A stretch of 44,443 nt of DNA from a virus, in IMG/VR virus record IMGVR_UViG_3300032156_000026, positions 1 to 44,443 of that record; one strand, 5' to 3'. The translations under genes and the position numbers were made by a program. A model generated the notes under the pieces. It was not told where the DNA came from. It ran no database searches and saw only the letters and a list, made by a program, of their open reading frames with translations. Position 1 is the first letter of the stretch; every line of letters begins with the position of its first letter. Shown in pieces: positions 1 through 44,443 of this stretch.

Positions 1-1332
1 TAACTCAATCGTTGAAGTTGCTGATGGAGTATACCAACTTGGTACATCAGCTACACTTAATAACTTATTCGCTACATTTGTTTGAAGTTCAGATACTGAT
101 GTATCAAATGATGCTAGTGTAACTACCATATCAAGTGAAGTAATAGCAGATGTATCTACAATTGTCATTGTAAATTCAGTAACAATAGCAGGGTCACTCG
201 ATACATACTTGCTACCTGGATCCCAACTCTGATCTGCTTGTCCACTAGTAGTACCTGTCATTAATCTAAGCTTATCTCCATATCGATCAAGAATCCCTTG
301 TGTAGGATATCCAAGTCCAATTTGCACTTCACCAACTGAATAGGTAATATCCATAATAATATATGGTGCACCCATACACTTGATTAGATCACCAACATGT
401 AATTGTACACCACCAACTTGGCAAAGAGATCGCTTAGTGTTAAACTGAACACGTGTCTTTGGATCACTACAATGTTCTTGAAAGATACTTGTTGCTATCT
501 GAGCACACTCAACAGCAGTTGTTGCAGTATCATATTGATACATTAATAGTTGATCACCAGTAAATGGAACTGGATAGTCTCCATGTACTGGTGTATCAGC
601 TTGAGTTCCATATACACGTACCCCATTAACTTGAGATATAGAACTCTGGTAGGTCTCATGATTCCAAAACATTCCCTTTACAAAATCAATACTAGCAGTA
701 TGATCGATCCGATGAGTTCCAAACTCTACCTGTTTAGTTGTATTATTAAACCACATATGGTAGATTAGTTTATCTGTTCCTGCAGCTAGTTGTGATATAA
801 ACTTGTTTAGTGCACCAAGAGTAGTCATTCCGGTAGCTCTAATAGTCTCTGTTGTTGCTGCAAGTGCTGAATTACGTGTCCAAGTAGAATTACTTAGAAT
901 ACTATCAACGTGTATAGATGTTGCAACTCCACCAGGAAATACTACACTGTATGTCTTAGAACCATTATCAATTCTTAATTGATCTAACTCATCAGCTAGT
1001 TCACTAATATTGTAATCCCAACGAAGTAATATACCGGGTATAGTCTCATCCTGATTAGCTGGAGATGTTACCTTTTTAACTATTCCTACTAGAATGTCAT
1101 AGTATGTCTTAACTCCATCAGTATCAACAACTTCCTGAATGGTTACATGTGTTCCAGTTACAACTACAGGAAATCGTGTACCAGTTACTAGTGGAGCCAT
1201 AACTGCAATCTTTGCAGTATCAATAGCTTTTAAGTTAGATAACACAACTGCAGTTGTTGGATCTATACACTTATATGGAGCATGTGTATGATCATTATCA
1301 ATTAGCTGCCAATATGTTGAAACACTAGCCAT
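1..1332 (-). CDS. Baseplate/tail-tip protein, C-terminus cut by window edge
   Basis: An open frame of 444 codons runs off the left end without a stop. It starts at an ATG (1332-1330) that overlaps the TAA of the upstream gene by one base (TAATG), so translation is probably coupled. The product begins MASVSTYWQLIDND and is beta-rich, with no membrane segment. Its position after the tape measure and one further tail gene is where tailed viruses encode distal tail, hub and baseplate proteins. A middle segment reading 'RVYGTQADTPVHGDYPV' followed by 'LHVGDLIKCMGAPYIIMDI' resembles the pattern seen in hub proteins, but I cannot assign a family. Role inferred from gene order. Confidence 0.6.
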   Translation of the reverse strand, partial: MASVSTYWQLIDNDHTHAPYKCIDPTTAVVLSNLKAIDTAKIAVMAPLVTGTRFPVVVTGTHVTIQEVVDTDGVKTYYDILVGIVKKVTSPANQDETIPGILLRWDYNISELADELDQLRIDNGSKTYSVVFPGGVATSIHVDSILSNSTWTRNSALAATTETIRATGMTTLGALNKFISQLAAGTDKLIYHMWFNNTTKQVEFGTHRIDHTASIDFVKGMFWNHETYQSSISQVNGVRVYGTQADTPVHGDYPVPFTGDQLLMYQYDTATTAVECAQIATSIFQEHCSDPKTRVQFNTKRSLCQVGGVQLHVGDLIKCMGAPYIIMDITYSVGEVQIGLGYPTQGILDRYGDKLRLMTGTTSGQADQSWDPGSKYVSSDPAIVTEFTMTIVDTSAITSLDMVVTLASFDTSVSELQTNVANKLLSVADVPSWYTPSATSTIEL

Positions 1333-2267
1333 TATGCACCTACCATGTCTGCATATCTCCAATATCTAGTTAGAGACATAGATACAATTCGTAATGTTTG
1401 TCCTTGTACAACTCCAGCACCTGAAGCTGATCCTCGAGCTATACTAATATTATTTACAATCCACTTTGAGTCGTATCCTGTACCATCATTATCAAATTCA
1501 GGATACATATTCTGAGTAGTCGATACAACTAGACTTCTATAAGCTGCCCAAGCCTTTATTAAGGTATACATAGCAACTGTATTAACTCTAAAGGTAATAT
1601 CTATAACTGGTCCTATATTTCCTAGTGGAGGAAGTATCGTAAGAGCTTCACAATCGTATAGTGGAAATGATTGAATAGATCCCTGATGCTTCACTACTAT
1701 CTTAATTAGTCCAACTTGAATGACTTCTGATGGAGCTAATAGGTTAACCATTCTGATATATGGAGTAGCTCCTGTAGATGCAATAGTAGATGACACTGTA
1801 GTATCATTGAATGCAGGACAGTCTACAACATCTACATCTCGTAACTTAATAAGGTTCATATTTAATTTCCAGGTACTCTTAGCTCCAGCCATTCCAGTCT
1901 TATCACGAGTGGTTCCAATAGCCTTTGCTAAGTAGTGCCCATCAATCTCTTCTTGAACGAGTGATCCCAATGTAGTTACTGTATATATTGAATTACATGT
2001 CCAGTTCTTCAAGCTGTCTTTATACTCAGGAAATTCAGGACAAGGAGGGTTGTTCAAATTCCATGGAGCCTCTATCAGAATCTCTTTTGCTTCAGGCCCA
2101 ATCGGTATAGGTAGGTGTTGTTCACCCGGTATAGGAGTAATAACTGATGTTGTCTTTTTTGTAACTGTTATGGATGATGGATATAGATGTGCCTGCTCCT
2201 TTGGGTCTAAAATAGGGTTAAGATCATTTATCTTAACCTGTCTAGTAATGATTAGTGGAGGGGTCAT
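1332..2267 (-). CDS. Tail protein downstream of tape measure (distal tail candidate)
   Basis: The product has 311 residues. The ATG at 2267 overlaps the TGA of the tape-measure gene (ATGA), with GGAG a few bases upstream. It is Pro-rich for the first 70 residues, then beta-rich (for example 'TPYIRMVNLLAPSEVIQVGLIKIVVKHQGSI'), and has no predicted membrane segment or enzymatic motif. In long-tailed viruses the gene directly after the tape measure is usually the distal tail protein or another tail-tip component, which is the likely role here. I do not recognise the family from sequence. Confidence 0.6.
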   Translation of the reverse strand: MTPPLIITRQVKINDLNPILDPKEQAHLYPSSITVTKKTTSVITPIPGEQHLPIPIGPEAKEILIEAPWNLNNPPCPEFPEYKDSLKNWTCNSIYTVTTLGSLVQEEIDGHYLAKAIGTTRDKTGMAGAKSTWKLNMNLIKLRDVDVVDCPAFNDTTVSSTIASTGATPYIRMVNLLAPSEVIQVGLIKIVVKHQGSIQSFPLYDCEALTILPPLGNIGPVIDITFRVNTVAMYTLIKAWAAYRSLVVSTTQNMYPEFDNDGTGYDSKWIVNNISIARGSASGAGVVQGQTLRIVSMSLTRYWRYADMVGA

Positions 2268-5200
2268 CCTGATGCTCCATAGTATCTCTTATTTATAAGC
2301 TCCATTAGGTACTTCTCATCAGTTTTATTGTTTACAGTAACTGTTAGATAGTTAGTTACTGTTTGAGTATTAACTCCTCCTCCAAGCTGATCATTTGGAA
2401 CAATAGTACCTGATTGTTTAGTGGTAAACATCTCAGGACCTCGTTCTCCTACCATATAGGACTGTCCTGGATATACTGAACCACCTGCAGCTTTCTTTAG
2501 AACATTCTGTTTAGATATTGGATCCCAATACCACTGGCCAGGTAATGCTGATCTTTCATTAGCTGCACCTTGTCCACGACCTATTGTTTGCTCATACATC
2601 CCAGCAAGGAAGTCATATCCAGGTATCATACGTAGAATGCCCTGTGCAATTGTCATACCAATATCTGCACCAAGAGCATCAAGCTTTGACCAGTCTCCTG
2701 ATCGGAACGCTGTTGCTATTCCATCAATAATACCAATTATGATATCTGCGAATACAGTTCCAGCTGCCCATACGGCGGTTCCTACTCCTAAGAGAATATC
2801 AACTGCAAGTCTACCAAGTTGCTTCTGAACAGATTCACTATTAACTGATCCTACTAGTCCTGCAACTATAATATCTAGTAAACCACCTGTTCTCTTTCCA
2901 GAAGTATCTTCTGCTCCTAGTAATCCATCAGTTACTGCTTTACTAATACCAGTTGCAAGCTCACTTCCAAGTTTCTTTACTTTCTCCTTATCCCATGTGA
3001 GCATTGCATCCCACATCTTGGCAAACATCTCATTGGTGTATAAAACACTACCAAAGATACCTTTAATGATAGATCCAAGCTTGTTTCCCATCTCGGTTAT
3101 ACCACCCATCGCATCATCAAGGGCTTTATTAATATATGTACGGAATCCACCTACATCGTAGATCCAAGCATCAAGTACTAATACGATAGCTGCTATAAAT
3201 GCAGCACCAAACGTTGACCCTGCTAGTGTAGCACTTGCAGTTACAGTAGATCCGATCCCACCTTCAGTTGCAGCAACAGCACCATACCATTCAGCACCCG
3301 CAGCTACTACTTCTTCACCAGCAACTGCTTTAGTACCAAGATTAATAAGACCCTTACTAGCTAACCATCCGAGTATTCCGTTAACTCCCTTATTTGCCCC
3401 CATACCTGCTGCAATTCCAGTATTACCTGTAAGTAATCCTTTTAGTGCATTAGTTACACCGAGACCTCCTGCTCCTAGTCCAAGTGATTTAGAGATATTA
3501 ATTCCACCTAGTGTAGTCTTTAATGTAGTAAATGCAGCTGGTAGATTTGTTCCTAATGCCCATGCTAGTCCCTTAAGGATTAATACAATACCTTCAATAC
3601 CAGCTCCAAACATTGCAAGGAATGGCATTACCATAGCGGCTGCTACTCCAAGTCCAATCATAAAGGCAAGTATCTTGTCCATTCCTGGAAGTGTAGCAAT
3701 CTCCATGATCTTAGTAGCTACCCACATTAGGAAACTTACTATAGTAGGAATTGCTTCTATTAACTTAGATACAAGAACTATGATCTTCTCAATGAAGCCT
3801 GGATCCATGAGCATGGTAGCTAATTTATCCAGCATATCTGTGATAGCTGTAACTACACGCTTATCACTGAATATCTTATATGCTACATAGGCCAGCATTG
3901 TACTAATAGAAGCTGTCAACCCTTGGTACTGTTTCCAAGCATTAACAATATTCTTGGTATCTCCAAGCATGCTTCTAATCATACCAGCCATTGCACCGCC
4001 TTTAGGTCCGAATGCAATAGCTAACCCAATGTTACTAAAGATAGTTTCAATCTTCTGTAACTGTGAACCAAGAGCTCCCCAAACTTGCCCAATCAAGTTC
4101 ATTACAGATAATGTCGAGAAGTATACACCCAACATTGCCATCTGACTCTGTACCATCATATGCTGAGTCTTTCGAAGCTTATCCGCCTTCTCGTTTAAGA
4201 GTGTACTTAAGGTAACTTCTTTATCTTTTAATACAATGGAGGTGCGATCCTGGTTAATCTCAGGTCCACTAGCTTCAATATCTCTCTTGAGATTTATAAG
4301 CTGATCGAGTTGATCCTGATTACGAGCTGTATATGTAGCTTTTAATCCATGAGCAATACCAGCACCTTCAAGTCCACCACCACGCTCTGTTTCAGTAGTT
4401 GCTAGACTAGTAAATCCAGGACCAGCACGAAGTTGTTTTGATGCTTCCATCATTGCATCGCTAGTATAGGTCCCAACATTAATCTCAACTGTTCGACCTA
4501 TCATTTTGTCAAGGGTTCCCCATGCACGATCAGAGAATGTGTCTTCCCAACCACCTGTAACTCCAGCTGCTGGTTTAGCAGCTTCTGGATATGGAATAGG
4601 ACGACCGAACATCTTCTCATAGTTGTTCTTCAGATGTTTCATATACTCTTCCATTTCGTATGGATCAGTATTAGATCGTAATGTTCCACTTGTTGATCTC
4701 CACAACTCAGTTGATATACTCTTACCCATTGGGAGAAGTCTAGCCATTAACTTAGCATAGATTTCAGATACAAACTGATCATTCTTTAGTGCACTAGGTT
4801 TAAGACCAGTACGTTCACCTACAAATGTACGAAGCTTATCAAAGTCGAATGACTTCTGAATCATCTCTTCAGGAGTCATCCACTTTCTACCTTTCTTTTC
4901 AGGAACCTGGTAGGGTGATTCTGCTTGTGCTGGAAGAGCATGAGTAGTTTCGGGAACAGTGTGTACAACCTCACCGGGTTCTGTAACTGTAAGTTCAGTT
5001 CCAAGACCTTCTTGTAGAACTGGAACAAGTGCTTTTATCCTGGTCATCTCTTCATAAATAGTATTCATCTCGTTACGAATAGGAGCCTGATCGAAAGTAT
5101 TTTCAGCTTGACCTTTAAGTACAGCCATTGCATCCTTTAACTTATAGTACTTATCAATTAAAGCTGCGGGCTCATTGGCTTGATGAGCTAAGTCACCCAT

Positions 5201-8200
5201 ATCTGCATCAATTAGTCCACTTACATTGCTAGAAACAGGACCAGTCTTATGTGAGGTAACACTGATACCATACATCTTAGCTATGTTTGATTGCATAGAT
5301 GATGCAACTTCATCAGTTATTGTTGATCGTATCGCAGGAGCTAACTGTGTAGTTATATCATCAACAAACCCTTGCAGTTTGCTAGATTGATCTTTAAGAT
5401 CCTGAGCAAATGTAAAGTAAGTTGTCTGCTTTCGTCCAACAATACCAAACTTGTCAACGATACCTTGTGTGTTTTGGAATACTCTCTTGAATGTCTCCGC
5501 ATCATCAGGTGATATGATAGCATTCTCTTCTGGATGTGAATGCATCATTGTTATTTGACTAACACCTGTCTCATCAACAAATGCCTTAATACTAGCAAGT
5601 GTCTCAGCAAGTATTTCTTTTGGAATTTCATTTTCGGTGCCAGTACGTCTACTTCCTGGAATCTCACCATATTCTTTTGAGAATCCCCACACTTGCTCAA
5701 GATCACCCTTAGTGGGCATTGCAGCTTTAAGACCTTTAAGCTCATTAAGTCTCGCTTGATTTCTATAGACTGGTTTACCCTCTTCTGTCTCAAAGTGTGG
5801 ATTTGGTGGTGGAAGTGTAACACCTTCACGTTTATTAGCAGCTTTAAGTTGTGCAGCACGTTCTGTATCAGATATAACATTTATACGCTTACGACCAGTA
5901 CCTACATCTTTAAGCCACAACTCATCTAGAGCAGTCTGTAGACTGTTTCGATTTCGTTCTATTCCATCTACATACTGATAGATAGCATCCTTATCAACTT
6001 TAAGAAGTTCAGTATACTGATCATAGACCTGCTTAGCCTTCTCTTTTGTATTCTCAGAGGTAGTAACCTGTGCAGGATTGATACCAACGCTTTCAACAAC
6101 CTTTAAGAGTTCATCTTTAAACCAGGATCCCTGATCACCTGGCATTGTTCCTCTTGATGAGAATATCTTCTGCTTATTCTTAATGATATCATCTACGAAT
6201 GTCTGGAAGTACGCACCTTTTACATTGCTCTTCTTAAAGTCCTGATACATGTCTGGGAAGGGAATATCCGTGAAGAACTTCGTTAAGCCGCCAAAAGCAT
6301 CAATGGTCTTTTTACTATTAAATCCGGTAACTGTTTCATCCCAGTCGTATCCAGTGGTAGTGTGCTGCTTCTTATGCTTCTCCATTATTTTATCATGGAT
6401 CTTTCCACCAATCTTACCACCGGTAAATCCAAATCCACCAGCTACTGCTGGAAGAACATCATACATTCCTGCACCGGCAGCTATAGTTCCACCAACTATA
6501 CCTCCACCAACTCCTAGGACTTCAGGTATACTTATCTTAGGTGCAACTTTGGCGTACTTATCAACCATCTTACTAGCAATATCACCAAGTCTATTCTGCT
6601 TAAGAGAGGTACCTTCAAGAATCCTCATCCACTTATCTTTCTCATTCTCTACTTGTGCTGGTTCAGGATGTTGAAGTGCATAGTTCCGAAGTTTCTCTTG
6701 ACGGTCAGGGCTAGCAACAATCCTCTTAGGTGGATGTGCTAATTGATATGCATCTTGATCTGCAGCTTCCTTATTACGTATCTCTCTCTGACGAGCAAGT
6801 AAGTCGGTTGGATCTTGTGTTCTATTATCTGTTCTCCAACTAAATGCACCTACAGCTTTAATATACTCACGAGCTTGATCTTCTTTAGATCGTTCAGTAG
6901 TTAGACCTGACTCTTTTACTGTAGGCATTGTTGTCTTTTCTTCAGATGTTGGTATTGTATTATATAATGCTCTGGCTTTATCTGTATATTCCTTATTAAG
7001 TTCACCAACCTTATAATCAGACATTACTCCAGATTCTTCCATTATCTTAGCTGCTTTCTGCTCCATCTGATCTCTTAGAGCAGTCATAGCTTCAGAAAGT
7101 TTAGTTTCACCTTCTCTTCGCATATCCCATAACTTCTCAGCAACCTTCTGGGAAGTATACCGTTCTTCTACATCTGGAAGTATATACTTATCTTTAGCTT
7201 TCTGTCTAAGAGGTGTCTGTAATACTTGATAGTCTGATTGCAATCCCATCAGTTCATCATAAAGCTTACGACCAGTAACATGGTTCTGAACACTTACACC
7301 TTTAATGTGTTGTTTAATTAGATCAACCTTCTCGTAGAAATCTCCAAAGAATGACTTCGGATCACTTACCATTATTGTAAGTTCTTTCATCTCATGTTGA
7401 ATAAACTTAGTGATCTCATCCATTCTAATCTGACTGTTACTCTTCTCAAAGTAGCTAGTATCACTACGAACAGCAGGAGCAGGTGGAGGAGTTACACGAG
7501 GTGGTGAGGTGGGAAGTTCAGTTTGTACCGTTTCACTAGATGGATCTGCAGTCGATCGAATACGTTCACCTACAGCATATGGAGTCTGAAAGCGAGGTAT
7601 TTCTGGCATATACTGTGCAATTCTGCTCCAGTCTGGTGTTGTAGCTTCAGGTATTAGATTTGTATCTTTACCAAAGTCTGCTGCATGTCCGCCTGCATCT
7701 AGTTTCTTCTTTGCACCAGTCATTAGTTCTATAGCGTGTTGATGTTTGGCACTATTTAAGAACTTCATTCGTTCATAGTTTTTCTCACCATATAATTGCT
7801 TACCTTGCTGTTCAATAATTAGGTTAGCAATCATATCAAGAGGAGCACCCTCTTCATCCATTTCAGTAGGATCTGGTGAATGCCCAACAACTTTCTGCCA
7901 GAGACCTTCTTTACCGGTATCTCGCATAATAGCTCTAGACATTAACTTGTCAAGATCTTCTTGAACATTTCGCATAGCAAGCGCTGCATTAGGAATAACA
8001 TCTCCTTCTTCATCATGGGTGCGCGTGTATCCACGACCCTCTAATGCTCTTCTTGCTAACCAACGTCTTAAATTATTGATGGATCGAACTGGGTGAGACT
8101 CTTGTCCAATACCACGAGCATATCTAGCATTCCATATTGTCTTATCATTTGGATTTTGTTTCTTACCGAAGAAGTCCATTGGGAAAGCTTTACGAGCCAT

Positions 8201-9976
8201 CTCAAGCTCATCACCCTCCATCTTCTCATTATAGTCTCTTTCGGCAGTAGGATAGGTCCATTCTTTCTCTTTAGTATAGTACTCTTTATATTTAGAGCCC
8301 TCAAGAGAAGATAGTCCCCTCTGCCATTCAATATATGCGGGTTCTTCTCTATCACTTGTAGTAGTATCTGGAGGCTTTACTTTCTGATGAGCCGCCATCT
8401 TCTCCATAAATTGTTTAGCAAGTTCTGGAGATCTTTCTTTATCTACCATCTTATAATACTTAGAACGCTCTTCTTCAGATATTCTATTAAGAGTATCAGT
8501 ACCAGTATACTGGTTAACTAAATACTCAATCATCGGTTTAGTCTTATCATCTATAGCTAGACCTTGAACTACACTCCCGATAGATGAATTAGGAAATACA
8601 TCACTGAGCTTATCAGTAAACATCTTTAAATGGTCCCAGAATGCTGCCTTAGTATTAAGAACTGGAGATTCTACAGTATTAGCTCTCTTTCTTGCACTTA
8701 AAGATGACTTAGTTGCACCTTCAATTTCATCTGTAACGTATTTACCAGCACCTGTATTTTCATATTCTCGCTCATCAATAGCATTTGGTTGGAATACATC
8801 AGCAAATCCTTCTGATGGTCCACCAGGTCTAAGGCTAAATGGATATCCTGTGAACTTACCATTTGCAGTTCCCTTCATACCCTTTAGGTAAATATCAGGT
8901 CTCATCCAGGAAGTATTTGACCATTCTTGAGCTTGTAAGTCTCGAGCTGCATCTATTGAAGCTCGTGCATACATCTCACGGAAATCATCACGAGGAGCTT
9001 TTGCAGTTCTTAATTTCTTAATAATACCTTCTTCACCTGTAGCATGAAGAGAACTAAGCATCTTCTCAATTGATTGTGCTCTTGCTAATACTGTCTTACG
9101 ACCGTTTAGAGCTTGATCACGAATTACAGGACGAAGTCTACCGCCAGCTGAGTATGAATTAGCAACTTGATAGGTACCTACATTTGGATACTCAATTGGT
9201 ACCTCCTGAATGTCTTCTCTGAAGGTAGGACGTCTAAGATTAAGTAATGCATATGTTTCTGCAGTCTTCTTAGTAAATCTAACTTCATCTTCGAGTATTT
9301 TATCAAATTCAGGCTTAACAGCAAGTCGAACTTCGTTATAGCTTCTTCGAAGATTCTGTTCTCGTCTTGAAGCACTAGCCATTCTATTAGCTAATTTCTC
9401 ATACGATCTTACTGTAGTAGCATATCCTTGACTTATCATTGATGGATTTAATGCTTTAACCTGACTAGGCACTCTTGGCGAATCCAACACTGTTGTACTT
9501 GTATCTTGTACAACATCCTTCCCTACGAAATATGTTGGTGAGGTTCGACCCAATTTATTAGCTAAATCAACAGCTTGATCTGCCTTTCGCTGAAGAATAG
9601 CATCCGCCCAATCGCGCTTTCCTTGATTTTTACTGATAGTAGGGAGTTTCTGAGGTGTACCAGATGCTGCAGATTTAGCTAATGACTTTGCATTAGCTCT
9701 CTGAAGTGATACCCTATTAGTGAGTTCACGTACTCTTGTTAGTGAGGTTTGGAGTCTGATCTCGTGAGCAGAAGCAGCTTGTTTACCATACAGAACGTTC
9801 CGTTCCACTTCAAGTTTTGAGACACGCTCAGATTCGATATCAATCTTAGCTTGAATATCATCGATTACTTTACTACCTGCATTTTGCCTGATAGCCTTTC
9901 GAAGTGCTTGTGCATGGCGGTCTACTATTGAGACCGTACTATCGATTTTCTGATCTAACTCTTCAATTTTAGTCAC
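2264..9976 (-). CDS. Tail tape measure protein with embedded JAMM metalloprotease motif
   Basis: This 2,570-residue protein sets tail length and is ejected with the DNA. The start is taken as GTG at 9976, because AGGAGG (9990-9985) lies 8 nt upstream; an in-frame GTG at 9985 is inside that SD and cannot be used. Charged, coiled-coil sequence fills most of residues 1-1100. A Gly/Ala-rich hydrophobic stretch lies near 1145-1195. A full JAMM motif, HxH-x7-S-x2-D (His1479, His1481, Ser1489, Asp1492), lies within a compact alpha/beta segment. Several hydrophobic helices occupy about 1940-2260. Near 2510 comes 'GERGPEMFTTKQSGTIVPN', a tail-end signature shared by many tape measures. The gene follows the frameshifted chaperone, as expected. 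By usual tape-measure scaling the tail would be very long. Confidence 0.95.
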   Translation of the reverse strand: MTKIEELDQKIDSTVSIVDRHAQALRKAIRQNAGSKVIDDIQAKIDIESERVSKLEVERNVLYGKQAASAHEIRLQTSLTRVRELTNRVSLQRANAKSLAKSAASGTPQKLPTISKNQGKRDWADAILQRKADQAVDLANKLGRTSPTYFVGKDVVQDTSTTVLDSPRVPSQVKALNPSMISQGYATTVRSYEKLANRMASASRREQNLRRSYNEVRLAVKPEFDKILEDEVRFTKKTAETYALLNLRRPTFREDIQEVPIEYPNVGTYQVANSYSAGGRLRPVIRDQALNGRKTVLARAQSIEKMLSSLHATGEEGIIKKLRTAKAPRDDFREMYARASIDAARDLQAQEWSNTSWMRPDIYLKGMKGTANGKFTGYPFSLRPGGPSEGFADVFQPNAIDEREYENTGAGKYVTDEIEGATKSSLSARKRANTVESPVLNTKAAFWDHLKMFTDKLSDVFPNSSIGSVVQGLAIDDKTKPMIEYLVNQYTGTDTLNRISEEERSKYYKMVDKERSPELAKQFMEKMAAHQKVKPPDTTTSDREEPAYIEWQRGLSSLEGSKYKEYYTKEKEWTYPTAERDYNEKMEGDELEMARKAFPMDFFGKKQNPNDKTIWNARYARGIGQESHPVRSINNLRRWLARRALEGRGYTRTHDEEGDVIPNAALAMRNVQEDLDKLMSRAIMRDTGKEGLWQKVVGHSPDPTEMDEEGAPLDMIANLIIEQQGKQLYGEKNYERMKFLNSAKHQHAIELMTGAKKKLDAGGHAADFGKDTNLIPEATTPDWSRIAQYMPEIPRFQTPYAVGERIRSTADPSSETVQTELPTSPPRVTPPPAPAVRSDTSYFEKSNSQIRMDEITKFIQHEMKELTIMVSDPKSFFGDFYEKVDLIKQHIKGVSVQNHVTGRKLYDELMGLQSDYQVLQTPLRQKAKDKYILPDVEERYTSQKVAEKLWDMRREGETKLSEAMTALRDQMEQKAAKIMEESGVMSDYKVGELNKEYTDKARALYNTIPTSEEKTTMPTVKESGLTTERSKEDQAREYIKAVGAFSWRTDNRTQDPTDLLARQREIRNKEAADQDAYQLAHPPKRIVASPDRQEKLRNYALQHPEPAQVENEKDKWMRILEGTSLKQNRLGDIASKMVDKYAKVAPKISIPEVLGVGGGIVGGTIAAGAGMYDVLPAVAGGFGFTGGKIGGKIHDKIMEKHKKQHTTTGYDWDETVTGFNSKKTIDAFGGLTKFFTDIPFPDMYQDFKKSNVKGAYFQTFVDDIIKNKQKIFSSRGTMPGDQGSWFKDELLKVVESVGINPAQVTTSENTKEKAKQVYDQYTELLKVDKDAIYQYVDGIERNRNSLQTALDELWLKDVGTGRKRINVISDTERAAQLKAANKREGVTLPPPNPHFETEEGKPVYRNQARLNELKGLKAAMPTKGDLEQVWGFSKEYGEIPGSRRTGTENEIPKEILAETLASIKAFVDETGVSQITMMHSHPEENAIISPDDAETFKRVFQNTQGIVDKFGIVGRKQTTYFTFAQDLKDQSSKLQGFVDDITTQLAPAIRSTITDEVASSMQSNIAKMYGISVTSHKTGPVSSNVSGLIDADMGDLAHQANEPAALIDKYYKLKDAMAVLKGQAENTFDQAPIRNEMNTIYEEMTRIKALVPVLQEGLGTELTVTEPGEVVHTVPETTHALPAQAESPYQVPEKKGRKWMTPEEMIQKSFDFDKLRTFVGERTGLKPSALKNDQFVSEIYAKLMARLLPMGKSISTELWRSTSGTLRSNTDPYEMEEYMKHLKNNYEKMFGRPIPYPEAAKPAAGVTGGWEDTFSDRAWGTLDKMIGRTVEINVGTYTSDAMMEASKQLRAGPGFTSLATTETERGGGLEGAGIAHGLKATYTARNQDQLDQLINLKRDIEASGPEINQDRTSIVLKDKEVTLSTLLNEKADKLRKTQHMMVQSQMAMLGVYFSTLSVMNLIGQVWGALGSQLQKIETIFSNIGLAIAFGPKGGAMAGMIRSMLGDTKNIVNAWKQYQGLTASISTMLAYVAYKIFSDKRVVTAITDMLDKLATMLMDPGFIEKIIVLVSKLIEAIPTIVSFLMWVATKIMEIATLPGMDKILAFMIGLGVAAAMVMPFLAMFGAGIEGIVLILKGLAWALGTNLPAAFTTLKTTLGGINISKSLGLGAGGLGVTNALKGLLTGNTGIAAGMGANKGVNGILGWLASKGLINLGTKAVAGEEVVAAGAEWYGAVAATEGGIGSTVTASATLAGSTFGAAFIAAIVLVLDAWIYDVGGFRTYINKALDDAMGGITEMGNKLGSIIKGIFGSVLYTNEMFAKMWDAMLTWDKEKVKKLGSELATGISKAVTDGLLGAEDTSGKRTGGLLDIIVAGLVGSVNSESVQKQLGRLAVDILLGVGTAVWAAGTVFADIIIGIIDGIATAFRSGDWSKLDALGADIGMTIAQGILRMIPGYDFLAGMYEQTIGRGQGAANERSALPGQWYWDPISKQNVLKKAAGGSVYPGQSYMVGERGPEMFTTKQSGTIVPNDQLGGGVNTQTVTNYLTVTVNNKTDEKYLMELINKRYYGASG

Positions 9977-10148
9977 TAGACCCACCTCCTAACCCCACTA
10001 ACTTTTGAATTATCGGCAATACTGTTTTCATCACTTGCGAATCAAACTGCAATCTTGCCTCCCACTCATCTTGAGTATCCCACCCAATTAGAGTGGAAGG
10101 TCTTGATCCAGTTGTATAAGCAGTGAGACCTAGCTCTGTTACCAGACT
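9969..10148 (-). CDS. Frameshift extension of tail chaperone (T part of GT)
   Basis: After the TAG of the short chaperone the +1 (equivalently -2) frame is open for 59 codons, from AGT at 10148 to TAA at 9971-9969. It reads SLVTELGLTAYTTGSRPSTL, then a segment with GWDTQDEWEARL, and ends VGLGGGSSD. There is no suitably placed start codon (only an internal GTG-ATG about 19 codons from the end), so it is expressed only by frameshifting near ATC TTG CCC GCC TAG. The extension ends 8 nt inside the tape-measure gene, whose SD lies within it. This matches the G/GT arrangement conserved in long-tailed phages. The extended protein would be about 200 residues. The exact slip site and direction are inference. 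Confidence 0.75.
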   Translation of the reverse strand, partial: SLVTELGLTAYTTGSRPSTLIGWDTQDEWEARLQFDSQVMKTVLPIIQKLVGLGGGSSD

Positions 10149-10569
10149 AGGCGGGCAAGATACGAAAGAAGTCTTCTCCTATCTTAGTCTCCTGTGAAAG
10201 TGCCATGAACAACGCCAGCTGGTCTTCACCGGGCATATCATCGTACACAAAGGGACCCGTAACAATAACAGTCGGGAGAATGAGGGGCGCCCACTCTTCG
10301 AAGACTTCTGCCATCTTTTCAGTAGCATGTTGATTGTTACTCATGATCATTTGCTTGATCAGTTCAGGATCTTCGTTACCTTCGTAGGTGCCATCTTCTT
10401 GCAGTTTTGGAATCCGTTGCATGCCTTCAACACTGGCCATCTTGGATAAGAGCATCATACTCTTAGCTCCAATCCGTCCACCAGGTCTTTTGACTACATA
10501 GACTCCATTTGCCGTTTCAACTTTAATGGTGGCCAGAGGTGGCCTTGTAATTACAGGTTCGTCAGTCAT
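10147..10569 (-). CDS. Tail assembly chaperone, short form (G-like)
   Basis: The product has 140 residues and is the zero-frame part of a tail assembly chaperone. It lies between the tail tube and tape measure genes, the conserved place for lambda G/GT-type chaperones, which bind the tape measure and load tube subunits. The start is taken as ATG 10569 (MTDEPVITRP), with AAGGG and GATGAT upstream; another ATG at 10578 sits too close to that SD. The C-terminal half is helical and acidic ('LALFMALSQETKIGEDFFRILPA'). It ends in TAG at 10149-10147, and the next 59 codons are open in the +1 frame. No sequence family is claimed; the call rests on position, size and the frameshift layout. Confidence 0.8.
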   Translation of the reverse strand: MTDEPVITRPPLATIKVETANGVYVVKRPGGRIGAKSMMLLSKMASVEGMQRIPKLQEDGTYEGNEDPELIKQMIMSNNQHATEKMAEVFEEWAPLILPTVIVTGPFVYDDMPGEDQLALFMALSQETKIGEDFFRILPA

Positions 10570-10591
10570 CTTAATCATCCCTTAAAAAGGA

Positions 10592-11563
10592 TTAGGTAGC
10601 AATACCAAAAGCAAAGCTTCCGGCATCACCAGTGGCCTTCCATGAGATTTTCTTCTCAATCACATTCTGGCCAGTCATTGTAGTATCAGTACCACCGAAA
10701 TTGATTGCACCGAACTTAATGAATGCTTTATTCACTTCAGCCTGGTCCGTGAACATCATCAAGAAGCTAGGCTTGGCAATCGGATTAGTCGTATTAAGAG
10801 TAGTTGCGGTAGCTGCTCCATACAACGCTGCCTTGAACTGAGCATACTCTTTCTCTGTGAACGTAATGTCCCCTGAGATATCAGTAAGCCCATTGATACC
10901 AAGTTCCTGAACTGTGAAGTCACCAATAACGTACCGGTCTTCATCAACCTTACGGTCAATGTTAATGCTCATACTCTTGACATTGAAGACTGATGATCCA
11001 CCATCAAATGAAATCAATGCATTGTAGAACACTGCTGGATCCTCTACGCTATATTCGGAAGCGGTAGGTGCAGTATATGTACCGGTGCTGTATATCTTGG
11101 CAAACCAGTCGAATTTTGCGGTAACGAACTCTTTCGAGTTAACCGTAAGATTCATAGTCTTAACGCCAACACCCTGATAGTCCAGCTCCATCTCGTAGGA
11201 ACCGCCAGACTGAGTCTGTTCTCCAACTTTCAGTTGCATAGACTTGGGCATTGATAGTGTGTACTTAGTACCACTGGTGATCGGATCTAATACACCGAGT
11301 GCGGTACTATCACCAAAGCAACTCTCAATGAGCTGCTTCATTTGTTTCGGTCTCAGGTTACCTTCAATGCTACCTGATACCTTGAGAGCACCACCGTATG
11401 CTGCTACAGGAATGTAACTCTCAATGTTCTCCTCCAAGAGCAGGCCCCTATCAACTGGATAGGAGATACTCTTCACACGGAGTGGCGCAAACTGATTTGC
11501 AGCCATTACTGTCTCTCCGTAAACGGTTTCGGCTACAATTGAAGCCTTTAGATATCTACCCAT
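10592..11563 (-). CDS. Major tail tube protein
   Basis: The product has 323 residues and would polymerise into the tail tube. It starts at ATG 11563 with AAGGAGG upstream. The sequence is almost all beta with many Thr, Ser and Gly. 'GGALKVSGSIEGNLRPKQM' (near residues 77-95) and later 'QELGINGLTDISGDITFTE' are typical of the siphovirus tail tube family often called Phage_tube_2, which has a duplicated immunoglobulin-like or tube fold. Position before the frameshifted chaperone supports this. Codon usage is richer in C-ending codons than the small early genes, in keeping with an abundant structural protein. Confidence 0.85.
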   Translation of the reverse strand: MGRYLKASIVAETVYGETVMAANQFAPLRVKSISYPVDRGLLLEENIESYIPVAAYGGALKVSGSIEGNLRPKQMKQLIESCFGDSTALGVLDPITSGTKYTLSMPKSMQLKVGEQTQSGGSYEMELDYQGVGVKTMNLTVNSKEFVTAKFDWFAKIYSTGTYTAPTASEYSVEDPAVFYNALISFDGGSSVFNVKSMSINIDRKVDEDRYVIGDFTVQELGINGLTDISGDITFTEKEYAQFKAALYGAATATTLNTTNPIAKPSFLMMFTDQAEVNKAFIKFGAINFGGTDTTMTGQNVIEKKISWKATGDAGSFAFGIAT

Positions 11564-11574
11564 GGTATTCCTCC

Positions 11575-11982
11575 TTATAAGTCAATTGTTACCCACTGGA
11601 CCCAGTATACTGGTAGCATGATATAGTAGAGTGTTCCAGTTGCTCGGAACATAATCTCATTATTACCACGATACTGTACACCGTCTCCTCGAGTAATCTT
11701 CGGCTCTCCAATCTCAAACCGATCTTGCATTGCATACTCTGTACCAACACGTCCCATTAGAGTAATGACCGTTGTAGAGATAGTATCAGGTTGTGCTTCT
11801 ACCCAATCAATCATGATCTTGTGTTTTACCTCATATGATGTCATTCCGACATCTTCAGGTTTTACAGTCATATCATAAGTAAGGTAGAGTTTACCTGGTG
11901 GCTTTTTCTCTTCGGGTTCAAGAGATGCATCATACCCCCACTCAATTAGATGTTTGTGTAGATCGTTAACAGAGATTGCCAT
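11575..11982 (-). CDS. Head-tail joining or tail terminator protein
   Basis: The product has 135 residues and starts at ATG 11982, with GTGAT five bases upstream. It is mixed alpha/beta with no enzymatic motif; 'VKHKIMIDWVEAQPDTISTTVITLMGRVG' could be the beta-alpha core. In the order capsid, connector, [this gene], tail tube, the slot corresponds to a tail terminator or stopper, small proteins that cap the tube and join it to the head. The assignment comes from gene order only. Confidence 0.6.
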   Translation of the reverse strand: MAISVNDLHKHLIEWGYDASLEPEEKKPPGKLYLTYDMTVKPEDVGMTSYEVKHKIMIDWVEAQPDTISTTVITLMGRVGTEYAMQDRFEIGEPKITRGDGVQYRGNNEIMFRATGTLYYIMLPVYWVQWVTIDL

Positions 11983-11988
11983 ATAGTA

Positions 11989-12405
11989 TCACAGTCTCCA
12001 ATCATACATAACACCAGGTGAAAGTGCAAATGCGAGTCCTCTTATTCTCTCATAACGAGCTGCATCTACGTTTAGATTCTCATCTAAACTAACTGAACTA
12101 ATTAGTTCGAGTTGTACCTGTGCAATACGTCTAAGATTATTATCTCTCAACAGTGCTGATTCATCAATCGTACCTTGCTGGCGTGCGTTTAGTAATGTGT
12201 ACGTCGCATGTGCATAATATGCAGCCAGACAGATAAGTGGTATCTCAAGGTCAATATCAGTGACTGTCGATCGCTTTACTGCCTGAACAAAATTGTTAGC
12301 TTTCTGGAGTTCTCTATACATTGCTAGATCATCCATATTAGCTACAGAAATGTCAGACACAGAGGCTCTCACCCTAAAAAGTAGGGTGGATAGATTGACA
12401 GCCAT
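11989..12405 (-). CDS. Head-tail connector (adaptor) protein
   Basis: The product has 138 residues. The start is taken as ATG 12405 (MAVNLSTLLFRVRASV), with GAGG seven bases upstream; a TTG at 12411 is a weaker alternative. The protein is mainly helical ('LEIPLICLAAYYAHATYTLLNARQQ'), with a charged loop and a C-terminal 'ALSPGVMYDWRL'. Size, helical content and position straight after the major capsid gene fit the gp6-like adaptor that binds the portal ring and opens the tail-attachment site. Family membership is inferred, not demonstrated. Confidence 0.65.
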   Translation of the reverse strand: MAVNLSTLLFRVRASVSDISVANMDDLAMYRELQKANNFVQAVKRSTVTDIDLEIPLICLAAYYAHATYTLLNARQQGTIDESALLRDNNLRRIAQVQLELISSVSLDENLNVDAARYERIRGLAFALSPGVMYDWRL

Positions 12406-12414
12406 GATCAACCC

Positions 12415-13281
12415 TCAGCACACGTTCGAGATCCAGCCGAGCCGGGAGGTCTTGGTGCCGTTAACGGCTTCTGGGATGACCACGGTCTTGTAGTACCTAG
12501 TGATGATGAACTCATCACCGACACCTTCCTCACGGCGTGATTCTGCTGTTGGAATGTCACTACCGTTATAGGTCAGGTGGTGTGCAGTCTGTTCGCCTGG
12601 AAGGACCACAAGGGCTCCATTACTCAGACGACGTGTGGGCATAATAGTAACACCCTGTTCACGCTCCATCCAGGTCTTCACGGTCATATAGAGGAGACCG
12701 GTATCCTTCGGCATCTTGAGGAAGCTCCACACCTTCGCTGGACAATAGATCTGGATATTTCCAAGATCGGTATCCATGATGTTGGTGTTGTCGAAGATCT
12801 TACCAAGAATGCCTGCAACATCTGTTGCTGGGCTTGCTGCAGTTGCATCCCATTTTGCTCCTGCGGCTACTGTCTGTCCAGTTGCTGCGAGAAGTGCTGC
12901 GAAGATCTCAGCATCGATATCCTGGGCCATACCATTCGCAACTGCATTTACAGTCATGCTGGTCTGGTAGCTGCCCATCATACGAGCCTTAGCTTCATCA
13001 GTGGTCATCACGGTGGTCTGGTATTTCTTGAGTGATACAGGCATCTGCCAGAACTCCATGTGTTTCCGAGCTGAACGTACCCCTTCTTCCACCTGGCTGC
13101 TGCCAATGGTAGTGATCTTCGGGATATCATACTTCATCTCAAGAATCGGGACCGGTTTGATTACAACTGCAGCCTTAGCTGGGAGAAGAAGATCGGCCTG
13201 ACGATAGACAAGCTCACGGATGATATCTTTCTTCTCCATTGGGATATCTGAATATCCAGTTGCAAAGTACTTGGATTGCAT
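12415..13281 (-). CDS. Major capsid protein, HK97 fold
   Basis: This 288-residue protein would form the icosahedral shell. It starts at ATG 13281 directly after the TAA of the cement-protein gene, with GGTGG upstream. The N-terminal helix-rich part ('EKKDIIRELVYRQADLLLPA') is followed by 'EEGVRSARKHMEFWQMPVSLKKYQTTV', an E-loop/P-domain-like segment. Next come 'GMAQDIDAEIFAALLAATG' (spine-like helix) and a C-terminal A-domain ending 'DEFIITRYYKTVVIPEAVNG'. Gene order protease, cement protein, this protein, connector is the standard head module. The codons are the least AT-biased of the late genes, fitting the most abundant virion protein. Confidence 0.85.
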   Translation of the reverse strand: MQSKYFATGYSDIPMEKKDIIRELVYRQADLLLPAKAAVVIKPVPILEMKYDIPKITTIGSSQVEEGVRSARKHMEFWQMPVSLKKYQTTVMTTDEAKARMMGSYQTSMTVNAVANGMAQDIDAEIFAALLAATGQTVAAGAKWDATAASPATDVAGILGKIFDNTNIMDTDLGNIQIYCPAKVWSFLKMPKDTGLLYMTVKTWMEREQGVTIMPTRRLSNGALVVLPGEQTAHHLTYNGSDIPTAESRREEGVGDEFIITRYYKTVVIPEAVNGTKTSRLGWISNVC

Positions 13282-13791
13282 TTAAACCACCACTCCTGTT
13301 GGCAGATACATTGGATTGACAATCCGTACCCTGATAGTACCCACACCTGCATTTGCCACTTTAGCTTCAAGAGCTTTGGCGAAGATAACACACGCACCAG
13401 AGCTGGTGAATGAGTTTCTGGGCTGAACCTTTCCAGGTGTTGCTGTTGCCGGCATAATACTGTCGCCGATAGCTACAGTAGCTGCAGTTGCATCAAGCTG
13501 GAGGTATGCTTCCTGACCAGGAATGAGTGCTTGGATACCAAGGTATGCACCTGCGACTGCTGCTCCTTCAACAAGCTGAACCATCTCCTGCAGATAGGCA
13601 GGAACTGAGCTCTTCATGTTGTACCCAATTGGGCAATCAACAATAGCAGTGGTCTTATTCATACTTCCGGCTACAGTGGATACCTTCCAGATATAGCCTG
13701 CTTGGGTAACTGCTTCAACAAGGATATACCCAATACCCTGTGCTGGGTTACTTAAACCCGCTTCGTTTACTGTTCCTTCTGGTGCTGACAT
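13282..13791 (-). CDS. Capsid cement/decoration protein (DUF2190-like)
   Basis: The product has 169 residues and starts at ATG 13791 behind GGAGGCC. It is small, Gly/Ala-rich and beta-rich: 'QALIPGQEAYLQLDATAATVAIGDSIMPA', then 'SGACVIFAKALEAKVANAGVGTIRVRIVNP'. The ending 'ALEA...G.IRVRI' and the location between protease and capsid protein are features of DUF2190-type decoration proteins, which bind the outside of the shell and stabilise it after expansion. The call combines pattern memory and position. Confidence 0.65.
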   Translation of the reverse strand: MSAPEGTVNEAGLSNPAQGIGYILVEAVTQAGYIWKVSTVAGSMNKTTAIVDCPIGYNMKSSVPAYLQEMVQLVEGAAVAGAYLGIQALIPGQEAYLQLDATAATVAIGDSIMPATATPGKVQPRNSFTSSGACVIFAKALEAKVANAGVGTIRVRIVNPMYLPTGVVV

Positions 13792-13793
13792 TC

Positions 13794-14777
13794 TTAGGCC
13801 TCCTTAGGCGCTGCATGAAGATCAGACCACAGCTGTGTGCATCCAAGATCAGCGAGATCCTTCTCAAACTGTTTGGCTGCATTTAAGGCGGGAGGCTGTC
13901 CTTGCAGACCCACCGATGGTGAACTAGCTGGCTTCTGAGCGATCATATTCTCTTTGATCTTGCTGAGCATGGCGATCTTCTGCTGTACTGGAAGACCCTC
14001 CACTACTGCCTCAGGAGAGGCAAATCCAATCGTCTTGACTTCAGCAACAAGCTGGTCAACCTTGTACCCAAGGTGAGTCTCGAATTCCTTTGTTAGGTCT
14101 TCGAACTTCTTGTTCATATCTTTTTCTTTTGCACATGCCAGTGCGAGGGCAGCCTCGGAGGCATCGAACTTCTTCTGAAGTCCAGCGGTCTCAAACTGCT
14201 TGCTGAAATGCAGTTCCAGGTCCTGAAGAGCTGATGCAACCTTATCAACGGGTACACCATTCTCGAGGAGTGTCTTTTCAATACGATTTCCTGTCAATCT
14301 TATCCCTCCTACGGGGTTTGAAGCCGGAGCTTCAAATGCCATTGCGGCTACTTTCATTTCAGTGCCGACTATTGCCGGGTTCGGTACAACAGCAATACCA
14401 GTCAGCGTGCCATCAATGATATTGCCCGCGTCATCCCGGATCGGATCAATCTCTGCTGAAGTATCATCATACCCAGATGCGTACATCATTTTGAATGTAG
14501 GGTCCATCATAAGAGCTTTATAGTGAATCTTATCACCATCATGCTCAAGACCCAACTTAACTGCATGACCGAGTACTGTTCGTGGTTTCCCAGTTCCAGC
14601 ATCTTTATGCGTTAGATACATAGGTACAGGATCTTGTACCTTACTGAAGATCTTTTTAAGGACCTCCGAAGAAAATTCAACGACCTCACCATCGGATGCT
14701 TTAAAAGCACCCACACGGAGGCTCATCCCCTCAGCAGACATAACTCCAAGGGAATGCCACTCCACAGAATCAACCAT
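13794..14777 (-). CDS. Prohead protease fused to scaffold
   Basis: The product has 327 residues and starts at ATG 14777, with GGAGGT five bases upstream. Residues 1-140 look like a prohead maturation serine protease. His57 is in 'PMYLTHKD', Ser107 in 'GYDDTSAEIDPI', and 'GTLTGIAVVPNPAIVG' matches the C-terminal strand of these enzymes. Residues 160-327 are charged and helical ('QDLELHFSKQFETAGLQKKF') with a Gln/Pro-rich tail, typical of a scaffolding domain that is cleaved away. So protease and scaffold are one polypeptide, as in several Mu-like and archaeal head modules. First gene of the second late operon. Confidence 0.8.
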   Translation of the reverse strand: MVDSVEWHSLGVMSAEGMSLRVGAFKASDGEVVEFSSEVLKKIFSKVQDPVPMYLTHKDAGTGKPRTVLGHAVKLGLEHDGDKIHYKALMMDPTFKMMYASGYDDTSAEIDPIRDDAGNIIDGTLTGIAVVPNPAIVGTEMKVAAMAFEAPASNPVGGIRLTGNRIEKTLLENGVPVDKVASALQDLELHFSKQFETAGLQKKFDASEAALALACAKEKDMNKKFEDLTKEFETHLGYKVDQLVAEVKTIGFASPEAVVEGLPVQQKIAMLSKIKENMIAQKPASSPSVGLQGQPPALNAAKQFEKDLADLGCTQLWSDLHAAPKEA

Positions 14778-14803
14778 CAAGGACCTCCATAACTATATAT
14801 GTA

Positions 14804-14820
14804 CTACCCTATATATAAAT
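14804..14820 (-). promoter_or_regulatory. Late promoter of capsid-tail operon
   Basis: Read on the minus strand the site is ATTTATATATAGGGTAG. It contains a TATA box (TTTATATA) about 25 bp before a plausible start of transcription near 14790. That leaves a leader of about a dozen bases carrying GGAGGT before ATG 14777. The identical 17 bases recur at 20656-20672 ahead of the terminase operon. The GGGTAG downstream of the TATA box is part of the conserved unit. Confidence 0.7.
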
Positions 14821-14843
14821 GTACTGGGACAGAGCATGCTATG

Positions 14844-14865
14844 TTGAACATTAAATGATGTTCAA
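14844..14865. repeat. Inverted repeat, 8-bp arms
   Basis: TTGAACAT and ATGTTCAA flank a 6-nt loop. The repeat lies upstream of the capsid-operon TATA box and downstream of the fibre gene ending at 14937. It could be a regulator-binding site or a terminator hairpin for the first late operon; no T-tract follows on the minus strand. Confidence 0.5.
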
Positions 14866-14889
14866 TCCATCCTGATATGGGGTAGTTAT

Positions 14890-14907
14890 TGCACTAAGAT
14901 TAGTGCA
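14890..14907. repeat. Inverted repeat, 8-bp arms
   Basis: TGCACTAA and TTAGTGCA are separated by GA only. It sits 30 bp after the last gene of the first late operon in the 159-bp spacer 14778-14936. The 2-nt loop suits a protein-bound palindrome better than an RNA hairpin, although a transcript end here is also possible. Confidence 0.5.
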
Positions 14908-14936
14908 CAATTAAGAATTAGGTGGGTTGTCCAGCA

Positions 14937-15131
14937 TTAAACTGCAGCAACCATAATATCTAATTCAGTCTTTTCTGCACCTGTTAGATCTCTAGTCAGA
15001 TAGATCTTTAAGTGCATGTCTTCTGCATCCCATCGTAGGTGGTCATACGCTAATTGGAAACTAGATGATCTAATTGCACCTTCAAGTATATCCATATCTG
15101 GAGGTGTATTACTTGTGTAGTAATAGATCAT
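14937..15131 (-). CDS. Small virion-associated hypothetical protein
   Basis: The product has 64 residues and is the last gene of the first late operon. It starts at ATG 15131, overlapping the TGA of the collagen-like gene, with AGGTGA upstream. The sequence 'MIYYYTSNTPPDMDILEGAI' is followed by a charged helix and ends 'TGAEKTELDIMVAAV'. No family is recognised. Translational coupling to the fibre gene suggests a structural or chaperone partner of that fibre. Confidence 0.65.
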   Translation of the reverse strand: MIYYYTSNTPPDMDILEGAIRSSSFQLAYDHLRWDAEDMHLKIYLTRDLTGAEKTELDIMVAAV

Positions 15132-15727
15132 ACGTTCACCTTTCTGAGTAGTAAGACAGCATTCTTAATATATGCTGTGTTAGCTTGTCGAGCAAACTGT
15201 ATGTAGAATGATACTGATTCCGCAGGTAGTGTAATCTTCTTAAATCCACTACTAGATATCCATCCATTGTTTACATATGTTGCATCAAACTTCGCACACG
15301 TACCAATCGATACTGTAGCAGCTCCTTGAAGAATACGGAAGTAGTTACTATTAGCTGTACTTGTATTAGTATACTCAGCAAACCACTGTAGTATATAATC
15401 ACCAGCTTCAGGAGTGCATGTTAATGTTAGCTTGGTATCAAATGATGGATATGTTGTTGTGGATGAAGTTTCACTTAGCGATTCAGCATAATAGTTTGGA
15501 GCTGCTGAAATACCAGTAGCTCCAGGTGTGCCTGCTGCTCCAGTATTACCTGTAGCTCCGGTAGCACCTGCAGGACCTGTAGGACCTACTGCTCCAATTA
15601 ACGTTGTCACCACACCGCTCTCGTTGATTTGCTTCAATTTCAAGTCGGCAGTATCAAAAAATAATTCGATCTGCCCAGATGAGGGCGGTGACGGTGTACC
15701 TTGTTTAGTCATGTTTAATCTACTCAT
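15128..15727 (-). CDS. Collagen-like fibre protein with C-terminal globular domain
   Basis: The product has 199 residues. The start ATG 15727 overlaps the previous TAA (TAATG), with GGTGAT upstream. Residues 1-44 form a short attachment region. Residues 45-71 are nine uninterrupted Gly-X-Y triplets (GPT, GPA, GAT and similar, Thr-rich at Y). Residues 75-199 are a beta-rich domain ('GDYILQWFAEYTNTSTANSN' onwards) resembling C1q/TNF-like or bacteriophage fibre heads. Such proteins form trimeric fibres. Its place between portal and protease genes suggests a head fibre, not a tail fibre. Confidence 0.75.
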   Translation of the reverse strand: MSRLNMTKQGTPSPPSSGQIELFFDTADLKLKQINESGVVTTLIGAVGPTGPAGATGATGNTGAAGTPGATGISAAPNYYAESLSETSSTTTYPSFDTKLTLTCTPEAGDYILQWFAEYTNTSTANSNYFRILQGAATVSIGTCAKFDATYVNNGWISSSGFKKITLPAESVSFYIQFARQANTAYIKNAVLLLRKVNV

Positions 15728-15918
15728 TAGATCACCTGTAGTACTCCACCAAGATCAATCTTTAACACTTTTGTAGGTGTAATCCGAAAACATCCTGATG
15801 AGATGATACTGTTATCTGTAGGGATAGTATATGATCCCTCAAGTGGCATAAAGGTCATATCTGCATGATCTGCTTCTTCAGCTTCATGCACAAATGCTTG
15901 TTCAGATATCACCGTCAC
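15727..15918 (-). CDS. Small hypothetical protein of the fibre cluster
   Basis: The product has 63 residues. The start is GTG 15918 (MTVISEQAFVHEAEEADHAD), with GGTGAT four bases upstream; no ATG is available. The acidic N-terminus leads into short beta strands ('KVLKIDLGGVLQVI'). It overlaps the next fibre gene by TAATG. Function is unknown; the setting suggests a structural role with the two collagen-like proteins. Confidence 0.6.
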   Translation of the reverse strand: MTVISEQAFVHEAEEADHADMTFMPLEGSYTIPTDNSIISSGCFRITPTKVLKIDLGGVLQVI

Positions 15919-15928
15919 CTAGATCACC

Positions 15929-16351
15929 TTAGACTGGAACGTCGTCGTAATCGACTTCAAGTTTGCCAGTTGCATTCCGCTGGATATGAATAATCTTATA
16001 CTCTCCAGCTCCAGGTGCAGTCTGAACATAGCCACGATCTATATCAGCCATTGCATCAAGATTATCGGCCGCGCCACCAGCTACAATCTGACTTCCTGCG
16101 ATATTTGGAGTCGCTGCAAGACAATTTGCTACCAACTTATCAGCATCTGACTCAGCTTGAAGCTTAGTCTTGATAGCTGCGGCAGCAAGTTCAGTTGCTG
16201 AAATCTCACCAGCTGCGATTGGTCGTGCTACTGCAGAAACAATACCAGCATTGCTAATAGTAGCCGCACCGGCTGTTACCGCATTAATTTCAGCAATAAT
16301 ATCAACCCCATCCATTGTGTGGGGATCAATAATGAATTGTGCTAATGTCAT
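15929..16351 (-). CDS. Ala-rich structural protein of the fibre cluster
   Basis: The product has 140 residues and starts at ATG 16351 behind AGGAGG. Residues 15-95 are very Ala-rich and helical ('ELAAAAIKTKLQAESDADKL'). Residues 118-137 end in a beta hairpin, 'YKIIHIQRNATGKLEVDYDD'. The same hairpin pattern closes the neighbouring 222-residue collagen-like protein ('FQVINIWVNERGKLVIQYED'), so the two probably share a terminal binding module. It may be a head fibre or decoration component. Confidence 0.65.
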   Translation of the reverse strand: MTLAQFIIDPHTMDGVDIIAEINAVTAGAATISNAGIVSAVARPIAAGEISATELAAAAIKTKLQAESDADKLVANCLAATPNIAGSQIVAGGAADNLDAMADIDRGYVQTAPGAGEYKIIHIQRNATGKLEVDYDDVPV

Positions 16352-16362
16352 TTGGATTCCTC

Positions 16363-17031
16363 CTATGTCTTATCCTCATACTGTATCACAAGTTTACCTC
16401 GCTCGTTGACCCAAATGTTTATGACCTGAAAACACGTTGAGTATGGAGGCCTACTAAAGACTAAAGTAGGATCGGCTGGACCAGGTGGACCCGGTGGACC
16501 AGCAGGACCAGTAGCTCCACCACTCATTTTGAATGGTAGGAAGAACTCAGCTGCGTCTTTACCTGGCTTTCCTCGCTGTCCTTTATCTCCGGTATCTCCT
16601 TTGTCGCCTTTTGGACCTATGATACCCTGATCTCCTTTCGGTCCTGGAGGACCTTGTTCCCCAGGGGCGCCCTTGGGTCCGGTCTGGCCATCCAGTCCAT
16701 CATTCCCCGTATCACCTTTTGGACCTATTAAACCCTGTTTACCAGTCTTTCCTGCATCTCCAGGTGCTCCAGGCACCCCTCGAGGACCTTGAGAACCGGG
16801 TATCCCGATAGGACCCTGTTCTCCGATACTCCCAACCATACCTGTAGGTCCTGGCGGGCCATCTGCTCCATCTTTACCATTGGTTCCATCATTTCCACGT
16901 TCACCATCCTTACCAGGAGGACCTCGTCCTTCTCGAATATCTTGTAAGATTGGAATAAGTTCTGCTTTTAACTCCTCAGCAGTCTTATTTCCAGCATTTC
17001 GCATAGCTGCAATTAATCGTTCCTTAGTCAT
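16363..17031 (-). CDS. Long collagen-like fibre protein
   Basis: The product has 222 residues. The start is ATG 17031 (MTKERLIAAMRNAGNKTAEE), with GAGGTGA upstream. Residues 1-34 form an amphipathic helix suited to trimerisation or attachment. Residues 37-159 are 41 uninterrupted Gly-X-Y triplets with many charged triplets (GKD, GDK, GER). A short linker (AAEFFLPFKMSG) and five more Pro-rich triplets follow. The C-terminus (about 195-222) is a hairpin shared with the next gene. A collagen triple helix of this length would be roughly 35 nm. Its place directly after the portal is unusual for a tail fibre and argues for head fibres. Confidence 0.85.
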   Translation of the reverse strand: MTKERLIAAMRNAGNKTAEELKAELIPILQDIREGRGPPGKDGERGNDGTNGKDGADGPPGPTGMVGSIGEQGPIGIPGSQGPRGVPGAPGDAGKTGKQGLIGPKGDTGNDGLDGQTGPKGAPGEQGPPGPKGDQGIIGPKGDKGDTGDKGQRGKPGKDAAEFFLPFKMSGGATGPAGPPGPPGPADPTLVFSRPPYSTCFQVINIWVNERGKLVIQYEDKT

Positions 17032-17035
17032 GCAG

Positions 17036-18592
17036 TCACCTCTTGATGGCCTGCACAAGTTTGTTTGCGATATCCTCAAGGTCCTCTTCAGGACTACTCA
17101 TCTTCTTACTCGATTCTGCTTTAGTTGATGCTTGCTGACCTGCATCTTGTTTGTGTTGGTTGTTAGATTGAGGAGTCTCTGGATTCTTACCCCCATCAGC
17201 AATTAGATTAGATTGGTCAAGTTTTGCCTTTAATTGATCTTCAGCAACCTTTGCAATCTGCTTTGTCTGCTCCTCGGTTAGTGGTTCATATCCTAACCTA
17301 GCACGTATCTCATCTTGTGTAAAGCAGTTTAGGGTTCCCATAATGGCCATTTCTCGGAAAGTCTCTAATCTAGTAGCAGCCATTGACAGTTCTAGCTTAA
17401 GATCCAGCTTCTCTACTGGGAAACTTGAGTTGATTGCTCGTAATCTAGCTCTTAGATTTTCAAGCATCATAGGTTTAATCTTATTTGCAATTTGAAGTGC
17501 TTTCTCACTTACATAGTTGCTAATTACTAATTCAGAAGCATATGATCCAGCACCATCTCCAGTAACTACTGACTTTGGCATGTTTAAAGCTGTCCATACA
17601 TTACCAGAAAGCTGATCAATGAGTTCATTGGTTTTCATGTACGTATTAGCCTTAGTTTCCAACATCGAGACTGTTACTGTATCGAGTATAGTATAACCCT
17701 GATCAGGTGCTTGGTCCTTAATACTTAGGTTGTATTGCTCGATAAACTTGTTTGCTAAGGTCTGTGAGTCGGTTAATCGCTCACTTCCAGTTCCTTCAAA
17801 CTGATCAAGAGCGAATAATGTACTATCTACTGAATGAATCTCTCGTGGAATAATTCTCCACCGGTAGAGGATATCGATAATTGCAGTTTGTCGCATCTGC
17901 CAAATGCTGATTATAGCCCGTTGTACCGGAGATACAGAGTACATCCCAAAGGTCCATCTACCTTTCTTGTCTGTACTAAAGATAGGGGTGTCTTTATATT
18001 TTAGATGGATGAACTCTCCTGGAGCAAGTACAAACTGTCCTGGAAGCCATTCATTGAACACCAAGAAGTTAGCTTGTGTGAGAAGTAGACCTGGTGTGAT
18101 GTTACCAACTTGTTCGAGTGATTCTACAAGTGTAATGAACTTGTTTGGAAGTACCTTATAGGTCATTGGATCTCTACTATCAATATAAACATCACCGTAT
18201 AGAGGAAGAAGCTCACCATACATTTCAAATTGATCAGCCATTCTCATCTGATCGCTAATTTCCTTTGCCTTCTTAAGCATCTCCTCTTCTACTGGATCCA
18301 TACTACGATCAGTATCTTTTAGTATTGGTCCCTTATAACATTGAGCTACTAAAGTACTCTCCCGATCTAATGCACCTCCAACAGCGGGATCCCATATAAA
18401 GAGCTGTTCTTGCATCTCTTCATCTTGCATAGTCTCAAACTTGGTCAAGTCTTGTAAGAATTCCACCAGTTTAATGGTTGTCTTCTTACCAGCTGTAGAT
18501 CGCGTCGCAACAGATGATTGCGTACGTGCGTATGGTGTAACGTTAACTACATTATATCCAAATAGTTTTAATCCTCGTTCTACTATTCCCAT
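17036..18592 (-). CDS. Portal protein
   Basis: The product has 518 residues and would form the dodecameric ring at the packaging vertex. It starts at ATG 18592, with GGAGGTGG five bases upstream. Family pattern: an N-terminal helical region ('LFIWDPAVGGALDRESTLVA'), a wing with 'MYGELLPLYGDVYIDSRDP', and a stem/clip part with 'SPVQRAIISIWQMRQTAIIDILYRWRIIPRE'. Next comes 'LNMPKSVVTGDGAGSYASELV', reminiscent of the 'lgiP..ll' segment of portals. The C-terminus is a low-complexity Gln/Lys/Ser tail with a final helix. The flanking large terminase supports the call. Confidence 0.85.
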   Translation of the reverse strand: MGIVERGLKLFGYNVVNVTPYARTQSSVATRSTAGKKTTIKLVEFLQDLTKFETMQDEEMQEQLFIWDPAVGGALDRESTLVAQCYKGPILKDTDRSMDPVEEEMLKKAKEISDQMRMADQFEMYGELLPLYGDVYIDSRDPMTYKVLPNKFITLVESLEQVGNITPGLLLTQANFLVFNEWLPGQFVLAPGEFIHLKYKDTPIFSTDKKGRWTFGMYSVSPVQRAIISIWQMRQTAIIDILYRWRIIPREIHSVDSTLFALDQFEGTGSERLTDSQTLANKFIEQYNLSIKDQAPDQGYTILDTVTVSMLETKANTYMKTNELIDQLSGNVWTALNMPKSVVTGDGAGSYASELVISNYVSEKALQIANKIKPMMLENLRARLRAINSSFPVEKLDLKLELSMAATRLETFREMAIMGTLNCFTQDEIRARLGYEPLTEEQTKQIAKVAEDQLKAKLDQSNLIADGGKNPETPQSNNQHKQDAGQQASTKAESSKKMSSPEEDLEDIANKLVQAIKR

Positions 18593-18603
18593 GATCCACC
18601 TCC

Positions 18604-20109
18604 TTAAAATGCGCGAGCCATTAGAATTCTCGGTTTAACTGGCTCAAGTGCTTCAGCCTCTGTTAAACACCATACACAATTTGCTACAGTGTCAGCCATA
18701 TCTTTACTTCCTTGTAGTGGGTGATCGACTCTCTTGTCATTTATAATCTTAAGTGATAGTAATTCGCGTTTGAGAATATCATTCGCTACTACAGTAAGAG
18801 AGCCATCTTTTAATTTTCCTTTCATTCGGTCATAGTCTTCTTTATAAACAATGTGCTTGAGTACTTGTATACCCTTCTTGGTAGCTTTCTGTGTTAAATT
18901 TGGGTACATCCAAGTATCAGTCACTAACCACCTTATATTGAAGTTAAGGTAGAGATCATCCAGATACTTGTCAATATCCTCTGCATTAATGAAGACTTCA
19001 CTGCCTGTTTTGGTGAATCTATCTACTCCATCAACTGTAATATGTCCTCTCTCTCGGTAGGCCATACTAATTCCAAATGCATCATTCTTTGCTGATGGAT
19101 CAAGAGATACTACACGTGGCATGCCTGCTTTTGGACTTGTCTTGGTGTATAGAGCATTCTCCATACTTGTTAGTTGAACTCCATCTGGGAACTCCATACC
19201 TGTATACATACCTGGTTCACACGCAAAATCTCTATAGAATGCTGCTAGATTATCCTTATACTCTTCTCGCAGCTCTGCTTCAGAAATTTGTGTATTCATC
19301 ACCCATGTTGGTTTTACAATAGCAAGGAAGGTTCTCTTCTCGTAAGGAGTAGTTGCTTCTCTCTCTCTAGCTTGCCGGATGAGTGTATTCATGATGCTAT
19401 TAGGATCATCATTGCTACTTGAGATAGCACATAATCGTCCATCTCCTCTAAATGTCTGTGTACTATTCAACATCTTGCTGTAAACCTTCCAACTACCTCT
19501 CTTACCCTCTGTAGCTTCAAAGGAATCAAGCTCATCAAGTGCTACAAATCGGTTTGATCGTCCAACGTTAGTGCTGGAGGATGATGATAATACACGTACA
19601 CCTACACTTTTAGATGGAATATCAGCATATTCTGACCGAAGAATGAGGTCACTCCACTGTTTAAACCATTCACATTCAGTTAAAAAGTTCTGAACATTAC
19701 CCCATAGACCATCATCATTCTGGTCTCTACTAATTGATAGTACAGCTATTGTTACTAACTGATTCTTCATGAGTTTATAGTATTCCCATGGTATTTTCGG
19801 AAGAGATACAACATCAAACAGTTCATAACAGGTAATCATTGAGTCCATGGCTGTCTTTCCACTTCTCATTCCTGCGAGTGTGTACATAAACTTATATGGT
19901 GTTAGAGTTGGATTATATCGATGACGATAAAACTCACGTATGATATTTTCTTGTTCCTGGTGACCGTCCTCGAATGATACTCCTAGGTATTCTTTTATCC
20001 ACCAGATCGGGTCTGCTTTACCCTTGAGTACGGTACGCATATACTCAAAGTAGTCTTTTCCATCAAGAGTCTCGCCACCCTTTATTTTACACTCACCGAC
20101 GGTAGACAT
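18604..20109 (-). CDS. terL: Terminase large subunit
   Basis: This 501-residue enzyme is the DNA-packaging ATPase and nuclease. Walker A is 'AGMRSGKT' (79-86) and Walker B with catalytic Glu is 'FVALDE' (188-193). A coupling-type 'CAISSSNDD' follows near 228. The RNase H-like nuclease domain begins at 'VVSLDPSAKNDAFGI' (Asp337), with further acidic positions in 'WLVTDTWMYP' and 'SKDMADTVAN'. All expected motifs are intact. The start ATG 20109 overlaps the small-subunit gene by 28 bp, implying coupled translation. Confidence 0.95.
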   Translation of the reverse strand: MSTVGECKIKGGETLDGKDYFEYMRTVLKGKADPIWWIKEYLGVSFEDGHQEQENIIREFYRHRYNPTLTPYKFMYTLAGMRSGKTAMDSMITCYELFDVVSLPKIPWEYYKLMKNQLVTIAVLSISRDQNDDGLWGNVQNFLTECEWFKQWSDLILRSEYADIPSKSVGVRVLSSSSSTNVGRSNRFVALDELDSFEATEGKRGSWKVYSKMLNSTQTFRGDGRLCAISSSNDDPNSIMNTLIRQAREREATTPYEKRTFLAIVKPTWVMNTQISEAELREEYKDNLAAFYRDFACEPGMYTGMEFPDGVQLTSMENALYTKTSPKAGMPRVVSLDPSAKNDAFGISMAYRERGHITVDGVDRFTKTGSEVFINAEDIDKYLDDLYLNFNIRWLVTDTWMYPNLTQKATKKGIQVLKHIVYKEDYDRMKGKLKDGSLTVVANDILKRELLSLKIINDKRVDHPLQGSKDMADTVANCVWCLTEAEALEPVKPRILMARAF

Positions 20110-20627
20110 ACATAATCAGCCTCCTGGACTAGTTTAGGTTTTTCCATTGCTGCTAGTATTTTCATCTTACAGTCTGAACAGCAATTATCTAATACACTGT
20201 TAGTAAGACCTACAACTCGTGCGTTTAGTGCATTAATTTGCATTGAAGCATCACCAGAACCCACTCTACCCTGAAGAACTGCAATGCTTTCAATGGTCTT
20301 GCGAGTTTCTTGTGTCAGTTGTACCATCATTCGGACTTTAGCCATATCGACATCTGACGCCTTATTAACAGTTGTAATGATATAGTTAATCCACTCATCC
20401 ATGACTCTCATGTTTGTCATGAGCTTGTTAAGTAGAGCGTCTGGTGATGACATGTTTCCACATGCATCTACTTGAATCTCATGACTATTATTAATGTGAG
20501 TCATCACCTCTTCAAATGTGCAGTTAAGCTCTTGAGCAACTACATATGGTGATGATACTCCCATTAGACAGTCTTTAATCTTAGCCGCACCTAGTGACTT
20601 TGCGGCACACACAGGACAATTATCCAT
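20082..20627 (-). CDS. terS: Terminase small subunit (candidate)
   Basis: The product has 181 residues and is the first gene of the first late operon. It starts at ATG 20627 with GGAGAT seven bases upstream. A Cys pair opens the protein (MDNCPVCAAKS). 'VSSPYVVAQELNCTFEEVMTHINNSH' (residues 24-49) looks like a helix-turn-helix with nearby His residues, so the N-terminus may be a zinc-assisted DNA-binding head. The remainder is helical with a second Cys cluster (CCSDC). Position before the large subunit, size and HTH fit the packaging-site recognition subunit. Sequence families of small terminases diverge strongly, so this rests on context. Confidence 0.7.
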   Translation of the reverse strand: MDNCPVCAAKSLGAAKIKDCLMGVSSPYVVAQELNCTFEEVMTHINNSHEIQVDACGNMSSPDALLNKLMTNMRVMDEWINYIITTVNKASDVDMAKVRMMVQLTQETRKTIESIAVLQGRVGSGDASMQINALNARVVGLTNSVLDNCCSDCKMKILAAMEKPKLVQEADYVCLPSVSVK

Positions 20628-20655
20628 GGAATCTATCTCCGGTGAGAGATATCTC

Positions 20656-20672
20656 CTACCCTATATATAAAT
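20656..20672 (-). promoter_or_regulatory. Late promoter of terminase-portal-fibre operon
   Basis: It is identical over 17 bases to the site at 14804-14820 (ATTTATATATAGGGTAG on the minus strand). Its TATA box lies about 38 bp upstream of ATG 20627, giving a leader of roughly 15 nt with the GGAGAT ribosome site. Conservation of both TATA box and GGGTAG points to a common late regulon. Confidence 0.7.
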
Positions 20673-20712
20673 TATATGGGTTAATACCAGGAGCTGAGGG
20701 AGTATTCACTAT

Positions 20713-20784
20713 AAATTGCAGAATGAAGCTTGTGCAATAGCTCGTCCACTTGGTGGCAAAATTGCAGCCATGGGAGCTTGTGCA
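20713..20784. repeat. Bipartite direct repeat in divergent spacer
   Basis: AAATTGCAG followed by AGCTTGTGCA occurs twice: at 20713-20721 and 20727-20736, then at 20759-20767 and 20775-20784. The copies are about 47 bp apart. They lie in the 258-bp gene-free spacer (20628-20885) between the leftward late and rightward early halves, upstream of the late TATA box. A regulator site controlling the late switch is a possible role. Nothing else was seen in the spacer besides this and the two promoter regions. Confidence 0.55.
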
Positions 20785-20837
20785 GACCATCGGAATTTGT
20801 GGTAAATAGTATGCCAGGACCGTATATAGTAATATAA

Positions 20838-20860
20838 GAATGTTATAAGTTATAATATTC
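20838..20860 (+). promoter_or_regulatory. Early promoter region with palindrome
   Basis: GAATGTTATAA, one central G, then TTATAATATTC form an 11-bp palindrome with one mismatch. It overlaps AT-rich TATA-like sequence 25-45 bp before the first rightward gene (ATG 20886, with GGAGGT at 20873-20878). This is a likely TATA promoter with an overlapping operator. Confidence 0.5.
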
Positions 20861-20885
20861 TTAAATTACTATGGAGGTATAGGAT

Positions 20886-21059
20886 ATGAAAACATATAGT
20901 GAAATAAGAAATCAAGTACAGTATTATGAAGATAAATGTGACCAAAATATAATATGGTCTAAACAAGACACATCTGTATCAAATAAACTATTCTTTGAAT
21001 CTAATGCTAGAAACTATAGACAAGCAGCAGAAAAACTAAGACGTGAAATGAATGACTAA
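20886..21059 (+). CDS. Small hypothetical protein, first early gene
   Basis: The product has 57 residues (MKTYSEIRNQVQYYEDKCDQ...REMND). The start is ATG 20886, with GGAGGT seven bases upstream. It is charged and helical throughout, likely a coiled coil. It is first in the rightward transcript and overlaps the next gene by 8 bp. No family is recognised. Confidence 0.65.
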   Translation: MKTYSEIRNQVQYYEDKCDQNIIWSKQDTSVSNKLFFESNARNYRQAAEKLRREMND

Positions 21060-21198
21060 ATTAACTACTATCCCTATTGATATCTGTTGTAAATACGGAT
21101 GTATACATTGTATACATCGTTATACTACACGATGTCCAGCTTATGTAAAGCCTGATGAACAACAACACTACGATGCATATCTAGGAGACATGTTATGA
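21052..21198 (+). CDS. Cys-rich microprotein
   Basis: The product has 48 residues (MTKLTTIPIDICCKYGCIHC, then IHRYTTRCPAY). The Cys residues at 12, 13, 17, 20 and 28 plus His19 and His22 could bind zinc. It overlaps both neighbours (8 bp and ATGA), which supports translation. Function unknown. Confidence 0.6.
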   Translation: MTKLTTIPIDICCKYGCIHCIHRYTTRCPAYVKPDEQQHYDAYLGDML

Positions 21199-21332
21199 AA
21201 CTAGACTTATTCATAATAATGATCGATACATACGGACTATGGCTTCCAATGTGGATGTTATATCCACGACACTGGAAAGCACTTAAAGCAGATGTTATGT
21301 TCTACGACTGGCAACTAGTAATAGTCTGGTAG
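21195..21332 (+). CDS. Small hydrophobic/aromatic protein
   Basis: The product has 45 residues (MKLDLFIIMIDTYGLWLPMW...WQLVIVW), rich in Trp, Leu and Met. It has ATGA overlap with the preceding gene. The N-terminal 20 residues could associate with the membrane. No family is recognised. Confidence 0.5.
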   Translation: MKLDLFIIMIDTYGLWLPMWMLYPRHWKALKADVMFYDWQLVIVW

Positions 21333-21337
21333 ATACT

Positions 21338-21436
21338 ATGTGGATATTAACCTGCTGGAAGGAAGATAGTCTGATGGATAGACTATGTATGAGAATATGG
21401 AACTGGTATGTGAGCACGTATGAAGTTAATTACTAA
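21338..21436 (+). CDS. Very short Trp-rich ORF
   Basis: The product has 32 residues (MWILTCWKEDSLMDRLCMRI...). There is no clear ribosome site, but it overlaps the next small gene and fills a gap in a tightly packed operon. It may be spurious. Confidence 0.3.
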   Translation: MWILTCWKEDSLMDRLCMRIWNWYVSTYEVNY

Positions 21437-21503
21437 GTATATAATACTAATAGTGATTGACATCATACTAGTAGGAGTATTGATGATTATATGTCCACTG
21501 TGA
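21420..21503 (+). CDS. Single-pass membrane microprotein
   Basis: The product has 27 residues (MKLITKYIILIVIDIILVGV, then LMIICPL). One uninterrupted hydrophobic helix makes up nearly the whole protein, with Lys2 and Lys6 setting orientation. No ribosome site is obvious; coupling to the overlapping upstream ORF is possible. It could be a regulator of a host membrane protein or holin-like, but nothing proves this. Confidence 0.4.
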   Translation: MKLITKYIILIVIDIILVGVLMIICPL

Positions 21504-21533
21504 CGTTAAACGGATAGTAAGGAGGTGATGTAT

Positions 21534-21746
21534 ATGGCAGGCGGTATCACTCGGTATGTATATCGTGTCGGTGAACAAGAAGTCAGAGTTAGTGAACTCA
21601 GACGTCGTGTTGAGGCTATACACGCAGAGATCGAGGACTGGATAGTTAATACCTATTCAGGCTGTGATCGAGATGCGTATATAGAACTTAGGATATGTAA
21701 TCGACCCGATTACGTAACTGAGACGTTCGAGGTAAATGATGACTAG
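21534..21746 (+). CDS. Small hypothetical protein, helical
   Basis: The product has 70 residues. The start is ATG 21534 (MAGGITRYVYRVGEQEVRVS), because GGAGG at 21521-21525 is 8 nt upstream; upstream in-frame GTG and ATG lie inside the SD region. 'VSELRRRVEAIHAEIEDWIV' is a strong amphipathic helix. The C-terminus is acidic. No family is recognised. Confidence 0.7.
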   Translation: MAGGITRYVYRVGEQEVRVSELRRRVEAIHAEIEDWIVNTYSGCDRDAYIELRICNRPDYVTETFEVNDD

Positions 21747-21803
21747 AACTAGTCAGATACCTAGTATAGTAGGAGAGCATAAACATCCGAGGAGGTGAGA
21801 TGG

Positions 21804-21944
21804 ATGCTAGTATGTGATACTTGTAGAGGAGATCTACGTATTGTGGATACTCGTGGTAGCACTACATATCAATGTGTGGTATGTGGGGCTAAATACGAGT
21901 GGCCACAGGGTCTCCCTAGACTATGTGGGTGGAGGAGACTCTAA
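21804..21944 (+). CDS. Zinc-ribbon microprotein
   Basis: The product has 46 residues (MLVCDTCRGDLRIVDTRGST, then TYQCVVCGAKYEW). Two CxxC knuckles (4/7 and 24/27) spaced by 16 residues make a classic zinc ribbon. The start is ATG 21804; GAGGAGGTGAGATGG lies upstream. It is too short for other domains. It probably binds nucleic acid or protein as an adaptor; specific role unknown. Confidence 0.7.
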   Translation: MLVCDTCRGDLRIVDTRGSTTYQCVVCGAKYEWPQGLPRLCGWRRL

Positions 21945-21990
21945 TCATACACCCCTGAAACCTGAGTGACACAGGCAGGAGGTGATTATG

Positions 21991-22218
21991 ATGGTACGCC
22001 TATATACCCCTAATGGTTACTGTGTAAGTCTGATACAGACTACACTAGGTAACGGTACTGCTCTAGAAGCAGTATATTGGGCTAGAGATATTCCACAAGA
22101 AGTGTGGTTACCATGCCCCATAGAGGAGTTCGATATGAACTTCATGTATGCAGAACACTTCATGCAGTTAATGAAGGCAATACTGGAACTACCAGTAAAG
22201 GAGATGTTATATCCATGA
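21991..22218 (+). CDS. Small hypothetical protein
   Basis: The product has 75 residues. The start is ATG 21991 or the adjacent ATG 21988, both behind AGGAGGTGATT. The sequence 'MVRLYTPNGYCVSLIQTTLGNGTALEAVYWA' suggests a beta-rich N-terminus, followed by a helix with several Met. It overlaps the next gene by ATGA. No family is recognised. Confidence 0.65.
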   Translation: MVRLYTPNGYCVSLIQTTLGNGTALEAVYWARDIPQEVWLPCPIEEFDMNFMYAEHFMQLMKAILELPVKEMLYP

Positions 22219-22379
22219 CTACAGAAGCCATGAAACACGCAGCTTTTATAATAGAAGCTGAAGCACAGATTAAGGACTACGAAATGCGGATACGCGGCCT
22301 TAGGGCCGATATCCATGGATCGCAACTCGCGATCATTGAAGCTGCCAATAAGGTAGCAACAATCATCGAGGTGGACTGA
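22215..22379 (+). CDS. Coiled-coil microprotein
   Basis: The product has 54 residues (MTTEAMKHAAFIIEAEAQIK...). It is Ala/Glu/Ile-rich with heptad spacing through the whole length, so it is probably a dimeric coiled coil. The start ATG overlaps the upstream TGA, and the stop overlaps the next ATG (TGATG). An upstream extension of the frame to 22104 lies within another gene and was not used. Confidence 0.6.
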   Translation: MTTEAMKHAAFIIEAEAQIKDYEMRIRGLRADIHGSQLAIIEAANKVATIIEVD

Positions 22380-22669
22380 TGAAGACTATCACACAGGCTC
22401 TACAAGAAGCCAATGAGAAAGTTGCACTAAGAGTGCGACGTGGATACCATGAGGATATCACAACTGCAAGAGGGTATAAGTTCATATGGAGTAATCATCA
22501 AATGAGATGGTTAGCATATGGACAACCATCTAGTAAGGGATCCCACACTATGGATGCAAATATCATCATAGTAGGTGGTATCAGTAAAGTCACTGCAGAT
22601 ACCGTAGCGTCGATGATGAACCCGTTACCTATGTATGGTAACAGTTTTGAGGCGGTATACCTGAGGTAG
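22379..22669 (+). CDS. Hypothetical protein
   Basis: The product has 96 residues and starts at ATG 22379, sharing its A with the upstream TGA. An N-terminal helix 'MKTITQALQEANEKVALRVR' is followed by 'GYHEDITTARGYKFIWSNHQ' and a beta-alpha segment 'ANIIIVGGISKVTADTVASM'. There are no catalytic motifs. Unknown function in the early microgene operon. Confidence 0.65.
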   Translation: MKTITQALQEANEKVALRVRRGYHEDITTARGYKFIWSNHQMRWLAYGQPSSKGSHTMDANIIIVGGISKVTADTVASMMNPLPMYGNSFEAVYLR

Positions 22670-22671
22670 AA

Positions 22672-22932
22672 ATGGTTGCCCACGTGCGAATAAACTACTC
22701 CAAGATCGCAACAATGATCTTGAGAGCTACCGCTATGTGCGGTGGAAGGATGAGACTGAAGGAAGCAGTTCGAGATATCTGTAAACAGATGGGCCTCGGA
22801 TTAAGTGACAGTGCAGTAATGGCCGCATTAGGATCATACTGTACAGAAGAAGTCTACGATAAGATCGTAGTTGACTATGAAGGTAACGAACATGTTATCC
22901 GAGTTGTGGAGAATTGGGTAGTGTATGGATGA
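22672..22932 (+). CDS. Putative winged-helix DNA-binding protein
   Basis: The product has 86 residues and starts at ATG 22672, two bases after the previous TAG. The pattern of three helices ('SKIATMILRATAMCGGRMRL', 'EAVRDICKQMGLGLSDSAVM', 'AALGSYCTEEVYDKIV') ending in a two-strand wing ('KIVVDYEGNEHVIRVVENWV') looks like a winged helix. That is a fold-level guess without a family match. The next gene overlaps by 8 bp. Confidence 0.6.
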   Translation: MVAHVRINYSKIATMILRATAMCGGRMRLKEAVRDICKQMGLGLSDSAVMAALGSYCTEEVYDKIVVDYEGNEHVIRVVENWVVYG

Positions 22933-23173
22933 CTGGAGTCTAATAGTCATGAAGGATCAAATGAAGGTGTTAAAGGTCTTGGTGAAAAGATCAAAGGTTG
23001 GGATTAAAGACTTCCCAATCAGTGAGCGTCTTACACCAAGAGTAGCTTTAGCACTAGTTCAGTATGAAGCTGAACATGCTAGATGGGTTAGATTCTTAAC
23101 TCACCAGCAGAAGTTTGATCAGATAATTGATCAGTGGAGAATATATCTAAACGAGTGTGGTGACTCATGTTAG
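22925..23173 (+). CDS. Hypothetical helical protein
   Basis: The product has 82 residues and starts at ATG 22925, inside the end of the upstream gene. It is basic in the first 30 residues ('KVLKVLVKRSKVGIKDF') and helical after that ('RVALALVQYEAEHARWVRFL'). It overlaps the next gene by 7 bp. No family is recognised. Confidence 0.6.
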   Translation: MDDWSLIVMKDQMKVLKVLVKRSKVGIKDFPISERLTPRVALALVQYEAEHARWVRFLTHQQKFDQIIDQWRIYLNECGDSC

Positions 23174-23712
23174 CAGGAAGATACGTTCTATATGTGGCGC
23201 TCCTCAAGGAGTTCCACTACTACGCCTTCACTCTTAGTGAAGCTGTAGATGTACAGAAGAGGAATCTATTACCATTCAATCATTCATATGTATATAGTAA
23301 TACATGCGGAGAGATGGCAAGATTCATAATCGAAAAGCGTGCCAAGAGAATAACAAAGGGTGTATATAGACTATCACCTACAGATAAAGATGTAGAGGTA
23401 TGTCTGAAAGCAGTACCAAGAACACCTGGGATCATTCTTGAGGCTACTCATCGTGAAACTCTGAGGAGATGGGTGAATGAAGGACTAACATCTCATAAGA
23501 TTGAAGATGAGTTTATACCTAAGAAACCAAGAAGACCAGTAATGGTATACTCAGTAACACTTGAGAGTGGTGAGACATACACCGTAGGTAAAGCAGAGAA
23601 GTTGTTATCCTACTATAGTGATCGACTTACTGATGTACAGAAGAATGCTGTATCAACAGGTAAAGTCGGGAAGTGGATTGGAGATGTGAACGTAATAGCG
23701 AGACAGATATGA
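23167..23712 (+). CDS. Hypothetical protein with possible winged helix
   Basis: The product has 181 residues and starts at ATG 23167. The middle part 'GEMARFIIEKRAKRITKGVY' followed by 'RLSPTDKDVEV' looks like a helix-turn-helix with a wing. The C-terminal third ('YSVTLESGETYTVGKAEKLL') is beta-alpha. It is one of the larger products of this operon but has no motif I can name. It ends with an ATGA overlap to the next gene. Confidence 0.65.
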   Translation: MLAGRYVLYVALLKEFHYYAFTLSEAVDVQKRNLLPFNHSYVYSNTCGEMARFIIEKRAKRITKGVYRLSPTDKDVEVCLKAVPRTPGIILEATHRETLRRWVNEGLTSHKIEDEFIPKKPRRPVMVYSVTLESGETYTVGKAEKLLSYYSDRLTDVQKNAVSTGKVGKWIGDVNVIARQI

Positions 23713-23900
23713 AACCAACTATTAAAGTATCCTGGGTAGCTCCAGATGGAGAAAACCAGGCAATCTTTGACAACTGGGATGAACTTATTCACTGGTTATG
23801 TGTGAATAAAGGGACCAAACTAGAGGTTGAGATATTCGAACAACATTGCATGACCTGTTACATGGCAGATCTATGCGAGGTATCGGAGGTAATACTATGA
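23709..23900 (+). CDS. Small hypothetical protein
   Basis: The product has 63 residues. The start is ATG 23709 (MKPTIKVSWVAPDGENQAIF), overlapping the upstream TGA. A longer in-frame start at 23673 lies inside the upstream gene and was rejected. Four Cys (CVN, CMTCYMADLCEV) near the C-terminus could form a metal site. Followed by another ATGA overlap. Confidence 0.6.
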   Translation: MKPTIKVSWVAPDGENQAIFDNWDELIHWLCVNKGTKLEVEIFEQHCMTCYMADLCEVSEVIL

Positions 23901-24340
23901 GTGAATGTGAGGCAAACAAAGGCTTGGTAGTACAAGCTCTAAGATCATACGGATCAGTTGAGAGTACTGATCTAGCTAAGTGTATCGAAGATGGCAAAGT
24001 TCACATTGGTGGATGTATACCCATTAATGAAAGGGTTAATGAAGTCCTAGAAACAATTCTACGAAAAGAGACTTCACATGTAATTAACCATGAAGTTGCA
24101 AGAATAGTCTTTGAGAAGATGGAATTTGCAATAAAAGCTGGACGTAAAGCCAGTAAGAGGTATGAGATATGTACTAGAGAATTTAATACTGACCTACAGA
24201 TGGCAGTAACAGATATCCACACCTTTGCGAGTCATAAGGGACCAAGTCTAGTTGAGATAGCAGAGATGAAAGTACAGCAAGCAAGACAACGCCTAGAATG
24301 GGCAGAAAGTGATCTATCACGCAAACGCAATCGGAGATAA
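23897..24340 (+). CDS. Putative HTH/coiled-coil protein
   Basis: The product has 147 residues. The start is ATG 23897 (MSECEANKGLVVQALRSYGS), with GGAGGT six bases upstream. Residues 5-60 have the helix spacing of a small HTH ('ALRSYGSVESTDLAKCIEDG'). Residues 60-147 form a long charged helical region ending in a basic 'ARQRLEWAESDLSRKRNRR' tail. Its stop codon lies in the left arm of a hairpin (24335-24361). No family is recognised. Confidence 0.65.
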   Translation: MSECEANKGLVVQALRSYGSVESTDLAKCIEDGKVHIGGCIPINERVNEVLETILRKETSHVINHEVARIVFEKMEFAIKAGRKASKRYEICTREFNTDLQMAVTDIHTFASHKGPSLVEIAEMKVQQARQRLEWAESDLSRKRNRR

Positions 24341-24361
24341 AAGGATCACTCCCTTTTATCT
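24335..24361 (+). terminator. Hairpin at gene end, 10-bp perfect stem
   Basis: AGATAAAAGG and CCTTTTATCT pair perfectly around a 7-nt loop. The stem contains the TAA of the preceding gene. No T-tract follows, so this may be an mRNA 3'-end or processing/stability element and not a classic terminator. Confidence 0.5.
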
Positions 24362-24383
24362 TCAGTTTCAGGGTGATGATTGT

Positions 24384-24539
24384 ATGACTGAAATCATACA
24401 TGAACTCTGCGTAAGAACGATGGAATACCACGAATCATGTGACGTTAGATTACATGTGTGGGTAAAAATGTACCAGGAGGTACCATTATGGCAGCAAACA
24501 CGCCCATCAATGCAAAGAATGTCGACTGGAATCAGGTAA
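24384..24539 (+). CDS. Small ORF overlapping the next gene
   Basis: The product has 51 residues (MTEIIHELCVRTMEYHESCD...). GGTGATGAT lies upstream of ATG 24384. Its last 52 bp overlap the strongly supported gene at 24488 in another frame, so the C-terminus is doubtful. It may act as a short leader ORF. Confidence 0.4.
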   Translation: MTEIIHELCVRTMEYHESCDVRLHVWVKMYQEVPLWQQTRPSMQRMSTGIR

Positions 24540-24826
24540 TGACTGAAGTTCCGGTAACAGGGACTAAGAAGTCTGGCATCGTTAGTGAAATCCATAAGGC
24601 ACTTGCAGCAATTCTGGCAGACGGGAAACCCCGTGAAGTTCGGACTCTGCAAATGTGGATTGAGGCTGGACTCAACCAAGACATCGTCAACGACGAGGAT
24701 AAAGTTGTAGTGCACTGGGCAACGGTCAAGCATGCACTTTCAACTGGTCCATACGTCCAGGTTGAGCACAATGTCTTCACCAATGGTGGAACAATCAAGC
24801 CACGTGGACGGAAGGGGAGGAAGTAA
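24488..24826 (+). CDS. Small basic-tailed putative DNA-binding protein A
   Basis: The product has 112 residues. The start is ATG 24488 (MAANTPINAKNVDWNQVMTE), behind CCAGGAGGTACC. Residues 30-65 form helices separated by a turn ('SEIHKALAAILADGKPREVR'), followed by a helix and beta wing ('GPYVQVEHNVFTNGG') and a basic tail PRGRKGRK. A winged-helix chromatin-type protein is likely. Codons are C- and G-ended (for example ATC, AAG, CGG) compared with neighbours, suggesting strong expression. Layout matches two other proteins at 27564 and 34487. Confidence 0.75.
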   Translation: MAANTPINAKNVDWNQVMTEVPVTGTKKSGIVSEIHKALAAILADGKPREVRTLQMWIEAGLNQDIVNDEDKVVVHWATVKHALSTGPYVQVEHNVFTNGGTIKPRGRKGRK

Positions 24827-24846
24827 TCTACCAATTTTTAGGTAGG
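24827..24846 (+). terminator. Short hairpin after protein A gene
   Basis: CTACC and GGTAG pair around an AATTTTTA loop, directly after the TAA at 24824-24826. The T-run is in the loop. A transcript end or processing site is plausible. Confidence 0.4.
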
Positions 24847-24848
24847 TG

Positions 24849-25440
24849 CTTCTTGTATATAGAGAAGATACGTCCCCTAACAGCGATGTTCATAGCAAGA
24901 TCCATGTGCCTAGAAACGTGGGATCCATCTCACAAATGTAGGAACATGAATGCTATGACAAGGAAGAGTGTTGACAGTTACTATGTACATATGTACCTAG
25001 TACTGTCATTACTCTAAATATCTTTATAGTCTAATGTCGTAAATGCGATCCACGACCGGTCAATTCGATGGGTATCCGCATTAACAAACTGCTAATGGAC
25101 TAATAACGACGGCCGGCGCCACGAGCTCGCGGCCTCATTCGGCGCACTAAACTGGCAAACCCGCATGTAGCTCGCGGGGCCATTGGGTGTAAACCAGGTC
25201 GGAAGTAAAGAAGTTAAAGAGGATATACAACTTCACCCAAGGAGCAGCGCCAAAATACACCTATGCCTGAAACATAGCACCACAGCTCTAGCGCTTGCAT
25301 TCCCACTCCCTTCACCCTGATTATACCTGCTTCTCGATAGCTACAAGCGGAGAGACATGTTTAGAGCTATGGCCATCATAATGAGCTCCTTACTCCTCCA
25401 GCCCTTTAGTTATTATATAGAGGTGGTGATGCTCTAAACA
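24849..25440. ncRNA. Candidate large structured non-coding RNA region
   Basis: About 590 bp without any convincing ORF, locally GC-rich (25110-25190) in an AT-rich genome. Nested pairings include 24891-24897/24951-24957 enclosing 24903-24907/24944-24948 and 24918-24924/24927-24933. Further stems are 24966-25014, 25042-25047/25077-25082, 25160-25164/25174-25178, 25183-25189/25234-25240 enclosing 25210-25215/25229-25233, 25284-25290/25362-25368 enclosing 25292-25297/25344-25349, and 25358-25367/25431-25440. Such density points to a folded RNA transcribed probably rightwards, or a replication origin. It sits between two operons and stops 4 bp before the next TATA box. No match to RNase P, tRNA or rRNA signatures was seen. 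Confidence 0.6.
24966..25014. repeat. Long near-perfect hairpin, about 21 bp
   Basis: Arms: GAGT, TGACAGT, ACTA and GTACAT pair with ATGTAC, TAGT, ACTGTCA and ACTC, broken only by a GT/TT mismatch, one bulged T and a T/C mismatch. There is essentially no loop, since GTACATATGTAC is a palindrome. It would be stable as RNA or as a DNA cruciform, and is part of the larger structured region. Confidence 0.7.
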
Positions 25441-25443
25441 ATA

Positions 25444-25453
25444 CATATATAAG
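25444..25453 (+). promoter_or_regulatory. TATA-box promoter
   Basis: CATATATAAG lies about 50 bp before ATG 25504, giving an expected start near 25475 and a leader with GAGG. It begins four bases after the last arm of the structured region. Confidence 0.5.
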
Positions 25454-25503
25454 TGACCAAGTTGAATATATATTATAGAAAACTATAAGATTTGAGGATA
25501 CTG

Positions 25504-26067
25504 ATGGTTGAGTGGTCACGACTAACAAAACTTTATGAAGATCTAGATGCTCTTCGTAGGTCTAGAGCTCCAAGGGGCTCTAAAACTGGTGAAGTTATCG
25601 TGAAAGAATGGTCCTCGAAGTGGATTGCATATGCGACCAATCAAATCAATTCAGAGTATCTGAAGGAGACGTGGCAAGGAACGACAAACTTAAACATTAA
25701 TTGTTCAGATGACCATATTGCACATGTTATTCTGAGACAATACAAACATATAATCCATCCGTTCAAGACACCGTTTCGAGCGAGTGATTTCATTCCTGAA
25801 GCAGTGTGGCAACAGATGTTGAAGAAAGTTGCAGAGTGTAGAGAATATAATAGAATCTGGATCGAAACAGATCGGAGAGAATTATGGAGCAAGGATTGGC
25901 AGACTATGTCAGAAGAGGATTACCTGGCAAGTTTGATATGCAGCGAGAACGAACCTTTATTACTAGTCATGGAAGTACAACCGATCAAATGTACGAAGAA
26001 GGTTACATTGCGCGTGGGACTTGGTTTGCAACAAAGCGAGTACTACAAGCCAGAGCGGAAACGTTAA
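25504..26067 (+). CDS. Hypothetical protein
   Basis: The product has 187 residues. The start is ATG 25504 (MVEWSRLTKLYEDLDALRRS), with GAGG six bases upstream and a TATA box further up. It is rich in Trp and charged residues, with helical stretches ('FIPEAVWQQMLKKVAECREY'). The last 61 codons are also read in another frame by the gene at 25884. One of the two C-terminal assignments may be wrong, or this is a true overlap. No family is recognised. Confidence 0.6.
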   Translation: MVEWSRLTKLYEDLDALRRSRAPRGSKTGEVIVKEWSSKWIAYATNQINSEYLKETWQGTTNLNINCSDDHIAHVILRQYKHIIHPFKTPFRASDFIPEAVWQQMLKKVAECREYNRIWIETDRRELWSKDWQTMSEEDYLASLICSENEPLLLVMEVQPIKCTKKVTLRVGLGLQQSEYYKPERKR

Positions 26068-26114
26068 ATGAACTTGAGCAAGAAATGTGGAGAAGATACT
26101 ATGAATCAAGTTGA
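25884..26114 (+). CDS. Small hypothetical protein with long overlap
   Basis: The product has 76 residues (MEQGLADYVRRGLPGKFDMQ...), with GGAGA upstream of ATG 25884. It overlaps 184 bp with the preceding gene, far more than the 1-8 bp normal in this operon. It then overlaps the next gene by 14 bp. The composition looks protein-like in both frames. No family is recognised. Confidence 0.55.
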   Translation: MEQGLADYVRRGLPGKFDMQRERTFITSHGSTTDQMYEEGYIARGTWFATKRVLQARAETLNELEQEMWRRYYESS

Positions 26115-26361
26115 TGTAACATTGCCAAAGCAAGGACGAGATCCAACATTGTTTCTAGAACTAACAGCTGGAGATGTAAGAAGCATTAGTGCTGGATTAT
26201 ACATAACATCTATCGTTCTAGACAATCCAACATTTATGCTACTTGATACAAGATTAGCAGAACCAATGGCTGATCTTGCAGAACGTCATGAACAGTTACA
26301 ATCAGCATTGAACAAGATTCTTGCTGGTGTTACCAGAATGATCGAGTATCAGGATCTGTGA
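26101..26361 (+). CDS. Hypothetical protein
   Basis: The product has 86 residues. The start is ATG 26101 (MNQVDVTLPKQGRDPTLFLE), behind GGAGAAG. A beta N-terminus 'LFLELTAGDVRSISAGLYIT' is followed by two helices ending 'SALNKILAGVTRMIEYQDL'. The stop overlaps GTGATT, used as the next ribosome site. Confidence 0.6.
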   Translation: MNQVDVTLPKQGRDPTLFLELTAGDVRSISAGLYITSIVLDNPTFMLLDTRLAEPMADLAERHEQLQSALNKILAGVTRMIEYQDL

Positions 26362-26366
26362 TTGAT

Positions 26367-26711
26367 ATGACCTGGCCAAAGTCGAAGATGACACCACACT
26401 ACAAACGAAGTATGCCAATTCGGGAAGCACTTGTATTCCGAAAGGAGCTTCTGCAAATCCAGAAGGAGATGCCTAAAGGATTCGATGTGACAACAGTACC
26501 AATCACATATGGATTCTACTTGAGAGTAAGAGCATTCACAAATGAGGCACGATGGAGACTTGCAAAGATGTTTCCTGATGTCGAGTGGACCACCGAAACA
26601 ATGTGGATGAAAGAAGGTCGTAATCATTGGTACCAAGATGAAGGATGTATCGAGATTGCATTCAAACAGATCAACTGTAACATCTGGTATACGGAGAACG
26701 ATGCCATATGA
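26367..26711 (+). CDS. Hypothetical Trp-rich protein
   Basis: The product has 114 residues. The start is taken as ATG 26367 (MTWPKSKMTPHYKRSMPIRE), with GTGATTGAT upstream. The same arrangement is used at 27048. A GTG at 26358 overlapping the upstream TGA is an alternative. Helical first half, then 'MFPDVEWTTETMWMKEGRNH'. No family is recognised. Confidence 0.6.
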   Translation: MTWPKSKMTPHYKRSMPIREALVFRKELLQIQKEMPKGFDVTTVPITYGFYLRVRAFTNEARWRLAKMFPDVEWTTETMWMKEGRNHWYQDEGCIEIAFKQINCNIWYTENDAI

Positions 26712-27046
26712 AACCAGATAAGACATATGATGTCCAGATGCCAATGGTGGAGGCTCAGAGATTAAGGATAGCACTTAGACATATTCGAATCATAGATCAG
26801 GATGTGTACTGGGGACATGTCTGGTGCAAATCACTCCTTCATGGTATGATTGTAGTTGGTGATATTAATGATCCACGATTACTAGAAGAAGTCTGGAAAG
26901 TTAATCCTAACATTCCTGTTACGACCATAACAGGATACAACGAGAGGTACATCTGTACTAATGGTGCAAGCTGTCAACTGATACGACAGAGAGTAACGAA
27001 CTGGAGAATTCATTGGAAGATATGGTTCTCAGAACTGAGTGATTGA
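26708..27046 (+). CDS. Hypothetical protein
   Basis: The product has 112 residues (MKPDKTYDVQMPMVEAQRLR...). The ATG overlaps the upstream TGA. It is alpha/beta with no visible active site; 'VTTITGYNERYICTNGASCQ' is the most distinctive part. Function unknown. Confidence 0.6.
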   Translation: MKPDKTYDVQMPMVEAQRLRIALRHIRIIDQDVYWGHVWCKSLLHGMIVVGDINDPRLLEEVWKVNPNIPVTTITGYNERYICTNGASCQLIRQRVTNWRIHWKIWFSELSD

Positions 27047-27047
27047 T

Positions 27048-27452
27048 ATGGCAACTGACTATTTCGAGGAAAGTGTACAGGGACACTACATACACATTTA
27101 CAGTTTCTGTAAGACTCACAACAACCGTGTGGGTCTAAGTGTTGGTGAAGAGGATGTTGAACTAACATATATGGAAGCTTACCTAATCGGTAAAGCTTTA
27201 CTACAAGCATCAGGACGAGAAACAATGGTTGAGAGTGATCGGCATACTGTAATATGTGGCATATGTAATCTGGTCTACAATGAATCAGGAAACATCAAAG
27301 ATGTTCCATTCACAGGTGAAGATGTTGTTGAAATTGAACAATGGCTACTCGAGTTATCGAAGGATGGTGTACTGGGTTTCAGGATACCTACAAGAGCTGA
27401 AGTATCGACTGCATTGTTCACAGTAATGGAGGCCAAGTTTATTGGCAACTAA
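27048..27452 (+). CDS. Hypothetical protein
   Basis: The product has 134 residues. The start is ATG 27048 (MATDYFEESVQGHYIHIYSF), one base after the upstream TGA, behind GTGATTGAT. A GTG at 27039 is the longer alternative. A CxxC-like 'VICGICNLVYNESG' in the middle may bind metal. Last gene before a structured 111-bp spacer. Confidence 0.6.
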   Translation: MATDYFEESVQGHYIHIYSFCKTHNNRVGLSVGEEDVELTYMEAYLIGKALLQASGRETMVESDRHTVICGICNLVYNESGNIKDVPFTGEDVVEIEQWLLELSKDGVLGFRIPTRAEVSTALFTVMEAKFIGN

Positions 27453-27563
27453 TCTCCAACCTTTCTTTGGTTGAGAGCTAGTTGTGCAGGATTTCGCATA
27501 TCATGCAGAATCTCGCACTCTAGCCAACACGAGTGAAAGGCTCGGAAATGGAGGAATAGAATC
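27453..27563. ncRNA. Structured leader/spacer element
   Basis: Four helices nest around one axis: 27477-27481/27520-27524, 27484-27487/27515-27518, 27490-27493/27509-27512 and 27496-27499/27503-27506, with a 3-nt loop. The spacer separates two genes of the same direction. It ends in GGAGG for the highly coded gene at 27564. No TATA box is obvious, so an RNA processing or translation-control element fits better than a promoter. Confidence 0.5.
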
Positions 27564-28004
27564 ATGGCAAAAATTGGAACTGGCTCCAGCAAGACTGGAG
27601 AAGGAACAGAAGCACCGACTGCAGTATCAACAAAAATTGTGATACCAAAGACTTCAAGTGGACAGATCGACTATGCTGCCTTGTACGACAAGGTTGATGT
27701 TGAGAAAGTCACTCGTGCAGCTCATGCAGCAGTCTCTGCAGAACAGATCAGGGAAGTCATCGATGGGCTCTTCGATTCAGGCAAAAAGGAAATTGCAGTG
27801 GCAACCGTATGTGATATGGTGAATGTGCTGCACAACCTGGAGAAGACTGATGAGGCCGACACACGTGTTCAGAACTCAAGTGTTCGTTCAGCTGGAACAT
27901 CTGCAAAGAAATATCGCATTGTGACCATCGGTGTCAATGCATTCTTCCAGAAGAACCCTGACTACGATCCGAATGCGCCCAGGAAAGCCAAGAAGTCAGC
28001 GTAA
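27564..28004 (+). CDS. Small basic-tailed putative DNA-binding protein B
   Basis: The product has 146 residues and starts at ATG 27564 (MAKIGTGSSKTGEGTEAPTA) behind GGAGG. A flexible Thr/Ser/Gly-rich N-terminus is followed by helices ('VDVEKVTRAAHAAVSAEQIR', 'SGKKEIAVATVCDMVNVLHN'), strands ('KKYRIVTIGVNAFFQKNP') and a basic tail RKAKKSA. The order helices, turn-helix, strand pair, basic tail parallels the proteins at 24488 and 34487. C-ended codons suggest high expression. A virus-encoded chromatin or nucleoid protein is a reasonable inference. Confidence 0.75.
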   Translation: MAKIGTGSSKTGEGTEAPTAVSTKIVIPKTSSGQIDYAALYDKVDVEKVTRAAHAAVSAEQIREVIDGLFDSGKKEIAVATVCDMVNVLHNLEKTDEADTRVQNSSVRSAGTSAKKYRIVTIGVNAFFQKNPDYDPNAPRKAKKSA

Positions 28005-28022
28005 GTTAACGGGGTGACACCA

Positions 28023-28418
28023 ATGTATGGTGACAACCCGAACAACAGAATCCTTGGATCCTGTCCTATATGCCAGCACGTTATACGTCAAGCATATGGT
28101 GACAAGGTTCACAAGGTGGGTTACTGTACCGGATGTGGATTAGAGTATGGAAATCTCGTAAACCGTGTCCGATACGGAACACCCAAGAAAGTAATTACGG
28201 ATGTGGAAATCCAGCGCATGATCAATGAGGCATACGGTGTACTTATTCAACATCATCCGAGATTGAGTGCAACAATACTACTAAAGTGTATTGATGTAGT
28301 ATCAATCCGGATGACAGGTTACGGATGTCCAGATATACCAGTATGGAAATTCAAGCGTTGGGGTTACGAAATAACGGCTGGCTACATAACACGGCTAGAC
28401 AAAGGAGAAACACAATGA
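28023..28418 (+). CDS. Zinc-ribbon protein
   Basis: The product has 131 residues. The start is ATG 28023 (MYGDNPNNRILGSCPICQHV), with GGTGA five bases upstream. CPIC (14-17) and CTGC (36-39) form a zinc ribbon. The rest is helical ('LSATILLKCIDVVSIRMTGY'). It may act as a nucleic-acid-binding adaptor. No family is recognised. Confidence 0.65.
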   Translation: MYGDNPNNRILGSCPICQHVIRQAYGDKVHKVGYCTGCGLEYGNLVNRVRYGTPKKVITDVEIQRMINEAYGVLIQHHPRLSATILLKCIDVVSIRMTGYGCPDIPVWKFKRWGYEITAGYITRLDKGETQ

Positions 28419-28681
28419 GCTTGCGATCAGACTATCTACCAGCCAAAACGTTTTGTTGTGTCTGTGGAATGATCATCAAAGAGCACCAAATTGGAGGTGA
28501 CATTGATGGGATTATGGCTCATCGAGACCTAAGTGGTCCCACAAGAGTAGATCCGTTCCATGGATATCTCTGTCGAGAACATGCTATAGTCATTAAGAAG
28601 CATCTAGACGGTGGACTTCCAGCAGCGGAGAGGAGAGTGAAGGAACTTGAAAGACTTGACAGGGATGCGATGGGAAAATAA
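28415..28681 (+). CDS. Zinc-finger protein
   Basis: The product has 88 residues. The start is ATG 28415 (MSLRSDYLPAKTFCCVCGMI), overlapping the upstream TGA. CCVCG near residue 14 plus 'MAHRD' and 'YLCREHAIVIKKH' supply Cys and His ligands for one or two zinc sites. A charged helix closes the protein. Role unknown. Confidence 0.6.
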   Translation: MSLRSDYLPAKTFCCVCGMIIKEHQIGGDIDGIMAHRDLSGPTRVDPFHGYLCREHAIVIKKHLDGGLPAAERRVKELERLDRDAMGK

Positions 28682-29024
28682 AACATCACATATAATTCGG
28701 ATATTAAACCATTCAGGGGAAGTTGTACAAGAACTTCCCAAGTCCAGATATGCTGTCAGGGTCAACCAACATTTTCGACATAAACTAGCAGTGGATGGAA
28801 TTCCAATAGGACGATTTGAAGGTGATCCTGACTATAAGAACCTCCCTGATCCAATACGAGCTGATACTATATACATAGTGTCAGGTATTACCGCCTCGTT
28901 AATTAGGCGATGGAACTTTGTAGCTCCTCGTTCAGATTCGAATGGTCTAGATAGATCACTAGATATGTCCGTGTTTGCTACAAAATCATTCATAACATTT
29001 GGGGAGTACCATGATCAAACCTAA
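28665..29024 (+). CDS. Uncharacterised conserved-type protein
   Basis: The product has 119 residues. The start is ATG 28665 (MRWENKTSHIIRILNHSGEV), overlapping the upstream gene by 17 bp. The segments 'NLPDPIRADTIYIVSGITA' and 'RWNFVAPRSDSNGL' follow the pattern 'nLP.p..gt.YIVS......R.D...P', seen in small uncharacterised proteins of bacteria and phages. The pattern is recalled and unverified. Function unknown. Confidence 0.6.
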   Translation: MRWENKTSHIIRILNHSGEVVQELPKSRYAVRVNQHFRHKLAVDGIPIGRFEGDPDYKNLPDPIRADTIYIVSGITASLIRRWNFVAPRSDSNGLDRSLDMSVFATKSFITFGEYHDQT

Positions 29025-29169
29025 GTTGTTGAAGAATTATGGTAATGTGAGATTATGTCCATCATGTGGTCGACTTCAACATGGAGGTAAGGGATCTGGA
29101 CATACTCTACATTGTCCTGGGTGTCACACTTGGTTTATGGTAACATACTACCTGGAGAGCTACGGATGA
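29011..29169 (+). CDS. Zinc-ribbon microprotein
   Basis: The product has 52 residues (MIKPKLLKNYGNVRLCPSCG...). CPSC (16-19) and CPGC (35-38), with a nearby His, give a full zinc ribbon. It overlaps the upstream gene by 14 bp and the next by ATGA. Confidence 0.65.
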   Translation: MIKPKLLKNYGNVRLCPSCGRLQHGGKGSGHTLHCPGCHTWFMVTYYLESYG

Positions 29170-29432
29170 CATCTAGAGATGAAATGATTGGTATTCTCCG
29201 AAAAGAGATCACTCTCGTTGGTATTACAAATACTAGTGAGAAGGTCCTGAAAGTTGCAGTGTTGGCAGGTGTAGCCAAACAGATTATTGTTGGGAAATCT
29301 AAGTACCAAGTTGTAGACTGGATGAATAAACAACGACGTTCATCAGGACCCGATATGTGGCATGTATACGACATAGTCTTTAACGGCGATCCAACAACCG
29401 GCTATAAGGGCCTAACGGAGGTTGACTTTTGA
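29166..29432 (+). CDS. Hypothetical basic protein
   Basis: The product has 88 residues. ATG 29166 overlaps the TGA of the zinc-ribbon gene. 'VLAGVAKQIIVGKSKYQVVD' and 'WMNKQRRSSGPDMWHVYD' suggest a small alpha/beta fold with a basic face. No family is recognised. Confidence 0.6.
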   Translation: MTSRDEMIGILRKEITLVGITNTSEKVLKVAVLAGVAKQIIVGKSKYQVVDWMNKQRRSSGPDMWHVYDIVFNGDPTTGYKGLTEVDF

Positions 29433-29686
29433 CAGTAACAAACATACAAGGTCTTCAAGATAGTGCAGTTGCTTCGAAGATAGTTAGGAGTTATATTATT
29501 GTGAAAGTTACAAGTACAAACTTGGAGTTCACAATAGACTATCTTGACATTTTTCGGTGGGAACGAGCACTAATCAAGAAAGATATCAAGTATACAATGA
29601 CTAACAGGAAGACTAACACAATTGTTGGTGAACATACTGGCACAAGAACAATGACAGTAGCACCAACCTTTATTGCGGAGCAGTAA
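29429..29686 (+). CDS. Hypothetical protein, TTG start
   Basis: The product has 85 residues. TTG 29429 overlaps the upstream TGA (TTGA) and has GGAGG seven bases before it, making it the best start. It is mostly beta ('YIIVKVTSTNLEFTIDYLDI', 'KYTMTNRKTNTIVGEHTGTR'). Function unknown. Confidence 0.6.
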   Translation: MTVTNIQGLQDSAVASKIVRSYIIVKVTSTNLEFTIDYLDIFRWERALIKKDIKYTMTNRKTNTIVGEHTGTRTMTVAPTFIAEQ

Positions 29687-29688
29687 GT

Positions 29689-30093
29689 ATGGAACTACAA
29701 GAACCAAAAACAGGATTCCAGCACATGGTTGTGCTAGAATTCCCAAGTGATGCTGGACTTAACATATTCAGCAACACTGCAATCTATAATGCAAAGAAGG
29801 CTACCATACGAGGTATGATGGATGAACTCATCGATAAGTTTATCTCAGCACATGGAGTGGGTCCTACCACTATCTACCTACACGGATCCGAAGCTGGTAT
29901 CTTAAGATCTGTGTGCAAAGAGCTTCGGGAGCAATATAAGGAAAACAACGATTGCTTCTACCAGGCTATGGTACCGGACTATACAGAGTTCACATATCGA
30001 GCTGTTCGAATTAAGGAAGGCTGTTCAATGAAACAAGGTACAGCAATTCTGATATTCTGGGGGAACGGAGATGCCAGCGAAGCCTCAGGGTAG
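29689..30093 (+). CDS. Hypothetical protein
   Basis: The product has 134 residues (MELQEPKTGFQHMVVLEFPS...). GGAG lies upstream of ATG 29689. Alpha/beta: 'MMDELIDKFISAHGVGPTTI', then a strand, 'SVCKELREQYKENNDCFYQA', and a beta end 'GTAILIFWGNGDA'. No active-site motif is visible. Confidence 0.6.
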   Translation: MELQEPKTGFQHMVVLEFPSDAGLNIFSNTAIYNAKKATIRGMMDELIDKFISAHGVGPTTIYLHGSEAGILRSVCKELREQYKENNDCFYQAMVPDYTEFTYRAVRIKEGCSMKQGTAILIFWGNGDASEASG

Positions 30094-30238
30094 ACATGCT
30101 CTACAACTTCTTGAGATACTCCAGGACATGCAAGCTGTATCAACAAGCATGACTGAGTTAGATCTCGATGAAGTTAAAGCAGCGTCTCAACAGATCGAGA
30201 ACTGGTGCAATACTATCCTAGGAAGGCGGTCTAGATGA
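30071..30238 (+). CDS. Helical microprotein
   Basis: The product has 55 residues (MPAKPQGRHALQLLEILQDM...RRSR). The start ATG 30071 overlaps the upstream gene by 23 bp, with GGAG immediately before. Two helices with a basic end. The stop overlaps the next ATG. Confidence 0.5.
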   Translation: MPAKPQGRHALQLLEILQDMQAVSTSMTELDLDEVKAASQQIENWCNTILGRRSR

Positions 30239-30345
30239 CCCCTTCCAAACAGGAACTCCGTGAACTCGATGAGTTCGTTAAACTGGAGAGACTAAATGTC
30301 TATAAAATTTGGATCCAGATGAAGCGAAGTGGTGAGATTAAATGA
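30235..30345 (+). CDS. Helical microprotein
   Basis: The product has 36 residues (MTPSKQELRELDEFVKLERL, then NVYKIWIQMKRSGEIK). It is joined by ATGA overlaps on both sides and is a single amphipathic helix. Function unknown. Confidence 0.5.
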   Translation: MTPSKQELRELDEFVKLERLNVYKIWIQMKRSGEIK

Positions 30346-30488
30346 AGGACTTCCTGGTATCAGTACCATCAGCTGACTATGGTTGGTTTAAGGTACTGAT
30401 GGATCAGAATCAGTGGATAACAGAACAACAGGGTGATGAACGTCCAGACTTCGAGGAGGATCATGTTTCAGGAACCACGAAACCCTGA
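30342..30488 (+). CDS. Acidic microprotein
   Basis: The product has 48 residues (MKDFLVSVPSADYGWFKVLM...), overlapping the upstream TGA. An acidic C-terminal half (GDERPDFEEDHV) contains the ribosome site of the next gene. No family is recognised. Confidence 0.5.
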   Translation: MKDFLVSVPSADYGWFKVLMDQNQWITEQQGDERPDFEEDHVSGTTKP

Positions 30489-30657
30489 ACATCCTCCCTG
30501 CTCCTACAAGATCGTTGGATGTTCACATCCAGATAATGAACTGAAAGTTTGTATAGCACCTGCTACTGAGGTGTGTGGAATACCCCACACATGCAATTGT
30601 TCAGTATGTGCAGCTATGAGTAGGTCAAGATTGACGTGCTATAGACATATCAGTTAA
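30463..30657 (+). CDS. Cys-rich microprotein
   Basis: The product has 64 residues. The start is ATG 30463 (MFQEPRNPEHPPCSYKIVGC), behind GAGGAGG. Cys occur in CSY, GCS, VCI, VCG, CNCSVC and TCY, enough for two metal sites, with no second domain. Function unknown. Confidence 0.55.
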   Translation: MFQEPRNPEHPPCSYKIVGCSHPDNELKVCIAPATEVCGIPHTCNCSVCAAMSRSRLTCYRHIS

Positions 30658-30689
30658 CATTTTTAAAGTTGCAGCGAATGGTGACAACT

Positions 30690-31154
30690 ATGGGATACTT
30701 ATTAGTATGTTTAAAGCAGCCTGAGGGACCCTCCCTTGAGCAATGTATGACTTGTGATTTGGGTAACACCACATGTGTACATCGAATTACAGACTACAGA
30801 AAGCCAAGGAGGAATGTAGTTAATCGTCCCTACATAGTAATGCCAATGGAAGATGCTATTCCTTTTCTGCGAGCTATCAAAGATGCAGATCCAATGAAAT
30901 GGAATCACTGTATAACAGTGACATACAAAGAGTATGGAGCATCTGTGTATCTGATGAATGATAAATGGACCTCTGATAAAGCACCCTACCTATTACAAGT
31001 GTGGGCTACATTCTTCCCACACCATATGGGTGTGGTAAAGACTATAAAATATCTCGGACATGACAGCATGGATAATCCCATTCCTCGTCAGCAAGTAAAC
31101 GCCAGGATATCAGTAGTCTATCAGGAGTACCTAGATTATGTGAGGAGTCTATGA
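30690..31154 (+). CDS. Hypothetical protein with N-terminal Cys cluster
   Basis: The product has 154 residues. The start is ATG 30690 (MGYLLVCLKQPEGPSLEQCM), with GGTGA five bases upstream. 'CMTCDLGNTTCVH' could bind zinc. The remainder is alpha/beta ('YIVMPMEDAIPFLRAIKDAD', 'KAPYLLQVWATFFPHHMGVV'). It ends in an ATGA overlap. Confidence 0.6.
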   Translation: MGYLLVCLKQPEGPSLEQCMTCDLGNTTCVHRITDYRKPRRNVVNRPYIVMPMEDAIPFLRAIKDADPMKWNHCITVTYKEYGASVYLMNDKWTSDKAPYLLQVWATFFPHHMGVVKTIKYLGHDSMDNPIPRQQVNARISVVYQEYLDYVRSL

Positions 31155-31447
31155 CAACTGTACGTGAAGTAATTGATGCAGCAATGAGAGCAACTAGAAC
31201 AGGTATAGTTACTGTTACTAAACGATTCTTGGGAGAAGAAACATACCACACATTTGACTCAGCAGATGCTGCAGAACAGTTCATTAGGAATGACATCTAT
31301 AATAACATTCAGATGCACATGGCTCCTAATGTGGAAATGCCAGTAGATGTCTGTGGAGTGTTCAAGTTTAAGGTAACACCTACCTTAAATAGCTGTAGAG
31401 AAGATGAACCATCTAGAGGATCGCTTGACTATGTTAGTGAGAGATAG
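31151..31447 (+). CDS. Hypothetical protein
   Basis: The product has 98 residues (MTTVREVIDAAMRATRTGIV...). ATG 31151 overlaps the upstream TGA. Alpha/beta with 'FDSADAAEQFIRNDIYNNIQ'. No family is recognised. The last 17 bp overlap the next gene. Confidence 0.6.
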   Translation: MTTVREVIDAAMRATRTGIVTVTKRFLGEETYHTFDSADAAEQFIRNDIYNNIQMHMAPNVEMPVDVCGVFKFKVTPTLNSCREDEPSRGSLDYVSER

Positions 31448-31634
31448 TTGTGCAATACAAATAGCACAGGATGGAGCAGACTTCTGCATCGGTAAGTGTG
31501 GAGAAGGATACTGCAATGCAATGACAACAAAACGAAAGCCTGGAGATTATCCATGTATCGAATACATTTGCTTCTTTTGTAAGCGAAAGAGTGCAGAGGA
31601 CAACAACTGTAAATTCTGCAAAGGTGACCCATGA
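31431..31634 (+). CDS. Cys-rich zinc-binding protein
   Basis: The product has 67 residues. The start is taken as ATG 31431 (MLVRDSCAIQIAQDGADFCI); ATG 31404 would add nine residues. Cys pairs occur as CIGKC, CN, CIEYICFFC and CKFC, enough for two zinc sites. Overlaps both neighbours. Confidence 0.55.
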   Translation: MLVRDSCAIQIAQDGADFCIGKCGEGYCNAMTTKRKPGDYPCIEYICFFCKRKSAEDNNCKFCKGDP

Positions 31635-31747
31635 CAGATGAATGTTATGGTGATAATTGTAAAGACTGTCGCTACTATGCCCAATGTGGGTATATTAGAA
31701 TATCAAATCCATTTAAGGATGTGAATCATGGGAAGACGAACACTTGA
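31631..31747 (+). CDS. Cys-rich microprotein
   Basis: The product has 38 residues (MTDECYGDNCKDCRYYAQCG...). Four Cys (5, 10, 13, 19) match a compact zinc knuckle or iron-sulphur-type spacing, C-x4-C-x2-C-x5-C. It has an ATGA overlap with the upstream gene and a 20-bp overlap with the next. Confidence 0.5.
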   Translation: MTDECYGDNCKDCRYYAQCGYIRISNPFKDVNHGKTNT

Positions 31748-31913
31748 TCAACTAAAACAAAAATACGGGACAGAAGGGATCCGTATTATCGCAAAGCACT
31801 ATCGTGATATAATTGATGATGGAGACATATCATCTCTTAATACACTGGACTACGATATGGTTATAGCTATTCTCGAAGATGTTGGTGAAGTTCTCACGGA
31901 AGAAGTAACCTAA
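31728..31913 (+). CDS. Small acidic helical protein
   Basis: The product has 61 residues (MGRRTLDQLKQKYGTEGIRI...). GGATGTGA lies upstream of ATG 31728. It has a basic N-terminal turn and then an acidic helical body. No family is recognised. Confidence 0.6.
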   Translation: MGRRTLDQLKQKYGTEGIRIIAKHYRDIIDDGDISSLNTLDYDMVIAILEDVGEVLTEEVT

Positions 31914-31928
31914 CAGGAGACGGTTAAG

Positions 31929-32276
31929 TTGGTGAAGAGATGGTATTGTAAGGTAATGTTCCCAGATTCACCAGAACGTAGCTATACGTTTGGAACCTGT
32001 ATAGCAGGACTAAAACCTGGAGATTCAGTTATTGTAGAGACTCAACATGGGTTAAACCACGCGATCTTTATTGAATATGGTGGAGCTTGGAGTACCGCTG
32101 TAAAGTTTATACTAGCAAAAACTGATGTAAACTCTCTTGATGCTTCTCGACACGCTAAATGGAAGTGGTGTTCTAAGTGTGGTGATCGTCTTAATGATGA
32201 TGGATCATGTCCAGAATGCGATGCTACACGAGAAGAGCAAGATCGTGATCGTGAGGATGTTACGATTATGGACTGA
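31929..32276 (+). CDS. Beta-barrel plus zinc-ribbon protein
   Basis: The product has 115 residues. The start is TTG 31929 or GTG 31932; AGGAG is 9-12 bases upstream and no ATG is available. Residues 1-60 are beta-rich ('YTFGTCIAGLKPGDSVIVET' followed by strands) like a small SH3/KOW-type barrel. CSKC and CPEC (about 82-97) form a zinc ribbon, followed by an acidic tail. Likely a nucleic-acid or RNA-polymerase contact protein; inference only. Confidence 0.6.
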   Translation: MVKRWYCKVMFPDSPERSYTFGTCIAGLKPGDSVIVETQHGLNHAIFIEYGGAWSTAVKFILAKTDVNSLDASRHAKWKWCSKCGDRLNDDGSCPECDATREEQDRDREDVTIMD

Positions 32277-32281
32277 TTATT

Positions 32282-32518
32282 GTGCAAGACCATACAAAAC
32301 GATTACTACGAGCTATCGGATATAACGTAGCAGTAGATAGAGTTGAGAGAGCACGATGTGCTTTTTGTGATACTCCTATTAGGTTAGAGGACTTCAAAGA
32401 TCAGAAAGATCTAGATGAGTATAACATTTCTGGACTATGTCAGACATGCCAGGATCTTATGTTCCTAGATAAGGATGATGATGACAGCACAGACATTGAT
32501 GCGACAACGCCTCCATGA
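32282..32518 (+). CDS. Zinc-binding small protein
   Basis: The product has 78 residues. GTG 32282 is the only early start. CAFC (26-29) and CQTC (53-56) flank a charged helix; 'YNISGLCQTCQDLMF' resembles a treble-clef/zinc-ribbon closing segment found in small phage proteins. The acidic tail overlaps the next gene by 38 bp. Confidence 0.55.
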   Translation: MQDHTKRLLRAIGYNVAVDRVERARCAFCDTPIRLEDFKDQKDLDEYNISGLCQTCQDLMFLDKDDDDSTDIDATTPP

Positions 32519-32663
32519 GCTACGAAAAGCAGCTATCGAGGTACATGATATGTGCTTAAGTAAGAACTTAGCATGTCATACCTGCCCGATGCCTGGAGGT
32601 GAAGTGTTCGGAACTTCACTATGTGCAGTTATTCGACACTTAAGTAGAATGGAGGTAGAATGA
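32481..32663 (+). CDS. Cys-containing microprotein
   Basis: The product has 60 residues. The start is taken as ATG 32481 (MTAQTLMRQRLHELRKAAIE), six bases after AAGG; two nearer in-frame ATGs exist. 'CHTCPMPGG' and neighbouring Cys/His suggest one metal site. The stop overlaps the next ATG. Confidence 0.5.
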   Translation: MTAQTLMRQRLHELRKAAIEVHDMCLSKNLACHTCPMPGGEVFGTSLCAVIRHLSRMEVE

Positions 32664-32914
32664 TTAAAGCTCAAATGCAGAGCATAATCGATAACCAGAG
32701 TGAGCGAATACAGGAGCTTAGTAAGATAATAGCTCGTCAGCAAACTCGTATTAATGAACTTCACGAGGTTGCAAATAAGAGTGAACTCAACCTAGTTGAT
32801 GTAACTAAGTCACTACAATCTGAAACTGAACTTGCAGTTACACTATCTAAACGAGTTCGTAGACTCAAAGAGAAGAACGAGAATCTTCGACTTTGCTTAC
32901 GTGATCAGTTATGA
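32660..32914 (+). CDS. Coiled-coil protein
   Basis: The product has 84 residues (MIKAQMQSIIDNQSERIQEL...). Heptads of Ile/Leu run nearly the full length ('LSKIIARQQTRINELHEVAN', 'VTLSKRVRRLKEKNENLRL'). It is an oligomerisation or scaffold-type protein. ATGA overlaps on both sides. Confidence 0.65.
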   Translation: MIKAQMQSIIDNQSERIQELSKIIARQQTRINELHEVANKSELNLVDVTKSLQSETELAVTLSKRVRRLKEKNENLRLCLRDQL

Positions 32915-33162
32915 CCAAACAAAACGTGAACATTTGTACTGGATGTGGAGAAGGGTCCTCCGATTGTATTAGGAACCAGAAGTGTCAAGTACACAAGGAC
33001 CTTATCTTCTGTGAAGAGTGTGGTGCTGGATTCTACTTTGAACATCTATCAGATGATAATGTAGAGACATACCGTGAATATCATGGTCAGCCTAACCTCA
33101 CACCTGAAATTGTGCCAGTAGCATGGACATGTCCAGAATGTGGCCACTACCAGAGGTTGTAA
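32911..33162 (+). CDS. Multi-zinc-ribbon microprotein
   Basis: The product has 83 residues (MTKQNVNICTGCGEGSSDCI...). Cys pairs CTGC, CIRNQKC, CEEC and CPEC give up to two zinc ribbons, with few other residues. It overlaps upstream by ATGA and downstream by TAATG. Confidence 0.6.
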   Translation: MTKQNVNICTGCGEGSSDCIRNQKCQVHKDLIFCEECGAGFYFEHLSDDNVETYREYHGQPNLTPEIVPVAWTCPECGHYQRL

Positions 33163-33548
33163 TGAATGATCAAATAACCGACTATCATATATGGAAGAAT
33201 CGTCACGATAACGATATGGAAACCTGGTTTAACTCCTTACGTGCATTAACAGGAGATTATCATCCTGTATGCTATGGACGATTCTTATCATTTCTACCAG
33301 ACCGAATGGATGGACAAGTATCTCATTGGATCTTTCGGGAACACGCTATTCCTGTTAATGAGGCACTTAATATGTGTCCACATTGTATAGATTACCAATG
33401 GAGTCCAGGAGGTAGAGAAGAGCCACCAGATGCATGGTGTGAACGAAACTTTGCTAAACAGGGTGGTTGCCGTATGCGATCACATCTAATTCATGTAGCT
33501 CGGATGATGGGATTAGACCCTGACGACTATCCAAGTGAGGAATGGTAA
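33162..33548 (+). CDS. Hypothetical Cys/His-rich protein
   Basis: The product has 128 residues. The start is ATG 33162 (MNDQITDYHIWKNRHDNDME), sharing TAATG. A central 'CPHCIDYQW' and later 'CERNFAKQGGCRMRSHLIH' look like one zinc site. The remainder is Trp- and Asp-rich. No family is recognised. Confidence 0.6.
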   Translation: MNDQITDYHIWKNRHDNDMETWFNSLRALTGDYHPVCYGRFLSFLPDRMDGQVSHWIFREHAIPVNEALNMCPHCIDYQWSPGGREEPPDAWCERNFAKQGGCRMRSHLIHVARMMGLDPDDYPSEEW

Positions 33549-33748
33549 TGAACGTACATAGTTCTGCTGATGATATCCTGGCAGTATTACTAGCTATGGA
33601 TCATGTAGATGAATTTGAACTCCTAGCTGATGCGTTCGACAATGTTGATGACAATGTCAGAACAAAGCTAGTCGATAAGATAAAGGAGGAATTTGAACTC
33701 TTCACGATTGATGAAGCTAAAGAGGCGATATCAGATGCCAGCCCGTAA
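33548..33748 (+). CDS. Small acidic protein
   Basis: The product has 66 residues. The start is ATG 33548 (MNVHSSADDILAVLLAMDHV), with GAGG seven bases upstream and TAATG overlap. It is strongly acidic and helical; a DNA-mimic or partner-binding role is possible but unsupported by motif. Confidence 0.55.
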   Translation: MNVHSSADDILAVLLAMDHVDEFELLADAFDNVDDNVRTKLVDKIKEEFELFTIDEAKEAISDASP

Positions 33749-33887
33749 GCGGGTGAAAAAATGTCCCCATGCCTTCTATAACAAAATTGCTCTCGGTAGC
33801 ATGTGTGATATCAATTGCATGAAGTGTAACGGATACCGTAAGTCGTGTGTAGACCGAGAGAGAGTGTCAAATGTTAGTTCGTGTTAA
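33735..33887 (+). CDS. Zinc-knuckle microprotein with basic N-terminus
   Basis: The product has 50 residues. The start is ATG 33735 (MPARKRVKKCPHAFYNKIAL). The basic start KRVKK precedes Cys/His positions CPH, CDINCMKC and C near the end. A nucleic-acid-binding knuckle is likely. Overlaps both neighbours by about 15 bp. Confidence 0.55.
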   Translation: MPARKRVKKCPHAFYNKIALGSMCDINCMKCNGYRKSCVDRERVSNVSSC

Positions 33888-34020
33888 CGTTGAATGTCCA
33901 ATCTGCGGATCCCCTGATATTCGAAAAGGTGGACACCCCATACGGAATATTTGCTGTAACTGTAGTAAACAGTTTGCAGTAACCATTACAACCAAGTATG
34001 AGGAGGTGCTCAATGACTAG
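33871..34020 (+). CDS. Zinc-ribbon microprotein
   Basis: The product has 49 residues (MLVRVNVECPICGSPDIRKG...). CPIC (9-12) and CCNC (28-31) form a ribbon with the pattern 'CPxCGSxxIrKxG', like the small zinc ribbons that open IS1-type transposases. It is free-standing here. ATGACTAG overlap with the next gene. Confidence 0.65.
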   Translation: MLVRVNVECPICGSPDIRKGGHPIRNICCNCSKQFAVTITTKYEEVLND

Positions 34021-34360
34021 AACTATCTGGGTGACATGGAGCTTTATTGGATTTCACCGTTATCCGGATGCCCCAATGATTGTCCGCTATCTTTCTTCTA
34101 AGCATCGTCATACCTTTAATGTCCGTGTTGAGCTTGAAGTATTACCTGATGTAGATCGGGAGCTTGAGTTCCATATGGTATTAAACTTATTACGGGATAA
34201 CTTTAGTAGGCAGGTCAATGATCAGGATCTAGGATCTTGTGAGACTATGTGTGATATCTTATCAGAGATTGTACTAATTGTATTCCCTGACCGTGCTCAC
34301 ACTGTAAGCGTGGATGAAGATGGGGAGTCAGGATCTTCACTAGTTGTTGCAATTCTTTAA
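34013..34360 (+). CDS. QueD/6-PTP-synthase-like protein
   Basis: The product has 115 residues. The start is ATG 34013, behind GAGGAGGTGCTCA. The chain follows the tunnelling-fold pattern of 6-carboxytetrahydropterin synthase. 'SKHRHTFNVRVELEV' parallels 'lHGHsy.v.v'. 'ELEFHMVLNLLRDNF' parallels 'mvxDFxxlk'. 'SCETMCDILSEIV' parallels 'PTxExlaxxi', and 'VSVDEDGESGSSLV' parallels the final 'v.v.Et' strand. The HxH metal ligands are present; the first metal His is not in the usual place. Related small proteins occur in several phages. It could feed 7-deazaguanine synthesis, or be a divergent non-enzymatic relative. Confidence 0.6.
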   Translation: MTRTIWVTWSFIGFHRYPDAPMIVRYLSSKHRHTFNVRVELEVLPDVDRELEFHMVLNLLRDNFSRQVNDQDLGSCETMCDILSEIVLIVFPDRAHTVSVDEDGESGSSLVVAIL

Positions 34361-34388
34361 GATCCGTAAGGTCTTCAACAAAAACAAA

Positions 34389-34398
34389 CATATAAATA
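34389..34398 (+). promoter_or_regulatory. TATA-box promoter
   Basis: CATATAAATA lies in the 126-bp spacer 34361-34486, about 90 bp before ATG 34487. The predicted start near 34420 gives a leader of about 65 nt containing the hairpin at 34460-34475. Confidence 0.5.
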
Positions 34399-34459
34399 CT
34401 ATTAAGATCCATATATATATGCGGACTACTTTTGGAGAACTCAAGAGGAGACACGCATA

Positions 34460-34475
34460 TACCAGCAAGCTGGTA
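34460..34475 (+). promoter_or_regulatory. Leader hairpin next to ribosome site
   Basis: TACCAGC and GCTGGTA pair perfectly around AA. The right arm touches AGGAGA (34475-34480), the ribosome site of the gene at 34487. A protein bound here could control translation. Confidence 0.5.
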
Positions 34476-34486
34476 GGAGAAGTAAC

Positions 34487-34870
34487 ATGGTAAACGCAGA
34501 AGATCTGGCAAAGCTGTACGACAGCATCAGTGCAAAGCAGGCAGAAAAAGGTGTCAAAGGCGAGAAGGCCGGTTCCATCCGTGACAATGTTCGAAACATC
34601 GTCGCAGCAATGAAAAAGCGTGGCATCACCGAACTCTCACAAGCGACCCTTCGTAACACAGTCAAGGAACTCATGAGCACAGTCGACGCTGCGGGCAACA
34701 TCGAAGAGGTTAAGCTCGACCAGTCCTATTTCTCGACTATCATCACCAACATGTACGAAGTCAAGAAAGATCCGGCAACCGGTGCAGTAATTGTTCTCAC
34801 CGCAGTCGAAAAAGCGCCTAAGGTGCGTAAACCGAAGGCAAAGAAAGCTGCTGATAAGCCAGCAGCGTGA
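34487..34870 (+). CDS. Small basic-tailed putative DNA-binding protein C
   Basis: The product has 127 residues (MVNAEDLAKLYDSISAKQAE...). Helices ('GSIRDNVRNIVAAMKKRGIT', 'ELSQATLRNTVKELMSTVDA') precede a strand pair ('ATGAVIVLTAVEKAPK') and a Lys/Pro/Ala tail (RKPKAKKAADKPAA) like that of histone-type or HU-type proteins. It shares its layout and C/G-ended codons with the proteins at 24488 and 27564. It has its own TATA promoter and hairpin leader. Chromatin protein or transcription regulator is the inference. Confidence 0.75.
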   Translation: MVNAEDLAKLYDSISAKQAEKGVKGEKAGSIRDNVRNIVAAMKKRGITELSQATLRNTVKELMSTVDAAGNIEEVKLDQSYFSTIITNMYEVKKDPATGAVIVLTAVEKAPKVRKPKAKKAADKPAA

Positions 34871-34893
34871 GTTAACATTGGTGGCTGGTGATC

Positions 34894-35175
34894 ATGCTAC
34901 TTGTAGTTGGTAATCACCAGACAGTCGATGTTAATCTGATACCATGGGAACAGCTATCAGGTGTGATGATGGTACATTGTGTAGAAGGTGGAGTATTTGA
35001 AATGAAGCATAAGCTACAAGTACAATGCCGTATCTATAACATCCCATTATACATCACATTCGCAGTACCACCTATAGAGAATGTTCCCGAGCAACTCCTT
35101 TTAGGCTTTGGGCTAACAGTGTCCAAAGAGGTGATGTTATATGGCCAGTGTAATCATACCATGCAGCCTGGATAG
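34894..35175 (+). CDS. Hypothetical protein
   Basis: The product has 93 residues. The start is ATG 34894 (MLLVVGNHQTVDVNLIPWEQ), with GGTGATC directly upstream; GTG 34888 is the longer choice. It is beta-rich ('LQVQCRIYNIPLYITFAVPP'). No family is recognised. Confidence 0.6.
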   Translation: MLLVVGNHQTVDVNLIPWEQLSGVMMVHCVEGGVFEMKHKLQVQCRIYNIPLYITFAVPPIENVPEQLLLGFGLTVSKEVMLYGQCNHTMQPG

Positions 35176-35422
35176 GATCAGGAGAGTTAAGTCCAAAAAG
35201 ATCGTGGATGACTTTCGTGATACAGACCTTCCCCGTGCTGAAGTGGATGTAAGTAAGACTGGACGCGACTTTCAACAGGTGTATAGTGCACTGTTTATGT
35301 ATGTGAAGAAGCATCCAGAGCTGGAGGTGGAACTTGTTAGAGAAGATGGAAACATCGTTCTATACAGAAGTGTTATCGGAACGGATAGCACTATTTGTGA
35401 CAAGGGAGTGGACGATCGATGA
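35141..35422 (+). CDS. Hypothetical protein
   Basis: The product has 93 residues and starts at ATG 35141 (MASVIIPCSLDRIRRVKSKK) behind GAGGTGATG. It overlaps the upstream gene by 35 bp. A basic N-terminal third is followed by 'FQQVYSALFMYVKKHPELEV' and a strand. Function unknown. Confidence 0.6.
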   Translation: MASVIIPCSLDRIRRVKSKKIVDDFRDTDLPRAEVDVSKTGRDFQQVYSALFMYVKKHPELEVELVREDGNIVLYRSVIGTDSTICDKGVDDR

Positions 35423-35423
35423 G

Positions 35424-35603
35424 ATGTACACTATCACCTCAATTGCTGAACTATTCAAAATTGACATCCGACTGGCCCGATATTACCTAATGAGGATGGT
35501 TGATAAAGGATTACTCTGTCAGATAACTTGGGAGGGTTCTACCTACTATGCACATCGATGCTGGCGAAGACCCTTCCTTGCACTCGGTATCAAGGTACTC
35601 TAG
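35424..35603 (+). CDS. Small winged-helix protein
   Basis: The product has 59 residues. The start is taken as ATG 35424. 'TSIAELFKIDIRLARYYLMR' then 'MVDKGLLCQITWEGSTYYAH' is the recognition helix and wing of a MarR/ArsR-type winged helix in its shortest form. It may regulate the adjoining single-strand-binding gene. Confidence 0.6.
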   Translation: MYTITSIAELFKIDIRLARYYLMRMVDKGLLCQITWEGSTYYAHRCWRRPFLALGIKVL

Positions 35604-35651
35604 TACTCGGCTTGCACCTCAACTTGTGTAAGCACTCAAAGAGGCATAAAC

Positions 35652-36680
35652 ATGAAACCCTATGTAGATACACTCGTAAAAAATGATTGGACTCAAGCTA
35701 ACGCTGAGGCCAAAGTGAAACAACTCGAAGATGCTATTAAGAAGAAATTTCCAGCAGCAACTCCCGAGTTTATTGCAAAGACAATGACTGCAGCTATCAA
35801 TACCCTGACCAAGAGCAAGATTGAAGTTATATCAGGTCTCTGTGTCGGATTTGGTAAGAAACAAGATTCGAATAACTTCGCCAAGATGAAGGCCAAGGAA
35901 ATCTGGGACCAAAATTCAACAACTGCGGTCGCAGAGAAGTATGTCGTGGTTGACTCAGCCGGTGCTGTCGTGTTTGAACTCGATGACAAAGGCAAGCAGA
36001 TCAAGGACACGCATGGAAACGCCGTGCCGGTCTGGGCAGACAACCGTCAGTTCATTGATCCCGATACCCAGAAAATGAAGAACTCTCGGTGGGGAAAAGC
36101 TCTCGGAGAGAATATCCAACGGGATGCATACTTCATTGTGGATGGAAAGTTTGTTCGTGCATTCGGCAACTTTGATGTCCAGATGGGACATGAATATCAG
36201 ATATTCGGAACAATGAGCAAGAAGGGGTACATTACTATCCCGAAGAACTCCCCAGGAGTTAAGCATGTACGCATGCTCGATGATATAGTCTACTGGAAGG
36301 CTGTAGATACAGTGGCCCAGAAAGATGACCTGGCTGTACCTCTTGGAGATGTTTTCGACATGGCCAAGAACAAGCCTGTTGTGACTAAAGGAACAGTAAC
36401 TGCAGCAAGAGCTGCGGGAAGCTCCTATATGATTGTCATCACCGATGAGACCTATCCAGATGGGTACATGTGCTTTGCAGCTGATGAAGCTCTTATCACA
36501 GAATGTGAGTCGCTCGGTGCTGGAAATGAGATCATTGTCATTGGTAAGACTGGTGAATCGGTCGATAAAGAAACCAAAGAAGTCCGGAAGAACATTTCCG
36601 TATACGGTTTCGCCTCCAATCCTGAATCAGACAAAGTCGCAGGTGCCGTCCGGTCCCTGGATGATGTCTTATACTCCTAA
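35652..36680 (+). CDS. Putative OB-fold single-strand DNA-binding protein
   Basis: The product has 342 residues and starts at ATG 35652 behind GAGG. The N-terminal 60 residues are helical. The rest is beta-rich, with 'NEIIVIGKTGESVDKETKEV' and 'KNISVYGFASNPES' resembling the end of an OB fold, and an acidic C-terminal end 'AGAVRSLDDVLYS'. Codons are C/G-ended, suggesting high expression, as expected of a single-strand-binding protein. A RecA-fold recombinase gene follows. Annotated from fold-level pattern and context; other roles are possible. Confidence 0.5.
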   Translation: MKPYVDTLVKNDWTQANAEAKVKQLEDAIKKKFPAATPEFIAKTMTAAINTLTKSKIEVISGLCVGFGKKQDSNNFAKMKAKEIWDQNSTTAVAEKYVVVDSAGAVVFELDDKGKQIKDTHGNAVPVWADNRQFIDPDTQKMKNSRWGKALGENIQRDAYFIVDGKFVRAFGNFDVQMGHEYQIFGTMSKKGYITIPKNSPGVKHVRMLDDIVYWKAVDTVAQKDDLAVPLGDVFDMAKNKPVVTKGTVTAARAAGSSYMIVITDETYPDGYMCFAADEALITECESLGAGNEIIVIGKTGESVDKETKEVRKNISVYGFASNPESDKVAGAVRSLDDVLYS

Positions 36681-36689
36681 TTTTTTTTG
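36681..36689 (+). terminator. T-tract terminator
   Basis: Eight T directly follow the TAA of the 342-residue gene (36681-36688). Archaeal RNA polymerase terminates at such tracts without needing a hairpin. The following sequence is a separate structured region. Confidence 0.6.
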
Positions 36690-36690
36690 T

Positions 36691-36938
36691 GCTAGAAGAA
36701 CCTGGTTCACTCCAGACTAGCAAATTCCCCGAGACGTCGGGTATCATGGGAAAATACGCGTCCTAGAGGAGAAACCCCATGACGTAGCTGCACCTTTGCA
36801 CTGGGACAGGTAACGAAATAATGTGCATGCACGGTCCCCTAGGAGACTCAGAGAGAAAGAGTCCTAGATGGTTGGGTGGTAATGCGAGTGCAGGTCATAC
36901 CTGCAGCCACTCATGAGATTATTGGTAGTCCAATGATC
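36691..36938 (+). ncRNA. Chain of RNA hairpins upstream of Sak4-like gene
   Basis: At least seven paired elements follow each other: 36691-36695/36717-36721 enclosing 36702-36705/36712-36715; 36728-36732/36737-36741; 36744-36750/36776-36782; 36803-36807/36834-36838; 36839-36849/36859-36867 with a 2-nt bulge; 36886-36912; and 36917-36925/36930-36938 with a TAGT loop. There is no ORF. It may be a stand-alone small RNA or a long structured leader of the gene at 36953; no clear TATA box was found. Confidence 0.55.
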
Positions 36939-36952
36939 TTAACGGTGATACT

Positions 36953-37918
36953 ATGGGTTTAGCATCAGGACCGAAAGGTAAAAGTGTAGAAGTGGGACGT
37001 GTACCAAAAAGCATACGCGATGTTTTTCGTCCCTCAACCGAACTGGAGCATGTCTCCGGACTAAAGATTGCTGTATACTCACGTGCTAAGGTGGGAAAGA
37101 CTCATCTAGCTTTCACGTGTCCATTGCCAATTTATGGTATAGACACAGAAGGATCATGGTCACTAAACAAGAATCAGTTCTCAGCAGATGTACAAAAGCA
37201 AGTGCATGTGTCACAAGTGTTGTACATGGCCGATAAAGAGGGCGGAAAAGTTGATCTTGTAAAGTCACTTGATGCTGCACGAGATGCCGTAGATGTTCTT
37301 ACAGATTATATTGCCTGTAATGATAAGGTAGAAACTTTCCTGAAAGAGAAAGAACATGCTACAGTACTCGAGATTATTGTAGGTCTCACCACTCCAGACT
37401 ACATACCTAATCCAGATACTATTAGTTATGTACTGGAAGAGATGGCATTCTATGGAACAGCTAGACTCAGTGAGGATCAATGGGCATTTGTTACACCTTT
37501 CCCAAAAGGTACAATTGTGATTGATTCTGGAACAGATATCTGGGACTGGCTCGGGATATGGAAGGATGAACAGAACTTCACAGATCCAGGACGTCTTCAG
37601 TGGGGACATGCCAACAAACGCTACAATCAGTTCATCATGATGCTACTACATTCGAAATGGAATGTACTTGGGTCCTTTAAAGCCGAAGCAATGGTAGATA
37701 CTAAAGGTGGCGATATCGGAACAGACAAAGCTAAATGGCAGAAAAAGACCGACTACTGGTTTGATGTCATCATTGAGATGAAAAAGATTGGTAATGATCG
37801 TCAAGTTATCTTTAGAGGTGATCGATTTGGAGGAAACATCTCTACCTTGATCAATCCAACATGGAACGATATTGTTACCGAACTTGAATCGAACAAGAAG
37901 ATTAAGGTGATCAAATGA
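36953..37918 (+). CDS. RecA-fold ATPase, Sak4-like recombinase
   Basis: The product has 321 residues and starts at ATG 36953, with GGTGAT close upstream. 'LKIAVYSRAKVGKTHLAFTC' carries a P-loop in which Ser replaces the first Gly (SRAKVGKT). 'PLPIYGIDTEGSW' and the Walker B-like 'GTIVIDSGTDIWDWL' complete the phage AAA_24/Sak4 pattern. A positively charged C-terminal strand set ('DRQVIFRGDRFGGN') follows. Sak4 proteins anneal or exchange single strands with help of an SSB, matching the neighbour at 35652. An insertion of about 100 residues between Walker A and B is longer than usual. The next gene overlaps by ATGA. Confidence 0.7.
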   Translation: MGLASGPKGKSVEVGRVPKSIRDVFRPSTELEHVSGLKIAVYSRAKVGKTHLAFTCPLPIYGIDTEGSWSLNKNQFSADVQKQVHVSQVLYMADKEGGKVDLVKSLDAARDAVDVLTDYIACNDKVETFLKEKEHATVLEIIVGLTTPDYIPNPDTISYVLEEMAFYGTARLSEDQWAFVTPFPKGTIVIDSGTDIWDWLGIWKDEQNFTDPGRLQWGHANKRYNQFIMMLLHSKWNVLGSFKAEAMVDTKGGDIGTDKAKWQKKTDYWFDVIIEMKKIGNDRQVIFRGDRFGGNISTLINPTWNDIVTELESNKKIKVIK

Positions 37919-38544
37919 TTGATCTTAAAAGTCTGCAAGAGGATCTACTAAGATTCTCTGAAGATGGTCGAAGTGATGTGGAGATGCGTGCTTCCATTGT
38001 GATGAGTCAATTCGGGCACCTATTAAGCCACATGACCCATGACCAGATTCTAAATCCAACAGCACGACCATTTGGTTCCCAAGCAGGTGAGGTTAACGAT
38101 GCAGGACACTTCCTACTTCAAGCGTGTACTTATGTGGCTCTACGTGGTATCGATATAGAACAGGCCATGGAAAGCGCACTAGTAGCATTGAGAGATCGTG
38201 ACTTTCAAAAAGTAGAACTCCGTGAAGGTAATGGACAGCTGGTATATCCTGGTCCATGTACTGGTATTGCTCTAGTAACCAACCACTTGGAAGGATTAGT
38301 GCTTCCAAGAAATTGCAGTACCATCCTTGTCACTTCACATCCAAGATCAGGACTTGCACAGCATGTGCACTTACTGATGGGAATCATTACAGACGAGGGT
38401 GGCATCGGCTGCCACGCAGCAATAATTGCAAGAGAGTTCAAAGTACCCTGTGTAGTTGGAACGGGCAACGCTACTAGGACAATTAAGACAGGCGATCTTG
38501 TATCCATCAATGAAGATGGTATGATTGAGGTGAAGAAAATATGA
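37915..38544 (+). CDS. MazG-like / PEP-utilising swivelling-domain fusion
   Basis: The product has 209 residues. ATG 37915 overlaps the upstream TGA. Residues 25-100 are helical, with 'GEVNDAGHFLLQACTYVALRG' (Glu59, Asp62) like the second half of MazG-type NTP pyrophosphohydrolases; the first EExxE helix is not evident. Residues 110-209 match the mobile phosphohistidine domain of PEP synthase and pyruvate phosphate dikinase: 'ILVTSHPRSGL', then 'GGIGCHAAIIAREFKVPCVV' with His167, and 'GDLVSINEDGMIEV'. No ATP-grasp or PEP-binding domain is present. Role unknown; perhaps nucleotide sanitation or phosphotransfer with host enzymes. Confidence 0.65.
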   Translation: MIDLKSLQEDLLRFSEDGRSDVEMRASIVMSQFGHLLSHMTHDQILNPTARPFGSQAGEVNDAGHFLLQACTYVALRGIDIEQAMESALVALRDRDFQKVELREGNGQLVYPGPCTGIALVTNHLEGLVLPRNCSTILVTSHPRSGLAQHVHLLMGIITDEGGIGCHAAIIAREFKVPCVVGTGNATRTIKTGDLVSINEDGMIEVKKI

Positions 38545-39341
38545 ACTATATGCCTATCACTCCTGTAGGATTGCTTCCTACACTAGACATGATGGATTGT
38601 AAACATGTCTTTATGCTTTCACATTTGTGGGACATTAAGAAATATCAGGAGTTCTATCTGAGTCACCACTTCGAGACTGTCATATTAGATAATGACCTAT
38701 ATGAGAAGCCAACAGCTGCTAACTTCAATGCAATGATAGCAATTGCTAGACAGCTTGATGCTGATAGAGTCTTTGTAGTTGGTCCTGAGAAACTTAACGA
38801 TGGATACGAGACAGGTCTCATGACCAATGAGCTTCTTAATAGACACGGATCTGATGGATACCTTGCAGATAATATTCAGATGATGTGTATCCTACATGAA
38901 CGACCCAATGAAATGATGAGACAATGGAACCTAGTGAAACATCATGAGGACCTTGCACTCGGTATTTCGATATTCAGCTACCGGTTGGGCTACGATCGGG
39001 GCTCCTTACATAAGTTTTTGGACTTACCACCTCACAGGTACACGCATGCTTTCGGATGGGATAACCTCCTTGAGGTATATAATATGCGAGGACGATTCAG
39101 CTCAATCGATTCGTCAATAGCTGTATCAGCAGCTTATAACAATGTTGATCTGAAAGATGCCTGGCAGATCACAAGAGATCCTAAAAAGGACGGAAGAGTC
39201 ATCAAGGATCGACTTGATCTAGCATGGAGTGGAAGACCAACCGTATCATTAGAGTTGAATGTGTGTAAAAACATTCAGATGCTAAGACGATTCTGTAACA
39301 TGGAAGGTCCAATCTATAAAGAACTGGAGCTTCCTACATGA
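38541..39341 (+). CDS. TGT/DpdA-like TIM-barrel protein
   Basis: The product has 266 residues. ATG 38541 overlaps the upstream TGA. The strand-loop signatures run in the order of tRNA-guanine transglycosylase-like barrels: 'FETVILDNDLYEK' (Asp50), 'RVFVVGPEKLNDGYET' (76-91), 'NIQMMCILHERPNEMMRQW' (111-129), 'LALGISIFSYR', 'YTHAFGWDNLLEVYN' and 'RFSSIDSSIAVSAA' (Asp190). In this superfamily DpdA swaps guanine in DNA for a 7-deazaguanine. Size (shorter than tRNA TGT) and viral context favour a DpdA-type enzyme. With a QueD-like gene at 34013 this suggests DNA base modification. The assignment is from motif order only. Confidence 0.55.
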   Translation: MNYMPITPVGLLPTLDMMDCKHVFMLSHLWDIKKYQEFYLSHHFETVILDNDLYEKPTAANFNAMIAIARQLDADRVFVVGPEKLNDGYETGLMTNELLNRHGSDGYLADNIQMMCILHERPNEMMRQWNLVKHHEDLALGISIFSYRLGYDRGSLHKFLDLPPHRYTHAFGWDNLLEVYNMRGRFSSIDSSIAVSAAYNNVDLKDAWQITRDPKKDGRVIKDRLDLAWSGRPTVSLELNVCKNIQMLRRFCNMEGPIYKELELPT

Positions 39342-39460
39342 TCGGTTGGATACTAATGCTTATAGCTGGATGTGTAGTTGGTATTAGTTACGAACGAAGA
39401 GATTGGTTGATACTGATCATTGGAGTTGCAATCGCAATCATTGGGATAGTGATTCCATGA
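39338..39460 (+). CDS. Two-helix membrane microprotein
   Basis: The product has 40 residues (MIGWILMLIAGCVVGISYER, then RDWLILIIGVAIAIIGIVIP). Two hydrophobic helices flank a short YERRDW turn with two Arg, giving a hairpin topology with the turn probably cytoplasmic. ATGA overlaps both sides. It could be holin-like or a membrane-protein regulator; no family is known to me. Confidence 0.55.
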   Translation: MIGWILMLIAGCVVGISYERRDWLILIIGVAIAIIGIVIP

Positions 39461-39585
39461 TATGTCCAGATGCTGTAGTGTGTCAACACTTTCCAGATCT
39501 CCATGCATGTCCGCATGAGGTGTGTACTCATATAGATGACAATACAGTTGACTGTCCAGTTCATCATAGGAGATGTCCAGAATGA
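39457..39585 (+). CDS. Cys/His-rich microprotein
   Basis: The product has 42 residues (MICPDAVVCQHFPDLHACPH...). Six Cys and six His in repeated 'CPxxxxC.H' units suggest two zinc fingers in a minimal protein. ATGA overlaps on both sides support translation. Confidence 0.55.
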   Translation: MICPDAVVCQHFPDLHACPHEVCTHIDDNTVDCPVHHRRCPE

Positions 39586-39854
39586 AGTGTGCACATTGTG
39601 GTTCAGAAGGAAGTATAAACTTTCTTGGAATATGGTACACCCAAGTGGGTGAAGTATGGATGTTAAATACACATTATGGTTGTGTTAACTGCTTTTGTAT
39701 AAGTCGGCGACCTGTAAATGAAGATAGCTTCTACTATAGGAAAGCTGATGGATCAATTGTAATGCGACCTACCTTCAATCCAGCACGTGGAGAAAATCGA
39801 CTTCTCATAATTGATCCTGATCCTGGATTCAGGTGGAGAACAGATCACACATGA
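39582..39854 (+). CDS. Zinc-ribbon protein
   Basis: The product has 90 residues. The start is ATG 39582 (MKCAHCGSEGSINFLGIWYT). CAHC (3-6) and CVNC (34-37) form a ribbon. The remainder is beta-rich with a Pro/Arg-rich end. Overlaps ATGA at both ends. Function unknown. Confidence 0.6.
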   Translation: MKCAHCGSEGSINFLGIWYTQVGEVWMLNTHYGCVNCFCISRRPVNEDSFYYRKADGSIVMRPTFNPARGENRLLIIDPDPGFRWRTDHT

Positions 39855-39973
39855 AACGATGTGGAACTTGTGCAAGAGTAAATTGCAAGCATAGAAAAAG
39901 TTTATGGCAACGCATTGACACAGTCATATTCGGTTGTGACAGGTACTGGTACGCTTATGGTAGGCCGCATTGA
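39851..39973 (+). CDS. Cys-rich basic microprotein
   Basis: The product has 40 residues (MKRCGTCARVNCKHRKSLWQ...). A CGTC-x4-C cluster followed by KHRK and a later Cys could bind zinc and nucleic acid. It overlaps the next ORF by 17 bp. Confidence 0.5.
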   Translation: MKRCGTCARVNCKHRKSLWQRIDTVIFGCDRYWYAYGRPH

Positions 39974-40124
39974 GATAAAACGACAGGAAGCTCTATATAG
40001 CAAAACAACCTGGCAGTTCATATGGAATGGCTTTTGGCCAAACCCCGACTGCTTATTTAGTGCAAGAACATTCATACTGATTATACTCACACCTGGTTGG
40101 TGTCTGTACTGGTGGAGAAAATGA
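39957..40124 (+). CDS. Small membrane-associated protein
   Basis: The product has 55 residues. The start is taken as ATG 39957 (MVGRIEIKRQEALYSKTTWQ); no strong ribosome site. The C-terminal 20 residues ('TFILIILTPGWCLYWW') form a membrane helix. Stop overlaps the polymerase ATG. Confidence 0.45.
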   Translation: MVGRIEIKRQEALYSKTTWQFIWNGFWPNPDCLFSARTFILIILTPGWCLYWWRK

Positions 40125-42415
40125 CAAACTATGTATGGTCAGGTTCATTGTGGACCATGAGAAATGGAAAACCCATCACTATCCTTTTTGGAAGGGATGC
40201 TGATAATCTTACCAGTACTAAAGCAATTGGGTTTGGGGATCAACGTCCGTACTTCTATGCACCAGAAGCTGAAGTCCTAGGCTTACGAGATAGGCATGAA
40301 ATTGTAGAGATCAAAGAAGGCTTCCTTGATGCTTTCGGGAGACGTGTAACGAAATGCTTTACAACATTACCTTCAGATGTACCTAAGGTACGTGGATTAT
40401 TCTCATTCACATGTGAAGCTGATATCGTGTATGATATGAGGTATCTAATTGATCACAAGATCATGTATGGATTTACCGATACTGGATCTCCGGTCGATAT
40501 ACCTATGGTATCTCCACGTGTATGTAAGTTTGATATTGAAGTTAACTCTCCAGCAGATGTAATGCCAACCTGGGAAGATCCACAGTGGCCAATCTGTCAA
40601 ATACAAGTAATGGACTCCTACACCAAACAGGTACGTATATTTACATTTGGATATGGAGTAGTAGATCAGGATCAACGTAACTTTGATACTGAAGAAGATG
40701 TGATTCGAGCATTCTGTGAATGGGTTTGGAGTACAGACCCTGATATACTTGCTGGATGGAATATCATAGCATTTGATATTCCTTACATTATAGCACGAGC
40801 CTCCCGCTTGAAAGTAGATATCTCACGATTATCACGATGGCCCCAAGTATATCCTACAGCTGAGAGATTCACTGGTAGAGAGATATTCGACTCTTACATC
40901 TTCTATAAGGATTGGAGTAAACCAAAAGGACAGCTTGTATCTTATACATTGAAGTATGTGGTAGAACATGAAACTGGATGGAGTTATACTAACCAAGGCG
41001 ATCAGATTCGACGCTTGGTTGACACTAAAGATTGGAAGGCGCTTGTGGATTATGGACGTAATGATGTCCTGGCTCTTGGCAAGATTCATCAGGAAACTGG
41101 GCTCATCGAGTTCTACGAAGCACTTAGACGAATGACTGGGATCAAAATTACTGATTGCTTACATCGAAGTAAGATCATTGAGTTATACCTAATGCATCGA
41201 ATTGCAGATATGGGTGAGGTAATGCCTCTTCCTACTAAGAAACATGATGCAGAGAAGGTTAACTATGAGGGTGCTTTGGTACTACAACCAGACTATGGGG
41301 TGCATGAATGGGTTGGAACTACAGATCTAAAAGCTCTATACCCATCTATAATATTGGCATTCAATATCTCTCCAGATAGACTAAGCATGATTCCGAAGGT
41401 GATCGTAGAACTTATGGAGGCTAGAGATGTAATGAGACGTCTAAAGATAGAAGGTAAAGCAAGTAAAGCTATGTTGACGTCTGAACAATCCTTGAAGTAT
41501 GTGATCAATGCCTTCTATGGATATCTAGCGTTTACTGGTGCTCGTTTACACAAACCAGAACTAGCTGCCTTCATAACAAAGAAAGGTAGAGAGATATCAC
41601 TTGCTCTTCACGGAGAGATACAGAGATTAGGATATGAGATTGTATATGGAGATACAGACTCTACATTCTTTAAACCTGTTCGTACATCTGCTGAAGGTAA
41701 GATTATTGAAGATACACTTAACATATATCTCCTCGAGTGGGCTCGATCACTACATGTAGCTGATCATTTAGCACCTACACTTAAGCTTGAGAAGATATAC
41801 TCAACGCTTATGTTTAAGAAGAAGAGTGGTAGTGAAGAAGCTGCTAAGAAACGATATGCAGGTGTTCTAATATGGAAAGATGGTAAAGATCTATCTAAGA
41901 TGCCACCAGAAGTTGACTATACAGGTCTTGAAGTTAAGAGAAGTGATACTGCTGAAGTATCAAGAGCACTCATGAAAGAGTTCTTTCCTACAGTACTAAT
42001 CGAGAGAGATACTAAGAAGGCAGCTAGGATGGTTAAAGATGCGTACTATAAAGTTCTTAAGGGAGAGATTCCACTACGGCAACTTGCGATTCCGAAAGGG
42101 TTATCAAAAGGTCGTACACACATGCAACCTGGAAGTAGTCCTTGGGTACGAGGTAGAGAAGTTGGGAGAACCCTGCTTGGAATCCAATTTAGATCAGACA
42201 AGAAACCTAAGTTACTTTATTGTACTGGCCATCCAGATTGTATATGTATCGATGATGATACTGATGACACTGCTGTATTTGCCGTTTGCATGGTTGATTG
42301 GCAAACTATGGCCACCAAGACAATAGAAATGAAAATGAAAAGCTTAATCGAGAGTGTTGGATTATCATGGGAAGCTGAAGTATTAGGTCAACAAGATCTT
42401 CAGAGGTGGTTTTAA
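40121..42415 (+). CDS. polB: Family B DNA polymerase
   Basis: This 764-residue enzyme is the replicative polymerase with 3'-5' proofreading. The start is ATG 40121 (MTNYVWSGSLWTM), overlapping the upstream TGA; GGTGGAG lies before it. Exonuclease motifs: I 'CKFDIEV' (Asp138, Glu140), II 'NIIAFDIPYI' and III 'YGRNDVLA'. Polymerase motifs: A 'DLKALYPSIILAFN' (Asp402), B 'SLKYVINAFYGYLAF', C 'VYGDTDSTFF' (Asp511, Asp513). All catalytic residues are intact. The distance between motifs A and B is short, with a reduced fingers region. No TPR2/TP insertion of protein-primed enzymes is apparent. Confidence 0.95.
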   Translation: MTNYVWSGSLWTMRNGKPITILFGRDADNLTSTKAIGFGDQRPYFYAPEAEVLGLRDRHEIVEIKEGFLDAFGRRVTKCFTTLPSDVPKVRGLFSFTCEADIVYDMRYLIDHKIMYGFTDTGSPVDIPMVSPRVCKFDIEVNSPADVMPTWEDPQWPICQIQVMDSYTKQVRIFTFGYGVVDQDQRNFDTEEDVIRAFCEWVWSTDPDILAGWNIIAFDIPYIIARASRLKVDISRLSRWPQVYPTAERFTGREIFDSYIFYKDWSKPKGQLVSYTLKYVVEHETGWSYTNQGDQIRRLVDTKDWKALVDYGRNDVLALGKIHQETGLIEFYEALRRMTGIKITDCLHRSKIIELYLMHRIADMGEVMPLPTKKHDAEKVNYEGALVLQPDYGVHEWVGTTDLKALYPSIILAFNISPDRLSMIPKVIVELMEARDVMRRLKIEGKASKAMLTSEQSLKYVINAFYGYLAFTGARLHKPELAAFITKKGREISLALHGEIQRLGYEIVYGDTDSTFFKPVRTSAEGKIIEDTLNIYLLEWARSLHVADHLAPTLKLEKIYSTLMFKKKSGSEEAAKKRYAGVLIWKDGKDLSKMPPEVDYTGLEVKRSDTAEVSRALMKEFFPTVLIERDTKKAARMVKDAYYKVLKGEIPLRQLAIPKGLSKGRTHMQPGSSPWVRGREVGRTLLGIQFRSDKKPKLLYCTGHPDCICIDDDTDDTAVFAVCMVDWQTMATKTIEMKMKSLIESVGLSWEAEVLGQQDLQRWF

Positions 42416-42417
42416 CT

Positions 42418-43095
42418 ATGAAAGTAACATCATTTTACTACAAGGATGGAGATGGAAAGGACTTCCATCTTAAAGATAAGAATGAACTACTCATGGGAGT
42501 AGTGTTTGGCCATAAGACCTTCAACGATCTAAAGAACCTTATCATCAAGAAGGAGTGGCTAACAGCTGAGAATGAAAAGATACTTCCATCTGAAGTTTTA
42601 GCTACACACATACATGATGAGTATGTTAGGAAGATACCAATACTCATGAAAGGATGTGGCTGGATTAACAAGATGGCTGTATCAAAAGGTGCTGGACTTC
42701 TACTGGCATTGTACAAATCCGACTCAATGTATTCAGAGCGGATGGGATACCTAATGCACAGATTTATTGAGTTGTATCCACTATGGTGCGGAGAGACTCA
42801 TGAGGTTCATTGTAACCTATTGCATGCTGAACGATTAAACTATTTCGTGCATGAGAAGCGAGAAGATAGAATCTACCATCTGACTAAGGGATGGGACTAT
42901 CTTGAGCAACAATATGCTACCGATTTAGGTATTCAAAGATCTCTCGATTGGCTAATAGAATACCTCTATGAACACCGAACAGAATTTAACTACGATGAAG
43001 TTTCAAGACTGGGAATAGTCAGCTTCCATCCAGAAAACTGGTATCCTGTCGGAAGAGGTCAGTTGTGGGATATGATAAACGGAGGATGTGGATGA
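42418..43095 (+). CDS. Hypothetical protein downstream of polymerase
   Basis: The product has 225 residues. The start is ATG 42418 (MKVTSFYYKDGDGKDFHLKD), two bases after the polymerase stop, with GAGGTGG upstream. It is helical and aromatic-rich, with conserved-looking segments 'RFIELYPLWCGETHEVHCNL' and 'FHPENWYPVGRGQLW'. No known motif. Location suggests a replication or nucleotide-metabolism accessory protein. Confidence 0.65.
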   Translation: MKVTSFYYKDGDGKDFHLKDKNELLMGVVFGHKTFNDLKNLIIKKEWLTAENEKILPSEVLATHIHDEYVRKIPILMKGCGWINKMAVSKGAGLLLALYKSDSMYSERMGYLMHRFIELYPLWCGETHEVHCNLLHAERLNYFVHEKREDRIYHLTKGWDYLEQQYATDLGIQRSLDWLIEYLYEHRTEFNYDEVSRLGIVSFHPENWYPVGRGQLWDMINGGCG

Positions 43096-43553
43096 TGAAA
43101 GTACAAGAAGATTTAAAAGCTCGTATGATGGAAATTGGTATGCTACTTGAATCAGTTGCAATCGGACCAGAATTCTGGGATCCAGATCAACCATACTGGC
43201 AGAATACCAACAACCATGTCATGTTATCACTGAGAGGTGTATACCAGCGACACGAATACGATGAAGAGATGAAGAAGATCTTTGGAGGCATGCTTGACAA
43301 GATGGTCTGGGTATTCGTAAACTATCCAGAGTTCCGTGCACGTATATCATGGATGACTTGGTTCATGCAGATGTATGTGATTGATAAGCAGTTCGCTAAA
43401 GAGAACGCTGTAATCATGAAGCCTGAGATCTGGACTGATCCACGTCAGTGGAAGCTTGCAGATGGGGTAGATACTGGGTTGCAAATAACAGTCGATAAAG
43501 TGGAGGATACAGATGACAGTGTTAGTGGATTGGCAGTTGAAGGATCTCATTGA
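43092..43553 (+). CDS. Hypothetical protein
   Basis: The product has 153 residues. The start is ATG 43092 or the adjacent ATG 43095, behind GGAGG (43081-43085), overlapping the upstream TGA. It is helical and Trp/Met-rich ('GGMLDKMVWVFVNYPEFRAR', 'ISWMTWFMQMYVIDKQFAKE'), with an acidic C-terminus. It overlaps the dCTP deaminase gene by 41 bp. Confidence 0.65.
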   Translation: MMKVQEDLKARMMEIGMLLESVAIGPEFWDPDQPYWQNTNNHVMLSLRGVYQRHEYDEEMKKIFGGMLDKMVWVFVNYPEFRARISWMTWFMQMYVIDKQFAKENAVIMKPEIWTDPRQWKLADGVDTGLQITVDKVEDTDDSVSGLAVEGSH

Positions 43554-44079
43554 TGCTGGAACTATTGGTGTCATACCTTTATCAAAGGGAGCTATCCAGG
43601 CAAATAGTATTGATGTAAGACTAAACAATAACTTCGCAGGATATGATGTTGCCTACGCTACCCAAGAAATCGACCCTTATGACGAAGACAGTACTCGCCT
43701 TGGTCTTACTGCTGTCACTGCTGATAGGATTCTTCTTATTAAAGGGGCCTTCCTATTAGCTGAAACGATGGAAAGTATTCGACTACCTAACAATATATGT
43801 GCTACCATTGAGGGTAAATCCTCTCTAGCTCGACTTGGGATTACAGTACACCAAACTGGAGGATGGATTGATTGTGGATTCGAAGGGACAATCACATTGG
43901 AAATGACCAATGAAAACATTCGACCCATCGTACTAACTAGTGGAATGCCTATTGCACAGATTGTATTCTACCAGACAGAACCTGCTCTAATCCCGTATCA
44001 TGCTAGAGTTAGTGCAAAGTACAACAAACAATCAGGAGCTACTGGGTCGAGATACTACAAGAATATAAAGGTGGGATAA
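43513..44079 (+). CDS. dcd: dCTP deaminase (possibly bifunctional)
   Basis: The product has 188 residues and starts at ATG 43513 behind GTGGAGG. It converts dCTP to dUTP; bifunctional archaeal forms go on to dUMP. The core motif 'TIEGKSSLARLGITVHQTGG' followed by 'WIDCGFEGTITLEMTNE' contains the SSLxRLG phosphate-binding loop and the catalytic Glu of 'ITLE'. The C-terminal 'SGATGSRYY' could cover the active site. Next to thymidylate synthase it would supply dUMP for a thymidine-type pathway. Confidence 0.85.
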   Translation: MTVLVDWQLKDLIDAGTIGVIPLSKGAIQANSIDVRLNNNFAGYDVAYATQEIDPYDEDSTRLGLTAVTADRILLIKGAFLLAETMESIRLPNNICATIEGKSSLARLGITVHQTGGWIDCGFEGTITLEMTNENIRPIVLTSGMPIAQIVFYQTEPALIPYHARVSAKYNKQSGATGSRYYKNIKVG

Positions 44080-44080
44080 T

Positions 44081-44443
44081 ATGGTTGAAAAGATATTTAG
44101 TAGTATTGGACACGCACATGACTGGATAGTTAAGTATCTCATTCAAGAAGATGTCCAACTTGTAACTGAAGATGGTGCTTCTACATTGGAGAGTGACTTT
44201 CCAGTAACACTGATCGTGCTTCAACCATTCAGTGATCCCATGATTAGTCCAGCCTATCTGTTTAGTAAACAGAAAGCAGAAGAGTATGTGAAGCAATTCA
44301 CTGCACTAACACCTCCACATTCTAATGAGGTAAAGAACTTTGCCTATACCTACTTTAACAGACTGGCAGATTATCCTTATAGAACCGACTATGGCGACTG
44401 GGTTGGTAACGGAAAAGGAACAGGAATCAATCAGCTCAAAGAG
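44081..44443 (+). CDS. Thymidylate synthase family protein, 3' end cut
   Basis: 121 codons are present (MVEKIFSSIGHAHDWIVKYL...) before the window ends; GGTGGG lies upstream of ATG 44081. 'NFAYTYFNRLADYPYRTDYG' and 'GTGINQLKE' match the 'Y..RL..Y.....nQi..ii..L' region of archaeal-type thymidylate synthase. The catalytic Cys lies beyond the edge, so a hydroxymethylase relative cannot be excluded. Context with dCTP deaminase supports pyrimidine metabolism. Confidence 0.75.
   Translation, partial: MVEKIFSSIGHAHDWIVKYLIQEDVQLVTEDGASTLESDFPVTLIVLQPFSDPMISPAYLFSKQKAEEYVKQFTALTPPHSNEVKNFAYTYFNRLADYPYRTDYGDWVGNGKGTGINQLKE

Follow-up and report, generated by a model that had tools for sequence, protein, structure and literature searches.

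A conserved mini-gene with a structured operon end and a CpG-rich non-coding spacer between two operons of a likely archaeal tailed virus

In this report, we describe an interval of almost 600 nucleotides (positions 24849 to 25440) in a viral genome, which had been proposed in a first-pass annotation to be one large structured noncoding RNA. We consider it probable that the interval is instead a composite, in which a mini-gene with a structured operon end is followed by a CpG-rich non-coding spacer. In the mechanism we propose, a hairpin over the ribosome-binding site of the mini-gene would stay closed unless a ribosome finishing the upstream gene opens it, and the last hairpin, together with a T-run in related viruses, would set or protect the 3' end of the operon transcript. 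The spacer would act as DNA, most likely by binding regulators of the next operon's promoter.

Results and discussion

The virus and its relatives

The window (that is, the whole stretch of DNA analyzed) is the entire virus record IMGVR_UViG_3300032156_000026, 44,443 bp in length. It encodes a family-B DNA polymerase, a Sak4-like protein, a dCTP deaminase, a tail tube protein, a capsid protein and a large terminase. Among phage records, the best long matches to the polymerase come from haloarchaeal tailed viruses, at roughly 25% identity. Because of these matches, the TATA-type promoters, and the ERCC4/HHH and folE2-type genes carried by one relative (G001), the virus is likely to be an archaeal tailed virus. 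Neither a single TerL sequence nor a TerL profile, searched against the genome collection, found a provirus or host, and blastn against phage records gave no match.

Relatives were found in IMG/VR, with terminases that are about 70 to 82% identical to that of the window. G001 spans 64.9 kb with a 55-base terminal repeat and has a near-copy, G002; G005 spans 74.9 kb with a 44-base terminal repeat and has G006 as its near-copy. The remaining records (G003, G004, G007 and G008) are fragments. Further queries with the 122-aa protein encoded upstream of the interval, a TerL profile and a profile of the downstream gene returned the same records and two distant ones, which contain neither flanking gene within the fetched stretch. 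Homologues of the interval are few: three complete and two partial.

Three other features of these genomes were observed. The ratio of observed to expected CpG is 0.58 in the window, 0.50 in G001 and 1.02 in G005, a sharp contrast despite similar gene order. The structural region of the window contains a single ORF of 2573 aa (2264-9985, minus strand), whose counterparts in the relatives are shorter and match only part of it, at just about 30% identity. Directly after the Sak4-like gene is a gene for a protein with a PEP-utilising-enzyme mobile domain (37915-38544), which has 43% identity to its counterpart in G001.

A small conserved gene

The left part of the interval and the region preceding it contain two genes:
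24488-24826, plus strand: upstream gene, 112 aa from the ATG at 24488 (the open frame begins at 24458 and gives 122 aa), supported by syntenic homologues and alignment
24853-25017, plus strand: small conserved ORF, 54 aa, TTG start, with the core TAMFIARSMCLETW, supported by a leave-one-out HMM, alignment and codon-position differences

The upstream 122-aa gene has syntenic homologues in 7 of the 8 related records. A structure model of its product (pLDDT 68) consists of three helices and a beta hairpin, so a winged-helix protein is possible on this low-confidence model. Structure-based identification was dropped, given that confidence and the lack of a significant PDB match.

The interval had been annotated as having no gene, but positions 24853 to 25017 contradict this. 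ORFs matching the core occur at the same place in G001, G008, G004 and G005, and thus in five viruses including the window. When an HMM was trained on the other four copies, the window copy was the top hit among all six-frame segments (E = 1.4e-4). In the same kind of search, the copies in G001 (E = 1.2e-5) and G005 (E = 0.037) were each the best six-frame segment in their own genome. Within a 14-codon core, differences number 57, 36 and 90 at the first, second and third codon positions, and so are concentrated at the third. Moreover, of the 69 residue pairs that are identical, 33 are encoded by differing codons, and identity in the other two frames is far lower (22 and 23 of 130). As judged from the aligned sequences, this codon-position pattern is a protein-coding signature.

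The protein tails are not conserved, and most hairpins fall in them. In the window copy, translation would have to begin at a TTG, and the protein carries five extra N-terminal residues, which weighs somewhat against the composite interpretation. On this sequence evidence, the ORF is a small conserved gene that ends the upstream rightward operon, and its message is more structured than shuffled sequences.

Folding is confined to the left part

Folding energies were compared with those of dinucleotide-shuffled sequences. Such z-scores have to be judged relative to the genome they come from, whose background mean is -1.05, not 0 (590 segments of 200 nt, standard deviation 1.42). The whole interval scores z = -3.5 on the plus strand and -2.8 on the minus strand, in agreement with the earlier expectation of excess folding. 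This excess, however, is not distributed over the interval. Positions 24827 to 25100 give z = -5.4 to -5.9 on the plus strand, the hairpin region 24960-25020 on its own gives -6.2, and the piece ahead of this end hairpin (24815-24960) gives -4.0. By contrast, the right 420 nt are indistinguishable from shuffled sequences: 25000-25300 and 25100-25440 score +0.3 and -0.6 on the plus strand and -0.9 and 0.0 on the minus strand, and 100-nt scans across 25018-25440 remain near 0. The complementary arms previously noted do exist (we found 22 inverted pairs, although short ones often arise by chance), but they do not form one structured unit of about 600 nt. RNA structure beyond chance is confined to the left 190 nt (24827 to 25017 or 25020), on the plus strand.

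Against the genome background, this left part ranks 8th among the 590 segments, and so is strong but not unique. An excess at the equivalent position is also seen in three of the four relatives (z = -5.2 in G001, -10.5 in G008 and -2.6 in G004), the exception being G005 (z = +0.2). In G001, the left region is the top segment of 589, where this segment was deliberately placed and the adjoining segment of the regular grid ranks 4th; the GC-rich spacer of G001 is mid-rank.

The strongest plus-strand folding signal lies elsewhere in the window, at 20676-20900, with z = -7.3 for 20701-20900 (20 shuffles) and z = -3.6 for 20676-20890 (200 shuffles). This region is just downstream of the TATA-like sequence CCTATATATAAA and ahead of rightward early genes. 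It is a candidate structured leader RNA, and possibly a better finding than that at 24849-25440.

Hairpins, a paired ribosome-binding site and the 3' end

Three hairpins were predicted in the left part:
24826-24847, plus strand: hairpin ATCTACC/GGTAGGT, beginning at the stop of the 122-aa gene, whose 3' arm contains what is likely the Shine-Dalgarno sequence for the small ORF (predicted fold)
24890-24958, plus strand: large hairpin inside the small ORF, with arms TCATAGCA (24890-24897) and TGCTATGA (24951-24958) and inner stems (inverted pairs, predicted fold)
24965-25015, plus strand: near-perfect 51-nt hairpin that closes the small ORF, a candidate terminator or 3'-end stabilizer (inverted pairs, z = -6.2); the stop codon TAA is at 25015-25017

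In translational coupling, a hairpin hides the Shine-Dalgarno sequence of the next gene. For the Shine-Dalgarno region of the small ORF, the predicted probability of being unpaired averages 0.12 in the window, 0.10 in G001, 0.11 in G004, 0.35 in G008 and 0.62 in G005, compared with 0.45 +/- 0.13 at 26 other starts of the window. The window is thus predicted to have a sequestered ribosome-binding site beside the upstream stop, as expected of a coupled gene pair. Pairing of this region with bases near the stop of the 122-aa gene is predicted in three of the five viruses and partly in a fourth (G008), and in this the predicted site resembles hairpin-based coupling. It differs in that G005 does not have a paired Shine-Dalgarno sequence. 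Two observations count against the composite interpretation: G005 has neither the fold excess nor the paired site, and the hairpins of the left part are not conserved pair by pair among the relatives.

A strong hairpin closes the mini-gene in the window, G001 and G008, and in the latter two it is followed by T8. In all four relatives, the stop codon is located 0 to 8 nt ahead of a run of 5 to 9 T residues. Archaeal termination uses U-tracts and does not strictly require a hairpin (PMC8716108). The relatives resemble aCPSF1-dependent operon 3' ends (PMC8716108) in having a T-run shortly past the last stop, whereas the window copy differs from them in having a strong hairpin and no T-run after the mini-gene stop. 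Because the U-tract signal is absent from this copy, termination in the window would depend on the hairpin by itself, a further point against the composite interpretation. From these predicted structures, we infer that the left part is the 3' end of the upstream operon, where a translationally coupled mini-gene would be combined with terminator or stabilizer hairpins.

A more elaborate hypothesis is that the mini-gene is a ribosome-sensing switch that ends an archaeal viral operon and through which the timing of the next operon is tied to translation of the upstream one. A ribosome that reads the small ORF through to its stop codon, located within or at the terminator hairpin, would open this hairpin, and transcription would continue through the CpG-rich spacer into the next operon. 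We regard this hypothesis as quite unlikely. An attenuator interpretation of the overlap between stop and terminator was downgraded, because another gene in the window (342 aa, stop at 36680) likewise has its stop codon immediately before a T8. Stopping ahead of a T-run is thus a habit of this virus and does not by itself point to a special attenuator. The T8 after the 342-aa gene is followed by an ORF-free gap of 270 nt with several hairpins (36681-36952; z = -2.3 on the plus strand), for which we found no Rfam match.

The CpG-rich spacer

To the right of the mini-gene are the following features:
25018-25440, no strand assigned: non-coding spacer, syntenic in relatives (no conserved ORF, fold z of about 0)
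25024-25189, no strand assigned: GC- and CpG-rich island within the spacer (CpG counts, CGACCG motif)

The GC-rich core that was part of the original observation is confirmed: GC content over 120 nt peaks at 0.59 (25070-25189), versus 0.418 genome-wide. The highest CpG count of the window is at 25024-25143. The spacer also contains the top CpG segment of G001 and is among the top ones in G005, and it is CpG-rich within genomes that avoid CpG (the window and G001), although G005 exhibits no such avoidance. CGACCG is present in all five spacers, and CGACCGA and GTTAAAG each occur in four of five, above shuffled expectation, for motifs that were picked after viewing the sequences. Among ORF-poor gaps, the interval as a whole ranks first by size in G001 and second in the window.

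Over 33.8 kb, two substitutions and a single 5-nt indel (AAAAG) separate G005 from G006 (99.98% identical), and this indel falls in the spacer homologous to 25018-25440. An 88-aa ORF in the G006 spacer was rejected, because the indel breaks its frame in G005.

RNAalifold assigned the three complete spacers -10.7 kcal/mol, versus -12.0 +/- 3.6 for shuffled columns, in a comparison of few sequences and low power. Since this gives no sign of a common fold, the spacer is more likely to act as DNA than as RNA. By elimination, its most likely role is that of regulatory DNA, to which regulators of the next operon's promoter would bind.

Alternatively, the spacer could be a replication origin, whose initiator would bind at CGASCGAS-type motifs. 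The early region would be a suitable position for an origin, the spacer is long for an otherwise compact genome, and its CpG-rich island is conserved in position and has a locus-specific repeat that in G001 and G005 is found only there. However, this CGAS-type repeat is missing from the window itself. Although CGACCGA-type motifs, chosen post hoc, are enriched across the relatives' spacers, we found no tandem iteron array, and a scan for archaeal ORB elements gave scattered hits with no cluster in the gap. Also, no initiator gene was identified, and the skew does not switch at the spacer. The skew minimum, a measure confounded by gene direction, is at 20.66 kb in the window and 32.35 kb in G001, where gene direction changes, 3 to 4.5 kb from the spacer. 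We therefore consider an origin unlikely, and regulatory DNA remains the preferred role for the spacer.

The promoter of the next operon

The spacer is bounded on its right by these elements:
25441-25480, plus strand: promoter block TATATAAGTGACCAAGTTGAATATATATT with flanks, in single copy in each genome (three-virus alignment, uniqueness)
25492-26067, plus strand: first gene of the next operon, 191 aa from the TTG at 25492, with a conserved ATG at 25504 (homologues in G001 and G005)

The interval had been reported to stop at the TATA box of the next operon, and indeed a conserved, TATA-bearing promoter block starts at about 25441. Positions 25430 to 25480 are 85% identical to G001. Like the intergenic promoter repeats of halovirus HF2, this is an AT-rich, conserved intergenic promoter block in an archaeal tailed virus, but the HF2 elements are repeated (PMC8707807), whereas the present block occurs once per genome.

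Two AT-rich boxes flank a conserved GTGACCAAGTT in this block, which could suggest a bidirectional promoter producing a leftward antisense RNA that runs through the spacer. GC skew is also negative in 25001-25500, opposite to that of neighboring coding stretches. However, minus-strand folding of the spacer stays close to background in both the window and G001 and dips only mildly in G005 (z = -2.9), and neither a conserved minus-strand ORF nor a terminator was seen. Such an antisense RNA is thus improbable.

Comparison with large ornate RNAs

Like GOLLD, ROOL and OLE RNAs (PMC12286853), the interval is a long, ORF-poor viral region with many complementary arms, but it differs from them in lacking an Rfam match and covariation, in having no excess folding over most of its length, and in being partly coding. 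Rfam searches gave no match at the gathering score anywhere in the window, and at a relaxed threshold (E up to 5) only chance-level hits, with none in the four relatives. A scan for tRNAs and tmRNAs found none. No consensus structure better than column shuffles emerged from RNAalifold, which assigned 0 kcal/mol to the five left parts, again with few sequences and low power. It is therefore highly improbable that a GOLLD- or ROOL-like transcript of about 600 nt covers the whole interval, in spite of the whole-interval fold score, the GC-rich core and the size of the gap, because the fold excess is limited to the coding stretch, the core has neither a consensus fold nor an Rfam match, and a terminator-like T-run splits the homologous interval in relatives.

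Conclusions

A giant ornate RNA in an archaeal virus was a striking candidate, but a poorly supported one, and this analysis puts a local anatomy in its place. To the operon map it adds a small protein family that is absent from a simple reading of ORFs, an unusually structured operon end at which translational coupling and termination may occur, and a positionally conserved, CpG-rich spacer that probably acts as DNA.
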